Source: Phycisphaerae bacterium (GTDB lineage Bacteria > Planctomycetota > Phycisphaerae > JAAYCJ01). Taken from it: a stretch of 44,688 nt of DNA. The stretch is taken from the NCBI GenBank assembly GCA_012729815.1, contig JAAYCJ010000163.1:1-44688 (forward strand), written 5' to 3'. The notes beneath the pieces were generated by a model. That model was not told the DNA's origin. It was given only the letters and a program-made list of their open reading frames with translations, and searched no databases. A program made the position numbers and the translations under genes. The first letter of the stretch is position 1, and the number at the start of each line of letters is the position of its first letter. Below, in pieces: positions 1 through 44,688 of this stretch.

Positions 1-2
1 AC

Positions 3-827
3 ATCCGAGAGGAGTGGACGATCGAGACCGAACCGGGATACCGGATCCCGTTCTATTTTCTTCGACCGCTGCGCCAGGACGGTCCGCTCCCGCTGGTGAT
101 TACGCCACACGGACACGGCAAGCTGGGCAAATCCACCTATGTCGGTATCTGGCACACCGAGGAGGAACGGACGAGTATCGCCGAAGGCGAGCGCGACATC
201 GCCCTGCAAGCCGTTCGGGCCGGGTGCGTAGCCATCGCCCCGGACATGCGGGCCTTCGCGTCGATGCGGATGAAGCAACAGCGGGACGAGGACGCCTGCA
301 ACTCCTGCCGCACGCTCCAGATGCACGCCCTGCTCTTTGGGCGGACGCTGATCGGCGAGCGGGTCTGGGATATCGGACGCCTCATCGACTACGCTGCCAC
401 CCGGCCCGAGGCGGACCTGACCCGCGTGGCGGTCACCGGCAACTCCGGCGGTGGTACGGTCAGCCTCTTCGCCTCAGCCTGCGACGAGCGGATCGCCCTG
501 GGTATGCCCTCCTGCTACTTCTGCACCTTTGAGCACTCCATCGGCAGCATTCGCCACTGCGAGTGCAACTATGTGCCCGGTATCATGACGCTCGGCGAGA
601 TGTACGACGTGGCGGGCCTGATCTGCCCCCGCCCGCTGCTGATCGTCGCGGGCAAGGAAGATGCGATCTTCCCCATCGATGCCGTCCGCTTTGCCCACGA
701 ACAGGTCCGCAAGGTCTATCAGGCCGCCGGCGTGCCGGAACGCTGCCGCCTCTCGGTTGGCGAGGGCGGCCACCGGTACTACAAGAAGGACGTCTGGCCG
801 TTCGTGAGGGAGTTTTTCGGTGACTGA
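3..827 (+). CDS. Alpha/beta hydrolase, acetyl-esterase/dienelactone-hydrolase-like (5' partial)
   Basis: The reading frame is open from the left window edge, so the true start lies outside; the first internal ATG is at 96. The fold signature is clear: a strand followed by TPHGHGK (oxyanion region), a nucleophile elbow GNSGGG with the serine codon at 444-446, a late acid loop GKEDAIFP and a C-terminal histidine in GEGGHRYY. These match the Ser-Asp-His triad of serine alpha/beta hydrolases of the acetyl xylan esterase / Abhydrolase_7 type, which cut ester bonds in plant polysaccharides or small esters. The substrate cannot be read from sequence. Several cysteines (DACNSC, CYFC, HCEC) are unusually frequent for this fold. 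No signal peptide can be judged because the N-terminus is missing. A carbohydrate role would fit the fucosidase at the other edge of the window, but this is inference. Confidence 0.8.
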   Translation: MREEWTIETEPGYRIPFYFLRPLRQDGPLPLVITPHGHGKLGKSTYVGIWHTEEERTSIAEGERDIALQAVRAGCVAIAPDMRAFASMRMKQQRDEDACNSCRTLQMHALLFGRTLIGERVWDIGRLIDYAATRPEADLTRVAVTGNSGGGTVSLFASACDERIALGMPSCYFCTFEHSIGSIRHCECNYVPGIMTLGEMYDVAGLICPRPLLIVAGKEDAIFPIDAVRFAHEQVRKVYQAAGVPERCRLSVGEGGHRYYKKDVWPFVREFFGD

Positions 828-968
828 CCGAGTGCAGGGCTTGGTTATAAGTAATGATTGGGCACCATTGGTAATGTTTGTGATGACGGGGCCTCGCAGT
901 CGTGCCGGAGTTGTCTATAGGTGAAGTTAATATCTGTACTTCTGAAAAAACCTTGCCCCATTTTTCGC

Positions 969-996
969 TTGACGGCCCGCAGTGGCCCTGTATACT
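969..996 (+). promoter_or_regulatory. Sigma70-type promoter for the small secreted protein genes
   Basis: A -35 hexamer TTGACG (969-974) and a -10 hexamer TATACT (991-996) are separated by 16 bases. It lies about 43 bases upstream of the start at 1039, in a 211-base gap that otherwise shows nothing. Confidence 0.6.
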
Positions 997-1038
997 TGGG
1001 GGCGACATCAAGCCCAGGCTAAGTGGCGGAGAGCTACG

Positions 1039-1251
1039 ATGAAGCGCAGACTGATCACGTGGTTGCTGACCCTCTCGGCCAGCATGTTCGTCCTTCCCTT
1101 CGGTTCCTGTGTCCAGGCGTCGTTGGATGGGGTCGTCCAAAGCGTCGAGCCCTGTGACTTCCTGAACTGCCAGGATCCGCGGTTTTTCGATCCGTGCCGG
1201 TTCCTCCAGTGCAACCGCACCGGCAGGCCGATCACGCTGACCGGCGAATAA
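1039..1251 (+). CDS. Small secreted Cys-rich protein, possible lipoprotein
   Basis: A 70-residue protein that I do not recognise. The start at 1039 is preceded by GGAGAG (1027-1032), and the product opens with MKRR followed by a hydrophobic stretch, which looks like a signal peptide ending near FGSC; the cysteine there could be lipidated, although the lipobox is not canonical. The mature part has paired Cys in C-D-F-L-N-C and C-R-F-L-Q-C, suggesting disulfides outside the cytoplasm. An earlier in-frame start at 982 would put the promoter inside the gene and is less likely. It resembles the next gene in layout (signal, then V-x-P-x-D-x-L-N, then an ending in GE), so the two may be tandem paralogues. 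The function is unknown. Confidence 0.65.
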   Translation: MKRRLITWLLTLSASMFVLPFGSCVQASLDGVVQSVEPCDFLNCQDPRFFDPCRFLQCNRTGRPITLTGE

Positions 1252-1318
1252 GCCGAACGGGCGACGCTCGAAACCACCCTAAACGCTTGAGGCCCGTTCA
1301 GTTACGAAAGGAATGGAT

Positions 1319-1618
1319 ATGAGAAAGCGAACCGGTGTTCTGGCCCTTTTGATCCTTGCGGCCGTCATGCTCACCGCTGCGCCCGGCTGCAACCTGTTCG
1401 GTGTCTTGCTGAATAACGTCAGCCCGGGCGACATACTGAACCTCGGTCAACTTGGACAGGTCGATCTGGCGGGTTCGCGCAACCTGTTTATCCCCGAGTG
1501 GCCCGACTACGACAAGGATCCGTTCTGCCAGATCCCGGGCTTCTGCGGGCCGAACATCTTCTACCCGAGCAGCAGCGCTCCGGACGCCGGAGAGCCCATC
1601 AGCACCTACGGCGAGTAG
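1319..1618 (+). CDS. Small secreted lipoprotein-like protein
   Basis: A 99-residue protein without a recognised family. The start at 1319 (MRKRTG) sits six bases after GAAAGGA (1306-1312); the alternative ATG at 1313 is too close to this site. The N-terminus is a typical signal peptide, with two basic residues, a leucine/alanine core and TAAPGC, so Cys-24 or so may be the lipidated residue. The remainder is short and rich in Pro, Gly, Asn and Asp, with two further Cys in FCQIPGFC. It follows the preceding small protein gene by 67 bases and shares its plan, and a strong terminator follows directly, so the two likely form one transcript. Confidence 0.7.
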   Translation: MRKRTGVLALLILAAVMLTAAPGCNLFGVLLNNVSPGDILNLGQLGQVDLAGSRNLFIPEWPDYDKDPFCQIPGFCGPNIFYPSSSAPDAGEPISTYGE

Positions 1619-1641
1619 ACCAGACGCCCTCGAAAAAGCAG

Positions 1642-1683
1642 CGGCCGATGCAGGTTTGAAGTCTGCATCGGCCGTTTTCTTAT
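1642..1683 (+). terminator. Rho-independent terminator
   Basis: A perfect 12-bp stem (1642-1653 with 1663-1674) and a 9-base loop are followed by TTTTCTTAT. It ends the small secreted protein transcript. The murD gene ends at 1696 on the other strand. Confidence 0.9.
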
Positions 1684-1695
1684 CGGCAGGGGGGA

Positions 1696-3156
1696 TCAAC
1701 TGGCCGCCATTGAGCCGTTGAGTTCCGAAACCAGCTCCCGAAAGCGCTGCCCGCGGGCCTGGTAGTTCTCGAACATGTCCCAGCTGGCACAGCCGGGGGA
1801 AAGCAGGACACAGTCACCGGGGCCGGCTACTCTGGCCGAGTGGCTGACCGCTTCCTCGAGCGAGGCCGCCTCGGCGGCATCACCGCCGAACTGGCGGACC
1901 ATGGCCGCGATCCGCGGACCGGTCTGGCCGAGGGCCACCGTCAACTTGGCCCGCCGGGCCAGGTCGCGGGCGAAATCGGACAGGTCGAGCTGCTTGTCGT
2001 AGCCGCCGACGATCGCGATCGCCGTACCGCTGGGAAACGCCCGCAGGGCGACAATCCCCGACTGTGGCGTGGTGGATTTCGAATCGTTATACCAGCGGGT
2101 TCCTTCAATTTCCGCCACGAGTTCCAAGCGGTCCGCCAGCCCCTTGAAGCGGCGAAGGGCTGCGCCGATCCTCGCCGGGCTGACTCCGGCCGCGAGGGCG
2201 GCGGCGCTGGCGGCTGCGGCGTTCTGCAGGTTATGCTCGCCGGGGATCGCCATTTCGCTGGCGGCGATGATCCGCTCGGGCTGCCCGTTGAGGCTCGAAC
2301 TGAGTATCCAGCCGTCGACGTTCTGGGTCAGCGTCACCTGGTGGGAATTGACCGCCATTCCGGCTTCAGCGCGGGCGAAATGCCAGAGCTTGACCTCGCC
2401 GGGCATCAACTGCTCGATGGTCCGGCAATTCGCGTCGTTGGCGTTGGTGATCAGCACGTCGCCGGACCTCTGGAAGCGGGTGATATTCGATTTGGCCTCG
2501 ATGTAGCTTTCGAGGCTGTCGTGCCGATCCAGATGGTTCGGGAAGATGTTGGTGACCAGGGCGATCTCCGGGCTGTACTCAATCCCGGCGATGTCTTCGA
2601 GCTGGAAACTCGAAAGCTCCAGGATGACCAGATCGGTTTCCTGGATATGGGCGACGTCCTCCAGGAGGGACTTGCCGATGTTCCCGCCCAGCCACACGTT
2701 GGTGAAGCCAAGCCCCTTGTCCCGCGAGGCCAGCGCCTCGCGAAGGATAGTTTCGATCATGGCCACCGTCGTGCTCTTGCCCACCGTCCCGGTCACCCCG
2801 AGCACCCTGGCCCGGCAGCGGTCCAGGAACAGGTTCATTTCGGAGGTGATTGGGATATTCTTCTGGATGGCGAGCTTGAGGTATCGCGAGTTCTTGGGCA
2901 CCGCTGGGCTGACCACCACCAGGTCCGTATCGGTGAAATCGGCCTCGATGTGGCCGCCAAGATGCATCTGGACGGGAAGGTCGGCGATGCGGGCGATCGC
3001 GTCCTTGAGCTTGGCCTCAGGGGCAAGGTCCGTCACCGTGACCTCGGCACCCTGCGCGACGAGGAACCGCACCGCTGAGATCTGGCCTCCGAAGTGGCCC
3101 AGTCCCATAACCGTCACCCGCGTACCGACGAAATGTTCGGGTGGAAACGACATCAT
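1696..3156 (-). CDS. murD: UDP-N-acetylmuramoyl-L-alanine:D-glutamate ligase
   Basis: Cytoplasmic Mur ligase that adds D-glutamate to UDP-MurNAc-L-Ala in peptidoglycan precursor synthesis. The order of motifs is that of the family: an N-terminal Rossmann-like UDP-binding part (VMGLGHFGG, residues 16-24), the ATP P-loop GVTGTVGKSTT (about 120-130), LELSSFQLE, NIFPNHLDRH in the central domain, then YNDSKSTTP and LSPGCASWDMF in the C-terminal domain. The length of 486 residues is somewhat above E. coli MurD (438). The start is supported by GGAGG about 8 bases upstream. One oddity is that the usual Asn of the G-T-N-G-K-S/T loop is Val. The gene stands alone, far from the mraZ-rsmH cluster of this window. 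A peptidoglycan wall is implied. Confidence 0.95.
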   Translation of the reverse strand: MMSFPPEHFVGTRVTVMGLGHFGGQISAVRFLVAQGAEVTVTDLAPEAKLKDAIARIADLPVQMHLGGHIEADFTDTDLVVVSPAVPKNSRYLKLAIQKNIPITSEMNLFLDRCRARVLGVTGTVGKSTTVAMIETILREALASRDKGLGFTNVWLGGNIGKSLLEDVAHIQETDLVILELSSFQLEDIAGIEYSPEIALVTNIFPNHLDRHDSLESYIEAKSNITRFQRSGDVLITNANDANCRTIEQLMPGEVKLWHFARAEAGMAVNSHQVTLTQNVDGWILSSSLNGQPERIIAASEMAIPGEHNLQNAAAASAAALAAGVSPARIGAALRRFKGLADRLELVAEIEGTRWYNDSKSTTPQSGIVALRAFPSGTAIAIVGGYDKQLDLSDFARDLARRAKLTVALGQTGPRIAAMVRQFGGDAAEAASLEEAVSHSARVAGPGDCVLLSPGCASWDMFENYQARGQRFRELVSELNGSMAAS

Positions 3157-3376
3157 CCGACCGCCTCCGCTGTGTCCACGGATCGCCGCTCAACACGGCG
3201 TTCTGATGTTCTTATCGTCGCGGCGAGGCGGAATCATGAAGGCGGATCCACCTACCGTCCGTGGTGCAGCGTCGCGAAAGACTGCCGATGGGGAATCCGT
3301 TGTGCGATCGTGATGCGTCTTGCCGCTCGATTTCCGGACCGACGACGGATATAGTCTACCAGAACTTTTCCGCCGC

Positions 3377-4312
3377 TCAAGCCAGAGCCGAGTTGATTTC
3401 CTGCTTCATGTCGATGATGGCCTGCTCCACCGACTTCTCCCAGGAGGACAGGTCTTTGTACTTCTCGGTCTCGTAGGCGTAGATGATGCTGCGGGTCGCG
3501 GTGACGATGGCCCCCGTGCCATCGGGCTTGAAGCACGCCTTGGCGGCCTCGGCGGTTCCGCCCTGGACGCCGTAGCCGGGCACCAGGAAGATCGAATTGG
3601 GCATCACCGAGCGCAACTGCGAAGCGGCTTCGACGTCGGTCGCCCCGACCACCGCCCCGATGCAACTGTAGCCGCTTTGGCCCTTGTACTTGTCCTGACC
3701 CGCCACCCGGGCCAGCATTTCCGCCACATGGGTATAAAGCTTTTTGCCATCGGCACTTGTGAAATCCTGAAGCTCGCGGGCCTCGGGATTGCTGGACCGG
3801 ACGACCACGAAGAGGCCCTTGCCTTGTTCGGAGGCGACGTCGATGAACGGCTGAAGGGCACCGATCCCAAAGTAGGGGGTGACCGTCACGGCGTCGGGAG
3901 CCACGAGGTTCTCCATGTTGGTGAACTCGGGGTTCGATAGGTGCCCCTCGGCGTAGGCCTCAACGGTTGACGAGATGTCGGATCGCTTAATATCGCCAAT
4001 AATTTCCAAACCGAGACTGTCGGCTTCTTCGACGAGGCTGTAGTAGGCCTCGATGCCTTCCCAGTAATACTTCTCAAAAAAGGCGATATTGATCTTCACC
4101 GCGGCGACGTGCGGGGCGACGATCCGCAGGACTTTAGTCGAAAACTCGAAAATGGCATCGATGGCCGATTCGGTATCCAGTTCGTCGTTGAGTTCCTTAC
4201 TCTCGCGGATGGCCAGAGGCAGGCGATTATAGACCGGGTCCAGACCCACCGCGATCGGCGAGCCCTTCGCCTTGATTCCTTCAACGAGACGATCAGCAAA
4301 ATGGTTTGACAC
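3377..4312 (-). CDS. pyrF: Orotidine 5'-phosphate decarboxylase, type 2
   Basis: Catalyses the last step of UMP synthesis, decarboxylating OMP in the cytoplasm. The 311-residue length, VGLDP near residue 23 and the catalytic D-x-K-x-x-D signature (D107, K109, D112 in GDIKRSDI) identify the longer type 2 subfamily; VTPYFG and VRSSNPEA are also typical of it. The start codon is GTG at 4312, with AGGG about 8 bases upstream. The gene follows no other pyr gene here. The 220 bases between it and murD (3157-3376) contain nothing I can identify, so the two may be transcribed together or separately. Confidence 0.95.
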   Translation of the reverse strand: MSNHFADRLVEGIKAKGSPIAVGLDPVYNRLPLAIRESKELNDELDTESAIDAIFEFSTKVLRIVAPHVAAVKINIAFFEKYYWEGIEAYYSLVEEADSLGLEIIGDIKRSDISSTVEAYAEGHLSNPEFTNMENLVAPDAVTVTPYFGIGALQPFIDVASEQGKGLFVVVRSSNPEARELQDFTSADGKKLYTHVAEMLARVAGQDKYKGQSGYSCIGAVVGATDVEAASQLRSVMPNSIFLVPGYGVQGGTAEAAKACFKPDGTGAIVTATRSIIYAYETEKYKDLSSWEKSVEQAIIDMKQEINSALA

Positions 4313-4569
4313 GTACCTACCCTCTTGTATGGGACCGGTTCTCGTCCACTAAGTTTCCATCTTTGCCTTCGAAACTATAACTATTTACGTACAGCCACGC
4401 AAGGTCAATTGGGGAATTGAAATAAAATTTTACTTTTCGCCATCTTACCCCAAGTCCCAGCGGTTGCCGAACTTATCGGACGTCCAAGTGAACGGCCGCC
4501 CCGGATCGTTCGATACATTATATAATTAGATATTCTGCAATCCCGGCATCTTTTGGAGGGGACCTGCGA

Positions 4570-6381
4570 ATGGACCTGTTGACCGCCACCGCCGTCGAAG
4601 TGGGCAGTGTTGTTGAAGTATCCGGCAACGAGATCCGGCTGAAGCTGACCCCGGAATTCCTGGAAGCCGCCCGGAGCGAGCACATCGGCCAGCCGGGGGC
4701 CTATATCCTGGTTGCGGTCGGCGAACTCAACGTGGTGGGGCTGATCAATTCCCTGCACTTTGATGAAGCCGCCGGCGAAGGGGCCATGACCGTCCAATTG
4801 TTCGGCCAAATCCGCGGTGACCGGTTCTCCCGCGGCGTGGACCAGTACCCGGTTATCCACGACCGGGCCCGGCTACCCGAGGAGGAGGATCTGGCCGCGA
4901 TTCTGGGCGGCGACACCCAGGAGGACCCCGACAAGGTCAACGGGCACCTTCTGCTGGGCCGTTCGGCGATCAACAGCAAGTATCTGACCTACCTGAACAC
5001 CAAGCACTTTTTCAGCAAACACGTAGCCGTACTGGGCAACAGCGGCGCCGGAAAGAGCTGCACGGTGGCCCGGATCATCTCCCAAGCGATCCGTTCGCCC
5101 CACTCGCAGGTCATTCTCTTCGACCTGCACGGCGAGTACCGCCAGGCGTTTTCCGACGACGACGGCAAGCCGCTGCCCAACGTCACGTATCTGAGCGACA
5201 AGGACATGATCGTTCCGTACTGGCTGCTGCGCTACTCGGAGCTCGAGGCCCTGTTCGTGGACAAGTCGGACCCGCGGCTGATCGCCAACCAGAGTTCGTT
5301 CCTCAAGGAGGCCCTGCGGAAGCTCAAGAGAGGGTCGGCCAAACGTCTGAACCTGCTGGAGAGCTACACCGTCGATACGCCCATCCATTTCTCGATGGAG
5401 CACCTGCACACGCACGCGGAGAATATGAACCAGGCCCGGTTCGTGCTCAACACCGAGCGTTACGCCTTCGCCCGCAGTTCGCTGCGGAGCCTGCCTCCGA
5501 ACGAACAGGAGGAGATCCTTCTGACCCAGAAGGCCCAGTTCAACCAGGGCAACGCGGAGGGCGAGATCCCTCACGCTCTCTACTACCAGAAGCTGATCGG
5601 CATGATCGACCGCATGGAGCACCGGCTCAACGACTGCCGCTATGACTTCCTGCTCCGGCCGGTCAAACACGCCCGGGACTCCAAGCTGTTCGTCAGCAAC
5701 TTCCCGCAGATCAAGGAGGAGCGCGAGGACTGGTCCGAGGTAATCGACTGGCTGATCCGCCTGCTGCTCGGACAGCTCTCAGTCCGCAAGAACCTGACGA
5801 TCGTGGACCTCAGCTCCATCCCGTTCGACATCGTGGACCTGACCGTCGGACTGCTCACGCGGGTGGTCTTCGACTACAACTTCTTCAGCGTGCCCGCCGA
5901 ACGGCGGCCGGTGGTCATGGTCTACGAGGAGTCCCACAACTACATTCCTCGCGAGGACAAGGGCGACAGTTTCGCCCGCAAGGCGGTCGAGCGGGTGGCC
6001 AAGGAAGGGCGGAAGTACGGCGTCAGCGCCATGGTCGTCTCCCAGCGGCCGGGCGAACTGTCGCACACCGTGCTGAGCCAGTGCAACAACCTCGTGGTCA
6101 TGCGCCTCAACAACCCCGAAGACCAGCAGTACGTGACGAAGGTCGTCTCCGACCAGTTCGCCGACCTGGTCAAGATGCTGCCGGTTCTGCGGCCGGGCGA
6201 GGGCTTCGTGATCGGCGACAGCGTGCCGCTGCCCATGCGGACGCTGGTCACGCTGCCGGAGCGCACGCCGGCCAGCGCCGACGTTGATTTCGTCGAGGTC
6301 TGGTCCAACGGCGACAGCGGCGAGGAGATGTACCACGCCATGAGCCGCTGGTTCAAACAGACCCGTCCGGAAGAGGGCTAG
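4570..6381 (+). CDS. HerA-type hexameric ATPase (DUF87 / HAS-barrel)
   Basis: A 603-residue P-loop ATPase of the HerA/FtsK superfamily. Residues 1-100 look like the beta-rich HAS-barrel. The Walker A motif GNSGAGKS is at 156-163, and the Walker B region VVMVYEESHNYIP is near 448-460; SAMVVSQRPGELS fits sensor I/arginine-finger segments of the family. HerA proteins translocate DNA and in archaea work with the NurA nuclease in end resection; bacterial copies occur in repair and in some defence systems. No nuclease, SIR2 or other partner gene lies beside it, so the specific job is open. GGAGGGG at 4555-4561 sets the start. A TATAAT at 4521-4526 could be the -10 element, but I see no good -35. 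The 257-base gap from pyrF (divergent) holds nothing else clear. Confidence 0.85.
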   Translation: MDLLTATAVEVGSVVEVSGNEIRLKLTPEFLEAARSEHIGQPGAYILVAVGELNVVGLINSLHFDEAAGEGAMTVQLFGQIRGDRFSRGVDQYPVIHDRARLPEEEDLAAILGGDTQEDPDKVNGHLLLGRSAINSKYLTYLNTKHFFSKHVAVLGNSGAGKSCTVARIISQAIRSPHSQVILFDLHGEYRQAFSDDDGKPLPNVTYLSDKDMIVPYWLLRYSELEALFVDKSDPRLIANQSSFLKEALRKLKRGSAKRLNLLESYTVDTPIHFSMEHLHTHAENMNQARFVLNTERYAFARSSLRSLPPNEQEEILLTQKAQFNQGNAEGEIPHALYYQKLIGMIDRMEHRLNDCRYDFLLRPVKHARDSKLFVSNFPQIKEEREDWSEVIDWLIRLLLGQLSVRKNLTIVDLSSIPFDIVDLTVGLLTRVVFDYNFFSVPAERRPVVMVYEESHNYIPREDKGDSFARKAVERVAKEGRKYGVSAMVVSQRPGELSHTVLSQCNNLVVMRLNNPEDQQYVTKVVSDQFADLVKMLPVLRPGEGFVIGDSVPLPMRTLVTLPERTPASADVDFVEVWSNGDSGEEMYHAMSRWFKQTRPEEG

Positions 6382-6392
6382 GCGGGCGGGAC

Positions 6393-7127
6393 CTACTCGG
6401 CACGCTTGAGCCCCAGCAGACGCATCACCGGCCGGCGGATCAGGAAATAGGGCCGGCTCAGGACGCGGTGCAGGTTGATTGCGGTTGATCGTCTCTCGCT
6501 TCGTTGTCGTTCCTCATCCGTCAGTTGGTCCGGCCGCAGGCGACGCTTGTGTTTGAGCAGGTGATACCAATCCTCCCGCTGCAACTGCCGCAGGACGAAA
6601 CGCGTTAGAAAGAACCGCCGACGCGGCGCGTAGCTGATCTGAAAGTCGATCAGATGCCCCCGGCCGTCCTCACCCAGCAGAATGTTCTCGGGTTTGTTCA
6701 GGTCGACGTACGCCACGCCTCGCTCGTGGACGGCCTGGAGCGTATTGGCAAGTCCCGCGAAGAAGTCATCGGCGACCGTCGCCTTGCGCCTCAGCGGTCC
6801 GCCCGGCACGAATGCATGGACAAACCCGGTCTTCCCCACCCGTCCGAGGTACTCGGGTATGCCTTCGATTCCCGCCAGAAGCCGGTAGAGCCGGGTCTCG
6901 TGGCCGACCTGGAGCCGGCCGGTCCAGCCCATCGGCAGCCCGAAGAAACGGCGCACGCGGTAGATCTTGACCACCACCTGCCGACCCTGCCCCTCATACA
7001 GACCCGTGGCTGCGAAGAAATCGTACTTAAACGTCTGAACCTTCCGATAGGCGACGGCGTCCAGCGTCACCGAATTTGGCATGTCCGGCTCGTAGAGTGC
7101 GTAGAACTGTCGCTGCACCCAGTTCAT
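6393..7127 (-). CDS. Protein-kinase-like / lipopolysaccharide-kinase-like protein
   Basis: A 244-residue protein with the ordered landmarks of a small kinase fold: VVVKIY (Lys-54, ATP-binding), HET (Glu-77, its salt-bridge partner), VDLNKPENIL in place of the HRD loop (catalytic Asp-142, Asn-147) and LIDFQIS in place of DFG (Asp-161). All catalytic positions are therefore filled, so activity is plausible. The form resembles Kdo/WaaP-type sugar kinases and RIO-like kinases more than Hanks kinases. The C-terminal third is basic and has no clear membrane segment. Its start codon overlaps the scpA stop codon (ATGA, 7124-7127), so translation is probably coupled to ScpA. The substrate is unknown. 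Confidence 0.75.
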   Translation of the reverse strand: MNWVQRQFYALYEPDMPNSVTLDAVAYRKVQTFKYDFFAATGLYEGQGRQVVVKIYRVRRFFGLPMGWTGRLQVGHETRLYRLLAGIEGIPEYLGRVGKTGFVHAFVPGGPLRRKATVADDFFAGLANTLQAVHERGVAYVDLNKPENILLGEDGRGHLIDFQISYAPRRRFFLTRFVLRQLQREDWYHLLKHKRRLRPDQLTDEERQRSERRSTAINLHRVLSRPYFLIRRPVMRLLGLKRAE

Positions 7128-8044
7128 GGCTGCGGATCGTCGTCGGTCGTTTCCGGTGTCTCAGCCTCGTCCTGGCCGGGTTCCTCCATTTCCGTCTCAT
7201 CCGAAAGGGGAGGTTCCACAATGGCTTGCGGTTCAGCCTGCGATTCCTCGTGCGCGGCCGTCTCGGGTGCCTCAGCCGGCTCCTGGTCGGTGGGCGCCGC
7301 CGCCTGCCCGTCGTCCGGGATCTCCACCCTCAGATAGATGTAGATCTCCGAAAGCGGCTCGTCCTGCTCGATCTGGATCATTCCCTGGCGGATCAGCTCC
7401 AGCATGGCGATGAACAGGCCGATCATTTCGACCCGCCGTTTGCGACCCTCGAAGACCCGCGAGAACGTCATCGGCCCTTCGCGTTTCAGCCGGTCCACGA
7501 TGTCCGCCTGGTACAGCGCCAGCGGCGTATCGTCCTCGCCCGCGTCGTGGATCGGCGGACCCGCGAGCGTCTGCTGCAGGAGCCGCCCGAACGCCTCCAC
7601 CAAGTCCCAGATCTGCACGTCCTCGAGTTCGAGTTCCTCGGCTCCGACCTGCGGCAGCACCGGCACGCGGGCGAATTTCTGCGACTGCTCATCCGCCGCT
7701 TCGCCCAGCCACGACGCCGCGTCCTTGAACCGTTTGTACTCCAGCAGTTGCCGGACCAGTTCGGTCCGCGGGTCCAGGTCGTCGCCGTTTTCTTCCTCGG
7801 TTTCCGGCTCGCGCGGCAGCAGCGTCCGGCTCTTGATCTCCATCAGCGTGGCCGCCAGCACCAGAAACTCGCCGGCCAGGTTCGGGTCCAGCTCCTGGAG
7901 GTAGCGGACGTACGCCAGGTACTGGTCCGTGATCCGGGCAATCGGGATGTCGTAGATGTCGACTTCCTCTTTGCGGATCAGATACAACAGCAGGTCCAGC
8001 GGACCGTTGTAGATATCCAGCTCAACCCTGTAGTCGTCGCTCAT
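7124..8044 (-). CDS. scpA: Segregation and condensation protein A (kleisin)
   Basis: The kleisin subunit of the SMC-ScpA-ScpB condensin, which bridges SMC heads to organise and segregate the chromosome. The N-terminal signature is clear: LDIYNGPLDLLLYLIRKEE then PIARITDQYL and LVLAATLMEIKSRTLLP (residues 10-90), followed by the C-terminal winged-helix segment FSRVFEGRKRRVEMIGLFIAMLELI (about 195-222). Unlike usual ScpA proteins it continues with about 65 residues of acidic, Pro/Glu/Ala-rich tail that should be disordered. It lies 19 bases after the end of trpS and overlaps the kinase-like gene by four bases. ScpB is encoded far away at 41.2 kb. Confidence 0.93.
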   Translation of the reverse strand: MSDDYRVELDIYNGPLDLLLYLIRKEEVDIYDIPIARITDQYLAYVRYLQELDPNLAGEFLVLAATLMEIKSRTLLPREPETEEENGDDLDPRTELVRQLLEYKRFKDAASWLGEAADEQSQKFARVPVLPQVGAEELELEDVQIWDLVEAFGRLLQQTLAGPPIHDAGEDDTPLALYQADIVDRLKREGPMTFSRVFEGRKRRVEMIGLFIAMLELIRQGMIQIEQDEPLSEIYIYLRVEIPDDGQAAAPTDQEPAEAPETAAHEESQAEPQAIVEPPLSDETEMEEPGQDEAETPETTDDDPQP

Positions 8045-8063
8045 GCCTCGCTTCGCCCGTCGC

Positions 8064-9035
8064 CTATGACGTGTATTGCATTCCCGTCGCCTCGCGGACC
8101 TCTCGCAACGTCGGCTCGGCCAGGGCCCTTGCCCGCCGCGCCCCGTCCTGCAGGACGCTCTCGACGTAGGCCGGGTCCTTCTCCAGTTCCGCCCGCTTTT
8201 CGCGGTACGGCTGGAAGTATTCGACCAACAGCTCGATCAGCCGTTTCTTGGCGTGGCCGTAGCCGGTCCCGCCCTGGCGGTACCGCTGTTCCCATTCCGT
8301 CCGCTCACTCGGGTCGGCCACCAGCCGCAGCAGGGCCATCACGTTGCACCGGTCCGGGTCTTTCGGCTCCTCCAGCGGCGTGCTGTCGGTGACGATCGAC
8401 ATGACCTTCCTCTTGATCGTCTTGGGGTCGGCGAAAATCTCGATGGTGTTATCGTAGCTCTTGGACATCTTCTGCCCGTCCAGCCCCGGCACCACCGCCG
8501 TCGATTCGAGTGTCCGCTCTTTGGGGATCACCAGGATTTCGCCGTAGGTCTGATTGAATTTCTGGGCGATGTCCTGGGTCACCTCGATGTGCTGCTTCTG
8601 GTCCTTGCCCACCGGGACCAGCTCGGACTTGTAGATCAGGATGTCCGCCGCCATGAGCACCGGATAGGCGAACAGGCCGTGATCGGCGGGGATGCCGCGC
8701 TCCAGCTTCTCCTTGTACGAGACGCACCGTTGGAGCAGGCCCATGGGGGTGATCGTCGAGAGGATCCAGCTCAGTTCCGTCACCTGCGGCACGTCCGACT
8801 GGCGGAAGAAGATCGTCCTGGCCGGGTCCAGGCCCAGCGCCAGGTAGTCCAGGGCCACGTCCTGCGTATATCGGACCAACAATTCCGGGTCCCTGAGGGT
8901 GGTCAGGGCGTGGTAGTTGGCGATGAAGTAGAGACCCTCATGCTCCCGCTGAAGCTCCAGATGCTGCTGCATCGCGCCGTAGTAGTTGCCCAGGTGCAAT
9001 TTCCCGGACGGCTGTATTCCCGATAGCACTCGCAT
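8064..9035 (-). CDS. trpS: Tryptophanyl-tRNA synthetase
   Basis: Class I aminoacyl-tRNA synthetase charging tRNA-Trp. The start MRVLSGIQPSG at 9035 is chosen because AGGAGGA (9045-9051 on the plus strand as TCCTCCT) lies 9 bases before it, although the frame is open 18 codons further. HLGN (the HIGH equivalent, residues 14-17) and KMSKS (in GLDGQKMSKS) are both present. At 323 residues it matches the normal bacterial length. It heads a minus-strand group with scpA and the kinase-like gene, with only 19 bases before scpA. The 5' region up to the divergent gene at 9319 shows GC-rich hairpins but no T-box signature. Confidence 0.96.
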   Translation of the reverse strand: MRVLSGIQPSGKLHLGNYYGAMQQHLELQREHEGLYFIANYHALTTLRDPELLVRYTQDVALDYLALGLDPARTIFFRQSDVPQVTELSWILSTITPMGLLQRCVSYKEKLERGIPADHGLFAYPVLMAADILIYKSELVPVGKDQKQHIEVTQDIAQKFNQTYGEILVIPKERTLESTAVVPGLDGQKMSKSYDNTIEIFADPKTIKRKVMSIVTDSTPLEEPKDPDRCNVMALLRLVADPSERTEWEQRYRQGGTGYGHAKKRLIELLVEYFQPYREKRAELEKDPAYVESVLQDGARRARALAEPTLREVREATGMQYTS

Positions 9036-9318
9036 TGGACTCGGTCCTCCTGCAACCAAACCCATATTGTAGCGGCTGAGGCCGGCCATATCACCAGGTT
9101 TTGGCCGACAAATCGCAAGGGCTGGGCCGGATGCCCCAGCCAGGCAGCCGGCGAGTCCGAACCCGGCGGTCCCGCTGCCAGCACTGAAAACGGCCCTGTC
9201 GGGACAGGCCGCGGCGACGTTTCATTGCTGCAACAGATCAACTGGAGGAGGGGCTGGCGATTGCCGATACTTTGATCCTGAGGCAATGCTCAAGGTTTTC
9301 CGCCAGAGAGGGCAAGCT

Positions 9319-10272
9319 ATGGCGAGGCCGATTTGTTTTCGATGGAGCTGGTTCCTGATAGCCGCCGTGGTCTCGGTGGGCGCCTCGACGCCGCCGGCCA
9401 CCCAGACCGGCGATCCGGACCGCGTGGTCCTGGTGTCCCCAAAGCACCCGACGTATCTGTCCGCACTGGATACTGTTGAGGCCGACTTGGGCGACAAGGA
9501 CTTCAAGACGCTTCGGGTCGAAGTGGCCGCAGCACGCGACTGGGTGGATGCGGCTCGGGCGTTCAAGCCGGACCTGATCGTCGTGGCGGGCTCGACCTGC
9601 ATCCGACCGGTTTTAGACGAGTTTCCGAATGTGCCGGTCGTGTTTACCATGATCCCCAATGCCCTCGACAGCCTCTCCGAGGACGTCAAGACGGACCAGA
9701 ACCGGGTCTCCGGCGTCACCACCGACATTTCCCCGGCGGCCCAGCTCGCCTGGATCGCCGGCACCTGTCCGGGAGTCAAGACCGTCGGCGTGCTCCACAG
9801 CCCATCTTCCCTCAAGACCGTCGAGGCCCTGGTGGCCACGGCCGCCACGCGCGGCATCAAGCTGATTCCGGTCAAAACGGACAAGCAGGATTTTGCCAAG
9901 GCCCTTCGCGAACTGAGTGAAAAGGACTGCCAGTCCGTACTCATGCTTCCGGACGCACAGGTCTACACGGCCGCCAATGTCCAGGGCCTTCTGCTCTGGG
10001 GTCTGCGCCAGAAACGCCCCGTGTATGCCTTCTCGCCCAACCTGGTCAAGGCGGGAGCCCTGGCCGGACAGTATTCCGAGATCGACGTGGTGGGTCGGCA
10101 GACCGCCGACGTCGTCCGCAGAATCCTTAAAGGGGCCGACCCTCGATCGGTCGGCCTGGAGTATCCTCAGCGGATATCCCGGGCGTTGAACCTTCGCACG
10201 GCCGACATGATCGGCGTGTCGGTCGACGCCAGCTTCCTTAAGGATCAGACCCTGGTATTCGGCGATAAATAG
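9319..10272 (+). CDS. ABC-type periplasmic substrate-binding protein (ABC_sub_bind family)
   Basis: A 317-residue periplasmic binding protein of the PF04392 type (two Rossmann-like lobes, usually of unknown substrate). The chosen start at 9319 gives a clean signal peptide (MARPICFRWSWFLIAAVVSVGAS) and has AGAGGG six bases upstream; the ATG at 9286 has a poorly placed ribosome site. Family-like stretches include FKPDLIVVAGSTC, VPVVFTMIPNAL, GVLHSPSS and AFSPNLVKAGALAGQY. No ABC permease or ATPase follows; instead a TonB-dependent receptor starts 11 bases later. Such protein pairs without a transporter occur in other Gram-negatives, so it may deliver ligand to or from the outer membrane receptor or act as a sensor. 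The substrate is unknown. Confidence 0.82.
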   Translation: MARPICFRWSWFLIAAVVSVGASTPPATQTGDPDRVVLVSPKHPTYLSALDTVEADLGDKDFKTLRVEVAAARDWVDAARAFKPDLIVVAGSTCIRPVLDEFPNVPVVFTMIPNALDSLSEDVKTDQNRVSGVTTDISPAAQLAWIAGTCPGVKTVGVLHSPSSLKTVEALVATAATRGIKLIPVKTDKQDFAKALRELSEKDCQSVLMLPDAQVYTAANVQGLLLWGLRQKRPVYAFSPNLVKAGALAGQYSEIDVVGRQTADVVRRILKGADPRSVGLEYPQRISRALNLRTADMIGVSVDASFLKDQTLVFGDK

Positions 10273-10283
10273 GTGACACTGAC

Positions 10284-12287
10284 GTGAGCGATCAAACTAT
10301 GACCAGAGTCGGAATGGTGTGCATGATCCTGGCGGTTCTTTGGCCGCTCCAGACGCCGTTGGGCGCGGCCGAGACACCGGCCTCGTCGCCCGTCCTGGAG
10401 GACATCGACCTGTTGACCCTGGAGGTTCCGGTCGTCGTCACCGGCGCCACCCGGCGGGCCCAGAAAATCGAAGATCTGCCGTACGCGGTCAGCGTCATCA
10501 CCGCCCGGGAGATTGAACTGGCCGGAGCCCGGTCGGTGCCCGACGCCCTGCGTCTGGTTCCCGGCGTGGACGTGGCGGAACTGGCCTACGGCTTCTACTC
10601 CGTCTCGCCGCGCGGCTTCTACGCCAACCAGGGCAGCCAGAGCCTTATTCTCGTGGACGGCCGCGAGATCTTCGACTCGTTCCTCGGCGGCACCTTCTGG
10701 GGAAGCTGGCCGTTCAAGCTCGAGGACATCGAGCGGATCGAGGTCATCCGCGGGCCGGCCGGAGTCACGTGGGGAGCCAATGCGACCAACGGCCTGATCA
10801 ACATCGTGACCAAGGATCCGGCCGACCAGCTTGGGTTGACCTTCGACTCGCGGGCCGGCTCACGGGGCGTCAACCGTGAATACGTCGGCTACGGTTTTCA
10901 GGACGGGGCTCTGCGGATGCGGGTCTCCGGCGAGCACGAGGGCAGCGATGGGTTCCGCGAGGGCGGATCGCTCCTGCGAGGCCTGAACGACTATTACGAG
11001 GCGGGGCGCTTCAGCCTCTATGGGGTCGCCGACCTCGGCATCGACGACACGCTCACCTTCTCGGCCGGCAGCGCACTGGTCGACGGGATCTATCCCACGT
11101 CCCTCGGGCACGGGTTCTTCGGCATCCAGAGCCCCGGCTCGCGGGCCAACTACGCCATGGCCCGGTGGGACCATCGCATCGAGCACGACAACGCCTGGAG
11201 CCTGACCGGCTACATCAACGAATTTCACCACAACTTCGGCGGCAACGCCTACGACGTTCAGTACCAGCAGGCGGCCCTGCAGCTCAATCACACCTTCAAA
11301 CCCGCGGAAAACCACACGCTGGTGTGGGGCGTCGACACGCTGCTCGACCACGCCGACGGATCGAACGCCGATCCGTACTTCCTGGTCCAGAACCACCTGT
11401 GGACCGGCAACATCGGCATCTACATTGCCGATGATTGGCGGCTCGCTCCGCAATGGACGTTGAGCCTGGGCGGGCGGGTCGACTATGAGTGCTATGGCGG
11501 TTTCGAGCCCAGCGCGAGGGCGGCTCTCTCCTACGAGCCGGACGAGGACTCGCTGATCTACGGAGCCGTCTCGCGGGCCTACAAGATGCCCGCAGCCGGC
11601 CTGCGCTACATCAACATGCAGCTGCTCAACGGCCTGATGCACATGCAGGCGGACAAGGACATAGCCAACGTCCACCTGCTGGCCTACGAACTGGGCTACC
11701 GCCGCCGGAATATCGCCGATTGCGTCGATTTCAACGCCAACGTCTACTGGCACGAGTACAACCATACGGGCGCGTTTTCCACTCAACTCGGCTGGCCCGA
11801 GCTGATCCTGACGAATTTCAGCGAGGCCGGCGCGTCCTCCACCTACGGCGTGGAACTGGGCTCCACCTGGAGGCTCAGCGAGAAACTCACCGCTCAGGCC
11901 AACTACACCTTCCAGATGCTCAGTTGGCGGGCCGATGACGCACCCGATTTTTCCCTGGCCGTCGAGTCGATCACGCCGCCCAAGCATAAGGCCATGATCG
12001 GCCTGAACTACAAGGCCACCGAGGACTTGACGCTCTCCTCTCACGCCTACTACGTCGATGCCGTCCGGACCCCCAATTCCGACAATCCCTTCGGCACCCT
12101 CTCGGCCAGTCCGTACATCCGCCTCGACCTCCGCGCCGAGCACGAGTTCTGGAACGATCGGGCTTCCATCGCGGTCGGCGTCAGCAACCTCCTGGACCCC
12201 GGCCACTACGAGGGGCGCAGCAAGTTCTACGCTCAGGCCGAAGTCCCGCGGATGGTCTACGCCGAGCTGCGCATCCACTTCGATTGA
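10284..12287 (+). CDS. TonB-dependent outer membrane receptor
   Basis: A 667-residue outer membrane receptor. The likely start is GTG at 10284, with AGGTGA upstream; ATG at 10299 gives MTRVGMVCMILAVLWPL, a signal peptide, and is also possible. After it come a short TonB-box-like stretch (LTLEVPVVVTGATRRAQ), the plug domain (YAVSVITAREIELAGA, SVPDALRLVPGVDVAEL, ILVDGREIF, IERIEVIRGPAGVTWGANA, GLINIVTKD) and a beta-barrel with alternating aromatic strands, ending in YAELRIHFD, whose terminal aromatic residue is typical of barrel proteins. The plug resembles receptors paired with ABC_sub_bind proteins rather than classic siderophore or SusC receptors. The ligand is not predictable. It implies a Gram-negative envelope. 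Confidence 0.92.
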   Translation: MSDQTMTRVGMVCMILAVLWPLQTPLGAAETPASSPVLEDIDLLTLEVPVVVTGATRRAQKIEDLPYAVSVITAREIELAGARSVPDALRLVPGVDVAELAYGFYSVSPRGFYANQGSQSLILVDGREIFDSFLGGTFWGSWPFKLEDIERIEVIRGPAGVTWGANATNGLINIVTKDPADQLGLTFDSRAGSRGVNREYVGYGFQDGALRMRVSGEHEGSDGFREGGSLLRGLNDYYEAGRFSLYGVADLGIDDTLTFSAGSALVDGIYPTSLGHGFFGIQSPGSRANYAMARWDHRIEHDNAWSLTGYINEFHHNFGGNAYDVQYQQAALQLNHTFKPAENHTLVWGVDTLLDHADGSNADPYFLVQNHLWTGNIGIYIADDWRLAPQWTLSLGGRVDYECYGGFEPSARAALSYEPDEDSLIYGAVSRAYKMPAAGLRYINMQLLNGLMHMQADKDIANVHLLAYELGYRRRNIADCVDFNANVYWHEYNHTGAFSTQLGWPELILTNFSEAGASSTYGVELGSTWRLSEKLTAQANYTFQMLSWRADDAPDFSLAVESITPPKHKAMIGLNYKATEDLTLSSHAYYVDAVRTPNSDNPFGTLSASPYIRLDLRAEHEFWNDRASIAVGVSNLLDPGHYEGRSKFYAQAEVPRMVYAELRIHFD

Positions 12288-12306
12288 TCCGATCATCGCC
12301 GCGGAC

Positions 12307-12335
12307 TTGCCTCAAGCGGGCCGGCCTCCTATCAT
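12307..12335 (+). promoter_or_regulatory. Sigma70-type promoter for rnhA
   Basis: TTGCCT (12307-12312), a 17-base spacer and TATCAT (12330-12335) lie about 37 bases before the GTG start at 12372. The spacing is optimal and both hexamers match well. Confidence 0.6.
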
Positions 12336-12371
12336 AGTCGCACTTTTGTTGCGATCGATCAGGAGAACCCG

Positions 12372-12866
12372 GTGAAAGAAGTGACCATCCATACCGACGG
12401 CAGCAGCAGGGGCAATCCCGGTCCCGGCGGCTATGGCGTCGTCCTGCGCCACGGCGCGACCCGCAAGGAACTGGCCGGCGGCTTTCGCCGGACCACCAAC
12501 AACCGCATGGAACTGCTCGCCTGCATCGTGGCCCTGCGGGCCCTCCGCGAGCCCTGCCAGGCCGAGATTCACAGCGACTCCCAGTACGTGGTCAACGGTG
12601 TGACAAAGGGCTGGGCCAAAAGCTGGCGAAGCCGCGGCTGGCGAAAGGCGGACAAGAAACGCCCGGAAAACGTCGATCTCTGGCGAGAACTGCTCGACCT
12701 GCTCGAAAAGCACGAGGTCCGCTTCCACTGGCTTCGCGGCCACGCCGGCCATCCGGAAAACGAGCGCTGCGACCAGCTCGCCACCCGCGCCGCCGACCAG
12801 CCGGATCTTCCGCCCGACCAGGGCTACGAAACCGCCGGCTCCGCCGCCGAGTTGTTTGGCGACTGA
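12372..12866 (+). CDS. rnhA: Ribonuclease HI
   Basis: Degrades the RNA strand of RNA-DNA hybrids (primers, R-loops) in the cytoplasm. All catalytic residues fall at positions almost identical to the E. coli enzyme: D9 (HTDGSSRGNPGPGG), E47 (NNRMELLA), D69 (HSDSQYV), H124 (RGHAGHPEN) and D134 (ERCDQLA). The basic handle region KGWAKSWRSRGWRKADKK is present. The start is GTG at 12372, with AGGAGA at 12361-12366. The 164-residue length is normal apart from a short C-terminal tail. It appears to be transcribed alone from its own promoter. Confidence 0.97.
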   Translation: MKEVTIHTDGSSRGNPGPGGYGVVLRHGATRKELAGGFRRTTNNRMELLACIVALRALREPCQAEIHSDSQYVVNGVTKGWAKSWRSRGWRKADKKRPENVDLWRELLDLLEKHEVRFHWLRGHAGHPENERCDQLATRAADQPDLPPDQGYETAGSAAELFGD

Positions 12867-12899
12867 CGCGGCCGCAACCGCGCCGATGACCGCCGGCCG

Positions 12900-13367
12900 C
12901 TACGGCATGACGAACTCGTGCTCCGCGGCGCGGCAGGTCAGGACCGGGCAGGGGGCCTTGCGGACCACCCGTTCCGCCACCGAACCCATCAGGACGTGGC
13001 GCAGCCCCGACCGCCCGTGCGTCGCGATCACGATCAGGTCGATCGCCTGCTCGCGGGCGTAGTGGATGATCTCGATAAACGGCCGGCCCGTGACCACCTT
13101 GGCCACCAGCTTGGGCGCTTCGGCCAGGTGCTCGCCCACGAACTGCTGCATCTGCGCCTCGGTCGAACGGAGCAACTCGTTGGGGTCCGGACCCACCGGC
13201 ACCCCGTCCGGCCCCAGGGCCAGCCAGTAGTGATACGCCTCATCCACCACATGCAGGCAGTGGAGCTGGGCGTCGAACTGCCGGGCGAATTCCTGGGCAT
13301 ACTTCAACGCCGCCAGGGACAGTTCCGAAAAATCCGTCGGATAAAGAATCCTCGCCAGCTTGATCAT
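12900..13367 (-). CDS. Universal stress protein, UspA family
   Basis: A 155-residue single-domain UspA protein. The N-terminus ILYPTDFSELSLAALKYA matches the family's opening strand and helix, and the C-terminal ATHGRSGLRHVLMGSVAERVVRKAPCPVL contains the ATP-binding G-x2-G-x9-G-S/T pattern, so it is probably an ATP-binding type. Two adjacent ATG codons (13370 and 13367) are possible starts; 13367 is better spaced from AGGAGAGG. Usp proteins are cytoplasmic and raise survival under stress, and the exact role cannot be inferred. It stands convergent to rnhA and is followed upstream by the pseudopilin-like gene in the same orientation, 132 bases away. Confidence 0.92.
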   Translation of the reverse strand: MIKLARILYPTDFSELSLAALKYAQEFARQFDAQLHCLHVVDEAYHYWLALGPDGVPVGPDPNELLRSTEAQMQQFVGEHLAEAPKLVAKVVTGRPFIEIIHYAREQAIDLIVIATHGRSGLRHVLMGSVAERVVRKAPCPVLTCRAAEHEFVMP

Positions 13368-13499
13368 CATGCCTCTCCTGCCTTGGTTCAAATCGCCCGG
13401 CCCGCGACGGAACGCCCCGTACCGGTTGAGTATATGATATCTCAAACTCCTTTTCCGTCCAGCGTAAACTGACAGGAGCGGCGGACGGCTGGCTCGCGG

Positions 13500-14336
13500 C
13501 TAATCGTCCGGAAAGGCTTCGCGAAGCGGAATGAAATCCTCCTGGTCGAGGGCTTTGAAGAAGAGAAAGGCGAAATCGTCCCGTTCCGGCATGGTGTTGC
13601 GGTAGTACCCGCGCCAGTAGTCGGACTCCCGCACCGGCACCGCCGCGGCATGGCCGTCCGAGTAGGCGACGTTGACCACGTACGGTCGAACATGGGGCCA
13701 GCAGTCCGTGCCCCAGTCCCACAGGTCATAATCGCCATATCGAGGAATGAGAATGTCCGCGGTCATCGCCAGCGGGTATTCCAGAGCGCCGTACTGGATC
13801 TTGCTGAGCCAGTCGACGTCGGCGCCGGTGATGTACTCATACTCATACCCGTTTCCTGTCTTCTGGCCGAACACCCGGTACAGATAGCTGGTGAAGCGAT
13901 AGTTGGGGTAATAACGAGTCTGCTCCCATCCGTAGGGGTAGGTGAAATACGGCTCCCGTTGGCTCGGACAGAACAGAACCTTCGGCTCGACCAGAAAGCC
14001 CGTGGCGAACAGCAGCCCATGACCTGTCCAATGACCCGAGGCAAAGACCTCGAAGGTCAATGACGCGTTCTGTCCCTCGTGGCCTGGAGGAAAGCGGTCG
14101 TCATACTCGCCGGCGTACGCAACCAGCGCCACCGCCGTCTGGTGCTGATTGCTCAGGCAGATCGTCCGTCGGGCCTGTTCGCGAGCCTGCGACAACGCGG
14201 GAAGCAGTATCGCCACCAGCACCGCGATGATCGCCACCACGACCAGAAGCTCGATCAGCGTGAACCCCTTCGTCCGCCGCTGAGACCTGCGGCCGCGGAC
14301 GAAAGGCCTCAAGAACGGCATACGGCTCGTCTCCAT
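13500..14336 (-). CDS. Type II secretion pseudopilin-like protein (prepilin N-methylation domain)
   Basis: A 278-residue protein with a class III prepilin signal: basic residues, then [20 protein letters not shown], where a prepilin peptidase cuts after Gly and methylates Phe, followed by [21 protein letters not shown]. The C-terminal part has a [10 protein letters not shown] motif resembling the H-x-DG element common in the large planctomycete/verrucomicrobial family of such proteins. The ATG at 14336 is the likely start (AGGG upstream); another ATG at 14321 is possible, and further upstream only TTG is available. Tyr and Trp are abundant, as in surface proteins of this group. No other pilus or secretion gene is adjacent, so it is probably one of many orphan copies. 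Confidence 0.85.
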
Positions 14337-14497
14337 GGGACGCCCACCCTCACTCCTGCGACGCAAGCCATATTACATGATACCCGCTGTACACCAGAAT
14401 ACCAATCCCCTTCCTCCGAGCCTCCGTGCACCGGGTGTGCCCGACATACACCGCTCGGTTCTCCTTCCCGCTCGTTCTGCGTGCCAGTCCTTTTTCC

Positions 14498-14527
14498 TTG
14501 ACGGGCCGCCCGGCTGGGGCCTACCAT
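14498..14527 (+). promoter_or_regulatory. Probable promoter of trpBA
   Basis: TTGACG (14498-14503), an 18-base spacer and TACCAT (14522-14527) end about 30 bases before trpB. No leader peptide with tandem Trp codons and no attenuator hairpin was seen in the 221-base gap. Confidence 0.5.
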
Positions 14528-14557
14528 TAGCACTTCTTCTGACGGAGACCAACGATC

Positions 14558-15781
14558 ATGCAGCCTGCGGCGGCCAAAACCGTGCCCGACGAGAAGGGAC
14601 GCTTCGGACCCTTCGGCGGGCAGTTCGTGCCCGAGACGCTCATGGGCGCTCTCGAGCAGCTCGACCGGGAATACCGGCGGGCCAAGGACGACCCGGACTT
14701 CCACCGTGAGCTCGATTGGTACCTCGAACACTTCGTCGGCCGTCCGAGCCGGTTGTATCACGCCCGCAACCTCAGCCGTCGGCTGGGCCAGGCCAAGGTC
14801 TACCTCAAACGCGAGGACCTCAACCACACCGGCGCCCACAAGATCAACAACACGCTCGGCCAGGTCCTGCTGGCCCTGCGAATGGGCAAGAAGCGCATCA
14901 TCGCCGAAACCGGAGCCGGCCAGCACGGGGTCGCCACCGCGACCGCCGCCGCCGTCTTCGGCCTGCCCTGTGAGGTCTACATGGGCAGCGAGGACATCCG
15001 CCGCCAGGAACTCAACGTCTACCGCATGAAACTGATGGGCACGAAGGTGGTGCCTGTCGAGTCCGGCCAGCGGACCCTCAAGGACGCGATCAACGAGGCC
15101 ATGCGGGACTGGCTGGCCACCGTCGAGACCACGCACTACGTGTTCGGCTCGGTCGCCGGTCCGCACCCGTTCCCGATGCTCGTCCGCGACTTCCAGTCGA
15201 TCATCGGGCGCGAAATCCGCCAGCAGATGCAGGCCGCTGAGGGGCGGCTGCCCGACGTCTGCATCGCCTGCGTGGGCGGCGGAAGCAACGCCGCCGGCAT
15301 GTTCTACGACTTCATCGAGGACAAAGCCGTTCAACTGATCGGCGTCGAAGCCGCCGGTCACGGCATCGCAAGCCGGCTCCACTCCGCCAGCATCAGCGCG
15401 GGCACGCCTGGTGTGCTTCACGGATCCTACAGCTACGTCCTGCAGGACGGCGAGGGCCAGACGCTGCCGGTCCACTCGGTGGCCGCCGGCCTCGACTATC
15501 CCGGTGTCGGCCCGGAGCACTCATATTGGAACGAGACCGGCCGCGTCGAATACGTCAGCGCCACCGATGACGAAGCCATCGAAGCCTTCAGATTGCTCTC
15601 CTCGACCGAGGGCATCATCCCCGCTCTCGAGTCGGCCCACGCCGTGGCCTACGCCCTCAAGCTGGTCCCCAAGCTCAAGAAGGACACGCTGGTGGTGGTC
15701 AACGTCTCGGGGCGGGGCGACAAGGACTGCATGGAAGTGCTGCGGGTCGAGGAACTCAAGGGCAAACAATTGCAGGGCTGA
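14558..15781 (+). CDS. trpB: Tryptophan synthase beta chain
   Basis: PLP enzyme joining indole and serine to give tryptophan, working as an alpha2-beta2 complex with TrpA. The start at 14558 has GGAG ten bases upstream. Key motifs are [16 protein letters not shown] at the N-terminus, the PLP lysine K95 in [25 protein letters not shown] (the substrate carboxylate loop), [12 protein letters not shown] (the PLP phosphate site) and [17 protein letters not shown]. The 407-residue length and motifs are those of TrpB1, the type that pairs with TrpA. trpA follows after 15 bases. No other trp biosynthesis gene is present in the window. Confidence 0.98.
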
Positions 15782-15796
15782 GGCCGGGAATACGCG

Positions 15797-16609
15797 ATGA
15801 ACCGCATTGACGCTGCTTTCAACGAGCTGAACGAGAACGGTCGCAAGGGCCTTTTCCCCTTCATCGTCGCCGGTCATCCGGACCTGGAGACGACGATCCG
15901 GCTGATTGCCCGCTTTCAGGAACTGGGCGCATCGGGGATCGAGGTGGGCTTTCCCTTCACCGACCCGGTCGCCGACGGTCCGGTCATCCAGACCGCCTTC
16001 AACCACGCCCTCGACGCCGGCGTCACCGTCGAGAAGATCTTCGACGCCTTTGGCAAGGCCCGCGACCGGATCCGCATTCCGCTGCTGGCCATGGTCTCGG
16101 TCTCGATCGTCTTTCGCATCGGCGTCGACGCGTTCCTCGACCGCGCCGGCGAGGCGGGTTTCTCGGGCCTCATTATCCCTGACCTCTCGTTGGAAGAGGC
16201 CGCCACGGTCAAGGAAAAGGCAGAGGCCCGCGATCTGCGGCTGGCCATGCTCGTTTCGCCGACCAGCCCTACGGGCCGCCAGGACCGGATCGCCAAGACC
16301 GCTTCGGGTTTCATCTACTACATGTCGGTGGCTGGAGTGACCGGCGAGCGGACCAAGCTCCCGCCGGAACTGGCGGACAACGTGCGGCGGCTCAAGGACG
16401 TCTCGGGCATGCCCGTCCTGGTCGGCTTCGGCATCAAGGATCCCGATCAGGTGCGGCAGGTCTGCTCCGTCGCCGACGGGGCCATCGTCGGCAGCGCGTT
16501 TGTCCGGCGGATCACCGACGCCGTTGCCGCCGGCGCCCCATCCGAACACGTCGTCGATCAACTGAGCCTCTATCTCAACGACCTGCTAAGCGGCCTGCCT
16601 GACGCGTGA
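15797..16609 (+). CDS. trpA: Tryptophan synthase alpha chain
   Basis: Cleaves indole-3-glycerol phosphate to indole and glyceraldehyde 3-phosphate, handing indole to TrpB through the tunnel. The catalytic acids E49 (GIEVGFPFTDP) and D60 (PVADGP) occupy the same numbers as in the well-studied enterobacterial enzyme. YYMSVAGVTGERTKLP contains the flexible loop 6, and GFGIKDPDQV with GAIVGSAFV forms the phosphate site. Length 270, normal. It is co-transcribed with trpB. Confidence 0.98.
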   Translation: MNRIDAAFNELNENGRKGLFPFIVAGHPDLETTIRLIARFQELGASGIEVGFPFTDPVADGPVIQTAFNHALDAGVTVEKIFDAFGKARDRIRIPLLAMVSVSIVFRIGVDAFLDRAGEAGFSGLIIPDLSLEEAATVKEKAEARDLRLAMLVSPTSPTGRQDRIAKTASGFIYYMSVAGVTGERTKLPPELADNVRRLKDVSGMPVLVGFGIKDPDQVRQVCSVADGAIVGSAFVRRITDAVAAGAPSEHVVDQLSLYLNDLLSGLPDA

Positions 16610-16676
16610 TCTCTCACTTGCCTCGCCACCGCGGGCCGACGCGGAACGGACGGAGCACCCAAGGCAGGAGATACCG

Positions 16677-17681
16677 ATGACCGGATACTACATCATCTTC
16701 GAATCGGTCGGCAGGGCGGTGCTCAAGGAATTCGAGGTCCGGAAGCCCAAAGCGGGGGAAGTTCTCCTGGAAAACCACTACACCGTGGTCAGCGCGGGCA
16801 CGGAACGGGCCAACCTGCTGAACCTGCCGAACACCTCGATGCAGTTTCCCTACTATCCCGGATATTGTGGCGTCGGACGGGTGATCGCTGTGGGCGAAGG
16901 GGTCGAAAACGCCCGGATCGGCGACCGCGCCCTGGCGAACTTCTCCGGTCACCGTTCGCACGCCATCCAGAAAGCAGCCGGCCTGACCGTGGTCGATGAC
17001 GACCGTATCGAGTTGCTGGACGCGGCGTTCGTGGTGATCGCCGCGATGGCGTTGCAGGGCGTCCGCAAGCTCCGGCTCGAGTTGGGCGAATCCGTGATGG
17101 TGATCGGGCTGGGGTTGCTCGGCGTCTTCGCCGCCCAACTGGCGGCCCTCGACGGGGCGATCCCGGTAATCGTCTCGGACTTCGACCGCAAACGGCGCGA
17201 ACTGACCCTGACGCTGGGGGCGGACCATGCCTTTTCGCCGGATGAGGATGACCTTCCCGAGAAAGTCAGGGAGCTGACCTACGGCAAGGGGCCTGATGGC
17301 GTCGTTGAGGTAACCGGCGCCGCCGCGGCCCTCCAGCAGGCCCTGGCCTGCGTGGCGTGGAAAGGGCGGATCAGCCTCCTCGGCTGCACCCGCGTCTCCG
17401 ATGCCAATATCGATTTCTACCAGCACGTGCACAAGCGAGGCGTCTCCCTGATCGGAGCCCACACCTTCGTGCGGCCGGAGGTGGAGTCCTCGCCGGGCTA
17501 TTGGACCGCCCAGGACGATTTCCGTACGTTGCTGGCCCTGATCGCCGCGGGCAGGCTCAAGGTCCGGCCGATCGTCTCGGAAGTTGTCTCGCCGCGGCAG
17601 GCCCCGGGAATCTACCGGCGACTGGCTGACGAGAAGGACCCGCCGCTCGGCATCGTCTTCGACTGGACCGGAACCAGATAG
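16677..17681 (+). CDS. Medium-chain dehydrogenase/reductase (alcohol dehydrogenase-like)
   Basis: A 334-residue MDR-family oxidoreductase. The N-terminal GroES-like part lacks the usual zinc motif GHE (here YPGYCGVGRV), so the catalytic metal seems absent or rearranged; the nucleotide fold is clear in VMVIGLGLLGVFAAQLAAL and an acidic end of strand 2 (VSDFDRKRRE), favouring NAD. It resembles the MDR proteins found next to Gfo/Idh/MocA oxidoreductases. AGGAGA precedes the start. It begins the group of six genes running to 22.3 kb and lies 67 bases after trpA, so it could be read from its own promoter or by read-through. It probably oxidises a polyol or sugar derivative; the substrate is unknown. 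Confidence 0.8.
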   Translation: MTGYYIIFESVGRAVLKEFEVRKPKAGEVLLENHYTVVSAGTERANLLNLPNTSMQFPYYPGYCGVGRVIAVGEGVENARIGDRALANFSGHRSHAIQKAAGLTVVDDDRIELLDAAFVVIAAMALQGVRKLRLELGESVMVIGLGLLGVFAAQLAALDGAIPVIVSDFDRKRRELTLTLGADHAFSPDEDDLPEKVRELTYGKGPDGVVEVTGAAAALQQALACVAWKGRISLLGCTRVSDANIDFYQHVHKRGVSLIGAHTFVRPEVESSPGYWTAQDDFRTLLALIAAGRLKVRPIVSEVVSPRQAPGIYRRLADEKDPPLGIVFDWTGTR

Positions 17682-17785
17682 AGAGCGAAACCACACCTGG
17701 GAGATGAGTTTGTGATCCACGCCCCGGTCAAGAAGGAGAACCGCCAATTCCATTGGCTCTGACCAAACGCCGGAATGGAAATCCG

Positions 17786-18841
17786 ATGAACAGAATCAAA
17801 ATCGGCCAGATCGGTATTTGCCACGAACACGCAGCGGCGAAAATCAACACGTTGAGGAAGATGTCCGACGTGTTTGAAATCGTCGGCATCGTGGATGACA
17901 GGACTTCGACGGCGGCCAGGTTTGTCGGCGGCGACCTGAAACCCTACGAAGGCTTGAGGTGGATGACGGAGGAGGAACTGCTCAACGCTCCCGGGCTTCG
18001 GGCGGTGATGGTCGAGACCGCGAATACCGATCTGGTGCCGACTGCGATTCGATGCATGCAGCACAACCTGGCTATGCACATGGATAAACCGGCGGGTGAG
18101 GATCTCGAACTGTTCCGCCGGCTGCTCGAAGGCTGTCGGCAGCGACAACTTTCGCTCCAGATGGGCTACATGTTCCGCAACAACCCAGTCATGCGGTTCT
18201 GCCGCAAAGCCGTTCTTGAAGGATGGCTGGGCGAGATATTCGAGGTTCAAGCCGGCATGAGCCACAACTATGGCGGTGACGCCTACCAGGACTACCTCGG
18301 CAAATTCAAGGGCGGCATCATGTTCAACCTGGGATGCCACCTGATCGACTTTGTCGTTTCGCTGCTGGGCCGGCCCGAGCGAATCACCCCGTTCCTGAAA
18401 TCAACCGCGGGTCTTCCCGACCACGTCAAGAACAACTGCCTGGCGATACTGGAGTATCCTTACGCGAGCGCAGCTCTGCACGCGTGCAGCCTTGAGGTCG
18501 ACGGATTGAACCGCCGCCGCCTCAAGATCTGCGGGACGAAAGGTTCGACCGATTTGTGCCCTCTGGAGCGGTTCGACGGCCAGCCGTTGCGGATGCATGT
18601 AACGTTGCTGGAGGGCAATGCGGAGTACTCCGCCGGAACGCACATCGTGGATTTCGGAATACAGCGCGACCGCTACCAGGAGCAGTTGCTGGAACTGGCG
18701 AAAATCATCAACGGCGAAATTCAGAATCCCTATACGTACGAACATGACTGCCTCGTACAGGAAGTCACACTTGCCGCGGCTGGATATGTCGAGTGGAATG
18801 AGTGCCACTCCGTTTCGCATCGCAGGAGAGACTCGCTATGA
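17786..18841 (+). CDS. Gfo/Idh/MocA family oxidoreductase
   Basis: A 351-residue NAD(P)-dependent sugar or cyclitol dehydrogenase. The N-terminal Rossmann fold begins IKIGQIGICHEHAA (a modified G-x-G-x-x-x pattern), and MHMDKPAGEDLE carries the family's conserved Lys-Pro that ends the cofactor domain. The C-terminal domain includes GGIMFNLGCHLIDFVVSLLG, whose H-L-I-D pattern matches the active-site histidine region. The ATG at 17786 is preferred; a TTG at 17753 with AAGGAGAA upstream would add 11 residues. Its stop codon overlaps the next start (ATGA, 18838-18841), so it is translationally coupled to the SDR gene. Confidence 0.85.
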   Translation: MNRIKIGQIGICHEHAAAKINTLRKMSDVFEIVGIVDDRTSTAARFVGGDLKPYEGLRWMTEEELLNAPGLRAVMVETANTDLVPTAIRCMQHNLAMHMDKPAGEDLELFRRLLEGCRQRQLSLQMGYMFRNNPVMRFCRKAVLEGWLGEIFEVQAGMSHNYGGDAYQDYLGKFKGGIMFNLGCHLIDFVVSLLGRPERITPFLKSTAGLPDHVKNNCLAILEYPYASAALHACSLEVDGLNRRRLKICGTKGSTDLCPLERFDGQPLRMHVTLLEGNAEYSAGTHIVDFGIQRDRYQEQLLELAKIINGEIQNPYTYEHDCLVQEVTLAAAGYVEWNECHSVSHRRRDSL

Positions 18842-19578
18842 GATTCAAGAACGACGTTGCCATCATTACCGGGGCGGCCTCCGGCATGGGACTGCTTACG
18901 GCGCAGAATCTCTGCAACGAAGGAGCGATAGCCGTTCTTACCGACACCAACCGGGACGCGGTCGAAGCCTCAGCGGAAGACATCCGTCGCGCCGGCGGAC
19001 AGGCGATGGGACTGCAGGTCGACGTGCGCTGCTATGACCAGGTCGAGAAGGCGGTGGCGGCGGTCCTGGCGAAGTACCAAAGGGTTGACATGATGCTCAA
19101 CTTCGCCGGCGGAGCCGAAACGCGGGTGCGGCATCGCCATGAACCGTTCCACGAGCTTCCCATCGAGGTGATCGACTGGGGCCTGGACGTCAACCTCAAG
19201 GGGGCGGTGTATTTCTGCCGGGCCGTACTGGGGACGATGATCCGGCAGAAACGCGGTGTGATCATCAATCTCGGTTCGGTCACTGGAGTGGAAGGGTCCG
19301 CCTACGCGGTCAACTACAGTGCCGCCAAGAGCGGACTCATCGGATTGACAAAGTCGCTGGCATTGTGCGGAGCCCCTCACGGAGTTCGAGCGTGCTGCGT
19401 CTCGCCCGGCCCGGTTTTGACCAGACCGGAGATGGCGAACATGAAAACGCGTCTGGGACGTGCAGCCGAGCCGCAGGAAATCGTCGACCTGATTCTGTAT
19501 CTTTGTTCCGACAAGGCCGCGTTTATCACCGGGTCCAATTACATGATCGACGGCGGCCGAACCTGTGGCGGCATATGA
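18838..19578 (+). CDS. Short-chain dehydrogenase/reductase
   Basis: A 246-residue classical SDR. It shows the cofactor motif TGAASGMG (11-18), an NNAG-equivalent NFAGG (88-92) and the catalytic set S147, Y160 and K164 (YSAAK). The C-terminal SNYMIDGGRT is the usual end of the fold. Asp-36 in LTDTN suggests NAD as cofactor. AGGAGAG lies upstream and the start overlaps the preceding stop. It likely acts on a ring or sugar hydroxyl within the same pathway as its neighbours. The substrate is not predictable. Confidence 0.88.
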   Translation: MRFKNDVAIITGAASGMGLLTAQNLCNEGAIAVLTDTNRDAVEASAEDIRRAGGQAMGLQVDVRCYDQVEKAVAAVLAKYQRVDMMLNFAGGAETRVRHRHEPFHELPIEVIDWGLDVNLKGAVYFCRAVLGTMIRQKRGVIINLGSVTGVEGSAYAVNYSAAKSGLIGLTKSLALCGAPHGVRACCVSPGPVLTRPEMANMKTRLGRAAEPQEIVDLILYLCSDKAAFITGSNYMIDGGRTCGGI

Positions 19579-19608
19579 AGCAGGGCCTTTCATCGAGAGG
19601 AAAACACA

Positions 19609-20382
19609 ATGAAACGTTCTTTTCTTGCCAGGCCGCATCCTGTAATCACCGGCATCATGGCCGGCCAGACGCCGCAGGAATTGATCGCACAATCAAGAAA
19701 CGCGGAATTCGCCGGCGCCCAGGGCATTGCGATCGACCTGTCGGATTTGAAGCCGGAGTTCAGGAATTCCGAGTCGCTCAAGAGCGTCATCGACTCGACA
19801 CATCTGCCGTTCATGTTCTTCCTTTACCGTAATGACAGGTGGGGCGACTCAAGTGACGATCAGCGGCAGGAGGTGCTGATTGCCGCCGCCGATGCCGGAG
19901 CCGCAATGATCGACGTGATGGGGGATCTGTACGATCCGTCCCCGATGGAAATAACGCACGATCAGAACGCCATCGACAGACAGAAACGTCTGATCGACAG
20001 GATTCACGCCAAGCACTCGCACGTGGTAATATCTTCTCATATGTCCTGTCCGCGGACAGCCGAGCAGGTTGTCGAACAACTGCGAGAGCTTGAATTGCGA
20101 GGACCTGACGTTGTCAAGATCGTGACCGCCGTCAATACGGATGATGAACTGGCTGAAGCCTTCCGGACGACGATGGTGCTCAGACGCGAACTCAAGACGC
20201 CGTTCATTCATCTCTGTAATGGGAAATTCAGCCGCCCGCATCGTTTTCTTGGTCCCGCCCTTGGCGTATCTATCGCCTTTGCGGTTCACAGCTACGAGGC
20301 GCGTTACGGAATGGGGCAGCCGACTATATCGGCGATGAAAGCCGTTTTGGATAACATGCACTGGAATATCAATGAGATTTGA
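19609..20382 (+). CDS. Type I 3-dehydroquinate dehydratase-like protein
   Basis: A 257-residue protein that aligns with type I DHQ dehydratase (AroD). The catalytic pair is at nearly the same numbers as in E. coli: H144 in ISSHMSCPRT and the Schiff-base K170 in GPDVVKIVTAV. An Arg in FLYRNDRWG, the SR/GxALGxS region and a late GQPTI loop also correspond. The N-terminal EWRxD motif of true AroD is replaced by IAIDLSDL, so the substrate may differ from dehydroquinate. The gene lies inside a set of dehydrogenases rather than with aro genes, so a catabolic Schiff-base dehydratase or aldolase is more likely than the shikimate enzyme. Its stop overlaps the region of the next start. AGAGG lies upstream. 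Confidence 0.72.
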   Translation: MKRSFLARPHPVITGIMAGQTPQELIAQSRNAEFAGAQGIAIDLSDLKPEFRNSESLKSVIDSTHLPFMFFLYRNDRWGDSSDDQRQEVLIAAADAGAAMIDVMGDLYDPSPMEITHDQNAIDRQKRLIDRIHAKHSHVVISSHMSCPRTAEQVVEQLRELELRGPDVVKIVTAVNTDDELAEAFRTTMVLRRELKTPFIHLCNGKFSRPHRFLGPALGVSIAFAVHSYEARYGMGQPTISAMKAVLDNMHWNINEI

Positions 20383-20386
20383 TGAG

Positions 20387-21358
20387 ATGATGCACGCAAT
20401 ACTTGTCGCCGAAGACAGATCGCTCGTCTGGAGCGACGTACCGGAACCGGTAGTCAAAGATGGCGAAGTTCTGATTGACGTGCACGCCGCCGCCCTCAAC
20501 CGCGCTGATCTGCTGCAGCGGGCCGGCCAGTATCCTCCGCCGCCCGGATGGCCGCAGTGGATGGGCCTCGAGGTCGCGGGCGTCGTCGTCGAAGCGCCTG
20601 CCGGGTCCCGCTGGAAGAAAGGCGACGCGGTCTGCGCCCTGCTCGGCGGCGGCGGATACGCCGAACGGGTTGCCGTCCCGGCCGACCTGGTCCTGCCCGT
20701 GCCGGAGGGGCTCTCGATGGTCGAGGCTGCCGCGATTCCGGAGACCTTCGCCACGTCCTACCTGAACCTCCGCCTCGAAGCGGGAATGAAAGCGGGCGAT
20801 ACCGTGCTCATCCAGGCCGGAGCAAGCGGGCTGGGCATCGCGGCGATCCAGTTGGCCAAACTCCTGGGCGCCAAGGTGTTGACCACGGTCGGATCGGCTG
20901 AAAAGGCCGAGTTCGTCCGCCGCCTCGGAGCGGACGTGGTCACCAACCACAAGACCGACGACCTCGGGGCGGCCATGGATGAACACCCGGTTGATATCGC
21001 CCTGGATTGCGTCGGCGGACCCGAGCTCAGCCGCTGGATCAACAAGATGGCCGTCGGCGGACGATGGATCCTGATCGCTACCCTGGGCGGAAACACCGCC
21101 GAAATCGACCTCACGTCGTTCTTCAAACGGGGCATCCGGCTCATCGGCAGCACGCTCCGCAGCCGCACCCACGCCGTGAAGGCCAAGCTCCTGGCCGACA
21201 TGGAAGCCCTGCTCTGGAGCAAGTTCTCTTCCGGGGAAATCAAACCGGTGATCCATGCGACCCTGCCGATGACCAGCGCCGAAGAGGCTCACGCCATTCT
21301 CCGGAATCGTGAGAACATAGGAAAGGTCGTTCTGACCAACCCCTGTCATTGCCCTTAG
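20387..21358 (+). CDS. NAD(P)H:quinone oxidoreductase, PIG3-type MDR
   Basis: A 323-residue zinc-free MDR enzyme. Features are AALNRADLLQRAGQYPPPPG (typical of PIG3/quinone reductases), GLEVAGVV, the cofactor motif IQAGASGLGIAAIQLAK and the C-terminal IKPVIHATLPMTSAEEAH with the NIGKVVL ending. Such enzymes reduce quinones or enones with NADPH. Three in-frame ATG codons are possible (20372, 20387, 20390); 20387 leaves the family-like opening MHAILV. It starts within a few bases of the AroD-like stop, so it belongs to the same transcript. Confidence 0.87.
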   Translation: MMHAILVAEDRSLVWSDVPEPVVKDGEVLIDVHAAALNRADLLQRAGQYPPPPGWPQWMGLEVAGVVVEAPAGSRWKKGDAVCALLGGGGYAERVAVPADLVLPVPEGLSMVEAAAIPETFATSYLNLRLEAGMKAGDTVLIQAGASGLGIAAIQLAKLLGAKVLTTVGSAEKAEFVRRLGADVVTNHKTDDLGAAMDEHPVDIALDCVGGPELSRWINKMAVGGRWILIATLGGNTAEIDLTSFFKRGIRLIGSTLRSRTHAVKAKLLADMEALLWSKFSSGEIKPVIHATLPMTSAEEAHAILRNRENIGKVVLTNPCHCP

Positions 21359-21373
21359 GAGGTTCCAAGAGCC

Positions 21374-22333
21374 ATGGACTCTGTGACTGTCGCCGACACG
21401 CCGGCACGCCCGGAACTTACCCGTCTTCCATTCGCCTGGCCGGATGCGATGGAAAACGCCCCCGTCGTCCACGACGGGCGGCCCTTGCTGGTGCTTAACT
21501 ACCGCGACGACTCGCGGGGCTGGCACGACCACTACGCCCAAGACATGTACCTGTACATTGTGGACCTCTGGACCGGCCAACGCGTCGTCGAATTCGGCCG
21601 GGGCCATTCCTGCGTCAAAGCCTTCGTCGACGGCCAGCGCCTCCACGTCTACGCCAGTGAGGCGACCAACTACGATTACTTCCAAAGCATCTATGACTTC
21701 TGGACCGAGGACCGCAAGACCTGGCATCGCCAACTGGTCCTGCGGAAGGAAGAAGGCGGCCCGCACATGTTCAACCCCTCGGTCTGCCGCGACGATCAGG
21801 GTTTTCTGATGGCCTACGTGGCCTACGCCAAGGCGCGGGATCCAGCCTCCTTCCCTTATTTCAGGTTCGCCCGATCCAGTGACCTGGTCCACTGGGAGAA
21901 GGTGCCGCAGCTCGCCTTCGCCGGGCCGTCGGGCCGACAGTACAGCAACACGCCCGCCATCCGCTACGTCGCCCCCTGGTACTACGTGATCTTCTACACG
22001 ACGGTCGACGAAACCGGCCGCATGGCCGACACCTCGTCGCGCTACGTCTCGATGATGGCCCGGTCAAAGGACCTGGTGCGATGGCAGCTCAGTCCCTTGA
22101 ACCCCGTCCTCCAACCCGAGTCCGGAGAAGGGATCAGCACCTCAGACGTGGAACTGATGGAGTTCGAGGGCAATACGTACCTCTTCTACGCCGCAAGCAA
22201 CCAGATGGACGGGCCGGCCGGCTGGTCAGCCGTACGCATGGCGCTGCATCCGCGATCGATGAACGAATTTCTCGAAGGGTGGTTTCCTGAAGGGGCCGCC
22301 ATGGAGGAAGTCCTGACCTGCCGGACATGCTGA
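21374..22333 (+). CDS. Glycosidase-like beta-propeller protein of unknown function
   Basis: A 319-residue protein with repeated short blades: VHDGRPLLVLNYR, PSVCRDDQGFLMAYV, RSSDLVHWEKV, RSKDLVRWQLSP and ELMEFEGNTYLFYAAS. The S-x-D-L-x-x-W element repeated twice is usual in five-bladed propellers of the GH32/43/GH-J type. I cannot point to the three catalytic acids of GH43 with certainty, so an enzymatic role is not shown. There is no signal peptide, so it is predicted cytoplasmic. It closes the six-gene cluster; AGGAGG lies 11 bases upstream and overlaps the end of the previous gene. Confidence 0.65.
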   Translation: MDSVTVADTPARPELTRLPFAWPDAMENAPVVHDGRPLLVLNYRDDSRGWHDHYAQDMYLYIVDLWTGQRVVEFGRGHSCVKAFVDGQRLHVYASEATNYDYFQSIYDFWTEDRKTWHRQLVLRKEEGGPHMFNPSVCRDDQGFLMAYVAYAKARDPASFPYFRFARSSDLVHWEKVPQLAFAGPSGRQYSNTPAIRYVAPWYYVIFYTTVDETGRMADTSSRYVSMMARSKDLVRWQLSPLNPVLQPESGEGISTSDVELMEFEGNTYLFYAASNQMDGPAGWSAVRMALHPRSMNEFLEGWFPEGAAMEEVLTCRTC

Positions 22334-22341
22334 CGCTTCCG

Positions 22342-22836
22342 CTACGGCTCGACCCGGAACATCAGCAGGAATCTGATGACCCACGCAACGGTGAAGACGA
22401 CGAACGCCGACGCCGCGATCCAGAGGCCGATCGTCGGTACGCTCGACTCCGGCCACAGGTTCTGACGGATCACCAGTTCGGCCAGCACGATCAGAAACAC
22501 GAGCGTGGCCGTCCCGTAGCTGCGGATCGACTCGCCGAGCCGCCCGTAGGTCGCCTCACGGCGATCCGGAGCCAGCCAGTACTCCCGGTTCGGGATGTTG
22601 ATCAGCGAAGGCGGCGCCTTGCGCAGGATAACCTCAAGCCCGGCAAAAACCACCACGCAGACCGCGACCATGAGCAGATGCAGGGCAAAGAACAACGGCT
22701 TGGCCATCGAACCGCTCGGATCGCCCGCCGCGTCGTAGGTCGAAACCACCCGGTCGAGCAACCGCGGCCAGTACCACAACGTCTGGATTACTGCCGCCGC
22801 CAGCAGCACTCCGTAAACCATGTACCGCTGTGGCAT
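22342..22836 (-). CDS. Membrane protein, DUF1648-like
   Basis: A 164-residue integral membrane protein with four hydrophobic segments (about 5-22, 46-68, 105-127 and 137-160). The N-terminal stretch YWPRLLDRVVSTYDAAGDPSGS resembles the DUF1648 signature of a Pro, a His/Tyr-Asp and Gly-x-Pro. AAGGGGAA precedes the start. It is the last gene of the minus-strand group that begins with mraZ, 22 bases after the FtsL-like gene. Its function is unknown. Confidence 0.6.
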   Translation of the reverse strand: MPQRYMVYGVLLAAAVIQTLWYWPRLLDRVVSTYDAAGDPSGSMAKPLFFALHLLMVAVCVVVFAGLEVILRKAPPSLINIPNREYWLAPDRREATYGRLGESIRSYGTATLVFLIVLAELVIRQNLWPESSVPTIGLWIAASAFVVFTVAWVIRFLLMFRVEP

Positions 22837-22858
22837 GCGTTTCCCCTTGGTGCCCGCT

Positions 22859-23167
22859 TCAATCGTGCTCAGCCGGCGAGGTAGGCTTGGGAGTCGTTCC
22901 GGAGGACGGCGCGTTGGGGTCCGGAAGCGTCCAGCCCTGCAGCCCGAAGTCCCACCGGTCGAGCTGTTCCATCAGGAATCGCGGGCTCTGCATCTGCCAG
23001 AGCTCAAGCCGCTTCTGCGGATACTTGACGTTCTTGAGCTCCAGATACCGGTCGTACTCCTGCTGAATCCGGTACGCGTAGTTCGCGTTCGACCAGCGCA
23101 GGTGAACGCTGCCGGCCGCGATCGCCGCCAGACCCACGATCATCACCACGACCCGAAACAGAGTCAT
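22859..23167 (-). CDS. Small single-pass membrane protein, FtsL-like
   Basis: A 102-residue protein with a short cytoplasmic N-terminus, one membrane segment (about residues 4-22) and a likely coiled-coil outside (YRIQQEYDRYLELKNV), followed by LELWQMQSPRFLMEQLDRWDFGL. This last part resembles the end of FtsL, where an E-x-x-x-L-x-S-P-x-R-I-E element precedes the LGM-like tail. The size, topology and location downstream of rsmH all fit the divisome protein FtsL, but the family is too divergent for certainty. GAGGAGA precedes the start. The ftsI gene that normally follows is absent. It ends in a short disordered tail. Confidence 0.55.
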   Translation of the reverse strand: MTLFRVVVMIVGLAAIAAGSVHLRWSNANYAYRIQQEYDRYLELKNVKYPQKRLELWQMQSPRFLMEQLDRWDFGLQGWTLPDPNAPSSGTTPKPTSPAEHD

Positions 23168-23205
23168 CCGATCTCCTCGTCGCCGCCGACCCAGACCGCC
23201 CTTAT

Positions 23206-23245
23206 CATAAACTCACGCCCGCCCTGGCGTCCAGAGCGGGCGTGA
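23206..23245 (-). terminator. Hairpin with short T-run between the LysM and FtsL-like genes
   Basis: A perfect 10-bp stem (23213-23222 with 23236-23245) has a 13-base loop. On the minus strand it is followed by GTTTAT, a weak U-run. It could end part of the mraZ-rsmH-LysM transcript or act as a processing or attenuation site. Confidence 0.5.
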
Positions 23246-23302
23246 AAGACACGTGGTAGGAACGGCTGCGCCCGACCGACGCCCCGTCCTCTTTGGGTCG
23301 TA

Positions 23303-24355
23303 CTACTCAATGGCCGAAGTCCCTCCCGCCGCTAACCCATCTATCGCAGTGGGCAACAACCGGATCTTCTGACCGCTCTGCAAAAGGTGTGGATTCTCGA
23401 TGAGGTCGCGGTTGGCCTTGTACAACTCGTGCCACGCGCCTTCATTGCCGTAGATCTTCCTGGCGATCTTGGCCAGCGTATCGTTGGACTGCACCGTGTA
23501 CCATCCCCCCGAACCCGCCTTGGCCGGAGCTCGCGAAGCCGAGTCGAGCGAGGCACGCCCGATCGGGCTGCCAGACACCTCGACCAGCACCGGCCTTTCG
23601 CCCTGGTCCGGCTGCTCCTTGCGGACGACCACCACCGGCGCCTCCGCGCTCGGCGGCGCCGCCGGCAGCTTGACCGTCTCGCCGACCTGAAGCTTCTCGG
23701 GTTTGCTGATCCCGTTGACTTCCATCACCACCTTCAGCATCCGGTACGCCCGGCCGGGATAGTACTTGCGGCAGATCGCCGCCAGCGTCTCGCCGGACTC
23801 GACGGTATGGGAGCCGATCGTCGCCGCTTGGGCCGTCTCAGCCGGCGGGTCGATTGTCTGGACCACCGTCACCGGCGCGACTTCCGAGGTGTTCTGGGCG
23901 ACCTCGACCGTCACCGGCTCGGCCGTCGCCGGTTCAGCCGGAGGATTGGACGCGGGGATCTGGACCATCGGCCGCGTCGGCTTCGAGTCCAGCAGCTTCT
24001 TGAGCGCCGGCGAGAGTTCCTGCGCCGTCTCCGTGGCGGGCTCGGCGGACGCCGGACGCGCCGGCTCGGTCCGTTCCACCGTCACCTCCGTCGGTTCGAC
24101 CGACGGCTGGCCCGCCTCGCCTATCTCGGCAGCGGCCGGGGCCGCGGGTCGGTTCTCGACGGCGGGCTCGTTGCGGACCAGGCGGAAGGGGGCCTGCGGC
24201 TCGACCGGGGCCACCAATTCGACCACCGGATCCAACGCCGCCATCGGCGTGGTGCCCGTCGGGTTCCGGCCGGTGCCCTTCTCCGACAGGATGATTCCGA
24301 ACAGGATGATAAATGCCAGCCCGACCAACAATCCGATCTTGGTTTCCCGCGTCAT
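23303..24355 (-). CDS. Membrane-anchored protein with two LysM domains
   Basis: A 350-residue protein starting MTRETKIGLLVGLAFIILFG: a short cytoplasmic head and one membrane anchor, with the rest in the periplasm. A long, low-complexity linker rich in Pro, Ala, Glu and Val (about 30-180) leads to LysM 1 (HTVESGETLAAICRKYY... up to VGETVKLP) and, after a second linker, LysM 2 (YTVQSNDTLAKIARKIYGN... up to GQKIRLLP). LysM binds N-acetylglucosamine in peptidoglycan, so the protein likely tethers membrane to wall. The start at 24355 is chosen for AAGGAGA upstream; two earlier ATGs exist. It directly follows rsmH, where cell-division genes usually sit. Confidence 0.85.
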   Translation of the reverse strand: MTRETKIGLLVGLAFIILFGIILSEKGTGRNPTGTTPMAALDPVVELVAPVEPQAPFRLVRNEPAVENRPAAPAAAEIGEAGQPSVEPTEVTVERTEPARPASAEPATETAQELSPALKKLLDSKPTRPMVQIPASNPPAEPATAEPVTVEVAQNTSEVAPVTVVQTIDPPAETAQAATIGSHTVESGETLAAICRKYYPGRAYRMLKVVMEVNGISKPEKLQVGETVKLPAAPPSAEAPVVVVRKEQPDQGERPVLVEVSGSPIGRASLDSASRAPAKAGSGGWYTVQSNDTLAKIARKIYGNEGAWHELYKANRDLIENPHLLQSGQKIRLLPTAIDGLAAGGTSAIE

Positions 24356-24423
24356 CGCCATCTCCTTATGGCCCAATCCCTCGACGTGCTCCCGGCACGA
24401 ATCCCTTCAGCCGCACACTATCC

Positions 24424-25359
24424 TTATATCGAACCGCGAACTTCAGATGATGAAACTTTTTCGATCGCCCGCAATTTCGCCGATCGCGACCGCGGATTCC
24501 GCAGCACTTCGCCCGGTTCCGCCGTCAACGGCTTCTTCGTCAGCACGCGATATCGGCCGTCCTGCTCGCGCTGGCGGAAGGCTTCCTTCACCAGCGAATC
24601 TTCGAGGCTGTGGAAGCTGATCACCGCAAATCGCCCACCCGCCGCCAAACGGTCCGGGGCACTGCTCAACAGTTGCTCCAGTTGCCCCAACTCGTCATTG
24701 ACCGCGATCCGCAGGGCCTGAAACGTCTTGGTCGCCGGGTGAATCCGGCCGGCGCTGATCCCTTTCGGGTCCAGCCCCAATGCCCGGCAGACAATCTCCG
24801 CCAACTGCACCGTCGAGTCGAGCCGCTGGTTGCGCCGGGCCTGGCAGATCATCGCCGCGATCTTCCGGCTGCGACCCTCCTCGCCGTACCGGTAGATCAG
24901 GTCGGCCAGTTCCTGCTCCTTCAAGCCGTTGACCAGGTCGGCCGCCCGGGTTGGCTGCTCCGGATCCATCCGCATGTCAAGCGGCCCGTCCTGGGCGAAC
25001 GAAAACCCTCGCTCAGGACGGTCGAGCTGGAACGCGCTGGTTCCGATGTCCGCGTAGATGAACGACACGGGACCGACGCCGCTCCGATCCAGGATATCCG
25101 GCAGCTCGCCGAACCGCCCGCGGACCAGCGTCACCTTCGCCGCGTGGTCCTTGAGCTTCTCACTTGCCCGCTCCAGCGCGGCTGGATCGGCGTCGATGCC
25201 GATGAGCCTTTGGAGCAGGGGACAGGCCTGCAAGATCGCCAATGCGTGGCCGCCGCCGCCCAGGGTGCAATCCACCCCGATTTCCTCGGGCTTGGAATCA
25301 AGCACGCCGATGAGTTGGCTCGTCAGGACTGGGATGTGCTGCAGGGGGCCGCCGGTCAC
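24424..25359 (-). CDS. rsmH: 16S rRNA (cytosine-1402 N4)-methyltransferase
   Basis: Methylates the N4 of C1402 in the decoding centre of 16S rRNA with S-adenosylmethionine. The order of motifs is HIPVLTSQLI, the SAM site DCTLGGGGHA (30-39), GIDADPAAL, IYADIGTSAFQLDRPERGFSF, the MRM segment PLDMRMDP, then the insertion domain, HPATKTFQALRIAVNDEL and ISFHSLEDS. In many homologues the aspartate motif reads DLGVSS; here it is ADIGTSA, within family variation. The length of 311 is typical. GTG is used as start at 25359, with a weak ribosome site. The gene lies downstream of mraZ with one small gene in between. Confidence 0.96.
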   Translation of the reverse strand: MTGGPLQHIPVLTSQLIGVLDSKPEEIGVDCTLGGGGHALAILQACPLLQRLIGIDADPAALERASEKLKDHAAKVTLVRGRFGELPDILDRSGVGPVSFIYADIGTSAFQLDRPERGFSFAQDGPLDMRMDPEQPTRAADLVNGLKEQELADLIYRYGEEGRSRKIAAMICQARRNQRLDSTVQLAEIVCRALGLDPKGISAGRIHPATKTFQALRIAVNDELGQLEQLLSSAPDRLAAGGRFAVISFHSLEDSLVKEAFRQREQDGRYRVLTKKPLTAEPGEVLRNPRSRSAKLRAIEKVSSSEVRGSI

Positions 25360-25545
25360 GTCGATCCATCAGTCTCAGTCAGAATTCCATTCCGTCCACT
25401 GACATTATCGGACGTTCAATTGTACAGAAGAAGCCGTCTTGCATCAACTGCAAAAGAAGTACTGATAATCTACGTCAGACCAGCAGTAATTTCAATGGTA
25501 TTTTACTAAGATTCTGGGCCCAAAGGCAAGAAAAACTGCGATTCG

Positions 25546-25785
25546 TCAAGCATGGCTGGCCAGACGCGCGGCTTGAGAGGAAAGGCGAACCTGACCGAAT
25601 CGCCCGCCCAAGCGCTGGAGACGCCGGACCTTCGCCTGGATCCGCTCCATCGCCGTCGTAAGTGTTTGGCGATCCACAGCTTGTCCGTCAAGAGCGGTGC
25701 GAATGGCAAGTAGATCGGCGGCCGGGCCCAGAATCGGCGGGCAGGGGGGTGCCTGACGGGTGACGGCGGTGGCGGTCTGGGTCAT
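25546..25785 (-). CDS. Hypothetical small protein between mraZ and rsmH
   Basis: A 79-residue protein. The start at 25785 (MTQTATAVTRQ) has AAGGAAA at a good distance; the frame extends 18 codons upstream without a better site. It has no signal peptide or membrane segment. The first 30 residues are Pro/Ala-rich, and the rest (LLAIRTALDGQAVDRQTLTTAMERIQAKVRRLQRLGGRFGQ) should form helices, possibly a coiled-coil. I do not recognise a family. A gap of 186 bases to rsmH (25360-25545) shows nothing clear. Confidence 0.5.
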   Translation of the reverse strand: MTQTATAVTRQAPPCPPILGPAADLLAIRTALDGQAVDRQTLTTAMERIQAKVRRLQRLGGRFGQVRLSSQAARLASHA

Positions 25786-25872
25786 GGCGAGTTTCCTTGT
25801 GCAATTCCGTTTGCGACTTGCCGACCAAAACCGCGGCAAGTTCCTTTCGCCGCGGTGTTTACCGATGGGAGC

Positions 25873-26358
25873 TTACGTTTCGGGCCTCGACATTGGGCCC
25901 GAGCCAGGTGTCATCCTTGCCAGCCTGGCCCGGGTAAGCGTCTGGCTGTACTCCGAGAGTCCGTTCTCAACATACTGCTCCCAATCTTCGCGGTTCCATA
26001 TCTCCAGGTGATCCCTCACGCCGATGATGACCACATCCTTGCCAAGCTGAGCCCTGCGTATCATGCGATCGGGAACCAGCACCCGACCGGTGCTGTCGAT
26101 GTCCAGCAGCGTGGCCAGCCCGAACGTCAACTGCTCGAACTGCATCACGTTCTCGTCCGGGATGAGCTCAGCCGGCATCCGGTTGACGAGCTGCTCGTAG
26201 TACTGGTCCGGATAGAGCCAAAGCCGCTTGTTCGCGCCCAAAATCAGATAGAATTTGCTGCCGACGGTCTCCGGGCACAGCAACTGCCGGAACCGGGCCG
26301 GGATCGACAGCCGGTTCTTCTGGTCGAGCGTGTGTTCATGCTCACCGGTAAACAGCAA
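25873..26358 (-). CDS. mraZ: Transcriptional regulator MraZ
   Basis: A 161-residue AbrB-like DNA-binding protein that in other bacteria forms a ring and regulates its own division-and-wall operon. Two swapped-hairpin repeats are visible: GEHEHTLDQKNRLSIPARFR (residues 5-24), and LDIDSTGRVLVPDRMIRRA with DVVIIGVRDHLEIW (about 85-120). The start codon is TTG at 26358; AGAGGG lies about 10 bases upstream. A promoter and phased TGGG repeats, the kind of site MraZ recognises, lie about 130 bases upstream. Confidence 0.96.
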   Translation of the reverse strand: MLFTGEHEHTLDQKNRLSIPARFRQLLCPETVGSKFYLILGANKRLWLYPDQYYEQLVNRMPAELIPDENVMQFEQLTFGLATLLDIDSTGRVLVPDRMIRRAQLGKDVVIIGVRDHLEIWNREDWEQYVENGLSEYSQTLTRARLARMTPGSGPMSRPET

Positions 26359-26465
26359 ATGCCTGGCCCTCTATGGCTCTGGACTCGGGGAACGATGGTA
26401 TTCAGGTTTCCAAAATGCAAATGACGGTCAACCCGCAGATTCTGGTGCATCCTTGCCGTCTCGTG

Positions 26466-26519
26466 CCACTTTCGCGGTCCCTCATGGGTTGACATGGGAT
26501 ATCCTACCACTTTTTGGGA
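26466..26519. promoter_or_regulatory. Candidate MraZ operator repeats
   Basis: On the plus strand TGGG(T/A) occurs at 26485, 26495 and 26515, all in a 10-base phase, the spacing known for MraZ binding sites in E. coli. On the gene strand AAAGTGG, like the mollicute MraZ box, occurs at 26507-26513 and 26466-26472. The repeats overlap and flank the mraZ promoter, which suits autorepression. The orientation relative to the gene differs between the two repeat sets, so the match is suggestive only. Confidence 0.45.
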
Positions 26520-26528
26520 ACCCGTCAA
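26501..26528 (-). promoter_or_regulatory. mraZ promoter
   Basis: On the minus strand TTGACG (26523-26528), a 16-base spacer and TAGGAT (26501-26506) form a sigma70-type promoter, giving a leader of about 130 bases before mraZ. The rest of the 314-base gap between mraZ and the sigma factor gene (26359-26672) shows no other gene. Confidence 0.55.
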
Positions 26529-26672
26529 CGATTAAATCAGGCGAAAAATCGAAAAAAACTAAAGTCCTCGGACCCCGCCTGCCAACGGAGGAGCTACCAG
26601 GGATCTTCTCAGAAAAAAGTATGTTCGTGGGAGACTGAGGTCTCTTTGGGATGAAAGGTGGTTCTGCAAGGT

Positions 26673-27959
26673 ATGAGCGAGCTGGAGGAACAGGTAGCGC
26701 GAGCGAAGGCGGGAGAACTGGGCGCCTACGGCGAGATTGTCCGGAGGTTCCAGGACATGGCTTTTGGCTACGCCTGTTCGATACTCGGTGACTTCCATCT
26801 GGCCGAGGACGCCGCCCAGGACGCCTTCGTCGAGGCGTACCGTCGGCTTGGGCAACTCACGGTGCCGCAGGCGTTTCCGGGGTGGTTTCGCCGGGTTGTC
26901 TTCAGCCGGTGCGCCGCCACACTGCGGCGAAGACGCGAATTGACCGCCGACGGCAACGAGGTAGACGCCATTGGCGATGCCGCCGACGGACCGGCTGAGA
27001 CGGCCGAGCGTCGTGAGATGCAAGCGGCAGTTCTGGAGGCGATCCGCTCCTTGCCGGAGATCCAACGCACCGCCGCCACGCTGTTCTACATCAACGGCTA
27101 TTCACAGAAGCAGTTGGCTGAGTTCCTTGAAGTGCCGGTGACCACCGTGCAGAAACGCATTCACGACGCGAGGAGAAATCTGAAAGGGAGGTTGCTGAAA
27201 ATGGTCGAGGACACGCTCAAAGAGAACTCACCGCAGCGGGATGAGGCGAGCGACAGGGTCCGGTTCATGCTTGGTCATGCCGAGCGGATCGGCCAGGGAG
27301 TTCCGATCCTTGCCGGACTCGAAGCCGCCCGCGACCAGATGACAACGCAGAAGATGCGCAACCACGCGCAGGAAGTCATCGACGACGTGCTGGCCGGCCG
27401 GTCGATCCGCGAGTCGCTGGTCAAACGTCGCTGGCTTCTGCCGCCGATGGTCTTGCTCCTGATCCAGGCCGGCGAGTATCTGGGGGAGTTGGACGTCCTG
27501 ATGCGCATGGCGGGCCATTGTCTGCGCGAAGGACACTACGAAGCCGACCCCGACGCATTCACGCGGGCGAAGGACTACCTCCTGCGGCGCGTTCTCAAAC
27601 AGGGATTGGCCAAAGGAGCACAGGCGGTGGTGATGGACAGCCGACGCGTGTCTCCGATGCCCGACCTGAAGGAACGATACGACAAGATATGGATCGAGTT
27701 GCTGATGCCCGATGGTTCGCGCGAACGAGTCGAGCCGCTCTGCCCGCCGGACCACTTCAACAAGTGCTCAGCCGGCATCAAGATGGACACCATCCTCGAT
27801 CGCCAGCAAGAGGGCGATCAGTTGACCGGCATGTTCCGCCTCCGCCTCGACCCTGCTGACTCGACCGAACAGCTCTTCCCGATCACCTTTCAGCCGTTTC
27901 GCGACGGCGAGGAGATACGAATCTGCTTTCAACCGATAGAAACGGAGCATTCCTCCTGA
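26673..27959 (+). CDS. ECF sigma factor with C-terminal GspF-like domain
   Basis: A 428-residue fusion. Residues 1-175 are an ECF sigma factor: region 2 (FGYACSILGDFHLAEDAAQDAFVEAYRRL, FPGWFRRVV) and region 4 (LPEIQRTAATLFYINGYSQKQLAEFLEVPVTTVQKRIHDARRNLK). From about 215 to 285 follows a stretch like the type II secretion F (GspF/PilC) domain: VIDDVLAGRSIRESLVKRRWLLPPMVLLLIQAGEYLGELDVLMRMA, where the Gly-Glu-x-x-Gly-x-Leu core is typical. The last 140 residues are beta-rich and unrecognised. No transmembrane segment is obvious apart from a weak hydrophobic patch in the GspF-like part. ATG at 26673 is preferred over GTG at 26658. No anti-sigma gene is adjacent, so the extension may itself control activity. 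Confidence 0.8.
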   Translation: MSELEEQVARAKAGELGAYGEIVRRFQDMAFGYACSILGDFHLAEDAAQDAFVEAYRRLGQLTVPQAFPGWFRRVVFSRCAATLRRRRELTADGNEVDAIGDAADGPAETAERREMQAAVLEAIRSLPEIQRTAATLFYINGYSQKQLAEFLEVPVTTVQKRIHDARRNLKGRLLKMVEDTLKENSPQRDEASDRVRFMLGHAERIGQGVPILAGLEAARDQMTTQKMRNHAQEVIDDVLAGRSIRESLVKRRWLLPPMVLLLIQAGEYLGELDVLMRMAGHCLREGHYEADPDAFTRAKDYLLRRVLKQGLAKGAQAVVMDSRRVSPMPDLKERYDKIWIELLMPDGSRERVEPLCPPDHFNKCSAGIKMDTILDRQQEGDQLTGMFRLRLDPADSTEQLFPITFQPFRDGEEIRICFQPIETEHSS

Positions 27960-28011
27960 GCGATTGTGACAGTATACTGCAGCTTCAAGCGGCGCTGACG
28001 AGGAGGATGCC

Positions 28012-28893
28012 TTGAGAAAAATACTCTACCTGACGGATTCGCACATCGGTGCGGATACAACCGCGTGGTGTCAGCAGCCGTGCTGTCCGCATCTGCTGCC
28101 GGACCTGTGGAACGATCTGCGCGAGTTCGTGGCTGCGAACCCGTTGGACCTGGTCCTTCACGGCGGCGATCTGACGCACCACGGGACGGTCGACGAGCAG
28201 CGGGAAGCGGTCCGGATCGCCGTTGGGCTGGGAGTTCCGTTTCGTCTCTGTCTGGGCAACCACGATCTGGCCCGGGAGGGGGCACTGGAATCGTGGCTCT
28301 CACTCGGCCACGAGCTCTTCGGTGAAAGGTCGACGCCGAGCGGCGACTTCGCGGTCGACCTGGGGTCGGCGATTCTGCTGGTCGCGACCAATACGTGGCG
28401 GGACTCTGACCAGCCGTGGTTCTGGTCGCTGGAGGAGGCCTTGTCAGGACCGGTCCTTGCCGACAGGCAATACATGTGGCTGAAGGAGCAACTGGCCGCG
28501 CATCGGAACAAGCCCGCCATCCTCGCGATGCACGAAACGCTCTACCCGCTGCCGCCGAGGCTGACCGGACTGGAGCAGCCGACGCACGAGCCGTCGGGTT
28601 TCGACGTGGCGCGGACCCGGGGCTTCGTGGAGGAACACGACCAGATTCGCCTCGTCCTCTCCGGCCATTGCCACGCGACCTGCCGGACGTACGATAATGG
28701 CTGCGTCCACCTGACGACGGGCGCCTTCTTTGAGCCGCCGTTCCAAGTACGGATTCTGACCGTGGATCGGAATGGAATCGATGTCGAGACGGTCTGCCCG
28801 TCAGCCGTGGCCAAGTACAACCCGCCGATCGACGAGGGGAAGACCTGGACCTCCGGCCAGCCGGTCGACCGCCGCGTCAGGATGAACTTCTGA
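28012..28893 (+). CDS. Calcineurin-like metallophosphoesterase
   Basis: A 293-residue phosphoesterase with every metal-binding motif of the family in order: DSHIG (D-x-H), GGDLTHHG (G-D), GNHD, the His in AMHETLYPL and GHCHA (G-H-x-H). It is soluble with no signal peptide. Such enzymes hydrolyse phosphodiesters such as cyclic nucleotides or nucleotide-lipid intermediates; the substrate cannot be told here. The start is TTG at 28012, with GAGGAGGA just upstream. It follows the sigma factor gene by 52 bases in the same orientation and may share its transcript. Confidence 0.88.
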   Translation: MRKILYLTDSHIGADTTAWCQQPCCPHLLPDLWNDLREFVAANPLDLVLHGGDLTHHGTVDEQREAVRIAVGLGVPFRLCLGNHDLAREGALESWLSLGHELFGERSTPSGDFAVDLGSAILLVATNTWRDSDQPWFWSLEEALSGPVLADRQYMWLKEQLAAHRNKPAILAMHETLYPLPPRLTGLEQPTHEPSGFDVARTRGFVEEHDQIRLVLSGHCHATCRTYDNGCVHLTTGAFFEPPFQVRILTVDRNGIDVETVCPSAVAKYNPPIDEGKTWTSGQPVDRRVRMNF

Positions 28894-28925
28894 CCGCGCG
28901 GAGCCGCCGGCGCACAAGGCGCGAA

Positions 28926-29123
28926 TCAGGCGATCAGTTTGGCCAGATGATCGCGAAACGCTTGGCTTTGCCTGGCCTTGATCTTGAGGCAGTTGGGCAG
29001 CGAGTTACCCGCCGCGTGGGTGGCGATGCACTGACAGCAGATGCCGTGGTTTTCGCAGTCGGTGCCGGGGCACGTGCAGTTCGCTTTGTTGGTCTCGATA
29101 TTCACGCATTGGGTCTTGGCCAT
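28926..29123 (-). CDS. Small Cys-rich protein, DUF6485-like
   Basis: A 65-residue protein with CVNIETNKANCTCPGTDCENHGICCQCIATH, then NSLPNCLK. The spacing of eight cysteines and the two histidines, together with the LP-x-C ending, match the small DUF6485 family, which probably binds a metal. The start at 29123 follows GGAGGA by about 4 bases; an ATG 7 codons earlier is less likely. It is cytoplasmic by prediction. The function is unknown. Confidence 0.75.
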   Translation of the reverse strand: MAKTQCVNIETNKANCTCPGTDCENHGICCQCIATHAAGNSLPNCLKIKARQSQAFRDHLAKLIA

Positions 29124-29402
29124 CCTGTCCTCCGAATGCCGCAACGGCGGGTCCGCATCTCAAAAGGGCACAAGGTATAGTGGGGCGAGGCGCACCGCCA
29201 CAGAAAAACCGCCGGATCACCGAACGATCCGAAAGCCGCAGATCCCGGCGCACTGAGCCAACAAGCCGATGTTCACGGACACTTGCCGGCGTCAAGAAAC
29301 GGCCGTAGCACAACTTGCGAGTTCCGACTGTGGCGGCAGTAGATTGGTAATTATTGTTGTCGATTAGTGACGGTTATATTATGCCGCCTTTCCTGGAAAA
29401 TA

Positions 29403-29421
29403 TTGGTTTTGGCAAAACCAA
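29403..29421. repeat. Inverted repeat just upstream of the ssrA promoter
   Basis: TTGGTTTT (29403-29410) and AAAACCAA (29414-29421) form a perfect 8-bp palindrome with a 3-base spacer, ending 3 bases before the -35 hexamer. It could be a regulator's site. The upstream stretch 29145-29402 shows no gene or RNA. Confidence 0.5.
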
Positions 29422-29424
29422 GGG

Positions 29425-29454
29425 TTGGCAAAGCGTCGATAGGATGTGTATAAT
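29425..29454 (+). promoter_or_regulatory. ssrA promoter
   Basis: TTGGCA (29425-29430), 18 bases and a perfect TATAAT (29449-29454). Transcription should begin near 29461, giving a precursor leader of about 56 bases removed in tmRNA maturation. Confidence 0.8.
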
Positions 29455-29516
29455 ACAAAGGCAGAATAGCAGATAGTATTCCTGCTGAGCGCTGTTTGTC
29501 AAAAGCACACGTGATT

Positions 29517-29868
29517 GGGGGCGACAGGTATCGACCGGACACGAAGAAGGTCAGGTGGCGTGCCCAGGTTCTCGGGAGGCCTGGTAAAACACCCGGGGAT
29601 GCTAATTAAGCGTCAACGATAGCTACAGAATGGCTGCCTAGAGATAGGCTGCCCGTCCGAGGCTGATCGCCTGTGTCAGCCGAAGGACGCCAATTCAGCA
29701 GGCTGGTTCCGGCGTTGGGCCGCAGGGCGCCGGGGCGAGACACTCTGGGGCTGGGTCGGACGGATCCCGTTGCCGGGAGTCGGACGATCGAGATTAAAAC
29801 GGCAACTATGCACGTAGAAGCCTGTCCGGAACTGTCACGGGACGGGGGTTCGAATCCCCCCGCCTCCA
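29517..29868 (+). ncRNA. ssrA: Transfer-messenger RNA (tmRNA)
   Basis: Rescues stalled ribosomes together with SmpB. The 5' end GGGGGCG (29517-29523) pairs with CGCCTCC (29861-29867), including the conserved G-U wobble at the third pair, and A29868 is the discriminator; CCA is not encoded. The T-arm GGGGGTTCGAATCCCCC is perfect. Aligned with E. coli tmRNA, the reading frame resumes at GTC (29612-29614) and gives a nine-codon tag, VNDSYRMAA, ending at TAG (29639-29641); the stop lies inside a small GCCTA/TAGGC hairpin with a GAGA loop, like helix 5. The tail Met-Ala-Ala suits degradation by ClpXP-like proteases. The mRNA-like part is continuous, so this is a one-piece tmRNA of 352 bases. Confidence 0.96.
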
Positions 29869-29938
29869 TTTTCTCCCAGCGTGTGCGAACTCGCCGGAAT
29901 GCATCGGCGAGCGACGTGATTTTGAGTGACGGAAGTCT

Positions 29939-31642
29939 ATGAGAACCATCGTTCAGGGATGCCGGGAGACGGGACGAGTACGACACATCCTGGTTCTGCG
30001 GGGCACCCACGCCGGCCAAACGGCGTCGGACCTCTTCGAGACGCAGGACAACGTCGAGTACGTGGACACCTTCGATGCCGCGCTGGAACACCTGCGCAGC
30101 GCGTCGTATGACCTGGTGGTGATCGAAGACGCCGAATTCATGGCCTTCGAGCGGTCGGCCCTGGCCAGCCAGAGCGCCGTCCTGCTCGAGACGATCGGAC
30201 ACGGCCTGGGAATCCTCGCCTTGACGGGACGCTTTCAGTGGTGTAACGGCAAATTCGATCAGATCGCCAATGACGTCAAAGACAAGCTCAAGGCCCGATG
30301 CCTTGAGCTTTTTTCATCGGATATCGCCGCGGGTCGAAGCCGCGGCCAGGCGCGGCGGTTCTCCATCGCCACCGACGACGGCCGCCAGTATGAGGTCACC
30401 GCCTCGCCGGTCCTTGACAGCGACGAGAAATTCGCTCAGATCGCGGTCGTTGTTCTCGACGCGACCTCCAGCCGCCGGCTCCAGCAGAAGATGAACGCCA
30501 TCGAGCGGGCGGGCGAGGAGTTCATCGCCCTCGAAAGCGAGGCCGTGGGCAAGCTCGACATTCCCGGCCGGCTGGCCCTGCTCGAGGAGAAGATCACCAA
30601 CTGCACCCGCGATATCCTCGGGTTCGACAAGTTCTGCATCCGCCTGCTGGACAAACGCACCAACCGGCTGGAACTGGTGCTCTCGTCGGGATTGTCCGAG
30701 GAGGGGCGCGGAGTCGAGATCTTCGCGTCGGCCGAAGGCGAAGGCATCAGCGGCTACGTGGTGGCCACGAAGCGCAGCTACATCTGCCCCGACGTCTCCC
30801 GCGACGAGCGGTACCTGGCCGGCATCGACCAGGCCGGATCGAGCCTGACCGTGCCGCTGTTCTTCCACGACGACGTGGTCGGCGTGTTCAACATCGAATC
30901 CGAGCGGGTGGGGGCTTTCGGCGAGGAGGACCGCCAGTTCGCCGAAATTTTCGGCCGCTATGTCGCGCGGGCCCTGCGGATCCTCGATCTGCTCGTGGTC
31001 GAACGCCACGACGCCACCGGCCAACTGGCCGACAACGTCAGCTCCGGGGTTTCCGGGCCGCTCAACGACATCCTGACCGATGTCTCGACGCTGACGGAGG
31101 AGTACATCGGCCGCGACGACCTGCGGGCCAAACTCGAGGCGATCAGCCGGAACGTCGGCAAGGTCCGCGAGGTCCTCAAGCAGGCGGCGCAGGGACCCAA
31201 TGGAATTCTGGACCATCACAAGGCCAAACCCATGAAAGACACCGTGCTCTCGGGCAAGACCATTCTCGTGGTGGACGACGAGCCGATCATCCGCGAGACC
31301 ATCAACGAGGTTCTCAGCGGGACCGGGGCCGCGGTGGATATGGCCCGCGAGGGCAACGAGGCCCTCGCCATGCTCGGCGAGCGGCGGTACGACCTGGTGC
31401 TCACCGACATCAAGATGCCGCACAAGAGCGGCTACGACATCTTCGCGAAGGCCAAGGACGTCGACGCCGACCTGCCGGTGATCTTCATGACCGGTTTCGG
31501 GTACGATCCGAACCACAGCATCATCCGGGCCCGCCAGGAGGGCCTCTCCGGCGTCCTTTACAAGCCTTTCAAGGTCAGCGACTTCCTCGGCCTGGTCAAG
31601 GACGTCCTCCGCGAAGCCGCGGGAGAACCCAAGGTCTCCTAG
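29939..31642 (+). CDS. PAS-GAF sensor with C-terminal receiver domain
   Basis: A 567-residue signalling protein. Residues 1-85 may be a degenerate receiver-like domain (ILVLRGTHAGQTASDLF, YDLVVIEDAEF), followed by a PAS-like domain (about 85-175, FQWCNGKFDQIANDV), a GAF domain (about 200-345, containing FDKFCIRLLD, GEGISGYVVATKR, LTVPLFFHDDVVGVFNIES) and a helical pair that resembles HisKA but has Ser where the phosphoacceptor His should be (DNVSSGVSGPLNDILTDVS). No ATPase domain follows. A complete receiver domain ends the protein: VDDE, phospho-acceptor Asp near 490 in LTDIKMP, MTGF and YKPF. It likely receives phosphate from another kinase. Its start lies 70 bases after ssrA, with no terminator of the classic kind in between. 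Confidence 0.85.
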   Translation: MRTIVQGCRETGRVRHILVLRGTHAGQTASDLFETQDNVEYVDTFDAALEHLRSASYDLVVIEDAEFMAFERSALASQSAVLLETIGHGLGILALTGRFQWCNGKFDQIANDVKDKLKARCLELFSSDIAAGRSRGQARRFSIATDDGRQYEVTASPVLDSDEKFAQIAVVVLDATSSRRLQQKMNAIERAGEEFIALESEAVGKLDIPGRLALLEEKITNCTRDILGFDKFCIRLLDKRTNRLELVLSSGLSEEGRGVEIFASAEGEGISGYVVATKRSYICPDVSRDERYLAGIDQAGSSLTVPLFFHDDVVGVFNIESERVGAFGEEDRQFAEIFGRYVARALRILDLLVVERHDATGQLADNVSSGVSGPLNDILTDVSTLTEEYIGRDDLRAKLEAISRNVGKVREVLKQAAQGPNGILDHHKAKPMKDTVLSGKTILVVDDEPIIRETINEVLSGTGAAVDMAREGNEALAMLGERRYDLVLTDIKMPHKSGYDIFAKAKDVDADLPVIFMTGFGYDPNHSIIRARQEGLSGVLYKPFKVSDFLGLVKDVLREAAGEPKVS

Positions 31643-31657
31643 CTCCCAACCCTCCGG

Positions 31658-31686
31658 TTGACCGCACGAGAGGCATTCCGTAGACT
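31658..31686 (+). promoter_or_regulatory. Promoter for the PHP-domain gene
   Basis: TTGACC (31658-31663), 17 bases and TAGACT (31681-31686), about 60 bases before the GTG start at 31747. Confidence 0.6.
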
Positions 31687-31746
31687 ATCTGCCTGTGTGC
31701 GGAATCCGCGCGATGGCAATGGCCGTGCAATGGAGGCGGTTCAGCG

Positions 31747-33099
31747 GTGAGTGACCCTCAAGACGATCGGATCGTGGAACTGGAGCATCGGCTGGACGGC
31801 CTCGAACGCGGTGAGCGGCAGGCGGCCTTCGACGGACTGCTGACGCTGTGGCGCAGCGGCGGCGTGGCGATGCCGCCCGAACGACAGGCGATCAACGTCC
31901 ACCTGCACACGTTCCACTCCTACAACGCCTACGGCTATTCGCCGACCAGGGTCGCGTGGCTGGCCCGGCAACACGGCTTGGCCGTGGCGGGGATCGTCGA
32001 TTTCGACGTATTGGCCGGCATGGATGAGTTCCTCGCGGCGGCCCGGGCGTTGGACCTGCGGGCGACGGTGGGCATGGAAACGCGGGTCTTCATTCCCGAA
32101 TTCGCCGACTGCGTGATCACCTCGCCGGGCGAGCCGGGCATCTCATACCACATGGGCATCGGCTTTGCGACATCGGAACTGCCTGACGATCTGGAACGCT
32201 ACCGTCGAAACCTCCAGACGGTCTCGCAGGACCGCAACCGCCGCCTCGTCGAACGCGTCAACGCCTACCTTCAGCCGGTCGTGCTCGACTACCAGCGTGA
32301 CCTCGCGGACCAGACGCCTTCGGGCAATGTCACCGAACGCCACATCTGCGACGCCTACGTCCGGAAGGCCGCTGAGACCTTCAAAGCCAAGGAGGAGGTT
32401 CTGCAGTTCTGGGCCGCCAAACTGAGCGTGCCCGCGGAGGCCCCGGAACTGGGGCAGGAAAACGCCCTCCGCTCGCTGGTCCGGTCGCGGACGATGAAGA
32501 AGGGCGGCGTCGGCTACATCGAGCCCGACACCGGTTCGTTCCCGAAAATGGAGGAGTTCAACCGGTTCGCCGCTGGCGCCGGAGCGATGCCCGCCCTCAC
32601 CTGGGTCGACGGCATCTCCGAAGGCGAAAAGCGGATGGAGGAACTGTGCCGTCTGGCCATGCGAAGCGGCGTGACCGCGATCAACGCGATTCCCGATCCG
32701 CGCTACACGCCTCACAAAGGCGCCGAGCGGGAAAAGGTCAGGAATCTGCACGACCTGGTGGCCCTGGCCCGCCGGCTTGGACTGCTGATCATCTCCGGCA
32801 CCGAGATGAACATCCACGGCCAGAAGTTCGCCGACGATTTCGGCGACCCGGACCTCCGTCCGGTCGGCGATTACCTGATCTTCAGCGCACAGGTCTTTTA
32901 CGGCCACACGGTCCTGCAGCGGCAAGCGGGCCTGGGTTACCTGAGCGACTGGACGACGCAACACCTGGCGGCACTGGACCGCCGCAACGAGTTCTATGCC
33001 CTGATCGGCCGGACGATCCGCCCGTCGTGCGAGGCGAGACTGGGCCCACTCACCGAACGCGTAACGCCCGAAGAGGTGATCGCCGCCGCGCGAGGCTGA
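31747..33099 (+). CDS. PHP-domain metal-dependent hydrolase
   Basis: A 450-residue protein whose N-terminal third carries PHP signatures: NVHLHTFHSYNAYGYSP (metal-binding His), GIVDFDVLAGMDEF and VGMETRVF. Later blocks include a second metal-like part (GTEMNIHGQKF) near residue 350. PHP proteins are phosphoesterases acting on phosphosugars, nucleotides or histidinol phosphate, or form part of DNA polymerases; which one is not clear here. The size is larger than a simple PHP hydrolase, and the middle (150-290) is unassigned. GGAGG precedes the GTG start and a good promoter lies just upstream, so it is probably a single-gene transcript. Confidence 0.75.
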   Translation: MSDPQDDRIVELEHRLDGLERGERQAAFDGLLTLWRSGGVAMPPERQAINVHLHTFHSYNAYGYSPTRVAWLARQHGLAVAGIVDFDVLAGMDEFLAAARALDLRATVGMETRVFIPEFADCVITSPGEPGISYHMGIGFATSELPDDLERYRRNLQTVSQDRNRRLVERVNAYLQPVVLDYQRDLADQTPSGNVTERHICDAYVRKAAETFKAKEEVLQFWAAKLSVPAEAPELGQENALRSLVRSRTMKKGGVGYIEPDTGSFPKMEEFNRFAAGAGAMPALTWVDGISEGEKRMEELCRLAMRSGVTAINAIPDPRYTPHKGAEREKVRNLHDLVALARRLGLLIISGTEMNIHGQKFADDFGDPDLRPVGDYLIFSAQVFYGHTVLQRQAGLGYLSDWTTQHLAALDRRNEFYALIGRTIRPSCEARLGPLTERVTPEEVIAAARG

Positions 33100-33114
33100 C
33101 GCTTGCGGCCTGCG

Positions 33115-34389
33115 CTACTGGCGAAGCTGTCCGTGGCCGCGGACCACGTACTTGTACGTCGTCAGGTCGCGGGCGCCCATCGGGCCGCGGGCGTGCAGCT
33201 TGTCGGTGCTGATCCCGATCTCCGCCCCGAGGCCGTACTCGTACCCGTCGCTGAACCGGGTCGAGGTGTTGACCATCACGCTGGCCGTGTCCACGTTCTG
33301 CACGAACTCCTCGACCGCGCAGACGCTGTTGGAGAGGATCGCGTCGGTGTGGTGCGACCCGTACGCGTTGATGTGGTCGATTGCCTCCGCCACGCCGTCG
33401 ACCACCTTGACCGCCACGATCAGATCGAGATACTCCGTGGCCCAGTCCTGTTCCGAAGCCGGCTTGGCCTGCGGGAACAGCCGGCAGGTTTCGGCGCACC
33501 CCCGGATCTCGACTCCGTGGTCGGCCAGATGGCCGCAGATCACCGGGACAAACCGCTCAGCGATCGCGCGGTGGAACAGGATCGTCTCGGCTGCGTTGCA
33601 CACGCCCGGCCGCTGGCACTTGGCGTTGATCACCACCTTGTCCGCCAGCTCCAGCTCGCACTCGCGATCGACGTACACGTGACAGTTGCCCGTGTAGTGC
33701 TTGATCACCGGGATCCGCGACAGCTCGACCACCGCGCGGATCAGGCTCTCGCCGCCGCGCGGGATCACCAGGTCGATGTACTGGTCGAGCTTCAGCAGCT
33801 CGCCGACCAGGCCGCGGTCGGTCGTCGCGATGACCTGCACCGCGTCCAGCGGCAAACCGTTCTTCGCGAGCGCCTCTCGCAGGACGGCGGCGATGGCCAG
33901 GTTCGAGTGGATCGCCTCCTTGCCGCCGCGGAGGATGCACGCGTTGCTGGACCGCAGGCACAACCCGGCGGCGTCGGCGGTGACGTTCGGCCGCGACTCG
34001 AAGATGATCGACACCACGCCGATCGGCGTCCGCACCCGCTCGATCCGCAAGCCGTTGGGCCGAACGTAGCCCTCGATGACCTGCCCGACCGGATCGGTCT
34101 GCTCCGCCACCTGCTCCAGCGAAACCGCCATCGCCTCGATCCGCTTGTCCGTCAGCTCAAGCCGGTCCAGCATCGCCGCCGATAGCCCCGCTTTCCGCCC
34201 GCCATCCAGATCCTTGGCGTTCTGGGCCTGAAGCTGTTTGACGCCCCGGCGGACCAAATCCGCCATGTCGCGCAGGGCGCGGTTCTTCTGGTCCACCGAC
34301 GCCCGCGCCAGGGCCAACGCCGCCTTTCGCGCGTTGCCCGCAACCTTCAGGCTGTAGGCGGCCAGGTCCGTGATGTTCGACTCCGTCAT
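33115..34389 (-). CDS. proA: Gamma-glutamyl phosphate reductase
   Basis: Second enzyme of proline synthesis: reduces gamma-glutamyl phosphate to glutamate semialdehyde with NADPH. The 424-residue length is normal. Evidence includes VGVVSIIFESRPNVTADAAGLC, the Gly-Gly-Lys-Glu-Ala segment (LRGGKEAIHSN), the catalytic Cys in RPGVCNAAETILFHR, and GLGAEIGISTDKLHARGPMGARDLTTYKY at the C-terminus. proB is not adjacent. The gene is third in a minus-strand group after cdaA and cdaR, with 21 bases between cdaR and proA, so it is probably co-transcribed with the c-di-AMP genes. Confidence 0.97.
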   Translation of the reverse strand: MTESNITDLAAYSLKVAGNARKAALALARASVDQKNRALRDMADLVRRGVKQLQAQNAKDLDGGRKAGLSAAMLDRLELTDKRIEAMAVSLEQVAEQTDPVGQVIEGYVRPNGLRIERVRTPIGVVSIIFESRPNVTADAAGLCLRSSNACILRGGKEAIHSNLAIAAVLREALAKNGLPLDAVQVIATTDRGLVGELLKLDQYIDLVIPRGGESLIRAVVELSRIPVIKHYTGNCHVYVDRECELELADKVVINAKCQRPGVCNAAETILFHRAIAERFVPVICGHLADHGVEIRGCAETCRLFPQAKPASEQDWATEYLDLIVAVKVVDGVAEAIDHINAYGSHHTDAILSNSVCAVEEFVQNVDTASVMVNTSTRFSDGYEYGLGAEIGISTDKLHARGPMGARDLTTYKYVVRGHGQLRQ

Positions 34390-34410
34390 CGTTGCGCCTC
34401 CTGCTGAAAC

Positions 34411-35490
34411 CTACCGGGCGGGAACGGGAATGGCCGCCTCGGCCGCCTCCTTCTCCACGAGTTGGAAATCCACGTGAGGCTGTTCCTCGACGATCACGTT
34501 CCGGGCCCGCTCGGGCAGAGAGAAGCGGACCTCGCGGGGAAACGGCGTGCTGGTCCGGGTCCGATCCTCTTCGTCCAGAATGATGTAAGGTACGATGTCC
34601 TCCGGTTTCAGACTCTCGATCTGGTCGATAGGACCGCGGAAAACGACGGCGATCTGCTGATTGGGAAGAGTAATCGATACGTCATACGCATTGAGCAGGT
34701 CCACCGGTCCGCGAACCTGCACCCGGGCGAACTTGAATTCCTTCGTGACGTACTGCTTCTGGATCTGGAGCTGGACGCGGACGTGATCGGGTTCGGTCGC
34801 GATCGGATGCCCGCCCAGCGTCTGCTGCGGAATGGGAAACTTCTCGTCGATCACCTGGTCTTCCGGACGGTTCCGCAGCCGTTCTTCGATATCGACGGTC
34901 ACCACCCGCTCATCGGCCCGGACCGACTCGAACGCCGACCGCGGCAACTCGACGTTCACCGTCGCCGGAGTCACCGCCGGATCGGTCGTCTGGATGCTGC
35001 CGCGCAACACCCGCACCGGCAGCGGCACCGTAATCATCTTATCCACCGCGACCTTGATCTCCGCCGGCGACGCCTCGGCCACCGCGATCGCTGCGAAACG
35101 CCGCGGCATCGCCGACGTCACCGCCTCGCGCGTGTCCAGCACCAGCGGCGCCAGCGAATCCTTCTTGACCACGTATTCCGGCGCGAACCGCCCGCCCACG
35201 ATCTCGCGCCGCAGCAGCTCCAACTCGCCGCTGGGGCCCGAAAACGTGACCTCCAGCTCGACCCGGTTTTCGCCCGGATTGGGCTCCACGAGTTGGACCA
35301 GCAGGTCGGAATTCCTCGCCGCTGTGACCCGCAGCATGAGTTTTTCCACCCCCGTCTTGCTGCTGATGCGGTCCGCGTAGAACCAGATCAGGGCCGACAG
35401 CAGGGCCACCGGCACGAACGTGGCCAGAAAGCTCCGCGTCTTGCCCGCCAGCCGCTGCCAACTCCGGATTGAACCTGTGGCCTCATTCAC
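34411..35490 (-). CDS. cdaR: YbbR-domain protein, CdaR-like
   Basis: A 359-residue protein with an N-terminal membrane helix (FLATFVPVALLSALIWFYADR, about 19-39) and a long extracytoplasmic part built of repeated beta-strand modules typical of YbbR domains (for example VTVPLPVRVLRGSIQTTDPAVTPATVNVELP). In Firmicutes CdaR binds CdaA and tunes c-di-AMP synthesis. It overlaps the end of cdaA by 8 bases (35483-35490), strong support for this identity even though the sequence is divergent. In this order it lies between cdaA and proA. Confidence 0.75.
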   Translation of the reverse strand: MNEATGSIRSWQRLAGKTRSFLATFVPVALLSALIWFYADRISSKTGVEKLMLRVTAARNSDLLVQLVEPNPGENRVELEVTFSGPSGELELLRREIVGGRFAPEYVVKKDSLAPLVLDTREAVTSAMPRRFAAIAVAEASPAEIKVAVDKMITVPLPVRVLRGSIQTTDPAVTPATVNVELPRSAFESVRADERVVTVDIEERLRNRPEDQVIDEKFPIPQQTLGGHPIATEPDHVRVQLQIQKQYVTKEFKFARVQVRGPVDLLNAYDVSITLPNQQIAVVFRGPIDQIESLKPEDIVPYIILDEEDRTRTSTPFPREVRFSLPERARNVIVEEQPHVDFQLVEKEAAEAAIPVPAR

Positions 35491-36286
35491 GCTTGCCGCC
35501 GATCTCCAAAAGCCGTTTCAGGTCGCGGTCCAGGGCCTCCGGGGTCAGTCCGCGATACAGCTTGCCCTGGACGGCCATCGAAATGTTGCCCGTCTCCTCG
35601 CTGACCACAATGACCACCGCGTCGCAGTCTTCGCTCAGACCGACCGCCGCCCGGTGCCGCGAGCCGAGAGTCGGATCGACCTGGTCCGAATCCGTTAACG
35701 GGAACTGGCACGCCGCCGCCGCGATCCGGCCCTCCTGGATCACCACGCCCAGATCGTGCAGCGCCGTGCCGGGCCAGAAAATCGTCCGCAGCAGTTCCGG
35801 CGTGATCACCGCGTCCATCCGGACCCCGTTCTCGACGATCGACCCCAGTTCCACCTGCCGCTCGATCGCGATCAGTGCCCCGATCTTGTTCATCGAAAGC
35901 GACCGGACCGCGCTGACGATCGGAGCGGTCGTCTGCTGCGTGTCGCTGATGAAACGTCGCAGCCACGTCGCCTCGCCCAACCGCATCAGCGCCCGCCGCA
36001 ACTCCGGCTGGAACACCACCAACGAACCGAAAAAAATCAGATAGACCATCGGGCTGAACAGCACGTTGATCCGGTCGAGGTGGAAGTGGGCCGCCAGCAC
36101 GTCGAGAACCAGGAACAGACTGACCAGAATGACGATCAGCCCGCGCATCAACCGTAAGCCGCGGGTGCCTCGCAAAAAACGCCACACCACGTACAGGACC
36201 AGGCCGATCAGCAGCAGCTCAAAGCCGACCTTACCCCAGCCGTATTCCGGAATTCTCTTCAGATAGTCTTGTACGATCTGCCACAT
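35483..36286 (-). CDS. cdaA: Diadenylate cyclase, CdaA type, with altered DGA motif
   Basis: Makes cyclic di-AMP from two ATP; membrane anchored. Residues 1-95 form an N-terminal membrane region with about three hydrophobic segments (21-37, 48-66 and 76-92), followed by the DAC domain. The ATP-binding RHR motif is intact (R210-H211-R212 in GSRHRAAVGLSE) and VVSEETGNIS fits. The second key motif, normally H-D-G-A-V, reads H-D-L-G-V (D178-L179-G180): the catalytic Asp is kept while Gly and Ala are changed. cdaR follows with an 8-base overlap. The altered motif could lower or modify activity. GlmM, the usual third gene in Firmicutes, is replaced by proA. Confidence 0.85.
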   Translation of the reverse strand: MWQIVQDYLKRIPEYGWGKVGFELLLIGLVLYVVWRFLRGTRGLRLMRGLIVILVSLFLVLDVLAAHFHLDRINVLFSPMVYLIFFGSLVVFQPELRRALMRLGEATWLRRFISDTQQTTAPIVSAVRSLSMNKIGALIAIERQVELGSIVENGVRMDAVITPELLRTIFWPGTALHDLGVVIQEGRIAAAACQFPLTDSDQVDPTLGSRHRAAVGLSEDCDAVVIVVSEETGNISMAVQGKLYRGLTPEALDRDLKRLLEIGGKRE

Positions 36287-36754
36287 GCTCGGACGCCAGG
36301 AGACAAACCAGCCACACCCGTCGTTCGCTCAACTCGGACCCTCGAACCGCCCGCACGGGCATCCGGATAGGCCCACCTAATTATTACCCCGCCGACCCTC
36401 AAATGAAAGCTCCAAAGCCGGAATCATCTTCGACGACCCGCCGCTGTCGCGTTGCCTTGCCGCCATCAGGTTATCGGGCGTTGTGCAGGACCAACCGAGA
36501 GATGCCGGAGAACCGGAGAGGATGGCTGCCCTCCCTACGCGGGACTGGAGCAGACGACCAGGACTTTGGATCAGACTCGGACCTCAGCCGACCCGCGGCA
36601 CTCGCCCAAGCGCTCACCCGTCTCGCCATCCCGGACTAACGGCGACCAATATAGTAGTTTTGTCTGCATGGTAGTCATTCAGAAATGACGAAGAGTAAAA
36701 CGGTCTCCGGTCCGTCTATAGACTACAGAGTTCCAAGCTACCGAGGGACAAACA

Positions 36755-37294
36755 ATGACCAAACGTGAACTGGCGATCCTGGCGTTTCGACTGCTGGCGG
36801 TCTGGTCCGCCTTCTACGCCGTGCTCAGATTGGACATGGTGATTGGAATGTGGCAGGTGACCAGGCGGTCGCTGGTCGATGAGGGAATGCCGATTGTTGT
36901 CCTGAGCTTCCTCCCGTTGGTTCTCGGCCTGATCGTCGCGTGGCTGATCTGGAGCAAGGCGGCCGCCCTGGCTGATCGCGTCGGACTGGCCGAGCCCGAG
37001 CCGGCCCGCGGCACGCCATTGACCGCCGAAACCGCGATGATGGTCGCCTTCTGCGCGATTGGGGCCTACGCCCTGATCCTCGGGCTGCCGCGGATCGGCC
37101 AGACCATCCTTCATGCCGTGCTGATCAGGGATTACGCCCAGATGGATACATGGTACTTCACCGTCCGGGAGGGTGCGGCGGCCCTCCTCCAGGTCGGTCT
37201 GGGCCTGTGGCTGCTCTTCGGCGGCCGCGGCCTTGCCCGGTTCGTCCACCGCGTTCGCACCGCCGGCCTCCCACAGGACAGTCACAACCCGTAG
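36755..37294 (+). CDS. Hypothetical four-helix membrane protein
   Basis: A 179-residue protein with four hydrophobic segments (about 8-32, 46-66, 93-114 and 145-168), and basic residues at the start and end. I do not recognise a family. GAGGG about 9 bases before the ATG supports the start. The upstream gap (36287-36754, 468 bases) contains no gene I can support; a few short frames there look like chance. It runs in the same direction as the NAD-salvage genes, 144 bases ahead of pncB. The role is unknown. Confidence 0.6.
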   Translation: MTKRELAILAFRLLAVWSAFYAVLRLDMVIGMWQVTRRSLVDEGMPIVVLSFLPLVLGLIVAWLIWSKAAALADRVGLAEPEPARGTPLTAETAMMVAFCAIGAYALILGLPRIGQTILHAVLIRDYAQMDTWYFTVREGAAALLQVGLGLWLLFGGRGLARFVHRVRTAGLPQDSHNP

Positions 37295-37438
37295 ACGTCC
37301 CGCGCCGGCCGCACCCCTTCCGCCACCCAAGCCGCAACAGCCCAGCCTGCCAACCGCGCAAATCGCGACCGGGCGTTGCTATTCGGCTCCGAATGTAGAA
37401 AATTGACGTTTTGTGAACTGGCCGAAGGAGCCAAGCCG

Positions 37439-38812
37439 GTGCGTGAACCGCTTTCGCTGTTCCCGGGCGACGACGTCCTGGGACTGATGACCGATTTTTA
37501 CGAACTGACAATGGTCGCCGGGTACTGGTCGACCGGCCACATGCCCCGCGCGACCTTCGAAGCGTTCGTCCGCGCGCTGCCGCCGAACCGCCAGTACCTC
37601 CTGACCGCCGGCCTTGAACAGGCCGTTCACTACCTGTTGAACCTCCAGTTCACCGGCCGCGACATCGACTGGCTGCGAAGCCTCGACGAATTCCGGCACG
37701 TTAAACCCGGCTTCTGGAACTACTTACGCGCGTTCCGCTTCGACGGCGACGTCTGGGCCGTTCCGGAGGGTACGGTGATCTTCGGCGGCGAACCGCTGGT
37801 CCGGATCGCCGCGAGCCTGCCCGTTGCCCAACTCGTCGAAACCTACCTGCTGACCACGCTGAACGTCCAGACTCTGATCGCCACCAAGGCGGCCCGGATA
37901 TGCGACGCCGCCGAGGGTCGTCCGGTAGTCGACTTTGGAGCCCGCCGCGCCCACGGTCCGCAGGCTGGACTGCTCGCCGCCCGGGCCAGCTTCATCGGCG
38001 GCTGTGTGGGAACCAGCAACGTTCACGCAGCCAGGACGTTGGGCATCAAGCCGGTGGGAACGCAGGCCCATTCATGGATAATGAGCTACGACGATGAGTT
38101 CCAGGCCTTCCAGGCCTACGCCGACGTCTTCCCCCAGAACACCATCTGCCTGATCGACACCTACGATACGATGGAGGGGGCCAGAACTGCTGCCCGTCTC
38201 GGCCACGTGCTTAAGGGGGTGCGGCTTGACAGCGGCGATCTAGTGCAACTGTCGCACAAGGTTCGCTGTGTGCTCGATGAGGCGGGCCTAAACCACGTCA
38301 AAATCGTGGGTTCCAGCGACCTGAACGAATTCACCATCCGCGAGATGCTCGCTGCGGGGGCCAGAATCGACCTTTTCGGTGTGGGGACGGACATGGTCAC
38401 CAGCAAGGATCAGCCGGCCCTGTCGGTGGTCTACAAACTCGTCGAGATCGAAAAGGACGGCGCGCCGCGACCGGTGGTCAAGCTCTCAGCGGGCAAGGCA
38501 ACGCTCGGTGGCGCCAAGCAGCTCTTCCGCTTCCACGACGGAAGTGGACGGTTCTGCCGTGACGTATTGGCTAAGGCCGACGAGACGCTCGAAGGCGGCG
38601 AGGCCCTGATGGTGCCGGTGATCCACTCGGGCAAGCTGGTTGCCGAACTGCCGGATCTGACGGCCATCCGCCAGCGGGCCCAACAGCAGATCGGCTCGCT
38701 GCCGCCACACCTGCGGGAGTTCCGTGGTCTGGCCGACTACCCGGTCGGACTATCCGATGGGCTGCGCCGCGTTCAGGAAAATCCAGTGCAGGGGGTACAG
38801 TACGACATATAG
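37439..38812 (+). CDS. pncB: Nicotinate phosphoribosyltransferase
   Basis: Converts nicotinate and PRPP to nicotinate mononucleotide, the entry of the Preiss-Handler NAD salvage route. Signs are LMTDFYELTMVAGYW (N-terminal), VDFGARRAHGPQ, VGTQAHSW with the catalytic His, GVRLDSGDL (PRPP/metal site) and VGTDMVTSKD. The GTG start at 37439 is chosen because GAAGGAG ends 8 bases upstream; a TTG at 37376 would add 21 residues without a good site. At 457 residues the length fits the family. It is followed by pncA (25 bases later) and nadE, so the cell can use nicotinate and nicotinamide. Confidence 0.95.
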   Translation: MREPLSLFPGDDVLGLMTDFYELTMVAGYWSTGHMPRATFEAFVRALPPNRQYLLTAGLEQAVHYLLNLQFTGRDIDWLRSLDEFRHVKPGFWNYLRAFRFDGDVWAVPEGTVIFGGEPLVRIAASLPVAQLVETYLLTTLNVQTLIATKAARICDAAEGRPVVDFGARRAHGPQAGLLAARASFIGGCVGTSNVHAARTLGIKPVGTQAHSWIMSYDDEFQAFQAYADVFPQNTICLIDTYDTMEGARTAARLGHVLKGVRLDSGDLVQLSHKVRCVLDEAGLNHVKIVGSSDLNEFTIREMLAAGARIDLFGVGTDMVTSKDQPALSVVYKLVEIEKDGAPRPVVKLSAGKATLGGAKQLFRFHDGSGRFCRDVLAKADETLEGGEALMVPVIHSGKLVAELPDLTAIRQRAQQQIGSLPPHLREFRGLADYPVGLSDGLRRVQENPVQGVQYDI

Positions 38813-38837
38813 AATATAAGGAGATGGGTAGTCAATC

Positions 38838-39467
38838 ATGATGAGGAAGAAATTTGAACGCGTACTGATCGACATCGACACCCAGCGGGATTTCATTGAT
38901 CCCGACGGGGCACTCTTCTTCGAAGGTGCGGAAAAGACCATCCCGAATCTCGAAAAGCTGTTTGCCTGGGCCGCCGACAGGGGGGTGCCGATCATCTCGA
39001 CCGTGGATTCCCATGACCCCGACGACCCCGAGTTCGCCGACTGGCCGCCGCACTGCGTGCTCGATACCTGGGGCCATGAAAAGCTGCCCGAAACCCTCAT
39101 CGAGCCGCGAAAGGTGGTCCGGCGCGAGGGCGAGACGCTGGACGTCGATAGTCTTTTCGAGCGCTACCGGCAGGTGATCTTCCAGAAGCAGACGATCGGC
39201 CTCTTCGACAACCCGGCGCTCCAACAGGTGATTTCCGAACTCGACGTCGACTGCTACATTGTCTGCGGCGTCGCGACCGATTATTGTGTTAGGTCCATGG
39301 TCGAGAAGTTGCTCGAAATGGACCGGTGCGTGGAACTGGTGGTCGACGCCATCGAAGGCATCGACAAGCAGACGTCCGGTGATTTGGTCAAGACGTTCAT
39401 CAGCCAAGGAGTGGCGCCGATGACCACGGCCGCCCTCGTGGCACGGCAGGAAGCTGGCGAGACATGA
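38838..39467 (+). CDS. pncA: Nicotinamidase / isochorismatase-family amidohydrolase
   Basis: A 209-residue cysteine hydrolase, most likely nicotinamidase (nicotinamide to nicotinate). The catalytic triad is readable: Asp-14 in IDIDTQRDF, Lys in FQKQTIGLF and Cys in GVATDYCV. The metal site of nicotinamidases, Asp and His in STVDSHDP and His in WPPHC, is also there. Its place between pncB and nadE backs the assignment. AAGGAGA precedes the start, at a slightly long distance of about 14 bases; a second ATG follows directly. Its stop overlaps nadE (ATGA, 39464-39467). Confidence 0.9.
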   Translation: MMRKKFERVLIDIDTQRDFIDPDGALFFEGAEKTIPNLEKLFAWAADRGVPIISTVDSHDPDDPEFADWPPHCVLDTWGHEKLPETLIEPRKVVRREGETLDVDSLFERYRQVIFQKQTIGLFDNPALQQVISELDVDCYIVCGVATDYCVRSMVEKLLEMDRCVELVVDAIEGIDKQTSGDLVKTFISQGVAPMTTAALVARQEAGET

Positions 39468-41119
39468 GAATTGCCCTGGCCCAGATCAACCCCGTCGTGG
39501 GTGATATCGAGGCGAACGCCGAGAAGATATGCGACTACACGCAGCAGGCCCGCTCGCAAGGCGCAGCACTGGTGATTTTCCCGGAACTGGCCCTGGTCGG
39601 CTATCCGCCCAAGGACCTGCTCGTCAAGCCCAGCTTCGTCGAGCGCAACCTGCGCGTCCTGGAGGAACTGGCCTCACGGACGCAGGGCATCGTCTCGCTG
39701 GTCGGCTGCGTCCAGCGGAACCTCCTGCCTCGCGGCCGGGCGCTGCACAATTCGGTCGCGGTGCTCGCCGAAGGCCGGGTCGCCAGCGTTCACCACAAGT
39801 CGCTGCTGCCGACCTATGATGTGTTCGACGAACTCCGCTACTTCGAGCCGGGCTCCATGAAGGCCCTGGCCCGGATCGACGGCCGGCGCGTCGGCATCAG
39901 CGTCTGCGAAGACCTCTGGACGGTCCAGGACGTGGTCGGCCGCGTCCTCTACCACTACGACCCCATCGCCGAACTGGCCAAGGAAGGGGCGGAGCTCTTC
40001 ATCAACGCCGCCGCCAGCCCGTTCGCCATCGGCAAGGCCCGGATGCGCTCCGAACTGGTCTCAGCGCATGCCCGGCGTTTCGGCCTGCCGCTGATCTACG
40101 TCAACCAGGTCGGCGGGAACGACGAGTTGATCTTTGACGGGGCAAGCTGCGTCTACGACCAGTCCGGCCGACTGCTGGCCCGCGCCCGCAGCTTCCAGGA
40201 AGACCTGCTGGTGGTCGATCTGGACGGCCGATCGGAAGGCCGGATCGAGCCGCTGCCGGAGGACGTCGAATCCGTCTTCTCCGCCCTGACCCTCGGGTTG
40301 GGCGACTACGTCCGCAAGTGCGGCTTCAGAAAGGGCGTGGTCATCGGCCTCTCGGGCGGAATCGACTCGTCGGTGGTGGCGGCGGTGGCGGTCGAGTCCC
40401 TGGGGCCCGAGAAGGTCCTGGGCGTCATCATGCCGTCGAAGTTTAACAAGGAAAGCAGCATGGACGACGCCCGCAAGCTCGCCGCGAACCTGGGCATCCG
40501 CCACGAGGTCGTGCCGATCGAGTCGACGCGCCAGGTCTTCGAACGTGAGCTGGCCGAGCCCTTCGCCGGCACGCAGCGCGACGTGACCGAGGAGAACATC
40601 CAGGCCCGCATCCGCGGCATCATCCTGATGGCTTTTTCCAACAAATTTGGTTATCTTGTCCTGAGCACCGGCAACAAGAGCGAGCTGGCCATGGGCTACT
40701 GCACGCTCTACGGCGACATGGCGGGCGGCCTGGCCGTCATCAGCGACGTGCCCAAGGGCCTCGTCTATAACCTGGCCCGGTACGTCAACCGCGCCGGCGA
40801 GGTGATCCCCGCCGATGTGCTGACCAAGCCGCCGTCAGCCGAACTGCGGCCGAACCAGACCGACCAGGACAGCCTGCCGCCTTACGAGGTGCTGGACCAG
40901 ATCCTGCGGCTGTACATCGAAGAGGAACAGTCTGCCGAGCAGATCATCGAGCACGGCTTTGAGCCGGAACTGGTCGAGAAGGTGATCGTCACCGTCGACC
41001 GCAACGAATACAAGCGCAAGCAGGCGGCGATGGGGCTGAAAGTGACCGGCCGGGCCTTCGGGTCCGGACGTCGCATGCCGGTGGCCCAGAATTTCCGGCA
41101 GTCGTTCGACGCCTCATAG
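39464..41119 (+). CDS. nadE: Glutamine-dependent NAD+ synthetase
   Basis: Final step of NAD synthesis, amidating nicotinate adenine dinucleotide with ammonia taken from glutamine. A 551-residue two-domain protein: an N-terminal nitrilase-type glutaminase with the Glu-Lys-Cys triad (E41 in IFPELALVGYPP, K near 113 in HHKSLLPTYDVFDE, C near 148 in SVCEDLW) and a C-terminal PP-loop ATPase (GLSGGIDSSVVAAV near 296-309; LSTGNKSELAMGYCTLYGDM). The start overlaps the pncA stop, so coupling is tight. The adenylyltransferase step (nadD) is not encoded here. Confidence 0.97.
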   Translation: MRIALAQINPVVGDIEANAEKICDYTQQARSQGAALVIFPELALVGYPPKDLLVKPSFVERNLRVLEELASRTQGIVSLVGCVQRNLLPRGRALHNSVAVLAEGRVASVHHKSLLPTYDVFDELRYFEPGSMKALARIDGRRVGISVCEDLWTVQDVVGRVLYHYDPIAELAKEGAELFINAAASPFAIGKARMRSELVSAHARRFGLPLIYVNQVGGNDELIFDGASCVYDQSGRLLARARSFQEDLLVVDLDGRSEGRIEPLPEDVESVFSALTLGLGDYVRKCGFRKGVVIGLSGGIDSSVVAAVAVESLGPEKVLGVIMPSKFNKESSMDDARKLAANLGIRHEVVPIESTRQVFERELAEPFAGTQRDVTEENIQARIRGIILMAFSNKFGYLVLSTGNKSELAMGYCTLYGDMAGGLAVISDVPKGLVYNLARYVNRAGEVIPADVLTKPPSAELRPNQTDQDSLPPYEVLDQILRLYIEEEQSAEQIIEHGFEPELVEKVIVTVDRNEYKRKQAAMGLKVTGRAFGSGRRMPVAQNFRQSFDAS

Positions 41120-41199
41120 AGAGCCGCGACCGCGAGGAAGCGGGGTTTCGTGGACGCCTGTTGGCATTCAGGCCGTTTGCCGCCAAAGGCAGAGGACTT

Positions 41200-42243
41200 A
41201 TGACGGAAGAAGAAAAAAGCATCGATCAAACGCAGGATCAGCCTCAGACCGACGCCGCCGCATCCGGGCCGGTCGACCCGACCGCCGAGGATGACCAGGC
41301 CCGGCAACTGGTCGAGGACGTAGCCGCCTTCGTCGATCATCCGGATCAGGATGCAGACGACGCCGAGACGGCCGAACCCGGCGACGAAAAAGCCGAGCCT
41401 GCACTTTGCGAAGAACCGGCTGAGGAGACCGAATCCGCAGACGATACGGCTGCCCAAACGTCGGATCCCGACCAGGAGTCGGACGACCAGGACACCCTCG
41501 CACCTCCGCTGCACATCGCCGCTCCGGACGGCGCCGAGGTCACGCCGCGGCAGATCGTCGAGGCCATCCTCTTCACCTCTGACGCGCCGCTCTCGCCGGC
41601 CAAGATCGCCTCCGCGGTCGGCGCCATCGGCAGCCGCGACGTCCGCGAGATCATTGACCAGCTCAACGCCGACTACGCCGCCGCCAACATGTCCTTCCGC
41701 GTCGAGCAGATCGCCGGCGGCTACCAGATGATGACCCGGCCCGAATACGCCGTCTACCTCCAGGAGTTCTACAAGGTCCGTAGCGAGAGCCGCCTCTCGA
41801 CCGCCGCGCTGGAGACCCTCGCCGTGGTCGCCTACAAGCAGCCGGTGCTGCGGGCTGAGATCGAGGCCATCCGCGGCGTGGCCTGCGGCGAGGTACTTCG
41901 CTCGCTGATGGAAAAGGGACTGGTGAAGATCGTCGGCCGGGCCGAGGAACTCGGCCGGCCCATGCTCTACGGCAGCACCAAGAGATTCCTCGAGATTTTC
42001 GGCCTCCACGACCTCAAGGACCTGCCCAAAGTCCCCGAACTCATCATGCCGCACCGCGACCAGCCAAAACCAACCGACCCGCCGCCCTCGCCAACCGAAC
42101 CCGCCGCCGAAACGGCCACAGAAGCCACGGCTGAACCCGAAGCCGCTGCGCCCGCCGCCGAGCCGACCGAACCGCCGCCCGCAACCGAGGAAACCCCCGA
42201 ACCACAACCGGAACAGGAGCCTCCGACTTCACCGATTGAATAG
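41200..42243 (+). CDS. scpB: Segregation and condensation protein B with acidic extensions
   Basis: The winged-helix partner of ScpA in the SMC complex. The core (about residues 110-285) shows ScpB marks: TPRQIVEAILFTSDAPLS, VEQIAGGYQMMTRPEYA, RLSTAALETLAVVAYKQPVLRAEIEAIRGV and LGRPMLYGSTKRFLEIFGL. Usual ScpB is near 190-200 residues; this one is 347 because it has about 110 acidic, disordered residues before the core and about 60 Pro/Glu/Ala-rich residues after it. ATG at 41200, with AGAGG upstream, is preferred over a TTG at 41161. It follows nadE by 80 bases in the same direction. Confidence 0.92.
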   Translation: MTEEEKSIDQTQDQPQTDAAASGPVDPTAEDDQARQLVEDVAAFVDHPDQDADDAETAEPGDEKAEPALCEEPAEETESADDTAAQTSDPDQESDDQDTLAPPLHIAAPDGAEVTPRQIVEAILFTSDAPLSPAKIASAVGAIGSRDVREIIDQLNADYAAANMSFRVEQIAGGYQMMTRPEYAVYLQEFYKVRSESRLSTAALETLAVVAYKQPVLRAEIEAIRGVACGEVLRSLMEKGLVKIVGRAEELGRPMLYGSTKRFLEIFGLHDLKDLPKVPELIMPHRDQPKPTDPPPSPTEPAAETATEATAEPEAAAPAAEPTEPPPATEETPEPQPEQEPPTSPIE

Positions 42244-42339
42244 GTAGCTTGTATGGCGGGTCGTTCTGCCGTAGACCGCCGAATTGGCCCGCCATCTTCT
42301 GCTCGCGGGATGCAAGTCGGTGAAACGACCGCATCACGG

Positions 42340-43500
42340 TTACTTCCTCGATGCAATCTTCCTGAGCAGGTCGTCCGCCTCGTCGTGCCGATGGAACCGC
42401 CGCATCTGTTGCTGGAAGTCCGGAGTGTGGGCGGCCTTGCGGCCGTTGGACCAGCCAATGCCCAGCTTCTTGTGCAGCAATTCGTGGTACACGATCGAAT
42501 CCACCACGAACTCCGGCACGTCCTTGCGGTCCAGCGTCGAACTGACCATCACCGCGTCCCGCACCAAATCGTAGTGGCCAAAGATCCGGCCGGTGAACCC
42601 GCGACTCCAGAACAGCTTCGGCCGCGCCATCGCCCCGCCGAAATACTCCGCGTTGACCCGCTCGAACGACGCCTTCAGATCGTGATACACGCCGGCTGTG
42701 CGCTCGGCCAGCCCGCCAAGCAGATCGAGGTCTTCGCGGACGGTCTGACAGGCGTCGCCGGTGAAAGCCTCAATGACCATCTGTTTGGTCTTGCCCTGCC
42801 GGAACATCAGGTCGGCCAGTTCGCGAAACTCGGCTTCGGTGAATGCGATCATCGGCGTGGGCAGCCAGACCCGCGTGCGGTTTCCGAACCGCTCAACCTT
42901 GAACAGGTTCTCCAGCGGGCGAAAGTGAACGAGGATCGGCCGGACGAACCGAGTCCTGTCGGAAATATCGAACACCCGCTGCGCCGTCCTCACCGCCCGA
43001 ACGTACCGCTCCAGTGCTTCAGGTCGAGCGAAAACCCCCAACCATCCCCTCAGCGAACGGGTCTGTGCCGTCAGATGCTCCGGATCCAACATCTCACGGA
43101 CGATGTGCTGCTCGATCCGCGCGCTGGTTGTCCGCAATGAACTGCCTGTTGAAACCAGGGCGGCACCCTCGGGTGATTGAGTCAAGAGATCGAGCAACCG
43201 CTCAACATAGCTTCGTAGACCGCGAAACGACACGGAGCCGGGCGGCCGGTGCGAAGCCGTCTGGTCCGTCGCGATCACATCGAAGTCCAACTCCGCCAGA
43301 AACCGGTACGCCCGACGCGACGGCGGCGGCAGCGACTCCGCCGTCCCGCCATGCTCAGCCAGCAGGCGATTGACCTGCGCCAGAAACGACCGCGTCGCTT
43401 TTTTCAGGCTCGCCAGCCGCGCCGGCGCGACGGGTTGCCCCAGTTCGCGGCGAACCCGGTCAGCCATTTTGACGATGCCCGTTATGCGGATTGACTTCAC
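42340..43500 (-). CDS. SprT-like zinc metalloprotease candidate
   Basis: A 386-residue protein. The C-terminal third has NAEYFGGAMARPKLFWSRG, VYHELLHKKLG with the H-E-x-x-H site (H339-E340-L-L-H343) and a third ligand His-358 in KAAHTPDF. This order and the typical Asn-x-x-x-Phe opening resemble SprT/Spartan-type zincins, which cut DNA-protein crosslinks in eukaryotes; the bacterial role is less clear. The first 230 residues are helical and unassigned, with several Arg-rich segments. No signal peptide, so cytoplasmic. It is convergent with scpB and lies 24 bases upstream of the fucosidase's end. Confidence 0.65.
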   Translation of the reverse strand: MKSIRITGIVKMADRVRRELGQPVAPARLASLKKATRSFLAQVNRLLAEHGGTAESLPPPSRRAYRFLAELDFDVIATDQTASHRPPGSVSFRGLRSYVERLLDLLTQSPEGAALVSTGSSLRTTSARIEQHIVREMLDPEHLTAQTRSLRGWLGVFARPEALERYVRAVRTAQRVFDISDRTRFVRPILVHFRPLENLFKVERFGNRTRVWLPTPMIAFTEAEFRELADLMFRQGKTKQMVIEAFTGDACQTVREDLDLLGGLAERTAGVYHDLKASFERVNAEYFGGAMARPKLFWSRGFTGRIFGHYDLVRDAVMVSSTLDRKDVPEFVVDSIVYHELLHKKLGIGWSNGRKAAHTPDFQQQMRRFHRHDEADDLLRKIASRK

Positions 43501-43524
43501 GATCAGTCCATGCAGAGACGCGAG

Positions 43525-44688
43525 TCAACTCTCAATTGCGCCCTTGCCGAAACCGCTCCACGCCTTCTTCGCCCACGGATGGTAGATCATTGGATCGCAA
43601 CCCCACAGCCGGCCCTTGGCCCGCTGCGTCGGCTCCGGCGGACGGCTGAACGTCAGGCGGATCACCGGAAACAGCTCGCTGGGCGCTTGTTTCGGCAGGG
43701 GGGATAAGTACAGGTGCTCCCCTTCCTGACGGATCGTCAGCTTCTTGCCCGTCGTCAGCAGCGTCGCCGACGTCGGCTTGGTCTTCAGGCCCGCCACGTG
43801 CAGCGTCTCGCGCCCGTCCCAGAACCGGACCACCAGGTACAGGTTGTTCCCCTTGCGGATCTGCCAGCCGTAGGTGATGAACTCCGACACGTCGCCCGCC
43901 TGTGAGCCGTAGATGCACTCGCCGTGAAGCTTCATCCACCGGCCGATCTGCTCCATCCGCGACACGAACGGCCGGGGCAGCGTCCCGTCCGCTTTGGGCC
44001 CGACGTTCAACAGCAGATTCCCGCCCTGTCCCGCGCACTCGACCAGCATGTCGAGCAACTGGTCCGCCGGGCGGAAACGCTCACCGTTGGTATAACCCCA
44101 GAGCCGCCACGTCGACGTCTGGCACGACTCCCAGAGCCGGTTCTCCGCCACGATCTGATGCTCCGGCGTGCCGTAATCGCCCAGCTTCTTCGACAACCCG
44201 TTGCCGGCTTGGGTCGGATCGTCATCGCCCAGCCGGTTGTTGATGAGCACGTCCGGCTGAAGCCGCCGCATCATCTTCACGAGCTTGGCGCTCTGCCAAT
44301 CGGCCGCCGGATTCGGCCACGCCCCGTCAAACCACACCAGGTCGATCTTGCCGTAGTTGGTCAGCAATTCCCGCACCTGCCCGTGGACGTACTCGCGAAA
44401 CGCCGACCAGCCCTCCGGATCGCGCCTCGCCCCCGCCCAGTACGCCGAAACCCGCCAGTCCGCCAGCGAATAGTACAATCCCAGCCGCAGCCCAGCCTCG
44501 CGAAACGCCCGAACGTACTCGCCCACCATGTCCCGCTTCGGCGCCAACGCCGCGCTGGTGTAGTCGGTCAGCTTCGAGTCCCACAGGCAATACCCGTCGT
44601 GATGCCGCGTCGTCAGCACGGCGTACTTCATCCCAGCGTCCCGCGCCACCCGCGCCCATGCCTGCGGATCGTACTTCTTCGGATTCCA
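43525..44688 (-). CDS. Alpha-L-fucosidase, GH29 (5' partial)
   Basis: The frame is open to the right window edge, so the N-terminus lies outside. The visible part begins WNPKKYDPQAWARVARDAGMKYAV, and LTTRHHDGYCLWDS matches the His-His substrate motif of GH29. YGKIDLVWFDGAWPN contains the nucleophile Asp of the family. GNLLLNVGPKADGTLPRPF follows, then a C-terminal beta domain. It releases L-fucose from glycans, commonly in the periplasm or outside; a signal peptide cannot be checked. The gene fits a polysaccharide-degrading lifestyle. Confidence 0.93.
   Translation of the reverse strand, partial: WNPKKYDPQAWARVARDAGMKYAVLTTRHHDGYCLWDSKLTDYTSAALAPKRDMVGEYVRAFREAGLRLGLYYSLADWRVSAYWAGARRDPEGWSAFREYVHGQVRELLTNYGKIDLVWFDGAWPNPAADWQSAKLVKMMRRLQPDVLINNRLGDDDPTQAGNGLSKKLGDYGTPEHQIVAENRLWESCQTSTWRLWGYTNGERFRPADQLLDMLVECAGQGGNLLLNVGPKADGTLPRPFVSRMEQIGRWMKLHGECIYGSQAGDVSEFITYGWQIRKGNNLYLVVRFWDGRETLHVAGLKTKPTSATLLTTGKKLTIRQEGEHLYLSPLPKQAPSELFPVIRLTFSRPPEPTQRAKGRLWGCDPMIYHPWAKKAWSGFGKGAIES

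Follow-up and report, generated by a model that had tools for sequence, protein, structure and literature searches.

The window analysed here is a stretch of 44,688 nucleotides from a Phycisphaerae bacterium, and one of its genes raises the question of why an ECF sigma factor should be joined to a segment resembling the inner-membrane platform protein of type II secretion systems (T2SS) and type IV pili. The preliminary description had read the gene by eye as an ECF sigma factor joined to a GspF/PilC-like domain, with no anti-sigma gene nearby, and had suggested that the appended part may sense the secretion apparatus or keep the sigma factor silent.

The gene and its parts

The gene is a single uninterrupted reading frame (Table 1), for which a GTG at 26658 is an alternative start. 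The Pfam matches to PF04542 and PF08281 both exceed their cut-offs, TIGR02937 reaches 81.8 bits against a cut-off of 42.9, and Sigma70_r3 has no Pfam match in the protein, which has regions 2 and 4 without 1.1 and 3, the composition of an ECF sigma factor. Linkers like MVxDTLxExxPSxDxxF precede unrelated extensions across the sigma family, as found by sequence comparison. The neighbours are mraZ and rsmH, which are divergent, and a metallophosphoesterase gene; no anti-sigma gene adjoins the sigma gene, as the preliminary description had it, and no T2SS/pilus gene does. No pilus or T2SS genes adjoin the corresponding gene in any carrier examined, and a shared gene neighbourhood was looked for among the orthologues and none was found.

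Table 1 Features of the sigma gene and its surroundings in the window, and of the GspE-chimera operon of the same genome (contig C199, positions on locus L189)
Feature	Position	Strand	Basis
Complete gene, ECF sigma with GspF-Cyto and predicted PilB/GspE-N2 extension, 428 aa	26673..27959	+	Frame, Pfam, homologues, AF2/Foldseek
Sigma-70 region 2, residues 22-88	26736..26936	+	PF04542 (Sigma70_r2), E 1e-8
Sigma-70 region 4, residues 119-170	27027..27182	+	PF08281 (Sigma70_r4_2), E 6.9e-13
Linker, residues 171-189, holds MVEDTLKENSPQRD	27183..27239	+	Sequence comparison
Soluble GspF/PilC cytoplasmic domain, about residues 190-286	27240..27530	+	PF00482, TIGR02120, Foldseek 2whn
Predicted PilB/GspE N2 (PAS-like) domain, sequence-degenerate, about residues 295-420	27555..27932	+	AF2 models, Foldseek
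mraZ and rsmH, start of division/cell-wall cluster, divergent to sigma gene	24424-26358	-	
ECF sigma, C199 operon	8459-7878	-	
zf-HC2 + HTH_17 protein, anti-sigma-like, C199 operon	7891-7427	-	Domains
Clp_N-N2D-ATPase (GspE) chimera, C199 operon	7431-5785	-	Domains

An artefact, in which a frameshift, an assembly join or a pseudogene links two genes, is highly improbable. In its favour, the window's genome is assembled in 367 contigs, and those comparison sequences that are identified by record are metagenome assemblies; against it stand the continuous frame and the recurrence of the fusion in proteins of three other genomes, 33-40% identical to the window protein, and the order and trimming of the domains are unlike a gspE-gspF read-through. 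There is also no sign of a frameshift joint, because the G+C contents at the three codon positions are alike in the sigma part (0.67/0.44/0.75), the T2SSF part (0.74/0.40/0.83) and the tail (0.64/0.40/0.75). A frameshift or assembly join is ruled out by the conserved architecture together with this uniform composition.

The middle segment belongs to the cytoplasmic (Cyto) domain of GspF/PilC. T2SSF (PF00482) matches residues 208-281 of the whole protein with E 3.4e-9 (37.1 bits) and the fragment alone with E 1.3e-10 (41.8 bits), in both cases above the Pfam gathering threshold of 25.2, and the NCBIfam GspF profile TIGR02120 matches the fragment with E 6.7e-13. A phmmer search of the PDB returned PilC (2whn) at 8e-4, and the PDB structure search likewise found the segment to resemble the cytoplasmic domains of PilC, OutF and EpsF, with a Foldseek fit to 2whn of 1.3 A rmsd over 96 columns. 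The earlier assignment by eye was therefore right by profile and by structure, two of the checks that had been proposed for it. Of the two outcomes named beforehand as refuting it, a lack of T2SSF similarity is contradicted by the significant match and an artificial join by the conserved fusion. Of the 125 positions of the T2SSF profile, the match spans 11-85, which is the cytoplasmic helix bundle only, the hydrophobic part being absent; the maximum Kyte-Doolittle value over 19 residues is 1.33, compared with 3.43 in an authentic GspF encoded by this genome, and no 19-residue stretch is membrane-like on this scale. Since the match ends before the membrane part and hydropathy is low, the segment is a soluble cytoplasmic domain. 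A complete GspF/PilC protein is taken to have two cytoplasmic domains, three membrane helices and a TIGR02120 score above the equivalog cut-off of 424 bits; the window protein has one Cyto domain, no membrane helix and a score of 48.6 bits. The absence of a membrane helix rules out an integral-membrane platform protein, so that the platform-protein reading stands for the cytoplasmic domain and falls for the membrane helices.

The last 140 or so residues, left unassigned in the preliminary description, are recognised by predicted structure as an N2 domain (N2D) of the PilB/GspE ATPases, in models of moderate confidence. Residues 286-428 match no Pfam or NCBIfam profile, and hhalign aligns the tail of the window's subfamily with N2D at 0.5% probability; sequence-based assignment thus failed for this subfamily, and structure was used in its place. 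The tails of relatives in Armatimonadota (L011) do reach N2D by hhalign (96% probability, E 1.6e-9). A first AlphaFold (AF2) model of the whole protein, built from five alignment rows including two from Armatimonadota, has a mean pLDDT of 66, with most of the T2SSF part at 82-89, and its Foldseek matches in the PDB are ECF sigma factors, the Cyto domains of PilC, OutF and EpsF, and the ATPases PilB, PilF and EpsE, the last over about 120 columns. As the Armatimonadota rows carry a recognisable N2 domain, residues 282-428 were predicted again with the rows of two planctomycetal relatives only (pLDDT 61.5). The top 22 Foldseek matches of this isolated tail are all ATPases of the type IV pilus and T2SS type, namely 21 chains of PilB, PilF, EpsE or GspE followed by DotB, and the best of them is 5zfr_C (E 2.3e-4, TM 0.52 to the query). 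The tail's succession of helix, strands, helix and strands agrees with N2D. The window protein stops after this domain, and the ATPase domain with its Walker A and B motifs is absent.

Recurrence of the architecture and the wider sigma family

The order sigma-Cyto-N2D recurs in two other genomes of Planctomycetota, as the preliminary description had proposed to check, one of a different class (L018) and one of the same class and a different family (L092) relative to the window's genome, and in a tandem pair of genes in one Armatimonadota genome (L011). T2SSF is above its cut-off in the relatives scanned, namely L018 and both copies of L011. The architecture is rare: at least three planctomycetal genomes have sigma-Cyto-N2D (samples of 392 and 397), and at least two of 291 armatimonadotal genomes have sigma-Cyto, these counts being lower bounds obtained by scoring the top few candidates per genome.

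The trees are too weak to settle how many fusions took place. In the sigma tree, the sigma-Cyto proteins are interspersed, with weak support, between proteins that bear different extensions. By the AU test, a single clade of the planctomycetal three is not rejected (p 0.35), and one of six sigma-Cyto proteins is rejected marginally (p 0.04). In the Cyto tree, the planctomycetal domains and the armatimonadotal ones each form a supported group, the two groups not being sisters, and one clade for both phyla is not rejected (p 0.12). In a smaller Cyto tree, the window domain had fallen with Cyto2, a placement lost with more rows, and the domain may derive from either Cyto1 or Cyto2.

Nearly all ORFs nearest to the window sigma (>170 bits) carry an extension that exceeds 150 aa. 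Clustering and Pfam searches grouped these extensions as ankyrin (12), PheRS-core-like (10), Cyto (7) and F1-ATPase-like (3), and TPR and HEAT extensions also occur; a group of 10 peptidase/BtrH-like extensions is named by eye only. Singletons include BNR, APH, AAA+ and nucleotidyltransferase domains, a Rho RNA-binding domain and an entire second sigma of the WhiG/FliA-like type. Four members of the family belong to the window's genome itself: the window gene, one with BNR (L002), one with APH (L003) and a PheRS-like one that is cut by a contig end. Further parts of the filament motor are found in other members: two Cyto domains (3.6e-36) in L087, Cyto and Clp_N in L121 (Armatimonadota), N2D-like segments in L089 and L081, and, in L103:377-2044 (+), a PilT/GspE-like ATPase whose Walker A motif is intact (T2SSE, E 4e-22).

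Several other extensions of this family were observed in passing. A PheRS-like class II tRNA-synthetase core occurs at L020 (PF01409, E 1.5e-19), L021, L093, L097 and L099, and also at L122, L123, L127, L131 and L153; it is a candidate on-board sensor of phenylalanine or tRNA. An F1-ATPase alpha/beta-like domain follows the ECF sigma in L026, L028 and L101 (PF00006, E 2e-9 in L101), the second sigma with regions 2, 3 and 4 lies in L023:721-2247 (-), and the C-terminal Rho RNA-binding domain lies in L095:1237-2703 (+) (PF07497, E 4.5e-11). A dispersed palindrome, about AAACTTTCAAGACCTGACCCCATGGGGTCAGGTCTTGAAAGTTT, flanks the sigma-BNR gene (L002 near 1236-1282 and 3049-3095), also lies near the C199 operon (L189 near 8586-8632 and 9305-9351) and is absent from the window; it may be a REP-like element.

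Control of the sigma factor and GspE-chimera operons

In published models of PulF3:PulE6, each Cyto domain sits on one N2D (PMC10790770), and the extension would therefore hold two touching parts of the motor in one chain. The reading we favour, with somewhat less than even confidence, is that this ECF sigma factor is gated by the extension it carries and that the extension would dock on parts of a pilus or secretion motor. The C-terminal extension would stand in for an anti-sigma factor: its Cyto-N2D unit may fold onto either the sigma part or itself, thereby setting the access of sigma to RNA polymerase. The same unit would serve for docking, with the N2D of a PilB/GspE hexamer, the Cyto domain of PilC/GspF or, alternatively, the corresponding domain of one of the cell's soluble GspE chimeras as its partner. 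Binding or release would then couple transcription to the motor state, and the active form could be either the bound or the free one. In favour of this reading, besides the domain identities and the related fusions, the window's genome encodes several sets of GspE and GspF (contigs C61, C145 and C350). Against it, the motor motifs of the window protein's N2D are eroded, so that its original contacts may be lost, pilus or T2SS genes adjoin the gene in none of the carriers examined, confidence in the AF2 models is moderate, and many extensions of the sigma family are unconnected with pili.

Separate operons of related content exist. Contig C199 of the window's genome carries sigma, zf-HC2+HTH_17 and GspE-chimera genes on the same strand (L189:5785-8459, -), and in two other planctomycetal genomes, G147 and G286 (loci L190 and L194), sigma and zf-HC2+HTH_17 genes are followed by a soluble Cyto-Cyto-N2D-ATPase chimera. 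The operon of sigma, anti-sigma and soluble GspE chimera is thus found in three planctomycetal genomes, including the window's own, and two of the chimeras have Cyto domains. In a further genome (G279), a Ser/Thr-kinase-like frame of 1264 aa (L191:2776-6567, +; motif by eye) adjoins the gene of a small, soluble Cyto-Cyto protein that lacks membrane helices (L187:1553-2245, +).

These operons bear on another explanation, in which the extension partners with soluble GspE chimeras (Clp_N-GspE or Cyto-Cyto-GspE) in a cytoplasmic, ATP-driven control of sigma that derives from the motor and is independent of any filament, the window protein being a fused offshoot. It draws on the C199 operon, on the Cyto-Cyto version in the two other planctomycetes and on the armatimonadotal sigma that links Cyto to Clp_N; nevertheless it seems unlikely, as the operon was found in few genomes and its sigmas are only remotely related to the window sigma, with 62-77 bits where the family reaches about 290. 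The main rival is co-option without a link to pili, in which Cyto-N2D serves as a spare module for sensing a small molecule or some other protein, in a sigma family that repeatedly gains ligand-binding, oligomerisation or scaffold domains. We regard it as a real though lesser possibility. The PheRS-like, F1-ATPase-like, Rho, ankyrin, TPR, BNR, APH and second-sigma extensions of the relatives favour it, as do the PAS-like fold of N2D and the loss of its motor motifs, whereas it leaves unexplained why two domains of one machine are combined, in an order shared by two phyla, why other members hold two Cyto domains, N2D or PilT of that machine, and why separate sigma/anti-sigma/GspE-chimera operons exist.

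The earlier suggestion of sensing or silencing is strengthened by the N2D, by the related fusions and by the ECF operons with GspE chimeras, and is weakened by the many pilus-unrelated extensions of the same sigma family. A broader proposal is more doubtful: that a type IV filament motor contact in a single chain (Cyto with N2D) has been wired to an ECF sigma factor, beside ECF operons with GspE chimeras, so that transcription might follow the motor state without an anti-sigma factor, and that this has been assembled more than once, in Planctomycetota and in Armatimonadota. A sigma factor carrying docking parts of the motor would, if this is true, be a direct route from motor to transcription. 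The PheRS, F1-ATPase, Rho, second-sigma and motor-part extensions of the wider family suggest that domains of core machines repeatedly become on-board ECF sensors in poorly studied phyla.

Comparison with known systems

ECF factors with extensions are known to lack an anti-sigma gene, and their activity is set via ligand binding, protein contact or proteolysis; for ECF42, a C-terminal extension gated by interaction has been proposed (PMC8999054). The window protein shares with them the core of regions 2 and 4, the lack of an adjacent anti-sigma gene and a soluble, presumably regulatory extension (PMC8999054; PMC8103513), and the general kind, an ECF factor with a regulatory extension, is already known. 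The extensions of ECF41, ECF42, ECF57 and ECF238 are SnoaL, TPR, WD40 or cysteine-rich, none of which is among the Pfam matches of the window protein, whereas its own extension consists of GspF Cyto and, as modelled, N2. The literature searched describes no Cyto or N2 extension of an ECF factor, a mention in the main ECF classification paper (PMC7826278) being possible, and the word T2SSF is absent from the ECF sigma literature searched.

With GspF/PilC (PF00482, TIGR02120), the protein shares one cytoplasmic domain by profile and fold; GspF/PilC has two such domains with membrane helices, while the window protein has one, without helices and fused to sigma. With the PilB/GspE/PilT ATPases (PF00437), it shares the N2 domain by predicted fold, and it differs in lacking the ATPase domain and Walker motifs, in its eroded N2D motifs and in the Cyto domain placed before N2D. 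The activity of Bacillus subtilis sigma-G needs the SpoIIIA-SpoIIQ complex, which has GspE-like and GspF-like parts (PMC2703783). There, a separate membrane machine acts with a separate, unfused sigma that is not an ECF factor; it is nonetheless a precedent for a GspE/GspF-like machine governing sigma activity, by another route.
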